From: an uncultured Thermogutta sp.
GTDB taxonomy: Bacteria; Planctomycetota; Planctomycetia; Pirellulales; Thermoguttaceae
Assembly: GCA_937128505.1 (NCBI GenBank)
Contig: CAKZMM010000071.1
Coordinates: 1 to 33,020, forward strand
Length of the DNA stretch: 33,020 bases
Reading direction: 5' to 3'
Shown: in pieces, positions 1 through 33,020 of the stretch
How positions within the stretch are numbered: the first letter of the stretch is position 1
How the letters are laid out: each line of letters opens with the position of its first letter
Position numbers and translations under genes: made by a program
The notes under the pieces: generated by a model
What the model was told of the DNA's origin: nothing
Databases searched by the model: none
What the model saw: the letters and a program-made list of their open reading frames with translations, nothing else

Positions 1-162
1 CTGTCAGAAAGCCATGTTGGGAATATTGTCGGAAATTTCAGGAGGTTTTTCTTCTTTAAAAACCTTTGCCATCAAAGGCTCTTGCCTTGGCCTGCTGCTG
101 CGATATACCATTAATAAGTAAGATAGGTAAACTTTGCATGGCGGAAATCAGACCGGTTTTGC

Positions 163-211
163 TCAACTTTAGGTCGGCACACGAAACCTAAGCCTGCAAA
201 TTTAAAGTTGA
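163..211 (+). promoter_or_regulatory. Stem-loop in the leader of the first PEP-CTERM gene
   Basis: Bases 163-170 (TCAACTTT) are complementary to 204-211 (AAAGTTGA), and inside them TAGGT (170-174) can pair with ACCTA (186-190) around an 11-nt loop. The structure ends about 60 nt before the ATG at 274. It has no T-run, so it is not a simple terminator. It may be a leader structure or an operator. I recognise no known riboswitch. The rest of 1-273 holds no gene that I can support. Confidence 0.35.
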
Positions 212-273
212 ACGGTGGGGCTGGAAAATCGGCTGAGTCTTTCCGGCATTGATCGTCAAAGGATGGCTCGCAA

Positions 274-1260
274 ATGGCTTTTACGCAGTGGCTCTTTAGC
301 TACGAGCGATGGATGAGCCGGGTCGGCATTTTAGGTTCGCTCTGGGGGTGGATGCTGCTGTTGTTCTTGCCAATGACCCTGGCATTCTTGCCTTGCGCCC
401 AAGCGGCTTTTGTAAGCGAACACCTTCTACTGGATGGCCGCATAAATAATGTGCGATTCAAGTGCGTGGCCGGCGTTTGGCGCGGCGGGGTTTTTCAAGA
501 AAATCTCGGGCTGAATGCGATGGCGGTGGGTGACATTTTAGCCGGCGTCATCAAGGCGACCCGCGTGAACATGGTTCCCGAAAGTAGTTTTGAAGGGGAA
601 ATGACTGGTTATTTCGCGATGCGGGTGACCACCGCCATTACCGACTGGGGGGTGAAGGTTTACGAATTCGGTGCGGCTGGATCACACGATCCGTTTGGCC
701 GACTTAGCGGCGAGGAAAGCCTCCGGGTTTATCTAGATATAACGAAAGACTTTTCCCCGTCAGAGCCGCCTCTTGGCGGCTCGCGGGATGATGATGTGGT
801 CGCTGCCACCGATGGTCAGCTTTTTGCGAGCTTTGGCTTCGGCTATGCCATCGACCGGTCCTTCGGCGGTGCCCCGGATCCCGGGTACCTTCAAGGATTG
901 GCTTTCAACGCTCAATCGCTCTCGCTGAAAGGTGGATTAAGTCTGAAGGCGCTTGGCCCGGGGTTCGAATGGCTGATTTTTCCGGGGGTGTCTTCGGGTC
1001 CATGGGAGTCGGTGTACTCGGCCCTTTACTCGGAAAGATTAGTTCGCGGCGGTAATGCTCTCGCTCCTTGGGCTTATGGGACCCCGGGGGGTGACGCGAA
1101 CAACGTACTCGTCTTCCGGGCCATACCGGAGCCCAATTCGGCTATTTTGGGAGTGCTTGGTGTAACGAGTGCCCTCGTTTTCTTTCTTCTTTCGCCAGTT
1201 TTTTCCCAAAATGTCTGGGGCCCAATTAAGGGCGTGAAATCCGGCGGACACTCGGCGTAA
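274..1260 (+). CDS. PEP-CTERM-anchored exported protein, function unknown
   Basis: The 328-residue product has an N-terminal hydrophobic stretch (about residues 21-40) ending in a CAQA-type signal peptidase site near residue 44. It ends with a PEP-CTERM-like tail: IPEP at residues 284-287, then a hydrophobic segment and a short positively charged end (IKGVKSGG). PEP-CTERM proteins are known substrates of the exosortase/archaeosortase sorting system. No exosortase lies in this window, so that partner is inferred to be elsewhere. The middle (about 45-280) is Gly-rich and matches no domain I recognise. The ATG at 274 has a modest purine stretch (AAAGGA, 258-263); an internal ATG at 313 would still leave a signal peptide. 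The tail lacks the Arg cluster that usually ends the signal, so anchoring is probable rather than certain. A second PEP-CTERM gene follows on the same strand. Confidence 0.75.
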   Translation: MAFTQWLFSYERWMSRVGILGSLWGWMLLLFLPMTLAFLPCAQAAFVSEHLLLDGRINNVRFKCVAGVWRGGVFQENLGLNAMAVGDILAGVIKATRVNMVPESSFEGEMTGYFAMRVTTAITDWGVKVYEFGAAGSHDPFGRLSGEESLRVYLDITKDFSPSEPPLGGSRDDDVVAATDGQLFASFGFGYAIDRSFGGAPDPGYLQGLAFNAQSLSLKGGLSLKALGPGFEWLIFPGVSSGPWESVYSALYSERLVRGGNALAPWAYGTPGGDANNVLVFRAIPEPNSAILGVLGVTSALVFFLLSPVFSQNVWGPIKGVKSGGHSA

Positions 1261-1271
1261 ACGCCTTTTTT
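1254..1271 (+). terminator. Compact Rho-independent-like terminator overlapping the stop codon
   Basis: GGCG (1254-1257), a TAAA loop and CGCC (1262-1265) are followed directly by six T (1266-1271). The TAA stop codon (1258-1260) lies in the loop. The stem has only four strong pairs, so termination strength is uncertain, but position and U-tract fit an intrinsic terminator for the gene ending at 1260. Confidence 0.4.
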
Positions 1272-1682
1272 CGGTAAGCTTTTTTGAGTTCTATCCCAGC
1301 ACTTATCAGAGCGCCCCATCTGGATTCCGGGGTAGTCGGCGATTTGTCTACCAGCTTGTTCATAGGCTGTGTCCTCCCAAAACTACCGCTTTATAGGCTA
1401 TCTGTAAAATTTCAAGATTTTTCTGACCCTGCATTAAAAGCGTCTTGCCGCAATTCCAGGACTAACTTTTGCGTTTGTGTTAATTGGGATTTTACTATCA
1501 CAAAGTGCTAGCGTTTGCGTGACGGGCTAATTATGATGTGATTGGGACGCCGCGATTTGCGGAGAACTCGTATTGCCCGATTTTTTATTAGAGTTTTTTT
1601 CAGTGCGATGTTTGCGCATGCCTTTTCGCGCAAAGATGGCCCCCGAGAATTCCGTAATTTGACATGCTGTAGGGAGGCCGCT
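1272..1682. other. Intergenic region without recognisable gene
   Basis: About 410 bases between the two PEP-CTERM genes. The reading frame of the next gene is open from about 1542, but only the start at 1683 has a ribosome binding site and a signal peptide directly behind it. The promoter of the second PEP-CTERM gene should lie here; I could not identify clear -35/-10 boxes. Confidence 0.5.
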
Positions 1683-3185
1683 ATGTGGTTTTGTTCCTGT
1701 AGTGTTCATGTCCCCTCGGGCTTGGCTTGTGTGTTTAAGTTTGTCCTTGCGCTGGGCTTTGCGATCGGTTTTCAGGGCTTGATGGCCCGAGCTAGTCCGC
1801 CCGGTGGTTTCGCCGCATCGCCGCGGGAAACGCAAGAACCAGCGGGCGGGATTAGTCTCGCCGGAAGGTTGCCGTTCGCCTCTCCGCTTTTACACCTCGC
1901 GCGCAGCTCCAGTGGTGCACCGGCTAGCCCCTTGGTTCCGATGGATTTGCGCTCGGCGGATATTGTTCGGTTGGCTTTGCGGCAAACAGAATCCAGTGAA
2001 TCTGGTAATGAGAAACGCACGGAAATCGCACCTGGTGAAACGGAGACCGGCTCGGAATCGGAGGAGCTACCCAAGGTTGGATTCTTGCATTCTTGGAGTG
2101 CTTGTTGCCCGGAAATTCCCCGTCATTTCTTCCAGGAGCCTTTAGTGGCTTTGAGTGCCGGTTGGCAGCACGGACTTGCGTTGCGGAGCGATGGGCAAGT
2201 CTTGGCATGGGGACTGAACGATTTTGATCAGGCACAGCCACCGGAAACCGGGCCGTTTGTGGCCGTGTCAGCGGGGGGATTTCATAGCCTTGCTTTGCGG
2301 CCAGACGGAACGATCGTAGCCTGGGGAGCCAACGAGTATGGACAAGCTGAGCCGCCAAAGACGGGAGATTTTTCGGCGATAAGCGCCGGGGGTTATCATA
2401 GCTTGGCACTGACCCCGGACGGGGCCATCGTAGGTTGGGGCGATAATCGGTTTGGTCAAATTGATTGTCCCAAGGGGCACGGCTTTACAGCGATTAGCGC
2501 CGGGGGCTTTCACAATCTCGCGCTTAAGGAAGATGGTTCGATCGTGGCGTGGGGCTCGAATGAGCATGGACAGTCAAATCCGCCAAGCGGAAATGAGTTT
2601 GTGGCGGTCGCAGCGGGCGGGTTCCACAGTCTGGCTCTGAAGAGTGATGGCTCCATCGTCGGTTGGGGTGCGAACGATTTCGGCCAAGCCAGCCCGCCGG
2701 AGGGGAATGACTTTGTGGCCATTAGTGCGGGCCTTTACCACAGTTTGGCCTTGCGACGCGATGGGACGATTGTGGGCTGGGGAAGCAACGAATGTGGGCA
2801 GATTGATCTACCCGGCTACGGTGGGTTTTTCTCGATTGCCGCCGGAGGTTGCTGTAGCTACGCGTTGCGAACCGACACGGGCTTGGTGGCTGCGAAAGAA
2901 AGCGTGCTGAGCTCCGAAGCGGCAGGTTGGACGCCAATCCTGGGACAATTCGACACCTTCGGTACTGCGACGGGTGCCGTGGCCCGAGGTGGAGGGCTTG
3001 GCGGCGGCTATGGGGGTTATTGGGGCGGCGGCGGAGGGGGATCGCCTGATCGGCCAGGGGGGCCGGATGAGCCGCCGTTCGTCATTCCGGAGCCGAATAC
3101 CATCGCGCTACTGGCCGCATTCGCTACGATGCTTTGCGCCTGGTATGTGCACGTGAGAATGCGTCAAGTTAGTGCCGTCCAGTAA
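1683..3185 (+). CDS. Exported RCC1-like beta-propeller protein with PEP-CTERM anchor
   Basis: The 500-residue product starts at ATG 1683, chosen because GGGAGG (1672-1677) lies 5 nt upstream and a signal peptide (hydrophobic about 12-33, cleavage near MARA/S, 36-37) begins there. Residues 155-382 are six consecutive repeats of exactly 38 residues, with a partial seventh to about 398. Their consensus is AxSAGGFHSLALxxDGxIV then GWGxNxxGQxxPP. This resembles RCC1 (regulator of chromosome condensation) repeats, which form seven-bladed propellers. A Gly-rich linker (about 437-460) leads to VIPEP (467-471), a transmembrane helix and a basic end (HVRMRQ), a good PEP-CTERM signal. The inferred role is a surface or periplasmic propeller used for binding; the ligand is unknown. 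It is probably co-regulated with the upstream PEP-CTERM gene only if the small terminator is leaky. Confidence 0.85.
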   Translation: MWFCSCSVHVPSGLACVFKFVLALGFAIGFQGLMARASPPGGFAASPRETQEPAGGISLAGRLPFASPLLHLARSSSGAPASPLVPMDLRSADIVRLALRQTESSESGNEKRTEIAPGETETGSESEELPKVGFLHSWSACCPEIPRHFFQEPLVALSAGWQHGLALRSDGQVLAWGLNDFDQAQPPETGPFVAVSAGGFHSLALRPDGTIVAWGANEYGQAEPPKTGDFSAISAGGYHSLALTPDGAIVGWGDNRFGQIDCPKGHGFTAISAGGFHNLALKEDGSIVAWGSNEHGQSNPPSGNEFVAVAAGGFHSLALKSDGSIVGWGANDFGQASPPEGNDFVAISAGLYHSLALRRDGTIVGWGSNECGQIDLPGYGGFFSIAAGGCCSYALRTDTGLVAAKESVLSSEAAGWTPILGQFDTFGTATGAVARGGGLGGGYGGYWGGGGGGSPDRPGGPDEPPFVIPEPNTIALLAAFATMLCAWYVHVRMRQVSAVQ

Positions 3186-3454
3186 CGCGAATTGGAAGCC
3201 CCAGGATTTAGCCTCCGTATCATTCCCGCCTTTAACTTCAAGTCAACAGGATGATTCCATATCGCATGCCGCTCGCGGGGGTGGGGAAGGTACTTCCTGG
3301 ACTGCTGGGGTCAAGATGTCGCCGGGAAGCTCCAGTAGCTTGGCGCGAAGCTCTAAAAGGCCGGTAGGATAGGGTCAAGCCAATTGGCGCTCTCGCTCTT
3401 GCTACACGAAGCTTCCTCTAAAGCTTCTCTCGACAACTCCGGTCGGCGGGTTCT

Positions 3455-3715
3455 TTAGCGATTGAGCCAGTGCCAAGGGAGAATTCGTGCGCGGGCGGGT
3501 TCGGGGATGGGCTTGTCGTATTCGCGAGGTCGAGCGCCGACGATGGCTGGCCCGGGCTCATTTTCGGGAAAAGGATCAAATACTTGTGCGCGGGATTGCT
3601 GTTGCGAGGGTGTGCCTGGCGTAAACCAATTGGGACGTCCGAGCGTCTGACAGCCCAAGGCTAACACGGATGCCATCAGAAGACTTGCACGAAACAATCT
3701 GTTGTGGGTTTTCAC
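3455..3715 (-). CDS. Small predicted lipoprotein
   Basis: The 86-residue product has a basic start, a hydrophobic core (residues 10-20) and a lipobox-like ALGC with Cys22, so it is probably exported and lipid-anchored. The -3 residue is Ala where Leu is usual. The mature part is short, Pro-rich and polar (PFPENEPGPAIVG, then PIPEPARARILPW), with no domain I recognise. It starts with GTG at 3715, preceded by GGGAG (complement of 3724-3728) 8 nt away. It stands alone, convergent with the RCC1-like gene. A small inverted repeat (GAAGCTT, 3408-3414, with AAGCTTC, 3421-3427) lies about 30 nt after its stop and could mark the transcript end, although it has no U-tract. Small lipoproteins of this kind are frequent in planctomycetes; the function is unknown. 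Confidence 0.65.
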   Translation of the reverse strand: MKTHNRLFRASLLMASVLALGCQTLGRPNWFTPGTPSQQQSRAQVFDPFPENEPGPAIVGARPREYDKPIPEPARARILPWHWLNR

Positions 3716-4673
3716 CGAAGGGGCTCCCGTAATTGCGACACCTGGTAATTGACTAGCGATTATTTCCTAATACCTGCCCGCAGAGTTCAAAGGGTGACTG
3801 CCGCGATCCTGAGCTTTGAACTTCAGTTAAGTTTCACTTTATCACTCCTCACGCTCGCGATGGGTGAACCATCCCAGTCGACTCCGAACGCTTGCTCAGC
3901 CACGCGCGAATTGGCGTTAGTTGGTCAACTCCCAAAAGGAGACTCCCCATCCTACTAAGACTAGATCGGCCCCGAGTGTATAAAAGGCTATAGCGGGCAG
4001 AAAAGATCGGTTTAAGCCTTAAAAGCTAGGGTTCGGTTTTGGGAAGCAAAAACTTCTTGGGGAAGAGGTTTCGGGAGTGTGGCTGAGAAGGGGGCGGTTA
4101 GTGAAAAGCCCCCGTAAGCTTTCTCACCGGCACGTCCGGCCTTTACCTCAGAATCAAATTGCTAAGTTGTTGAGGCTAACCTTCTCCGCCGGACACTCGG
4201 GTTGCATAGGGCAAACGAGGTCAAAATTCGCGTCGGGGATTGGGTTTACACAGGTTCATCCCGCAGCCATGCCCGGGCATTATCGCGAAAATCAAATTCC
4301 GAATTACCCGAAATGGGCCAAGCTACACCTTTCGGACGGCGAAAAAGCCGGTGTCGCAACCTTTAATGCGCCTTGGTCAAGAAAGGCGAAACGCCAGATT
4401 TTGCTTGCCGAACCAAATCGGAGGGTTGAAGCGGCCCTGTCGGCTTGCGTCGTACTTCTTTATCCCGGGTCAGCAACCGGTTATGGGCCGCAAGCTTAAG
4501 GTGGTTTTAAGCGTTGGAGGTTGCATCAGGGAGATACCGCCTCGATATTGATATCGCCAGTGATAATCCTAGGAGGGTTTGCCGCATCATCTGCTTGCCG
4601 TGCAACTTTCCGGAGAATGTTTCGAACGGGTCCAAGCAGCTTTGCCAAATCTTTTTCAATCGGAGGTTTTGAC
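3716..4673. other. Long intergenic region with a nested hairpin
   Basis: About 960 bases with no gene I can support. Open frames here lack ribosome binding sites and recognisable protein features, including the one running into the next gene from about 4521. A nested inverted repeat is present: TGAGAA (4084-4089) with TTCTCA (4121-4126), and inside it GGGGGC (4090-4095) with GCCCCC (4108-4113). It lies about 550 bp before the oxidoreductase start and may be a structured RNA or a transcript end. Confidence 0.4.
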
Positions 4674-6194
4674 ATGGGCGCTACAAACGGTGTGAATCGT
4701 CGGGGATTCGTCGCAACGGCGGCAGCGAGCACAGCCGCTGCCATCGTGCCGCGGCATGTTCTGGGAGGGGCCGGTTACGTCGCACCCAATGACAAGATCA
4801 CACTGGCCCATATCGGCATGGGAACCCAAGGATTTCGGGAATTAGGGGCTTTGCTGGATGATCCGCGGATCCAAATCGTGGCGGTTTGCGATCCCAATGA
4901 GGATAGCAACGACTACATCGAATGGGGAAAAAATGGGATCAGGAATTTGATTCGACGTTATCTGGGAGACCCCCACTGGCGTGAAGGAGTGGAAGGTTGT
5001 CCCGGAGGCCGCGAGGTGGGGCGGCTTGTCGTCGAGACCTATTATACCAAGACGCGTCAGGTTGCTGATTATAAGGGGTGCCGAAGCTATGCCGACTTTC
5101 GGGAACTCTTGGAGCAGGAAAAAGACCTGGATGCCATAAAGGTGATGACGCCAGATCATCTCCACGGGCCGATTGCCGTTGCGGCCATGAAAAAAGGGAT
5201 CCACGTAGCCATGCACAAGCCTTTGGCAAACCGGCTGCATGAATGCCGGCTTGTTGTAGAAACGGCCCGCAAAAGTGGGGTGGCTACACACCTGTTGGCG
5301 TATGGGGCGGCACCGGACAATCGTCGGGTTGCCGCTGCCATACAAAAAGGCGTAATCGGCCAACTTCGCGAAATCCATAATTGGTCTAATCGCCCGGTCT
5401 GGCCACAGTACGCGGAGATTCCGAAGGAGCCAACACCGATTCCGCCCGGGTTCGACTGGCAGCTTTGGCTTGGCCCGGCGGTCGATCGGCCTTACCACCC
5501 TTGCTACACGCACACGGTGTTCCGAGGTTGGTACGACTTTGGGGGCGGCTCAATGGCCGATATGGGAATTTATAGCCTTTGGCCGGTCTTCGAACAGCTA
5601 CAGCTTGGCGTGCCCATTGCCGCCGAAGGCTGGGGAACCCATCAGTGCACGATTACCGAAAATTTAAGTCGGGTCATTCGAAACGATTACTCCTATCCGA
5701 TAGCGTGCAGTTTTCGCTTCTGCTTCGCTCCGCGGGAAGAACAAGCGGGGATTGAACTTTACTGGTATGACGGTGGGATGAAACCTCCGCGACCTGATAT
5801 TCTAAAAGCGGCCGGTGTCCGATTCCGTCCGGAAGGGATCATGTTCGTCGGTGAAAATGGCGTGATTGTCGCAGGATTTCAGGGTCAGGACCCGGTGGTT
5901 TTCACGAATGGGAAGCGGCAAGCCCTTTGGGAACTTATGCCTGCTGATAGCCTCGGGCAGCCCGAGGCGGAGCGGCGGGGGATCGATAGCTGGATTCGGG
6001 CATGCCAGGGTGGTCCGCCTTCACCGGGGAATTTTGTGGCTGCGGCCGATGTTTCCGACACCGTCAACCTGGGGACAGTGGCGCTGCGGGCTCAGGAGCT
6101 GATCGAGTTCGATTCCGCGGCCATGAAAGTGACCAATGTAGCCTCGGCCAACAAATACATCTATCGCGAGTACCGGCCCGGTTGGGAAATGTGA
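4674..6194 (+). CDS. Tat-exported Gfo/Idh/MocA-family NAD(P)-dependent oxidoreductase
   Basis: The 506-residue product starts at ATG 4674 with GGAGG at 4662-4666, 7 nt upstream. The N-terminus carries a twin-arginine signal (NRRGF, residues 8-12) and a short Ala-rich hydrophobic region, so it is predicted to be exported folded with its cofactor. A Rossmann fold follows: KITLAHIGMGTQG (41-53), then VAVCDPN. The family's EKP motif, whose Lys contributes to cofactor binding and catalysis, appears here as HKP (181-183, in AMHKPLANR). The C-terminal half is the substrate-binding alpha/beta domain (about 200-490) with GGGSMADMGIY in the expected place. Family members oxidise or reduce sugars, inositols and related polyols; the substrate cannot be named. 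Planctomycetes carry many Tat-exported copies. The flavoprotein 430 bp downstream is on the same strand but need not share a transcript. Confidence 0.9.
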   Translation: MGATNGVNRRGFVATAAASTAAAIVPRHVLGGAGYVAPNDKITLAHIGMGTQGFRELGALLDDPRIQIVAVCDPNEDSNDYIEWGKNGIRNLIRRYLGDPHWREGVEGCPGGREVGRLVVETYYTKTRQVADYKGCRSYADFRELLEQEKDLDAIKVMTPDHLHGPIAVAAMKKGIHVAMHKPLANRLHECRLVVETARKSGVATHLLAYGAAPDNRRVAAAIQKGVIGQLREIHNWSNRPVWPQYAEIPKEPTPIPPGFDWQLWLGPAVDRPYHPCYTHTVFRGWYDFGGGSMADMGIYSLWPVFEQLQLGVPIAAEGWGTHQCTITENLSRVIRNDYSYPIACSFRFCFAPREEQAGIELYWYDGGMKPPRPDILKAAGVRFRPEGIMFVGENGVIVAGFQGQDPVVFTNGKRQALWELMPADSLGQPEAERRGIDSWIRACQGGPPSPGNFVAAADVSDTVNLGTVALRAQELIEFDSAAMKVTNVASANKYIYREYRPGWEM

Positions 6195-6432
6195 TGGTGC
6201 CACCGAGGTCCCGATCAAGAAACTGAATTTGGCAAGAATTGGAAGTTGGCACGCTCCAGAAGCTGGCCACATTGTATCCGCGTGATAGGCTTCACAAAAA
6301 TCGCGCGAAGTTTTCTCGAAGGGGGCCCCGGTCCAAGTGCCCTCCGCGTGGACAGGAAGCAAGCCCCGAAGTCGCCAGCGGTAAGCTTTTCAGAGATAGT
6401 GCGCTTTGCGTGGGCAGGAAACGAGTGAATAG

Positions 6433-6604
6433 AGCACCTCATTTCCGAGCTTGCGCGCCGGGGTGCTGTTCCATTTTCGTAATCCAAATAACCCGGGCTT
6501 AATGCAGGTGCTTAGAGAGTTGCGTAGTCCGTGCAGGTTACGAAAAATGGATGGATCTGCGTGCGTCGCTGTTGTCCTTCCAGATCTAAGCGATTACGGA
6601 AAAT
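6433..6604 (+). promoter_or_regulatory. Structured leader with alternative pairing before the flavoprotein gene
   Basis: Two inverted repeats follow each other. AGCACCTC (6433-6440) pairs with GGGGTGCT (6460-6467). TCCATTTTCGTAA (6470-6482) pairs with TTACGAAAAATGGA (6538-6551) with one bulged base, around a 55-nt loop. The core of that left arm (6473-6484) can instead pair with GATTACGGAAAAT (6592-6604), which lies 8 nt before the GGAG (6612-6615) of the flavoprotein. Mutually exclusive stems reaching towards a ribosome binding site are typical of attenuators and riboswitches, but no known class is recognised. An alternative is that the two similar right arms are repeated protein-binding sites. 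No coding gene is supported in 6195-6622. Confidence 0.4.
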
Positions 6605-6622
6605 TTCTCATGGAGCAATTTA

Positions 6623-8596
6623 ATGCACGAAGAAACGTTGTTAGCGCCTGAAATTTGCAAGTTTCAACGCGAAATTCGAACTATCTGGGTTCACTCTTTA
6701 GTGGTGGGAAGTGGGGCAGCGGGGTTAAACGCCGCCATTCAGTTGGTCCGCTCCGGAGTGACTGATGTGGTGATTGTCACCGAGGGATTGGATCGCGGCA
6801 CTTCTATCAATGCGGGGAGTGACAAACAGACCTATTACAAATTGTCGCTTTGCGGGGATCAAACCGACTCTCCGCTAGCCCTTGCGGAGACATTGTTTGC
6901 GGCCGGAAGCATGCACGGGGATTTGGCGCTAGTGGAGGCGGCGCAATCGGCCCGCGCATTCTTTAACCTCGTGAATCTCGGCGTACGTTTTCCTCAGGAT
7001 CCGTATGGACAGTTTCCAGGCTATAAAACGGATCATGATCCTCGGCAAAGGGCGACCTCGGTCGGGCCGTACACCTCGCAGGAAATGTGCCGGAAATTAA
7101 TCGCGGAGGTACGGCGGTTGGGAATTCCGGTTTTTGAGGGGCGAAGTGCCGTCGCTATGCTCGCATTGAGGGAAGGCGAAACACGGTGTGCCTGCGGCAT
7201 TATCACGCTGAATGAGCAAGGGTTATTCGAGGCTTTTCTCTCAGAAAATACCATTTTTGCGGTCGGCGGTCCGGCCCTGCTTTATGAGGCCAGTGTTTAT
7301 CCCCCGGCCCAGACAGGTGGCATTGGGATTGCACTCTTGGCGGGGGCGAAGGCCCAGAATTTGCCCGAATCGCAATTCGGATTGGCAGCCACGGTCTATC
7401 GCTGGAATGTGTCCGGGACGTACATGCAGGTAGTGCCGCGATTTGTGAGTCAGGGTGACGGGGGCGAACTTCGCGAATTTCTTCAGGAATATTTTCCCGA
7501 TCCGGGTCAAAGGGCTTCGCTGGTCTTCCTCAAGGGGTATCAGTGGCCTTTCGACGCTCGGAAGGTGCCCGGTGGTTCCTCAATGGTGGATATCTTGGTC
7601 TATTACGAAAGCGTTGTGCGGGGCAGGTCAGTTTACTTGGATTATCGAACTAACCCGAATGAATTTTCGTTCGCTTCGCTGAGTGCCGAAGCACGAAGCT
7701 ACCTCGAGCGCTCCGGGGCCTTTCAAGAAACCCCTTTGGAACGGCTCAGGCACATGAATCCGGCTGCCATTGGGGTTTTTTCCGAACACGGGATCGATCT
7801 CGCCAAGGAACCCTTGCGAATTGCCGTTTGCTCGCAACATAACAACGGCGGATTGGCGGCGAACCGCTGGTGGGAGTCCTTGAACGTCAAGCATTTGTTC
7901 CCCATCGGCGAAGTCAACGGATCGCATGGGGTTGCACGGCCTGGAGGGGCATCGCTCAATGCGGGGCAGGTCGGGGGGTTCCGAGCTGCCGAATTCATCG
8001 CTTCCAGCTACCGCGATTGGACCGTGGAACGTTCGCGGGCCTTAGATGAAGTTTTCCGATCGCTCGCGGAGTTATGCCATTATTTGACGCTGTCTCGAGA
8101 AAGTGCCATCTCTTGGCAAAGTGATCGAGCGGAATTTCAACGGCGAATGACGGCAGCCGGCAGTCACATCCGCCGGACAAGCCAACTGCAAGAAGCTACC
8201 GGCGAAGCGTGGCGGCAATATCAGCGTATTCGCACCAGCGGAAGTGGTTTCGCCGAAAAGCACGAAGCGCTGGAAAGCTTGCGAAACCTACATCTTTGTT
8301 TTGCCCATGCCGTCTACCTTGATGCGATCCGATTCGCCTTGGAAAGCGGTGTCGGGAGCCGGGGCTCAGCAATCGTCGTGGATCCGGCTGGAATCCGCTT
8401 GCACGAGAAACTGCCGCCCGACTGGGCGGTAGTGCCGGAAAACCCTCAATTCCGAGACCTTGTTTTGGAGACGATCCCGGCTCCGGAGGGATACGCGGAA
8501 CATCGATGGGTAGCTCGACGTCCGATCCCGAAACCGGATACGTGGTTCGAAACAGCCTGGGCCGCCTTTGGGGAGGGAAAGATCTTCGAGGTGTAG
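6623..8596 (+). CDS. FAD-dependent oxidoreductase of the fumarate reductase/succinate dehydrogenase flavoprotein type
   Basis: The 657-residue product starts at ATG 6623 with GGAG at 6612-6615. Residues 24-40 hold the dinucleotide-binding motif (VVGSGAAGLNAAI, GxGxxG at 29-34). A second FAD contact region near 427-450 (PIGEVNGSHGVARPGG) has the position and form of the GE(x) segment in SdhA, FrdA and L-aspartate oxidase. The segment between carries a QHNNGG motif resembling the HYxxGG motif of those enzymes. No signal peptide is visible, so it is probably cytoplasmic. Neither an iron-sulfur nor a membrane subunit of succinate dehydrogenase is adjacent, which argues against a respiratory complex and for a soluble enzyme. 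The C-terminal region (about 460-657) is divergent and may set the substrate, which is unknown. Fold assignment is firm; the reaction is inference. Confidence 0.85.
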   Translation: MHEETLLAPEICKFQREIRTIWVHSLVVGSGAAGLNAAIQLVRSGVTDVVIVTEGLDRGTSINAGSDKQTYYKLSLCGDQTDSPLALAETLFAAGSMHGDLALVEAAQSARAFFNLVNLGVRFPQDPYGQFPGYKTDHDPRQRATSVGPYTSQEMCRKLIAEVRRLGIPVFEGRSAVAMLALREGETRCACGIITLNEQGLFEAFLSENTIFAVGGPALLYEASVYPPAQTGGIGIALLAGAKAQNLPESQFGLAATVYRWNVSGTYMQVVPRFVSQGDGGELREFLQEYFPDPGQRASLVFLKGYQWPFDARKVPGGSSMVDILVYYESVVRGRSVYLDYRTNPNEFSFASLSAEARSYLERSGAFQETPLERLRHMNPAAIGVFSEHGIDLAKEPLRIAVCSQHNNGGLAANRWWESLNVKHLFPIGEVNGSHGVARPGGASLNAGQVGGFRAAEFIASSYRDWTVERSRALDEVFRSLAELCHYLTLSRESAISWQSDRAEFQRRMTAAGSHIRRTSQLQEATGEAWRQYQRIRTSGSGFAEKHEALESLRNLHLCFAHAVYLDAIRFALESGVGSRGSAIVVDPAGIRLHEKLPPDWAVVPENPQFRDLVLETIPAPEGYAEHRWVARRPIPKPDTWFETAWAAFGEGKIFEV

Positions 8597-8603
8597 CTGC
8601 CTG

Positions 8604-8624
8604 TTGCCGTTACAAAGACGGCAA
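8604..8624 (+). terminator. Hairpin just after the flavoprotein stop codon
   Basis: TTGCCGT (8604-8610) and ACGGCAA (8618-8624) form a perfect 7-bp stem with a 7-nt loop, starting 8 nt after the stop codon. The position suits a transcript end, but no T-run follows, so it may be a 3' stabilising hairpin instead. Confidence 0.35.
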
Positions 8625-9295
8625 AAGGGAGCGCTACCTTCAATAACGCAAAGAGAGATCTCGGAAGGAGGAAAGGAAAATCGCGGACCTGTGGTCGTGA
8701 ACCCGTTGAAGTTGCATACTTATGTGAGATGGTTGCGGCTATTTTTTCAAGATTCTCCTTGTCCGCCAGTTGTGACTTAGAGTGATCGAGCCTCCTCTTC
8801 AAGACGATTGGCTTCCCTCGGGCGGCCACAAACCCATATTTCCCCATATTCATCTTTCTCCACATTCATCGTGTATTGACCAAGTCTGTTGCACGTTGGT
8901 TGTAGATTAGCGGATCTTTAGGCCCTCCCGGACGAGTACCCCGCCGGCGTTGTGCGAGAGGATCGATGCATGAGCATCATCCAGTTTCTGGGAAGAAATA
9001 ACTTTTCGTGAGATTAGTTTATCTTATCGTGTAAAGTAGCTTTAGTTATGTCTCGCATTATCTATACATGGTACCGCAGTAATATTACTCGTCTAGTGAC
9101 GTTTCTAAAATCCCTCCCATAAGCGAAGATTTGCCGATCGCTCGGGTTCCAATGAAGCTTTTCGCGCGAACTTGTCGATTATTTTCACGCGAGACCCGTC
9201 ACATGGGTTTGCAGTGGATGTCTGGCCCCACTGCGACGAATTCGTCAAGCTGACAGACCCAAACTCCGTTTGCCAAAATTGGTTTATTGCCGACT
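8625..9295. other. Intergenic region before the protease gene, AT-rich in part
   Basis: About 670 bases without a gene I can support. The stretch from about 8990 to 9120 is richer in A and T than its surroundings and contains a perfect 12-bp palindrome (AGTAATATTACT, 9078-9089), a possible operator for the protease gene some 200 bp downstream. No confident promoter could be picked. Confidence 0.35.
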
Positions 9296-10681
9296 ATGGG
9301 CCAAGCTAGCAGATCAAAGCAGCCTCGAGTTTCGAGGGCTGCGCGAGGCGCTTTTTGCTGGGGCCTTTTGGGGTATTTTCTGATTTCTTTTTTGGGGACC
9401 CTCAGTTGCGGGGCACAAGAGTGGGAGAGCGTCGCGGCTTTGCGCCGTGCTTGGGATGCAGTGGTGAGCATCCGCGGCGAAAAAACCGTTATGGATTCGC
9501 CTTCTTCGGCCGGCAAAGCCGACTTTGCACGTCGCGTTAACGGCATGGGAACCGGAGTTGTTATTGATGCCCGGGGATACATCGTCACGAATTACCACGT
9601 GATCGATGGGGTACAGCAAATCCAGGTAACCCTCGCTGATGGAAAGCAGTTCATCGCCCGCCGAGTTGCCCGAGATTCCAAAACCGATCTGGCACTCATC
9701 AAGATCGATGCGGATGGGCCGCTGCAAACCATAGCTTTGGGCACTTCCGCGGGACTCATGCCGGGGGAACCCGTGTTGGCTTTGGGAAATGCCTTCGGGT
9801 ACCAGCACACCGCGACACGAGGCATTATAAGTGCCCTTCACCGTTCGGTTCAGGTGAATGAGTCTCAGCTATACGATGATCTGATTCAGACGGACGCAAG
9901 CATTAATCCGGGCAACTCGGGTGGTCCGCTTCTGAACATGAAGGGCGAAATGATCGGCGTGAACGTCGCAGTTCGCGCCGGGGCGCAAGGGATCGGTTTC
10001 GCAATCCCGGTAGATAAAGTGGTAGCTGTGGTCAACCAATTGTTGGCCAAAGTGGATGATGAACGCATTTGGCACGGGGTGAGTGTGGCCGCGGAACCGG
10101 TCCGGGAAACTCGCGGCTCACGCGTTGACACTGTAGAACCGAACAGCCCGGCAGCCCAGGCAGGCATTCGACCGGGAGATTTGATCATTCAGGTGGGCGA
10201 TCAGTGCGTCACTCGGCCCCTTGATTTCCACCGGGCCTTGCTCGAACGCGAGCCGAAAGAGCGTATTACCATGCTTATCGAACGGGATGGGGAGACACTC
10301 AAGATAGAGTTAGAGCTCGCCCAGGCGGATCGCCGTCGCAAGGATTCGCCCGCCACATGGCAACTGCTGGGCATGGAGCTTGAACCCATCACGCCTGAGC
10401 AATTCCGCCGGCAATTCCCCCACACCAAATATCGGGGCGGACTGTTGGTGACGGCCGTTCGCCCCGAGGGCCCCGCAGCAGCTCAGGGGATTAGGCCGGG
10501 GGATATTCTTGTCGGCCTCCATATTTGGGAAACCGTCTCGTTAAGCAACGTAGACTACGTACTACGGCGACCGGATTTGGCCACCATCAGCCCCCTAAAG
10601 GTGTATATCCTCCGGGGATCAGACACCTACTACGGATTTTTAATGGTCGGCTCCTCCGTTCGGACGGCCGCCCATCCGTAA
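9296..10681 (+). CDS. HtrA/DegP-type serine protease with two PDZ domains
   Basis: The 461-residue product (from ATG 9296; a TTG at 9287 is three codons upstream) is a periplasmic trypsin-like protease and chaperone of the S1C family, which degrades misfolded envelope proteins. The N-terminus has a signal peptide (hydrophobic about 20-36, before SCGAQ). The catalytic triad is complete: His101 in NYHVID, Asp131 in KTDLALIKI, Ser208 in GNSGGPL. PDZ1 spans about 260-345 (VEPNSPAAQAGIRPGD) and PDZ2 about 350-450 (VRPEGPAAAQGIRPGD). This is the usual DegP/DegQ layout. No strong ribosome binding site precedes either start, so the exact N-terminus is uncertain. It stands alone; the next gene is convergent. 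The family is often stress-induced, but the upstream region shows no recognised stress promoter. I leave the symbol blank because DegP, DegQ and DegS cannot be told apart reliably here. Confidence 0.92.
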   Translation: MGQASRSKQPRVSRAARGAFCWGLLGYFLISFLGTLSCGAQEWESVAALRRAWDAVVSIRGEKTVMDSPSSAGKADFARRVNGMGTGVVIDARGYIVTNYHVIDGVQQIQVTLADGKQFIARRVARDSKTDLALIKIDADGPLQTIALGTSAGLMPGEPVLALGNAFGYQHTATRGIISALHRSVQVNESQLYDDLIQTDASINPGNSGGPLLNMKGEMIGVNVAVRAGAQGIGFAIPVDKVVAVVNQLLAKVDDERIWHGVSVAAEPVRETRGSRVDTVEPNSPAAQAGIRPGDLIIQVGDQCVTRPLDFHRALLEREPKERITMLIERDGETLKIELELAQADRRRKDSPATWQLLGMELEPITPEQFRRQFPHTKYRGGLLVTAVRPEGPAAAQGIRPGDILVGLHIWETVSLSNVDYVLRRPDLATISPLKVYILRGSDTYYGFLMVGSSVRTAAHP

Positions 10682-10820
10682 AAGGCCTTTCGTTCTTCTT
10701 CTGCCCAACTCTCCGCTGGCTTGTCCAAAAGAAGCTACCAGTTGAGTTATGCAGGAACCGCTATTTGGTACGTTTTGAACGCAGCGGCCTGCACCACCCA
10801 CGATTAGGAACTTAATCCGT

Positions 10821-11945
10821 TTAGGGAGTGGGCACTGATTCGCCACCGCTAATGCTCCCCAATGCACCCCATACGCCGTAGGGACTCGTGGTGAATGTCG
10901 TACCACCACCCCAGCAAGCAGCCGAGAGGTTCCCGGAGTCGATCGTTTCGGAAATGAACCGCACAGAGCCATCGGCCATAGCGGCATTCACTCCGCCGGG
11001 ATGGAAGCTGTCGGGAGGCATGATCTGCTCCCAACCCCATTCGCCAGCACTGTTCGTGCAGGAAATCGAATTCGGCGGCAGGACGGTCCAAAAGCCGTGA
11101 ACCGTGGGACCACCACCACTCCACCACTGACCCCGGCGCGTTTCCCAACCCGCATTGTTAGAAGCAATCCGTTGGCCGCGCTTATAAGCCAAGCAGGCGG
11201 CCGGATTATCGCCGAATCCCGAGATTACCGCATAATCGCCGTGAATATTCCCATGTAGAGCTTCCTGCCCGATTACATGTTCACTCACGGCCACGGTATT
11301 ACTGGTTCCGTCACGGATTTCGGAAATGGTCACATTGTAGAAGCGCCTGCCGAAAACACCCCGAGGCGGGCCACCACCCCAAACGTCTTTGCACCGGTCG
11401 CCCATACTCCCCGAGTAATTCACCCTTCCCGTGTCATTCCACCAACCTGCGGATTTGCGCACCGCATCGGACGGGCAGCGGAGCGTCGCTAGCTCGACAT
11501 GCCATGGCGGATAACCGTTTCCACTGCCTAAATCCGCCTCGATCCACGGGGCGGGTCCAAACGGCGGATAAACCATCGAACCGGCGGCCCCCGTCTGATG
11601 ATTACGTCCTTGAGTGCGCCCGATCACCTGCTGATACAAACCCTGCTGCTCCATGAAAGGCGACAGCGGGACGAAGAAACTCAGTTGACCCATGTTCGAA
11701 GTATACGGATCGCCGTTGTCCGTTCCCCCCCATCCGGCGGGAAATGCCTTATAAACGTCGTGATAGTTGTGCGCCGCCAACATGATTTGCTTGAGATTGT
11801 TGACGCACTGAGTGCGACGTGCGGCCTCACGAGCAGCTTGAACGGCCGGCAAAAGTAGGGCGATCAAAATACCAATGATCGCGATGACAACGAGCAATTC
11901 CACGAGCGTAAACGCTCGACGAACAAGCAATCTACGGACACCCAT
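10821..11945 (-). CDS. DUF1559 protein with type IV pilin-like N-terminus
   Basis: The 374-residue product begins with a class III (prepilin) signal: [10 protein letters not shown], with Glu at position 5 of the mature form (residue 16), then a long hydrophobic helix ([15 protein letters not shown]). Prepilin peptidase would cut between Ala11 and Phe12; Ala at -1 is a variant of the usual Gly. The body is a DUF1559 domain ending in the H-X9-DG motif ([17 protein letters not shown]) and the common [13 protein letters not shown] tail. This family is greatly expanded in planctomycetes; members are membrane-anchored or pseudopilin-like and of unproven function. The ATG at 11945 is preceded by AGGGGG about 6 nt away. 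The next minus-strand gene upstream encodes a regulatory-like lipoprotein, a frequent neighbour of DUF1559 genes in this phylum, so the two probably belong to one unit despite a 395-bp gap. Confidence 0.92.
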
Positions 11946-12340
11946 AGTTCACCCCCTTCAAAAAGGCTTTCAACCTAGACAACGCTACAACGAACCGATC
12001 TCACGCCGAATTCAACCCGCCGGTTTTCCAATCGATTAATCACAAAAACCGATAACTATCAAATGAAACTTACCTTTTGGACAAGAAAGGTCGATACGTC
12101 CGTTCAAGCCAAACGGGGAATGCGTTCAACTACTCCACAAGAGTTTACGGAAAAAGCTACCGGCCCTTCTCGGCAGTTTCACGGAACGGTCTCTTTAAAC
12201 ACCTCGTAACAGCCGTTCCGCCAATCGGCTATCTCCCCCGAACACACCACGGACAAGTCAACGTGGCTCATACGAGGCGGATAAGCTCGCGATTAATCAA
12301 TTAGAACCATTCGCCCTCATCCACCTTAAGCGCGGAATTA
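11946..12340. other. Spacer between the lipoprotein and DUF1559 genes
   Basis: About 395 bases between two minus-strand genes. No coding gene or strong hairpin was seen. It holds the leader of the DUF1559 gene and possibly its own promoter. Confidence 0.4.
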
Positions 12341-12844
12341 TTACTTACTTGATAGAGCAAATGTAAAATCGTTGGTTTTGCCTGATTCTACCGTGGCCTC
12401 CAAACCCGAAGTATTAAAGTCTTTATACTTGGGAGGGAGTAGATCCTCGACTTGAGTAGGTCGGGATAAGGCGGCCGCCATCCCACCACCACTCTCCATC
12501 TGTTCCTTAATTCTTGCCATGGCCTCTTCTTGAGAAGTCGCGCCCGTGGCGGCCGGCCCACCCCGAGTCTTGGCGATGCTGACCTTGTACCGGCCCGGAA
12601 CGGCACCTTGACCTCCGCCGGCCGTCGTCAAGGTAAACCTGCCGGAAGCGTCGGTGATCCCAGCCGCACTTCGCCCGCCCTCATCCGTCGGGACGAACGT
12701 CACGGTGGCTCCGTCCACAGCTTGACCATCCAACGTAACCACTCCGGTGACATCCACCGTTCTCGGCCCGGCCGGCCCACCGCAGCTTACAGCCACCACA
12801 GGCAGAAAGACTAAGGCCAAAAGTGAAATCCAGATACGCGTCAT
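12341..12844 (-). CDS. Lipoprotein with carboxypeptidase-regulatory-like (beta-sandwich) domain
   Basis: The 167-residue product starts at ATG 12844, chosen because GGAGG (complement of 12853-12857) lies 8 nt upstream; the open frame runs 22 codons further without such a site. The signal peptide (residues 4-18) ends in AVSC with Cys21, a lipobox-like site. Residues about 28-95 form a transthyretin-like beta-sandwich of the carboxypeptidase regulatory type (VTGVVTLDGQAVDGATVTF, then GRFTLTTAGGGQGAVPGRYKV). The C-terminal part has a charged segment and the phrase LLPPKYKDFNTSGLEATV, which I know from many planctomycete lipoproteins encoded beside DUF1559 genes. It is predicted to be attached to a periplasmic membrane face. 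The function is unproven, probably structural or adhesive. Confidence 0.88.
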   Translation of the reverse strand: MTRIWISLLALVFLPVVAVSCGGPAGPRTVDVTGVVTLDGQAVDGATVTFVPTDEGGRSAAGITDASGRFTLTTAGGGQGAVPGRYKVSIAKTRGGPAATGATSQEEAMARIKEQMESGGGMAAALSRPTQVEDLLPPKYKDFNTSGLEATVESGKTNDFTFALSSK

Positions 12845-12979
12845 CTTGCTTACCTCCGTTTGATTTAGTTTTTGTGCCGTGGCCCTACCGTTCTCCCCGA
12901 CGGCCTGCACAATCCCTCAATCGACGACCGCAGCCCAGAATAAGCGGCTGCAAGGCGACACCTTTCAATTGTTGAATCG

Positions 12980-13507
12980 TGTGAGAGGTCGGTAGCACCG
13001 CTCCTTAAGGCCTCTTGCCGCCTGAAAAAGCTGTTCCTTAAAGAGGTTCAGAAATCTTTAGCCCGAGGTGCTCTTAACGTTACAAAAGAAAAAGAAGCGG
13101 ACAGGTCGCCCGAGACTCCGAGAAAAAAGCCTATAAGTGCATCCTTTACAGGTCGTACCCCCACTTGGCTATTACCCGAGCAAATCTCCGGCCTTTTTTG
13201 TAGCAAACACTCCTGTCTTTTGCAAGTGGGGGCAGTAAAATCCTGTGAGAGGTCGGTAGCACCGCTCCTTAAGGCCTCTTGCCGCCTGAAAAAGCTGTTC
13301 CTTAAAGAGGTTCAGAAATCTTTAGCCCGAGGTGCTCTTAACGTTACAAAAGAAAAAGAAGCGGACAGGTCGCCCGAGACTCAAAGAAAAATCTAAAAGT
13401 ACACCCTTTATAGGTCGTGCCCCCCACTTGGTTATTACCCCACCAAATCTCACACTTTCCTTGTAGCAAACATTCCTGTCTTTTGCAAGTGGGCGGCAGT
13501 AAAATCC
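12980..13507. repeat. 264-bp element in two tandem copies
   Basis: Unit 1 is 12980-13243 and unit 2 is 13244-13507, both exactly 264 bp. The first 139 bases are identical (12980-13118 and 13244-13382). The remaining 125 diverge to roughly 80% identity by eye, yet end in the same sequence (GCAGTAAAATCC). The second half of each unit contains an inverted repeat: CCCCCACTTG (13158-13167) with CAAGTGGGGG (13223-13232) in unit 1, and the corresponding arms 13419-13430 and 13486-13497 in unit 2 with a single C:C mismatch. In the identical half, AGCACC can pair with GGTGCT and CCTCTT with AAGAGG. The element lies between divergent genes. It could be a tandem small RNA, a duplicated regulatory region, or a degenerate mobile element. 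No coding capacity is evident. Confidence 0.85.
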
Positions 13508-13633
13508 TGTGGAAAATTCGAGACGGGGGCGCAAGGCATAAGGCTCAGCACTGGAGAAGTGCCATATCGTGGGGTTGCCAAACGGAGGGATCAAACGAAA
13601 ACTCCCTGCAAAACAGCTAAACAGGGCACCGAA

Positions 13634-15517
13634 GTGGTTTCCAAACATTGGGTACAGTGGGCCGGGACCTTACTTTGTCTTGCGACCTTTGCCGGCATCA
13701 TCGTTTTTTTCTTTGCGGGCCGCCGGCCTGAGGATGTGCCGGCCGCTCTGCCCGCGGCCAATTTGCCGGGGCAGGAGGGATCTGGTTCCTTCGGGAAACC
13801 AACGGTTCCGTTTGGAGAACGTCGAGATGGGGTATGGCCAAGCCCAAGAGACGGTCGAAAACCCGAGGAAAACTGTGAACTTCCCCAATTCAAGGACATA
13901 ACGCGTTTTTCTGGGATTTCCTTCTGCCATACCGATGGCAGCTCCGGGAGTAAGTACATTGTGGAAACGGTCGCCTCGGGCCTTGCCACCTTCGATTACG
14001 ATGGGGACGGGCAAATCGATATCTACTTCTTAAACGGATGTCCACTTGGAGCCGAAAGCACCGGCGAAAGCCCCAGCAATCTATTTTACCGCAACTTGGG
14101 GCAACTCCGATTCTCAGATATCACTCCCCAGTCAGCCGTCGGTGATACCGGGTACGGACTTGGTGTCGCGGTGGGGGACTACAACAACGACGGATTCGCG
14201 GACTTGTATTTAAGCAATTTCGGCCCAAATGTGCTGTATCGGAACAACGGTGATGGGACCTTCACCGAGGTGACCGCAATGAGCGGCGTGCAAGCGGCCG
14301 ATCCGCACAAAGTGGGGGCAGGTGCAAGTTTCTTGGATATGGACGCCGACGGAGATTTGGATCTTTTCGTGGCAAATTACCTGGTTTTCTCGTACGAACG
14401 GCACGTGGTCAGTCAATGGCGGGGCATGACGATTTACGCGGGCCCCGAACGGTTCCTCCCGCTTCCCTCGATCGTATTCCGCAATGAGGGTGATGGGAGC
14501 TTCGTTGACATTAGCCATCAGTCAGGTGTCGCCCAGTACCCAGGCAAAGGAATGGGGATGGTCTGCGGGGACTACGATGACGATGGGGATACGGACGTCT
14601 TTGTGAACAACGACGGACCACCGGGTAACTTCTTGTTTCGAAACAATTCACAAGGATTCTTCGAAGAGGTGGCAGCCCTGAGCGGAACGGCATTCGCAGG
14701 AAGCGGTTTGATCAATGGAGCCATGGGAGTGGATTGCGGAGACTTTGATAACGATGGTCGCTTTGACTTCTACGTGACTTCTTATCAAGGTCAATTTGCC
14801 ACCCTTTACCGAAACTTGGATGGACGGCTTTTTGAGGATGTTACCTTGGCCACCGGAGCGGGTGAGGGTTCGTTCAATCAGGTGACTTGGGGTTGCGGCA
14901 TCGTAGATCTAGACAACGATGGGTTCCGGGACCTTTTTTTCGGTTGTGGGCATCTGATCGATAACATCGATCTTCTCGACGGCAGCACGTCGTATCGGGC
15001 ACGGCCGGTGTTTCTACGAAACATCAATGGGCGCCGATTTCAAAATGCCTCCGCCGCATGCGGCTTAGGGGCGCTAGAGCCATCTGTGGCCCGGGGCGTC
15101 GCCTTCGATGATCTGGATGACGACGGAGATTGGGACATCGTGATTCTCAATTCCAGACTTCCGGCGATGTTGCTGCGCAATGATTCGCCCAAGGAACGGC
15201 GGTGGCTACAGATTCAATTGCTGGGAACGCGCAGCAATCGGGACGGGGTCGGTGCTCGTGTACGGGTCGTCGCTGGTAATTGCGTCTGGGTGGACGAGGT
15301 GCGCAGTGGCCGCGGTTATCAGAGCCATTTCGGAAGTCGGTTGCATTTCGGCTTGGGGGAGCAATCACAAGTGGACCGGATCGAAGTAAGCTGGCTCGGT
15401 GGGGGACGCGATGTGATCGAGCGAATCCCTGCCAATCAAATATTGCTGGTTATTGAAGGCCGCGGCTGGTATGCGGCCTGGTCCGATTCAGCTCGCGTTG
15501 GAGGGACGCAGCCATGA
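13634..15517 (+). CDS. CRTAC1-family protein: VCBS/FG-GAP repeats with ASPIC/UnbV domain
   Basis: The product is about 627 residues from a GTG at 13634 (weak AGGG at 13623-13626); a GTG at 13559 would add 25 polar residues and has a GGAG too close to it. A single membrane helix (about 9-27) anchors it, with the body outside. Seven Ca-binding-like DxDxDG motifs lie between residues about 120 and 500 (for example DYDGDGQID, DMDADGDLD, DLDNDGFRD), typical of VCBS/FG-GAP propeller blades. The C-terminal ASPIC/UnbV domain (about 520-610) shows RSGRGYQSHFG and LHFGLG. Such proteins are abundant in planctomycetes and are assumed to bind partners in the envelope; no enzymatic role is established. Its stop overlaps the start of the following TPR gene (ATGA), so translation is coupled. 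A close paralogue is encoded at 17697-19490 on the other strand. Confidence 0.9.
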   Translation: MVSKHWVQWAGTLLCLATFAGIIVFFFAGRRPEDVPAALPAANLPGQEGSGSFGKPTVPFGERRDGVWPSPRDGRKPEENCELPQFKDITRFSGISFCHTDGSSGSKYIVETVASGLATFDYDGDGQIDIYFLNGCPLGAESTGESPSNLFYRNLGQLRFSDITPQSAVGDTGYGLGVAVGDYNNDGFADLYLSNFGPNVLYRNNGDGTFTEVTAMSGVQAADPHKVGAGASFLDMDADGDLDLFVANYLVFSYERHVVSQWRGMTIYAGPERFLPLPSIVFRNEGDGSFVDISHQSGVAQYPGKGMGMVCGDYDDDGDTDVFVNNDGPPGNFLFRNNSQGFFEEVAALSGTAFAGSGLINGAMGVDCGDFDNDGRFDFYVTSYQGQFATLYRNLDGRLFEDVTLATGAGEGSFNQVTWGCGIVDLDNDGFRDLFFGCGHLIDNIDLLDGSTSYRARPVFLRNINGRRFQNASAACGLGALEPSVARGVAFDDLDDDGDWDIVILNSRLPAMLLRNDSPKERRWLQIQLLGTRSNRDGVGARVRVVAGNCVWVDEVRSGRGYQSHFGSRLHFGLGEQSQVDRIEVSWLGGGRDVIERIPANQILLVIEGRGWYAAWSDSARVGGTQP

Positions 15518-17091
15518 GCCGCGAATCCAGATCATGGTGGGATAGGTCGGGCTTGGTTGCCGCTGGTCTGCTTGCTGTTGGGTTGGGGTATGGACTAGGT
15601 GTTTTTTTGGAGCGCGGTTGGAATCGCCCTGCACCGGTGGAAATGCTTGGTCTGAATTCCGGCGGGGCAGATGAAAACCAAAGGGTTGCAGAAGTGGCTC
15701 CCTTAGGCGACATCCTCCCGAAAGCTGTGCCGGGCTTTGGTGAACCACAAATTGCCCGAGATTCGAATGTGAAAACCGAGGCATTAAAGGCCGAGGTAGC
15801 CCGGGTTGTCGAGCATTTGTTGGCTTGTTTTCCCGAAAACTGTGATGCGTTGGAAATCAAAGCTCGAATGCATGATTGGCTTGGCGAGACGGAGAAGGCG
15901 GCGGAGACGTGGCGGCAATGTCTCCAGAAGAATCGCCACTATGTGTATGCACAGGTCGGATTAGCCAATTTGGCGGCCAGCCGCGGCGATTTTCAGAATG
16001 CGGAATCGATTGCTCGGGAAGCTTTGGCCTCCGATCCAGCAAATTTTCAGGCCCGGGCTATTCTGGCCCAGGCATTGCTCAATCAGGGCCGACCGCAAGA
16101 GGTCGTCGTAGTGCTTGAAGCCGCTCTTCAACAGGATCCGCGCTCCCTTGGGTACTACCTTTTAGGGCAGGCTTTTTTCCAACTGGGTGACTACGAAAAG
16201 GCGAGGGATAGTTATCGCAAAGCAACCCAGCTTTGGCCTGATTACGCCGAGGCGTATCACGGCTTAGCCCAGAGCTGCTTTCGACTTAACTTGGATTCGG
16301 AAGCCGCCGCGGCCATGGAAAAATTTCGTAGTTTTGGCAAACCGGAGCAATATTCGCAGCGGTTGCGCGCCGGGACGAAAAGCGACGAAGAACTGATGCG
16401 CGAAGGAGCAGCGGCCCTTTACGCCGAAGCCGGGCGGATCTATCTGCTGGCCGAGCGGCATCGCGATGCCGAAGTGCTTTGGAATCGTGCCCTTCAGCTC
16501 GATCCGAGTAATCGCTCAGCCTTGCAGTCGATGGCTTTCGTGCGGCGAAAGGAAGGACGATGGCGAGAGACGAAATTCTACTTATCTCATCTGGCCCAAT
16601 TGGAGCCGCAAAACCCGAGTTATAGTTTGGAAATCGGACGCCTTTGGGAGGGATTAGCGCATTGGGGCGAGGCCGAGAAGGCTTTTCGCCATGCGTTAAC
16701 TATCGCGCCCAAGAATGCGGATTGCTACGCCGCTTTGGCTGAGTTCCTGCTTGCCCACGGGGGTGACCAGAAGGAAATTGTGGAGCTGGCCCAAGAGGCG
16801 GTACGGTTGCGTCCAATAGCGAAACACCATGCTCTGCTTGCCGCGGCCTGGATAAACGCGAACGATTACCCGTCCGCCAAGGTCAGCCTGGAAAAAGCCG
16901 TGGAGCTTGCACCGGAAAGCATCCTTTACCGGCAACATTATAACGAGGTCCTGGCGAAACTACGTGAAATGCAGGATCCTGCCGCGGAAAAACAACAGGA
17001 ATCAAGTGGTTTGGCCAAAGCTTCAGGGCAAGGCCCTGTTCCCTCCGGCGGTGAATCAGCTCCGTCAAATTCCTCATCAGAAAAGCGTTGA
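15514..17091 (+). CDS. Membrane-anchored TPR protein, translationally coupled to the CRTAC1-like gene
   Basis: The 525-residue product starts at ATG 15514 inside the preceding stop codon (ATGA overlap), which fixes the start and implies a two-gene operon. Residues 12-31 form a single membrane helix. The rest is predicted to be extracytoplasmic. From about residue 90 to 490 it consists of TPR-type helical repeats, for example LGYYLLGQAFFQLGDYEKA and YAEAYHGLAQSCFRLN, with a second block from about 300. The C-terminal 30 residues are polar and Ser/Gly-rich. TPR arrays are protein-binding scaffolds. Given the coupling, the natural inferred partner is the VCBS/ASPIC protein. A shorter TPR protein with the same anchor layout lies at 19931-21007, next to the paralogous ASPIC gene. 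Confidence 0.88.
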   Translation: MSRESRSWWDRSGLVAAGLLAVGLGYGLGVFLERGWNRPAPVEMLGLNSGGADENQRVAEVAPLGDILPKAVPGFGEPQIARDSNVKTEALKAEVARVVEHLLACFPENCDALEIKARMHDWLGETEKAAETWRQCLQKNRHYVYAQVGLANLAASRGDFQNAESIAREALASDPANFQARAILAQALLNQGRPQEVVVVLEAALQQDPRSLGYYLLGQAFFQLGDYEKARDSYRKATQLWPDYAEAYHGLAQSCFRLNLDSEAAAAMEKFRSFGKPEQYSQRLRAGTKSDEELMREGAAALYAEAGRIYLLAERHRDAEVLWNRALQLDPSNRSALQSMAFVRRKEGRWRETKFYLSHLAQLEPQNPSYSLEIGRLWEGLAHWGEAEKAFRHALTIAPKNADCYAALAEFLLAHGGDQKEIVELAQEAVRLRPIAKHHALLAAAWINANDYPSAKVSLEKAVELAPESILYRQHYNEVLAKLREMQDPAAEKQQESSGLAKASGQGPVPSGGESAPSNSSSEKR

Positions 17092-17187
17092 GGTCCTCGA
17101 TTGGGTACGCATCCCTCGCACGGTGCTCAGCAACCGAAAATTTGGTCTGTGGAATCCGGTCTCCGAATTGATCCGGCCTCCGACATA

Positions 17188-17285
17188 AGCCGGCGTATGA
17201 AATGAGCCGGTGGATGAAATGACCCGATGTGTGAAATAATCCGGTATATGACCCGATGTGTGAAATAATCCGGTATATGAAATGA
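17188..17285. repeat. Short tandem repeat after the TPR gene
   Basis: A 29-bp unit beginning GACCCGATGTGTGAAATAAT is present twice without gap or mismatch (17221-17249 and 17250-17278). It is preceded by related, degenerate pieces of the form CCGG(N)TATGAAATGA from about 17188. It lies in the 605-bp convergent spacer 17092-17696, which has no gene I can support. Confidence 0.8.
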
Positions 17286-17696
17286 AACGAAGGGAGCTTC
17301 CAATACCCGGGTGCGGCTAAAACGGGGGTGCGCATTTTAGGGGTAAGAGGTAAAACACGGCGCTAAGGTATCCGTTCGATTTGTTGAAATCCTGGAAAAG
17401 CTGCCGGCTTGCGGCTACGGCATCCCATGCCAAAAATGTACCCACAGAAGGCCCGATCCCATCGGCATGGAGAAAGCTCACCATGGGTGCGGTATCCATC
17501 TAGGACCTATTGGCTAAAATGATTATAGGACCTATTGACTTAACTGATCAAAAGAAACGAAAGGGTACCGTTCAAAAATCCCGGCGGTGTGGAGCGCTCG
17601 CTCTCACCGCCGGCAGTTACCGTCTGACGCTGTTACCCGATAGAGCTTGCCGCAGGAAAGGCACGACGGCTCATCGGCGAGTCGGTGGCTCCCATC
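17286..17696. other. Rest of the convergent spacer between the two ASPIC/TPR modules
   Basis: About 410 bases without a supported gene. A 12-base direct repeat (TAGGACCTATTG) occurs near 17502 and again near 17526. A 60-codon minus-strand open frame at 17317-17499 has no recognisable domain or ribosome binding site and was not called. Confidence 0.4.
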
Positions 17697-19490
17697 TCAC
17701 GGCTTTACCCACTCGAGGGGGAGTGGTTTTTCCCAACCCTCGATAACGAGGATCCGCCCGTTCGTCGGCAGATCGGTTAAAGCTGTGACCGCGCCGCCAA
17801 GCCACCGGATTTCGAGCCGGTCGACTTTATTTTCCTTTCCTAGGCCGAAATACAGCCGCATTCCCCAGTGGCTTTGGTAGCCTCGCCCGCTGTGCACCTC
17901 GTCAATTAGCCGGAAATTGCCCCCAACAAGGGTCACTTGGCTTCCCACGGCATCGCGATTTGCCCGGGTTCCAATAAGCCGCAACTGAAGCCAAGAACCC
18001 GCACGTGGGGAATCGTTGCGCAATAAGGTGGGATGCTCTTGGGCATTGAGGATGGCCACGTCAATATCGCCATCGTTATCTAAATCATCGAGTCCGATGC
18101 CGCGGCTTGCGGCGCGCATGGACATGCCCGGTCCCGCCACCGCCGAGACGTTTTCGAATTTACCCATTCCTTTATTACGCAGAACAACGTTGGGAGCCCG
18201 ATAGGCAGTAGTTGGATCAATCTGATCAATGAATTCCTCCAAGTGGCCGTTGGCGACGAAAAGATCGCGGAAACCATCCAGATCGAAATCTGCGAAGCCA
18301 CATCCCCAATTCACGTGCTGGAGGCAGCCATTACCCGCCCCCGCAGGGACGGTAATGTCTTCGAAAAGCCCGCCCCCCAAGTTTCGATACAATACGGGGT
18401 GTTCCCCCTGATAACTGGTCATGTAAAAATCAAAGTGTCCATCGTTGTCATAATCCGCTGCATCCACCCCCATGCTGCCGTTGGCCTTGCCGAGATGGTC
18501 ATAAGCGGTGCCGCATTCCAGACCGCACTCCGCGAACCGGCCGAAGCCATCGTTAATCCAGAGAAAATTCGGCCGAACGTCATTGCAGACAAAAATGTCC
18601 GTATCGCCGTCACCATCGCAATCGCTCGCTACCATTCCCATTCCTGTGCCGGCATGCTCTGCGATTCCCGCCCAGGCACTAATATCGGTGAAGGTGCCAT
18701 CCCCCTCGTTACGGAACAAGGTGTCGGGAACCGGCTTGAAATCCAGCGGGGAAGGTGCGCGGGCAAATCCGCCAATAACCCGGCGAGGATTGGCATCATA
18801 TGCGAATTCGACGTAGTTCGCGGAGTAGAGGTCCAGATCGCCATCGGCGTCGATATCCAAGAAACATGCCCCCGCACCAACTTTGAACCCGTCTGCTACA
18901 CCGGCTTGTTGAGTGACATCCGCGAATGTTCCGTCGCCGTTGTTGCGGTACAGAACATTGGGACCGAAATTGTTCAAGTAGAGATCAGAAAAGCCATCGT
19001 TGTCATAGTCCCCCGCGGTTACGCCGAGGCCATAGCCGGTATCGGCCACGCCCGCTACTGCCGCTGCATCCCAGAACCTAAACCCGCCCAAATTCCGGTA
19101 GAAACCATTGCAAGGAAGCGGTCCTGAAAAGCTGCCGAGGGGAAGCGGTACCCCGTTCAAAAAGTAAAGGTCATCCCAATCATCCCCGTCGTAATCAAAC
19201 ACCGCAAGGCCCGCACTCATCGCCTCGACGATATACTGCTCCCCAAAACCCCCGTGCGTATGCCGAAAGGTGATTCCCGACTGGGGAGTGACATCCACGA
19301 ACTGAATGGAAACTTTATCCGGCTTGGGTCCCAGTAAACTGGGAAGCGGCCGGGGGTTAACACTATCCCGAAACCAGAAAGCAATTCCCCCGCCCAAACC
19401 GGTCAGAACCACAAAGCCGAAAACGGCTAAAAGTAACCGATAGCTTTTCCGAGCCCGGCGGACAGGATTCAGCTTGCTCCTTTCAAACAT
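17697..19490 (-). CDS. CRTAC1-family protein: VCBS/FG-GAP repeats with ASPIC/UnbV domain (paralogue)
   Basis: The 597-residue product has a basic start, one membrane helix (about 19-40) and seven DxDxDG-type motifs from about residue 95 to 475 (GDYDNDGFSD, DIDADGDLD, ADYDNDGHFD, DFDLDGFRD, DLDNDGDID). The first motif is degenerate (DYDGDDWDD). The ASPIC/UnbV domain near 510-590 contains HSGRGYQSHWG and LYFGLG. It is clearly a paralogue of the protein at 13634-15517: long shared stretches include DTGYGLGV and NFGPNVLYRNNGDGTF. The ATG at 19490 has a G-rich stretch (AGGGGGG) about 12 nt upstream, further than usual. On this strand the TPR gene is upstream and separated by 440 bp, so the pair is not overlapped as it is on the plus strand. 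An extracytoplasmic binding role is inferred. Confidence 0.9.
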   Translation of the reverse strand: MFERSKLNPVRRARKSYRLLLAVFGFVVLTGLGGGIAFWFRDSVNPRPLPSLLGPKPDKVSIQFVDVTPQSGITFRHTHGGFGEQYIVEAMSAGLAVFDYDGDDWDDLYFLNGVPLPLGSFSGPLPCNGFYRNLGGFRFWDAAAVAGVADTGYGLGVTAGDYDNDGFSDLYLNNFGPNVLYRNNGDGTFADVTQQAGVADGFKVGAGACFLDIDADGDLDLYSANYVEFAYDANPRRVIGGFARAPSPLDFKPVPDTLFRNEGDGTFTDISAWAGIAEHAGTGMGMVASDCDGDGDTDIFVCNDVRPNFLWINDGFGRFAECGLECGTAYDHLGKANGSMGVDAADYDNDGHFDFYMTSYQGEHPVLYRNLGGGLFEDITVPAGAGNGCLQHVNWGCGFADFDLDGFRDLFVANGHLEEFIDQIDPTTAYRAPNVVLRNKGMGKFENVSAVAGPGMSMRAASRGIGLDDLDNDGDIDVAILNAQEHPTLLRNDSPRAGSWLQLRLIGTRANRDAVGSQVTLVGGNFRLIDEVHSGRGYQSHWGMRLYFGLGKENKVDRLEIRWLGGAVTALTDLPTNGRILVIEGWEKPLPLEWVKP

Positions 19491-19930
19491 AGCGGCCGCA
19501 ACCCCCCTTGAATTATGCTTGCGCTACTTCGGCAAGTGACCCCCCGGGTTTAGTTCCCCCAAGGAAGGCGTCCGAAACAGTGGGCTTCCCCTATTGAATT
19601 CTTGCAACAAGATTAATGTGTAAAAGGAAAGCCGAATAGAATATTGGTCTTTGACAGGGCCCACTCACCCGGAGAAGCTTGCAAATACGCTCGATTTATG
19701 TCCCCCAAATTTTCTTATTGTTTCACGCATTACATACTCTGCAAGCACCCCGCGCGCCAATGTGGGAACGCTTACCATCGTTCTTTTGACAAAATACGCG
19801 CATACCACTAATACCACCCAGGATGTAGTTCTAGATGTTGGTCCGATTAACGTATGCCCACACCCAAAACACCGCATAACGGCCGCATTTCGCCGCCGTC
19901 GTCTCTCCGCCAGCTCAACCCTTCATGAAA
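19491..19930. other. Spacer between the minus-strand TPR and ASPIC genes
   Basis: About 440 bases without a supported gene. On the plus strand TTGACA (19786-19791) and TAATAC (19809-19814) stand 17 bp apart, but they point into the 3' end of the TPR gene and the -10 match is poor. I see no clear promoter for the ASPIC gene. Confidence 0.35.
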
Positions 19931-21007
19931 TTAACGCCGGTTCTCCGCCGCCTCCTTAAACTGGCGCAAAAGTTTCTCCGCTTCTGCCCACCGACCTTGG
20001 GCTTGCTGTATGAGGAGCAAACTGGCCAAAGCCTCTTGATCGGCGGAATTGCGCTCAAGAGCCTTCGCGAAACACTCCTCAGCTAACTCTAAGTCGCCAT
20101 GAGCAAGGCATGCTTCCCCCGCATAGCGCAGGATCTCCGAAAGCCGTTCAGGCAAGAATAATTCATCCTGGATAATATGCCGCATACCCATTCGGGATTC
20201 GCTCTCCAATTGCTGCGACTTGATTCGGTGAAATTCTCGGCGAAAAAAGTCGGCGCGATTTGAGTCCCCCAATCGGCTGCATAGGTTGGCGAGACTGTAG
20301 AGGACGTCCACGCGGCCTGGGGCCAATACATACGCGGCCTCTAGAGCCTGCAAAGCGGTTTGGAATTCATTCAGACGTTGACACACCAAGCCCAACACCA
20401 CAAATAATTCCGCGTTTCCCGGCGTCAGCCGTAATTGCTCTTCCACAAGCCGCTTGGCCTCGTCGGGACGATCCAAATGTCGCAAGGCAGACGCGCGAAT
20501 TCCCCGATAATTCGGGTTTTTGGGATCATGGGCAATTGCCCGCTCCATCAAGGTGGCTACTTCACCGAAATCCCCCTCTTGTTGAAATAAAGCCACCAAC
20601 CGAGAGCAAGCAAGGGGATGTTTGGGATCAATTATTAGGCAGCGTTGCCAACAGCGGATCTCGCCGTCGGAATCATGGCTCAAATAATGGAGCAATGCCA
20701 ACGCGGCGATTGCCTGTGGATGGTCCGAGTAGCGTAAAACCACCTTTTGAACGGTACCGGCGACCGACAGAAGTGCAGAACGATATTCCGCGGAAACATT
20801 CTCCGGTAAATTGGGTAAAGGAAACTCTTGGCTAATCTGCCGTTCTCTGCGGACTGCTTGGAAAGTGCGGACTGCATGGTAGACCGCCAAGCCGACCGCG
20901 ATTCCGCCCACAACGACCATAAACCAATGCACGAATGAGGGACGGTGCGATAAGGTGCGCGGACGATCCAAGGCTGCGTGATTTGACCCCGCTTGTGCTT
21001 CGGACAC
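19931..21007 (-). CDS. Membrane-anchored TPR protein (second module)
   Basis: The 358-residue product has a cytoplasmic-type polar start, one membrane helix (about 27-46) and then TPR repeats from about residue 70 to 350, for example LVALFQQEGDFGEVATLMERAI, VVLGLVCQRLNEFQTALQAL and LYSLANLCSRLGDSNRADF. The layout matches the TPR protein at 15514-17091 but it is about 170 residues shorter. The GTG start at 21007 has no convincing ribosome binding site (a GAGAAAG lies about 13 nt away), so the N-terminus is uncertain, although the anchor helix follows at once. It is upstream of the ASPIC paralogue on the same strand. A scaffold role with that protein is inferred from the neighbour relation. Confidence 0.82.
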   Translation of the reverse strand: MSEAQAGSNHAALDRPRTLSHRPSFVHWFMVVVGGIAVGLAVYHAVRTFQAVRRERQISQEFPLPNLPENVSAEYRSALLSVAGTVQKVVLRYSDHPQAIAALALLHYLSHDSDGEIRCWQRCLIIDPKHPLACSRLVALFQQEGDFGEVATLMERAIAHDPKNPNYRGIRASALRHLDRPDEAKRLVEEQLRLTPGNAELFVVLGLVCQRLNEFQTALQALEAAYVLAPGRVDVLYSLANLCSRLGDSNRADFFRREFHRIKSQQLESESRMGMRHIIQDELFLPERLSEILRYAGEACLAHGDLELAEECFAKALERNSADQEALASLLLIQQAQGRWAEAEKLLRQFKEAAENRR

Positions 21008-21796
21008 GGCAGAACTATCTTTCTCACGCTAGAAAATTCGTACGGTGCCCACCTGGAGCAGAAAACGTTATCCCATTTGATTCTTTCCTAATGCCGCGTC
21101 ATATTCAACCGAGGGGACTGGCGTTCCATGGCAACTGGGTCGTTAAGCTTCCGCCTCTCCTACCAATTTCCCCATGAAAAGAAGGCTCTATGTAGCTAGT
21201 GGAAGCCTCTTTTCGGAGGGCAAAATCCCCTTTAGGATGCCCGCAAGTTCAACCTACACCGGGAGGTTTCTGCCCTTTTCGGCCGAGCTGCTTCGGCCCG
21301 AAAACGAATTCCCCTTTTTGCAGCGTTGTGTTTATGTTCGGGACGCTTTTCCCTCGTGGCGGGCCAAGGGGCCAAAACGGCGGTTTCTCTTGCTCCTAAT
21401 CTTGGTGGAGGTTCCTAAGGAACTAAATGCCCCGGAAAACCGATTGCCCCGGCAATAGATAGGGATTTTCCTCCCTTTTTTAAATTTGGTCCGGTTGGTC
21501 TTAAATGATTGCCCGGCAATCAGGATTTTTCTGGGAAGATCCTTACTGATTTTACTTCTGCCTGATTTTACTTCTGCAGCCACGAGAGCCATTATCCGAC
21601 GAATTCCCCGCACCAAGGGCCAAGTGAAGAGCATCCTTTCATTTTTCCCGCCGAAGTTGTAGCCCTATAAAACTCTTCGGCGGATCGGTAAAGATCGGCG
21701 CCGGGCCAGTAGTAAAACCCCCAACGGGGAAGCCAGGCCGATTACAATAGAAGGGGAGCTAGCTTGCCGGGGAGACTTCATTCTGGAGCGACGACG
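21008..21796. other. Intergenic region dense in dyads and hairpins
   Basis: About 790 bases between divergent genes, with no supported coding gene. Structures seen: GAAAAGAAGGCT (21176-21187) with AGCCTCTTTTC (21204-21214), one bulge; TTTTCGGCCGA (21276-21286) with TCGGCCCGAAAA (21293-21304), one bulge; two near-palindromes built on ATTGCC/GGCAAT (21443-21456 and 21507-21521); and a 16-bp tandem duplication containing TGATTTTACTTCTGC (21547-21561 and 21563-21577). Promoters for both neighbours must lie here, but none could be named confidently. Confidence 0.5.
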
Positions 21797-23197
21797 ATGC
21801 AACTGTGTTTCTTCGGAGCCAACCAGCAGGTGACAGGCTCGCGGCATTTCGTGGCGCAAAACGGTGGGGGTTTCTTCGTCGATTACGGAATGTTTCAGGA
21901 GCGCCCCTTTTTGGACCGTAATTGGGAACCGTCTCCCGTCCCTTGGCGGCAAATCCAGAGTATCCTTCTGACTCACTCCCATCTAGACCATTGCGGCTTG
22001 CTTCCCCGGCTGTATAAGGAAGGGTTTTGTGGGCCGATCTATATGACACCTGCTACAGCAGCTTTAGCTGAGATAATCTTGCGAGACTCGGCCCATATTC
22101 AGGTGGAGGATGCCCTCTTCAAACGGAAACGCCACCAAAAGGAAGGACGCCGCGGTAAACATCCGGAAATCCCGCTCTATACGGTGGAGGATGTCGAGCG
22201 CGTTTTGCCCCAGTTTCGGCCAGTTGAATACGACGAGCCGTTTGAACCGGCAAAGGGCTGCCAAGCCGTTTTTCGCAACGCAGGGCACATTTTGGGATCG
22301 GCAATTGTCGAGCTGGAGATTCACTCTAATGCCCGCAGTGTACACATCACGTTTAGCGGGGACTTGGGGCAGTACGACATGCCGATCCTGTGTGATCCAT
22401 ATCCGATTCGGCAGACGGATCACCTGGTGATGGAATCCACCTATGGCGGTCGCCTACACGAAGGCCGCGATACGATTCCCGAGCAGCTCGAGCGAATCAT
22501 CAAGCAAACCGTTGCTCGGGGCGGCAATGTGGTTATTCCCGCCTTTGCCGTGGAACGATCGCAGGAAGTGCTCTACCACCTCGGTTTGCTCTTGGAAGCA
22601 GGGCGGATTCCGCCCGTTCCTGTTTTTCTCGACAGTCCCATGGCCATTGATGTTACCGAGGTGTTCCGGCGATTTCCTGAGTGCTTCGACGCAAACACAT
22701 GGAAGAAAATTCAAGCAGGCGAACCACCCTTTCGCTTCCCCGGCTTGCGGCTGACCCGAAGTGTCGAGGAATCCAAGGCGATCAACGATCTCACGGAGCC
22801 GGCGATTATCATGGCCTCCAGTGGTATGTGTACGGCTGGCCGGATCAAGCACCATTTGCGGCACAATATCACGCGGCCGGAGTCGACCATTCTATTCGTG
22901 GGCTACCAAGTTCGCGGGACACTCGGTCGCCAAATCTTAGATCGTAACCCGGAGGTCAGAATCCATGGCCGAATGTGGCCCGTTCGGGCCCACATCGAGC
23001 AGGTTCACGGGTTTTCCGGTCATGCGGACCGTGAGGGTTTAATGCGATGGCTATCCAACTTTCAACAGCCTCCGAAACAGGTCTTTCTAGTCCACGGTGA
23101 ACCGGAGTCTTCCGCCGAATTGGCCCGAAGAATTCAGGAGCAGCTCGGTTGGACCACCATAATCCCCGAATATACGGCGTGCTGGCATCTTGGATAA
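21797..23197 (+). CDS. Beta-CASP metallo-beta-lactamase-fold ribonuclease
   Basis: The 466-residue product starts at ATG 21797, with GGAG (21785-21788) 8 nt upstream. The metallo-beta-lactamase signature HSHLDH is at residues 60-65, and further metal ligands sit in NAGHILGSA and FSGDLG. A beta-CASP insert follows (about 200-330: STYGGRLH, VVIPAFAVERSQE, VFLDSPMA). The C-terminal RMMBL part has IMASSGMCTAGRI, GYQVRGTLG, GFSGHAD and VHGEPES. This is the layout of bacterial and archaeal RNA-processing enzymes related to CPSF73 and to TTHA0252 of Thermus. The predicted role is cytoplasmic RNA endo- or exonuclease activity. It is shorter than RNase J and lacks that enzyme's C-terminal domain. The gene stands alone, divergent from the TPR gene. 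Confidence 0.92.
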   Translation: MQLCFFGANQQVTGSRHFVAQNGGGFFVDYGMFQERPFLDRNWEPSPVPWRQIQSILLTHSHLDHCGLLPRLYKEGFCGPIYMTPATAALAEIILRDSAHIQVEDALFKRKRHQKEGRRGKHPEIPLYTVEDVERVLPQFRPVEYDEPFEPAKGCQAVFRNAGHILGSAIVELEIHSNARSVHITFSGDLGQYDMPILCDPYPIRQTDHLVMESTYGGRLHEGRDTIPEQLERIIKQTVARGGNVVIPAFAVERSQEVLYHLGLLLEAGRIPPVPVFLDSPMAIDVTEVFRRFPECFDANTWKKIQAGEPPFRFPGLRLTRSVEESKAINDLTEPAIIMASSGMCTAGRIKHHLRHNITRPESTILFVGYQVRGTLGRQILDRNPEVRIHGRMWPVRAHIEQVHGFSGHADREGLMRWLSNFQQPPKQVFLVHGEPESSAELARRIQEQLGWTTIIPEYTACWHLG

Positions 23198-23601
23198 AGG
23201 TTCGCCGAATAAGGATACGGCCCCGAGGGGCAGAACGAATCTTCTGTGCAGGCCGCGGACGAGATATCGATTAGCTGATTCGATAGTTACGATCAGATCG
23301 TTCGATAATTGTTCGATAATTGACGGGACAAATGGCAGCATCCTTTGCTCCCGTAATTCCATCCCGCGATGAGAACACGCCATCTAAAAGGCTGCCGGCA
23401 GCCGTACGCTATGCAATCAAAAGGTGCCCCTTCTTTTCGTCGCTGGATCCCGCAAGCTCAGAGGTGTCAACAACTCCAAGGAAGGAGTACACCGTTAGGC
23501 TTTTTCCTAGCATTTCAAGTGTGCCATTCCGAGCGGGGTGCCATTCCTCGCGGGACCAGTATCAGCGCATGCTAGTATTAACCGAGCTCATCGTTCTCGG
23601 C

Positions 23602-23696
23602 AAAGCTAAGTCGTTCTTAATAAAGCCAAATCGTTCTTGATAAAGCGGAATGGTTGTTGATAGAGCCGAATCGTTCTTAATGAAGCCAAATCGTCG
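23602..23696. repeat. 20-bp tandem repeat, four units plus a partial fifth
   Basis: Units of 20 bp with consensus AAAGCCAAATCGTTCTTRAT begin at 23602, 23622, 23642 and 23662; a partial unit runs 23682-23696. Units differ by one to five bases. A smaller repeat of 11 bp (GTTCGATAATT, twice) lies at 23300-23321. The surrounding spacer 23198-23896 has no gene I can support; short minus-strand frames through the repeat merely translate the repeat. Confidence 0.85.
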
Positions 23697-23896
23697 CGGT
23701 GGCTCAGGCGGCGGATGCAGACACCGGCAATTCTTGCCCGCGTCCTTACGGTGCAACACCTCATCGGATTCAGCGGTTTTTTCTGCACCTCAAAAAGCGT
23801 GTATTGTGCTGAGCTGGGCTCCCCCAAAAGCGGATCATATATCGCAGAATCCCATACTTCATTTTGACGTGCATAGTCGAACCTTTGCAGAAAAAT

Positions 23897-25204
23897 TCAC
23901 ATCGCGGTTTGGGGCGACGATTTCGGAAGCAAAACGGTGCAAACGGCCGCAGCCACCAGCAAGGCGATCGCCCCGTAAAAAGCTACCGCAAAGCTATGGT
24001 AAATGTCGTATAGTTTACCCGCCAACAAAGCCAGCATGAATCCTCCGACACCCCAGGCGGTAAACACCAGACCGTAGTTCGTTCCGAAATTTTTCAACCC
24101 GTAAAGATCCTTAGTTAATGCGGGAAATAGCGAGAGATTCGCCCCGTAGTTAGCCCCGATCAAAGCCGAGAGGATAGACAAGGCTACAGTGTTGGCAAGC
24201 CACGAACCTTCAGTGACCGTGGACAAAAGGAATATCAACAAACCCTGAAGTAGGAAGCAGGCCAATAAAGTTTCCCGACGTCCGAACCGGTCGGAAAGCG
24301 TGCCGGCAAGGATTCGACCTCCTCCGTTGCCAATGGCGAGTGCGGCCACCAGGACAAATCCAAGGTCTAAGCCCGCCTGAAGCTTCCCGATAGCGGCGAG
24401 TTTAGCAATGATCATTAATCCGGCGCCCGCCCCGCATGCATACATGAACCACAACATGTAAAAAGTGGGGGTTTTCAGCATTTGACTGGGCGGGACTTCC
24501 GGCGCTGCGCTCGCGACTCGAGAAGCGCGGGTGGCGGAGCTTGTGCGTCGCGTGAATCCCCCGGCTTTTCCCTTACCGGGGTTTTGTGGCGGGATATACC
24601 CCGACGGAGGGGCGATCAAAAGCTGCGATAACCCTGTCACTACCACCAGTGCCCCGATCCCCATGGTGAGAGCCATGGTGGGTAGGCCGAACCTGTCGAT
24701 CAACCATCGGGCCAAAGGCGCCGCGTAAACACTGGCCAATCCGAATCCGGAAACTACAATTCCGGCAACCATTCCCGTCTTGGCGGCTGGAAACCATTTG
24801 ACGGCCGGAGGCGTTGCCGAGGCGTATGCGAATCCGATGCCGGCTCCTCCCAAAAGCCCAAAACCGATCATCCAGCCGAGTGGTGCCTGGCTGAAGCTTG
24901 CTAAAATTAAACCGATACCCAACAGAATGCCCCCAGCGGTTGCTACAAGACGCGGACCAAATCTATCCTGCAACCGTCCCGCAGGCACCATAATCAACGA
25001 AAAAACCAAGCAGGCAATTGAATAGGGCCACGAGCGATCCGCTTCGCTCCAGCCCCAAGCCTCGGGCACCTTCGAGCTAATGACACTCCATGTGTATAGA
25101 ACTCCAAGGGAGAGGTTTATCCCGAGCCCTGCGAGGGTTACCTGCCAACCGCGATTCCGAACTTTTACTTTAGTCTCAATCTCAGGGGTCAATACTTGTG
25201 TCAC
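23897..25204 (-). CDS. MFS transporter of the oxalate:formate antiporter (OFA) family
   Basis: The 435-residue product is a 12-helix major facilitator with the OFA-type start: GINLSLGVLYTWSVI in helix 1, then WSEADRSWPYS before helix 2. The MFS loop motif GRLQDRFGPR is at residues 76-85, and its second-half copy reads GTLSDRFGRR. A polar loop (about 205-240) joins the two halves. OFA members move small carboxylates such as oxalate, formate or pyruvate, and the substrate here cannot be told. It lies in the cytoplasmic membrane. The GTG start at 25204 has AGGAG (complement of 25215-25219) 10 nt upstream. The GNAT gene is on the same strand but 680 bp away, so co-transcription is doubtful. Confidence 0.9.
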   Translation of the reverse strand: MTQVLTPEIETKVKVRNRGWQVTLAGLGINLSLGVLYTWSVISSKVPEAWGWSEADRSWPYSIACLVFSLIMVPAGRLQDRFGPRLVATAGGILLGIGLILASFSQAPLGWMIGFGLLGGAGIGFAYASATPPAVKWFPAAKTGMVAGIVVSGFGLASVYAAPLARWLIDRFGLPTMALTMGIGALVVVTGLSQLLIAPPSGYIPPQNPGKGKAGGFTRRTSSATRASRVASAAPEVPPSQMLKTPTFYMLWFMYACGAGAGLMIIAKLAAIGKLQAGLDLGFVLVAALAIGNGGGRILAGTLSDRFGRRETLLACFLLQGLLIFLLSTVTEGSWLANTVALSILSALIGANYGANLSLFPALTKDLYGLKNFGTNYGLVFTAWGVGGFMLALLAGKLYDIYHSFAVAFYGAIALLVAAAVCTVLLPKSSPQTAM

Positions 25205-25882
25205 CGCTGGGCTTCTCCTATCTCGTAAGAATTACACCTCTCTCGCGCAATCGAGTGAGCTTGGCCGGCACCCCTTCCGAGGGTGAGAACTCATCCGACG
25301 AGGGGGCCAAAGCTTGCGCAGGTTTTACACTCGTGGCTGGTTCAACAGCGTGCATCGAGCACACTGGGCACGGAAGGTAGGGATTATAATTCGCTAACGC
25401 TTTTTTGGTAGGCTACAACATGCTTTTCATCGGTCGCTGTCATCCGGGCAGATCATTACGCAATTCAGACTCGCTTTATAAACGCGCTAGACTTTCGCTG
25501 CCTTATGAGAGTCTCTGCTCCCAGTTACCTTGGACCGGTCCTTGCCGCTGGCAAGACACGTCCCCGCTTGTTAAGAGTGGCCCGTGTGAACATTTCGCGA
25601 TTATTTGATTGGACCGACCACGGCTAATTTTGGTGGGAAGCCGAGCCTGAAACTGCCGATCGCAGCCTTGGTTGGGGCCTTTTGCCTACGATAAGTGCTT
25701 TTGGAGGAGGCACGATGGTGTCACCTCACGGAAATCGGCTTTTTGCCGATCGATTGGCGGAAGTCTCGTGGGGATTTCCGCAGGCCGAAGGCAATCGCAT
25801 TCATTCAAGGCCGAAGACTGGCAACTTGGAAAAGAAACTGAACCCTCGAAAAACCCGGGCAAAGGAATTAACAATTTGCCGT
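25205..25882. other. Intergenic region between transporter and acetyltransferase
   Basis: About 680 bases. A plus-strand ATG at 25715 has a good GGAGG just upstream, but the frame it opens runs antisense through the end of the acetyltransferase gene and shows no domain, so I did not call it. A 10-bp palindrome (GGACCGGTCC) is at 25532-25541. Nothing else was recognised. Confidence 0.35.
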
Positions 25883-26398
25883 TTATTCGAGGATCAGCCG
25901 ATAAACCTGGTCACAGCGCCGAGAAGCCGGCGGTCGGCTGATGGGGCGAAACCCGTAGCCTACATAAAGGCGGATGGCATTCTGAAGGACGGAGTTGGTT
26001 TCCAGCTCGACAATGCGTATGCCGATTTCTCTTGCATGCGCAAGCAAGCTCTCGACAAGCGTCCGACCGATCCCTTGCCCGCGAAATTCTGGTTTTAAAT
26101 ACATCTTTCGTAGCTCCGCTACTCCACTTGGGCGGATCAGAAGCCCTGCCGAGCCGACAATTTCCCCCTTCTCCGACTCCACAACTTTGAATAAGCCGCC
26201 GCTGGCAAAATAATTCGCCTCTAAGTCGTCAAGATCTGCATCTAAGCCCCCGGGGTCGGGTGCCAAGCCGTATTCTTGCATCACCGAGAAAACTAGTTGC
26301 TTAATCGGCTCGGCATCCTCATTTTTTGCGAGGCGAATTGTGACCGACGTTGTCTTAGCCAAGTTCGCTACCACCTCCACTGATCCTTCTTGAAACAT
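25883..26398 (-). CDS. GNAT-family N-acetyltransferase
   Basis: The 171-residue product has the GNAT fold. The acetyl-CoA-binding motif A is LRKMYLKPEFRGQGIGRTL (RGQGIG at 106-111), preceded by the strand IVGSAGLLIR, and motif B is NAIRLYVGYGFRPI (140-153). Such enzymes move an acetyl group from acetyl-CoA to an amine, and the acceptor is unknown. The first 17 residues are extra to the domain, which starts at SVTIRLA, so the true start may lie inside; no strong ribosome binding site stands before the ATG at 26398. Predicted cytoplasmic, single gene. Confidence 0.85.
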   Translation of the reverse strand: MFQEGSVEVVANLAKTTSVTIRLAKNEDAEPIKQLVFSVMQEYGLAPDPGGLDADLDDLEANYFASGGLFKVVESEKGEIVGSAGLLIRPSGVAELRKMYLKPEFRGQGIGRTLVESLLAHAREIGIRIVELETNSVLQNAIRLYVGYGFRPISRPPASRRCDQVYRLILE

Positions 26399-28216
26399 AC
26401 TCGTATGCGGCAGGAGTGAATAAAGTTTCGGATTTTTCCGACGGTGTATACTTTCAAGATATGTGTATATCTAAAGGAGACGTCTCTGTCTTTGTAATGA
26501 TGAGATGAGTAGTAAGGGATATTCGTAGGTCAATCGCAACAAATGCCGCTCCCGGGGAAAAGTAGGCCGCCTTAGGCGAAAATCGGTTTTGAAGGCTTTG
26601 TATTCCTCTCCGAACGTGATCAACTCATGCGGCGTCTATTCTCGCGTTTGTGTCTTCGAGGCTCATCATCCTGACGCGGAAAAAGCCTAACTGACCCAAT
26701 AACCTGCACATAGACCGATTCACGTCGTTCGATTGCCTCGGCGCTTTTGCCCTCTCCCGTGACGCTGAACACCGGTTGGATCGGGGGGCAAAAACGCAAT
26801 CCTCAGGATTTTTGGCACAAAAAACTCGCCCCCGCAGGCCACACTAGCGCTCCTTCACGAGTTTCAAACGCGAAGTCTAAGCTGACATCACATTTAATCT
26901 AAAACAGCTCACAATTGAACAAAAAAGGGTATCAACTCCGTTCCGAATCGTCTACCCCGCGGGCTAAGGCGAGCATAGCACCGACAGCGGCTCTGATTCA
27001 AATCAGTTTAATTGGGCAAAAAAACGATAAAACACCCCCGGGAAGCGGTTTTTAAGGGGTGGGATTAGCAGATCTATGGGAAGCTGAACCTCTAGCCAGG
27101 GTACCCACGCGATCGAATCAACGTGGAAGCACTCGCGAACTGCGATCAAGTGGGTAAATCAGTTTGTCGGCAAAGTGAGCTCGAGCAGAATCTAAATAAA
27201 TTAATGCTGCAAGTACGTTGGCAACACGGCATTGGGGAAGCCCGCAAGGCGCAAAGCGATTCACCACGCCGCAGCTGGGTTCCACGACAATCATGTGCGA
27301 CACTTGGATGGGGGAAAACCATCTCTGCACGCACCTTGAACCAGTGGAGTAAGTGCCTTTTCCCTGTTTTTGGTCGAGTCGTTATCCCGCTTCCGGTTGC
27401 CTCTTACGAACAGCGACCGCAGATGGCCAAACAGCCCCTATTGAGAATCCTCTTACCCGTCCTTTGCCTAATGCTTGAGCCTTTTAACCAAGAGTTAACC
27501 AGCCTGAAATCGACGGGCTTGCGGCGGTCAAAAATATCGTGTTTTCATTCACTATTTGGGATGTCGTGACGACGCCTTGCTTCAAGCCAAAATGATCTTC
27601 CCCACAAGCTCCCCAAGACGCGGAAGAGGTTTTCCGGCCTGCGATTCGTCTTGTCTGGGGGATTATCTTCCGGAGTCCCCGCCGACAGGAAGGTTTCATA
27701 CCATTTCGGAAACCTCGCCCCTTTTCCCGACGCTGAGTGAATTTTTGCGGCCTCGTTGTCCGGTCGAAATTGTCATCGGGGATTTGAGTCGCCCAATGAC
27801 TTGGTGTCTTCCCGGAGGGACCAACTCCCAAATTTGATTGCTTAAGAGCGTACGCTTAGAGATTTGTTTGAAGACTGGAGTAGCTCCCAGCCTCCCTAGC
27901 TTGGTTGCCTTACGGCACAAGTGGCAAAGTCCTTTGCGAGCCACTCTGTCGGCCGAACGGTTATTTTGGAAAGCTAAAAATTATGAAATCACAGGATTTT
28001 GTCGGTTGAATCTGGCCAAAAGCGGCGTATGTGCGAGAATTATGGGTAGAGTGGTTGCACCGTGGCGGGTAAAAGGTATCATTCTCGTTTTCTTAAAACT
28101 TTTGCTCTCCCACGAGGGTAATAGAAAGACGAATCGGGTCAACCGTATTCCGGGAATCCTTTAAGGGGTAATATAGCACCATTTTGTTTTAAACCATTGA
28201 TGGAGGCTCTTGAGAG
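26399..28216. other. Very long intergenic region, no gene recognised
   Basis: About 1.8 kb. Open frames up to 148 codons exist (for example 27123-27569 on the plus strand), but they have no ribosome binding site, no domain and an irregular composition. A small dyad (CTGATT-CA-AATCAG, 26993-27006) is present. Upstream of the ferredoxin, TAATAT (28169-28174) resembles a -10 box, but no -35 match stands 17 bp before it. This stretch may be decayed genes or untranslated RNA. Confidence 0.4.
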
Positions 28217-28390
28217 ATGACGGCGATTGTTGATTTAGAAAAATGCAACGCGTGCGGTGAATGTAAAGACGCGTGCCCCACAGGGGCGATCGAACTTCGG
28301 GACGGTAAAGCGTTTGTGGACGAGTCGACTTGTGCCGATTGCGGCGCCTGTGTCGATGTTTGTCCGAATGAAGCCATTTCGGTCCCGTAG
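28217..28390 (+). CDS. Small 2[4Fe-4S] ferredoxin
   Basis: The 57-residue product is a bacterial-type ferredoxin. Two cluster motifs are complete: [12 protein letters not shown] (Cys10, 13, 16, 20) and [12 protein letters not shown] (Cys39, 42, 45, 49), each CxxCxxCxxxCP. The length matches clostridial-type ferredoxins. GGAGG (28202-28206) lies 10 nt before the ATG. It would carry electrons in the cytoplasm for low-potential redox enzymes. No partner oxidoreductase is adjacent, and the gene is isolated in more than 3 kb of otherwise unassigned sequence. The family call is firm and the partner is unknown. Confidence 0.95.
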
Positions 28391-29653
28391 CTGAGAAATA
28401 ATTTCCCACCAAGATATCTTCTCGGGGGCCCGAACGACGTGGATGTATTCTTCGAAGGGGGTACTCCGCGCCCAAGAATCGTCCGGAGCTGAGGCAGTTC
28501 ATTTTGAGGGTTTTCGAGCCTTGTTTTTTGAGGCTCTGCGACGGTGGTTATTGCCTCGTTTCGTCCGCGCCGGAGTTGCAGTAGCTTCAGTTTACTGCGT
28601 AGCCTTTTTCCTCGCGGTGGAGGCGATCACCTCTGTTTTTGTCCCGGACTGTATTTGTACCCCGGTTTAGCCCCGGCGCTTCAGAAATCCCTCGTCTTTG
28701 TGGATTAGCGGCGAAAGCGATCCTCTTGGAGGCTTCGGCTGAAGACTCAGGTGAGGCTTGGCTGAATGGGGGCAGGCCTTCGAACTATCGGATTGCGGGC
28801 CGAGGCTTGGAAGCTTCAGCAGTTGGGTCCACAGCTATCCACACAGACAGCTATCCACACATAATTTTCACGGTTGAGCGTCCACCGACTGCCCCTTCCG
28901 CCGAAACATAATTGAATATGGGTTTCAACCTTTGGATTCGGCCTAGTTTTCGTGCTGGCTGATACGCGGTGCGGTTTGCACGGCGCTAGCTATCACGCAA
29001 AGAAGACAATTCCTTTAACCATGCGGCCCAGCTTGGTGGGGCGAGGTAAATGCGGGCCAAATTCGCCGGCCTTAATGGGAAAAAGCGCGGGCGACGCCGC
29101 AACTTCTCTCGTAGCCTTTTTGTCGGCACCAAGGGCACTCATTCAAAATGGCACACATTTAAAGCAGAAGCCAAACTCCGTTAAATTTCTGGTCCGAAGC
29201 GGAGTTCATCCGCATCATTCGTAAGAAAGTTCCCGTTCATCCATTACTCCTCCGTTACTGGAGAGGTCCCGGTATCCCGCTCGCATTCTATCTCGCCGGA
29301 CTTGGGGTAGTGTCTTTCCCCAAGTCTGAGGTTTCTAACTAGGAAGGTAACTTGCCGTTAATTTGCTAAGTAACCGACCCTCGGCCTTCGATTTCTTTTA
29401 TACTGACCGCCTTTCTTCATTATGAGTGCCAATAATCTCCCCTAGCGAAATGGTTCGCCACTCGCTAAACTCCGTATTACTAAAAGCTGAAACAAACTAT
29501 AGATTCGTTGAGGGAGAAAAGGGGTGTCCTAGGCCCGCTCGACCTTAATTTTCGGAGGCGGCTCATTGGGCCCCCTTCGCCGCGGTCAAGGTCACGGCTT
29601 GCTTCGAAGCAGCTGCGGATCTTGAGGTTGGAAAGTCTGAAAGGAGCTCAATT
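28391..29653. other. Long intergenic region with DnaA-box-like repeats and hairpins
   Basis: About 1.26 kb with no supported gene. ACAGCTATCCACACA occurs twice (28831-28845 and 28847-28861); each copy contains CTATCCACA, one base from the DnaA box TTATCCACA. A perfect 9-bp stem, GACTTGGGG (29299-29307) with CCCCAAGTC (29318-29326), has a 10-nt loop. TAGCGA (29443-29448) with TCGCTA (29462-29467) competes with the inner GCGAA-ATGG-TTCGC (29445-29458). The leader of the next gene occupies the end. Confidence 0.5.
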
Positions 29654-31543
29654 GTGGCGAACTTGAAGCAAGCTCGGTTTTTTATTTTGATGCTTGCGTT
29701 CATTTTGGTGTGCCCAATGAATTTATGTGCTCAGCCGGCGGAGAAAATCTTCCCGCGCGATACCCGGTTCTTAATCACAGTGACAAACTTTCGTCAGTTG
29801 GAAACGGCGTGGAAAAGGACGGAACTGGGCAAATTGTTGGCCGATCCGGTCATGCAGCCGTTCCGGGAGCACTTGCAGCAGCAAATCGACTCCAAACGTT
29901 GGGGACTGAAGACTCGGCTTGGGATAACGTTTGAAGAGGTGCGATCGATCCCGACCGGCGAGGTTTCCGTCGGCATTATCGAGCTGGGTGAGGAGCAGTT
30001 TGCCTTAGTTTTTGTAGCCGATGTTCGAGGCAAAGTCCGCGATGCCGAAGCTTTGGTGGCCAAGGCTGCGGAAAGGCTCCAAGTGGACGGGGCGAAACGG
30101 GCGAAAATCCAAATTGCTAGTGTAACGGCTGACGAATTCACTTTTCCCGTGACGGATACTCCCCGCCCGCGTCGGCCTGCCATCTGTTGCCTCCATCAAG
30201 GGCTGGTGATTCTTGCCGATGATAGGCGCGCTGCGGAATTGGTGCTGGCGAATTTGGCCGAGCCCAAAGCTACTCTGGGGGAAGTCGAATCTTACCAAGC
30301 GATCGTTGCTCGTTTGCAAGCCGATGCTGGGGCTGAGACGCCGCATGTCCGCTGGTACTTAGAACCCTTGGATTACCTTGAAGCCTTGCGGTCTTGGAGA
30401 TCTCAGGAAGCTGCACCTCGCGCGGATCCGGTAGCAAGGCTCCGTGCTGCTGGGTTTGACTCCATTCGCGCGATCGGGGGATGGATCAATGTGGGTGGGG
30501 ACATGCACCAGATTTTCCATCGGACCATGGTCTACGCCCCGGGACCTTTGCAAAAATCGGCCAAGATGCTCAGTTTCGAACGATGGAGCGATTTCGTCCC
30601 AGAGCCATGGATCCCCCGAGATGTCGCCAGCTACACCAAGATTTCGGTTAACTTGGTGGAGGCATTTGACAATATTGGGCCGTTGTTCGATCAATTTGTC
30701 GGCGAGGGTGAAGAAGGGGTATGGGCGGATGTGTTGGACAGTCTAAAAAACGACGAAGACGGTCCACAAATCGACCTACGTGAGGAGTTGGTTAAGCATC
30801 TCGGAAGCCGGATCAGCGTTACCCGGGATTATGAAGAGCCCATCGGCGCGAAAAGTGAAAGATTGCTCTTCGCCATTGAAGCCCGGAATCCTCAGCAGGT
30901 GGCGGCGGCTTTGCGAAAGACCTTGGAGAACGATAAGGAGATTCAACGGCGGCAGTTCGGCGAGTTGGTTATCTGGGAAACAATACCGCCCAAAGAGCCG
31001 CCGGTGCGATCGGTCAGGTTGGAGCTACCGAAATTACCGGGCCGGCCTGTGGATGATGCGGGGGAGGAAGAGACGGAAGAATACTCTCCGCTTCTCCCCA
31101 ACGCCGCCATGACCGTGGCCCACGGGCATCTTTTGATAGCCTCGCACTACGATTTCTTGGTGAAACTACTTCGGCCCGGGGAGAGCCGTCAGTCGCTATC
31201 AAAGAGTATTGATTGGCTGGGGGTCAATGCTGCATTAACTCAGGGGGGTGCGAAGGACGATTTTGTGCGAGTGTTCTACCGGGCTGACGAGGCGTATCGA
31301 CCGACCTACGAGTTGCTGCGACAAGGGAAGTTGCCGGAAAGTGAGTCGTTGCTCGCGCGGTTTCTGAATACGCTCCTCGCGGAGGAAACTCAAGAAGGGG
31401 TGCGGAAGCAACGGATCGACGGCAGCAAACTGCCCGAATTCGAATTCGTGCGACGGCACCTCGGACCGGTCGGAATGTTCGGCCAAGTGGAAACCCAAGG
31501 TTGGTTCTTTAAAGGCTTTATGCTTCCTCCAGCACGGCGGTAA
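29654..31543 (+). CDS. Large secreted protein of unknown function, planctomycete type
   Basis: The 629-residue product has a signal peptide (hydrophobic about 9-22, cleavage at LCA/Q, residues 26-27) and no further membrane helix, so it is probably periplasmic or secreted. The mature start, FPRDTRFLITVTNFRQLETAW followed by TELGKLLADPVMQPF, is a phrase I associate with a family of long planctomycete proteins of unknown function, related in style to DUF3352; this link is from memory, not a search. The body alternates alpha and beta segments, and an acidic stretch (EEETEE) lies near residue 475. No catalytic motif was seen. The GTG start at 29654 is supported by GGAG (29643-29646) 7 nt upstream. 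It stands alone. Confidence 0.75.
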   Translation: MANLKQARFFILMLAFILVCPMNLCAQPAEKIFPRDTRFLITVTNFRQLETAWKRTELGKLLADPVMQPFREHLQQQIDSKRWGLKTRLGITFEEVRSIPTGEVSVGIIELGEEQFALVFVADVRGKVRDAEALVAKAAERLQVDGAKRAKIQIASVTADEFTFPVTDTPRPRRPAICCLHQGLVILADDRRAAELVLANLAEPKATLGEVESYQAIVARLQADAGAETPHVRWYLEPLDYLEALRSWRSQEAAPRADPVARLRAAGFDSIRAIGGWINVGGDMHQIFHRTMVYAPGPLQKSAKMLSFERWSDFVPEPWIPRDVASYTKISVNLVEAFDNIGPLFDQFVGEGEEGVWADVLDSLKNDEDGPQIDLREELVKHLGSRISVTRDYEEPIGAKSERLLFAIEARNPQQVAAALRKTLENDKEIQRRQFGELVIWETIPPKEPPVRSVRLELPKLPGRPVDDAGEEETEEYSPLLPNAAMTVAHGHLLIASHYDFLVKLLRPGESRQSLSKSIDWLGVNAALTQGGAKDDFVRVFYRADEAYRPTYELLRQGKLPESESLLARFLNTLLAEETQEGVRKQRIDGSKLPEFEFVRRHLGPVGMFGQVETQGWFFKGFMLPPARR

Positions 31544-32098
31544 CACCTGGGGCTGCGAATATTCCACTTCGGCGTATCAGCGGAGTTTCCCACTGAAAAA
31601 CGGACTACCGAGAAATAAGCGGAACTCTTCACGCTTTAACACTCTCCTTTTCCGCCAAACTGAGCAAACCGCGCTATTCAGCAAGTCCTGCGCGTAGCGA
31701 CGGAGTTGCCGATCGAGCCAAGCGGCAACACGTCGGCATGAGAGGCTCCCGCGCGCAACTGGAGCGATAACAAGGATATGCGCAGCATCGGGATAACTTC
31801 GCTCGAGGTCTTGCGCGGATCCGAAGCGCCCTCCAATGACTTTTGGAGTCAAAAAGGTCCTCGCCAAGCATCGGCCGCAGGATGGCGAACTTCGTTCAGC
31901 CTCTAGAAGAGGAAGCCCTCTAACAGCGCATCACGGGGAGTTCGCACCAAGCTACTGCGGAAGCAAGATCGAAGGGAACTGGCTTAGCCCAAAGAACGTG
32001 CAAGCTCTCAACGATAACAAGCAAGCGAACCTTGGGCGCGAACCCCGACCGCGATGCCCGGCGAAACCTGCTTCGAATAACTCAGACTTAGAGTTGGC
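31544..32098. other. Intergenic region between convergent genes
   Basis: About 555 bases between the large secreted protein and the cold-shock gene. A minus-strand frame at 31577-31867 (TTG start, 96 codons) is the most protein-like candidate, but it has no recognised domain or ribosome binding site and was not called. A 5-bp hairpin (AACTC, 32079-32083, with GAGTT, 32091-32095) lies just after the cold-shock stop. Confidence 0.35.
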
Positions 32099-32302
32099 TC
32101 AAATGGGCCGCACGTTCTCTGCCCGCGGCCCCTTCGGGCCTTCAATCTCCTCATACTCGACCCGTTGACCAACGCGAAGTTGCTCAATCGTGATCCCCTG
32201 GAGAGAAGAGAAGTGGAAGAACCGGTCGCCTTTACCCCGATCCCCCGCGATGAAGCCAAAACCTTTCTCGACGACCAGCTTTTTAATGGTGCCCTGCGGC
32301 AT
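32099..32302 (-). CDS. Cold-shock-domain (CspA-like) nucleic-acid-binding protein
   Basis: The 67-residue product is a single cold-shock domain with a five-stranded OB fold. RNP1 is KGFGFI (13-18) and RNP2 is the variant RFFHFS (27-32). The end GPKGPRAENVRPI is typical of the family. Such proteins bind single-stranded RNA or DNA and act as RNA chaperones in the cytoplasm. The start at 32302 is chosen because GGAG (complement of 32311-32314) lies 8 nt upstream and the domain begins there; the open frame continues 128 codons upstream, but that part has no family resemblance. Known cspA-type mRNAs have long regulatory leaders, and about 700 bases upstream are free of genes here, but no conserved cold-box was recognised. 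Confidence 0.93.
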   Translation of the reverse strand: MPQGTIKKLVVEKGFGFIAGDRGKGDRFFHFSSLQGITIEQLRVGQRVEYEEIEGPKGPRAENVRPI

Positions 32303-33020
32303 GACAAAAACTCCGAAAACGAACACAAACTTGACGCACGACGTCGGTCCGTGGTTCTCGCCCCCAAGTCCGCTGACCGAACTGTCTTGACCACACGGGG
32401 AGGGGAGGATCACTGCAATTTGACGATGGGCCTTCAAAGAAGCCGTTTCGCTCATTCCAAATGCAGTTGTACGCATCGGTCTGGGTAGCTTCTGAGCCAT
32501 CCAAGGGGGCCACCGGCGGCATCCTCCAGACCCCTCAAAGCGCAAATCATAACATTGTCGGCCTAAAATGCAAGCGACCTTTAGACGATCTAGAAAAAAC
32601 ACCGCATATTTTTGACCGTCTATCAGTGGGCCGAATCTAAAGAAAAACAGACGAAAAGAGCAAAAAGGCTTGCAGGCAGCTTCCAAGGCAAATCAGAACC
32701 AAACGTGGCCGTCTGGACAGAAATTGGTGCACTTCACGACAAGGCTATCGCGGGACACAAGCAAGAGGAACCAAGGGAACCATTACCCTTGAAGGGATAG
32801 ATTTTCTCGAAGGCCTTTTCGGACGGACAACCCAGTCAGATGGACAAAGAGGTTTGCCGATTCTTTAAAGCCTTCGCAACCCGAGTTTAATAAAAAGTCA
32901 CTCAGCAGCTCCTAAGGGTCGATCGCGGCCCAAAATGCGGGTAGGAGCATCGGATCGCGTCGCAAGCCGTAAGTCCCCACTCCCTGGTGATTTTCATCAG
33001 GTGAGAGTCAATCGAGAAGA
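32303..33020. other. Region upstream of the cold-shock gene to the window end
   Basis: About 720 bases with no supported gene. A small hairpin (CAAGGG, 32772-32777, with CCCTTG, 32786-32791) is present. The promoter and leader of the cold-shock gene should lie in the first part. The window may cut a further gene beyond its right edge. Confidence 0.35.

Follow-up and report, generated by a model that had tools for sequence, protein, structure and literature searches.

The window analysed here, a stretch of 33,020 bases, is the entire source contig (C71) in an assembly of 198 contigs and 5.58 Mb. Its gene families, together with the named loci that match it best, point to a planctomycete as the source bacterium. 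Two tandem units of 264 bp each abut head-to-tail in it, at 12980-13243 and 13244-13507, and a repeat array was detected there as 12975-13511. To their left, on the minus strand, lie a DUF1559 (PF07596) gene with an N-terminal methylation motif (10821-11945) and a lipoprotein-like gene (12341-12844), whose carboxypeptidase-regulatory-like match falls below the Pfam cut-off and whose likely ATG, at 12844, has a GGAGG 8 nt upstream. On the plus strand, downstream of the repeat, the gene for an ASPIC/UnbV FG-GAP protein (13559-15517) is overlapped at its end by the gene for a TPR protein (15514-17091), and the two presumably form one operon. The start codon of the ASPIC gene is uncertain: the first listed start is a GTG at 13559, another GTG, at 13634, directly precedes the membrane segment, and six bases beyond a good GGAGG (13584-13588) comes an in-frame ACG (13595-13597). 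If the lipoprotein ATG and the ASPIC GTG are the right starts, the repeat sits in a divergent spacer of 714 bp (12845-13558). The coordinates thus bear out an earlier note on this DNA, which had described two adjoining units of equal length between a lipoprotein gene and the ASPIC/TPR operon.

The arrangement of these genes differs from that in relatives. Lipoprotein, DUF1559, ASPIC and TPR genes are colinear in that order in three genomes, one of the same genus as the source (G002) and two of the same family that share a single genus (G026 and G074), whereas in the window the lipoprotein-DUF1559 pair (10821-12910) points away from the ASPIC-TPR operon. This colinear order was seen in 3 of the 31 compared loci; elsewhere the four genes are not all together in the stretch examined. 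A trypsin-like gene precedes the four genes in G026, as it does in the window. By parsimony, the turned-round pair would be the derived state here, produced most simply by an inversion. Replacement by a paralogous pair is also possible because both families are large (the lipoprotein has 13 matches in its own genome, and the DUF1559 family likewise has many members) and because the window proteins share only 40-49% identity with their counterparts. Other arrangements of these genes occur within the same genome, at loci L032 and L033. Inverted repeats that might connect one edge of the turned-round pair with the other were sought, with no convincing result (best E 0.30). The tandem repeat lies at the right edge of that pair, and any causal link between rearrangement and duplication would be conjecture.

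ASPIC proteins are themselves numerous. The window holds two ASPIC matches (13559-15517 and 17697-19490), each near a TPR gene, and the ASPIC protein beside the repeat has 12 matches in its own genome at E 0.001. In a genomic contig collection, 23 loci with relatives of this protein were listed in a pattern-limited search, the best at 57% identity, and none of them belongs to a closer relative.

The two units do not resemble each other evenly along their length. In their alignment, columns 1-139 are identical at 139 of 139 positions (12980-13118 in unit 1, 13244-13382 in unit 2), just as the earlier note had reported. The remaining 125 nt of each unit (13119-13243 and 13383-13507) occupy columns 140-266, of which 105 of 127 are alike; the similarity that had been put at about 80% by eye is therefore 83%. 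The 22 differing columns comprise 11 transitions, 7 transversions and 4 gap columns, the last made up of one 2-nt and two 1-nt indels. When 22 differences were placed at random over the 266 columns, an identical run of at least 139 was reached in 1 of 200,000 placements, and once adjoining differences had been pooled as 16 events the count rose to 16 of 200,000. A scan for dense blocks across the unit was matched by none of 5000 permutations. Because random placement almost never gives such a run, the contrast between the halves is real, and within one pair of copies an identical tract gives way abruptly to diverged sequence, as is characteristic of a gene-converted duplicate.

Within the diverged half, the final 47 columns (220-266) hold 2 differences, compared to 20 in the 80 columns from 140 to 219 (post hoc Fisher P = 0.003). 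This calmer tail fails correction for the scan, being equalled in 771 of 5000 permutations and, with merged events, in 4697 of 5000. For that reason the simple two-part split of the unit stands.

The edges of the array carry a short near-repeat. It reads AATCGTGTG at 12975-12983 and AATCCTGTG at 13239-13247 and 13503-13511, so that the consensus AATC[G/C]TGTG opens the array (12975), recurs in its middle (13239) and closes it (13503). These 9 nt probably mark the duplication junction. The homology with the left flank is modest, 8 of 9 nt, and fits illegitimate recombination or slippage.

No copy of the repeat beyond the two units was found, either in the host genome or in its relatives, where the earlier note had suggested looking. 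In its own genome, unit 1 has two matches at E 0.001, both at this locus, and the additional genomic copies expected of a dispersed repeat or MITE are absent there. BLAST against 59 other genomes, two congeners among them, returned no copy and no trace of the 139-nt half. Infernal covariance models built from each half and run, with stricter filters, against 60 genomes including the source recovered only the two units. BLAST against phage and plasmid collections likewise gave no copy, and an exact 25-mer search of the genomic contig collection gave none. Within the order, 395 other genomes were searched at the DNA level without a convincing second case. In that set (396 genomes with the source included, taken from a larger group; in the matches listed, each genome had two candidates scored), the sole non-self match among those listed is a 32-nt stretch at 88% identity in one genome, G079, with E 4.5e-4. 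We dismiss it as chance, since its E is about 0.2 over 396 genomes and it falls inside a 332-aa reading frame. Among the publications listed in literature searches, none had a title or abstract opening that bears on the locus.

Other short repeats occur in the window. Where the TPR gene and the second ASPIC gene converge, the spacer holds tandem repeats at 17185-17283 with periods of 17 bp and 29 bp (the 29-bp copies being 100% identical), and a further 25-bp repeat pair lies at 17501-17548. An array of about 4.7 copies of the 20-bp unit AAAGCCAAATCGTTCTTAAT, with 79% matches, spans 23590-23694.

The diverged half contains an inverted repeat, which the earlier note had singled out as kept in both units. 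Indeed, its 8-bp arms are intact in each: CCCACTTG at 13160-13167 and CAAGTGGG at 13223-13230 in unit 1 (13160-13230 overall), and the same arms at 13423-13430 and 13486-13493 in unit 2 (13423-13493), with 55 nt between them in either case. In unit 1 the arms lengthen to a perfect 10 bp, and 25 of 2000 mononucleotide shuffles of that unit likewise produced a perfect inverted repeat this long. When the arm pair was sought with a gap of 42-68 nt, it occurred in its own genome at these two places only, each of them matched on either strand, since the pattern equals its reverse complement. The probability that the 16 arm columns were spared by chance is 0.053 if 20 differing columns are counted and 0.038 if 22 are. 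The kept stem is thus only marginally surprising, since chance spares the arms about 4-5% of the time.

To describe the fold of the diverged half, we applied RNAalifold to the two right halves, which yielded a consensus of 27 pairs. The covarying pairs that the earlier note had proposed looking for did not appear: 0 of the 27 are changed on both sides in the two sequences available. One-sided changes affect 4 of the 27, each giving a G-U pair in unit 2, in line with null means of 3.6-4.4. Four nulls in which the 20 substitutions were randomly re-dealt, each with 300 draws, attained the plus-strand consensus energy 0, 5, 6 and 4 times and the minus-strand one 29, 21, 16 and 18 times. The plus-strand result agrees with the 4-5% chance of the arms being missed. 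How many pairs are kept carries no information, as the nulls attain that number in 195, 149, 217 and 164 of 300 draws. Because the feature was picked partly for its kept stem, all of these stem and fold figures are overstated, and the consensus fold was derived from the same two sequences on which it is tested. We read these results as a weak hint of a plus-strand hairpin kept in both units.

Broader measures of folding are ordinary. Whole-unit folding energies, compared with shuffled sequence, gave z = +0.38, +0.58, -0.72 and +0.80 for the two units on both strands. Sliding-window z-scores averaged -0.09 to +0.31, the lowest window, at 13261-13305 on the minus strand, scoring -2.99. At the gathering threshold, Rfam had no match in the whole window, and at E up to 5 the region 12900-13600 gave only two sub-threshold lncRNA matches, at 13.9 and 13.2 bits against a required 55.

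A coding origin for the units was also considered and rejected. The unit length of 264 is divisible by 3, but the indels between the copies shift the frame, and three ORFs that overlap the units (from 18 of at least 20 aa listed for 12900-13600) have no Pfam match. The identical half of each unit carries two terminator-like sites on the minus strand; the total of four is close to the mean of 3.0 (sd 1.8) given by shuffles. Among them is a terminator-like stem with a T-rich tail, present in each unit on the minus strand, at 13098-13112 and 13362-13376.

Given these results, we conclude that the locus is probably an ordinary non-coding tandem segmental duplication, the left part of which was re-homogenised by recombination between the copies. 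A plain segmental duplication is favoured because no other copies were found and no covariation was seen between the two sequences, two of the three outcomes that the earlier note itself had listed as jointly pointing this way. In the sequence of events that we propose, a stretch of about 264 bp would have been doubled at the near-repeat AATC[G/C]TGTG, as the junctions suggest, and the two copies would then have drifted apart. Recombination between them, presumably gene conversion or unequal sister exchange, would have made the left 139 bp uniform again. In the right 125 bp the differences would have persisted, either because that part was already too diverged or because it lay outside the tract. 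Any influence of the doubled spacer on its neighbouring genes may be incidental. The surrounding spacer appears to have been rearranged in this lineage, most simply by inverting the lipoprotein-DUF1559 pair; the order is observed, and the event is our reading of it.

Gene conversion, one of the two explanations that the earlier note had offered for the uneven identity, is the best fit because little else yields 139 identical bases beside 83% identity in one copy pair; we infer it from two copies in one assembly. The other explanation was selection on the first half. That selection would hold 139 of 139 bases while the next 125 drift to 83% is unlikely, because the 59 relatives, two of them congeners, have no trace of that half by BLAST or covariance model. 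This absence is a good but not final argument, given how far removed the congeners are: in G002 the ASPIC counterpart is 62% identical. Other observations, too, count against the preferred reading of a converted duplication. The differences in the right half avoid the hairpin to a degree seen in few random placements, a pattern not predicted for a purely neutral right half. The array is also unusual for its genome, being the only one with a period of at least 100 among 108 arrays in 317,208 bases of its own genome (25 stretches, the window included, two of which overlap by 2 kb), and 104 of the 108 have a period under 40.

The position of the repeat invites a regulatory reading, in which the units would be two copies of a cis-acting control region, a promoter or 5' leader serving either the lipoprotein gene or the ASPIC-TPR operon, the first half holding strictly selected sites and the second drifting. 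In favour of it, and of the corresponding suggestion in the earlier note, the repeat occupies a divergent spacer between two gene starts, and the altered gene order would have altered the promoter context. Against it, a scan of 12300-14000 that scores the sigma-70 promoter type alone found 0 sites, compared with a shuffle mean of 0.8. Such a region would also need selection on all 139 bases, and the congeners lack any trace of it. We consider a duplicated control region unlikely. A more elaborate version casts the spacer as a copy-number-variable divergent control element, its 139-nt direct repeats kept identical so that homologous recombination can add or remove units, which would shift the number of plus-strand hairpins, and hence expression, between the flanking gene sets as a form of phase variation; we regard this as highly improbable. 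The earlier proposal of a tandem structured RNA, on the plus strand with its hairpin kept in the second half, draws on the 10-bp perfect inverted repeat, on arms spared in both copies and on a plus-strand consensus energy that beats nearly all null placements. Against it count the ordinary z-scores, the lack of an Rfam family and of relatives, the one-sided changes at null expectation and a fold built from its own test sequences, and its chances are very slim.

Two further readings concern the origin of the identical block rather than its function. The array could be in part an assembly artefact, if the assembler had stitched together variants from two strains or a collapsed repeat. The window is one whole contig among 198, short-read assembly graphs cope badly with exact repeats of such size, and 139 nt is slightly below the largest k of some assemblers. 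However, the unit junction shares just a 9-nt near-repeat with the left flank, and 9 nt is too short for false graph joining at usual k. The repeat sequence should therefore stem from real reads, which makes an artefact very unlikely and a chimeric assembly unlikely. Alternatively, a small mobile element of 139 nt may have been inserted twice into an older tandem repeat, as an identical block adjoining diverged sequence might suggest. Its own genome holds only the two copies, by eye the block ends carry no terminal inverted repeats, and the phage and plasmid collections have no match, all of which leave this origin extremely improbable. Because there is no other copy in the genome, we see neither a mobile family nor an ectopic donor, and we reject both a mobile element and such a donor.

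The converted duplication that we favour carries a caution, in that a sharply two-speed tandem repeat can mimic structural selection where recombination between copies explains the pattern. If the number of units varied between cells, the locus would offer a simple model for repeat-driven regulation in a little-studied phylum.

The template and variable repeats of diversity-generating retroelements form a pair of roughly this size that is partly identical and partly variable. The differences at this locus are not limited to the A positions of one copy, which led us to reject such an element. Of the window ORFs, 19 distinct ones were scanned with Pfam (17 of the 97 listed of at least 80 aa, plus two shorter ones), and none of these has a reverse transcriptase domain. 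In the same window, a 629-aa reading frame at 29654-31543 has no Pfam match at E 0.01. The closer parallel is with the intergenic tandem duplications of prokaryotes, the long-unit repeats and satellites, which like this locus consist of head-to-tail copies with no family elsewhere. Unlike them, the locus has two copies only, and its divergence is limited to one part of the unit. In bacteria, gene conversion is documented to leave mosaic identity between repeats, an example being the PE/PPE genes (PMC12046097). Compared to the conversion described there, the locus is non-coding, its copies are adjacent and short, and conversion is read from the copies alone (PMC12046097). What it appears to share with the PE/PPE genes is the mosaic itself, with putatively converted, identical stretches set beside unconverted, diverged ones (PMC12046097).
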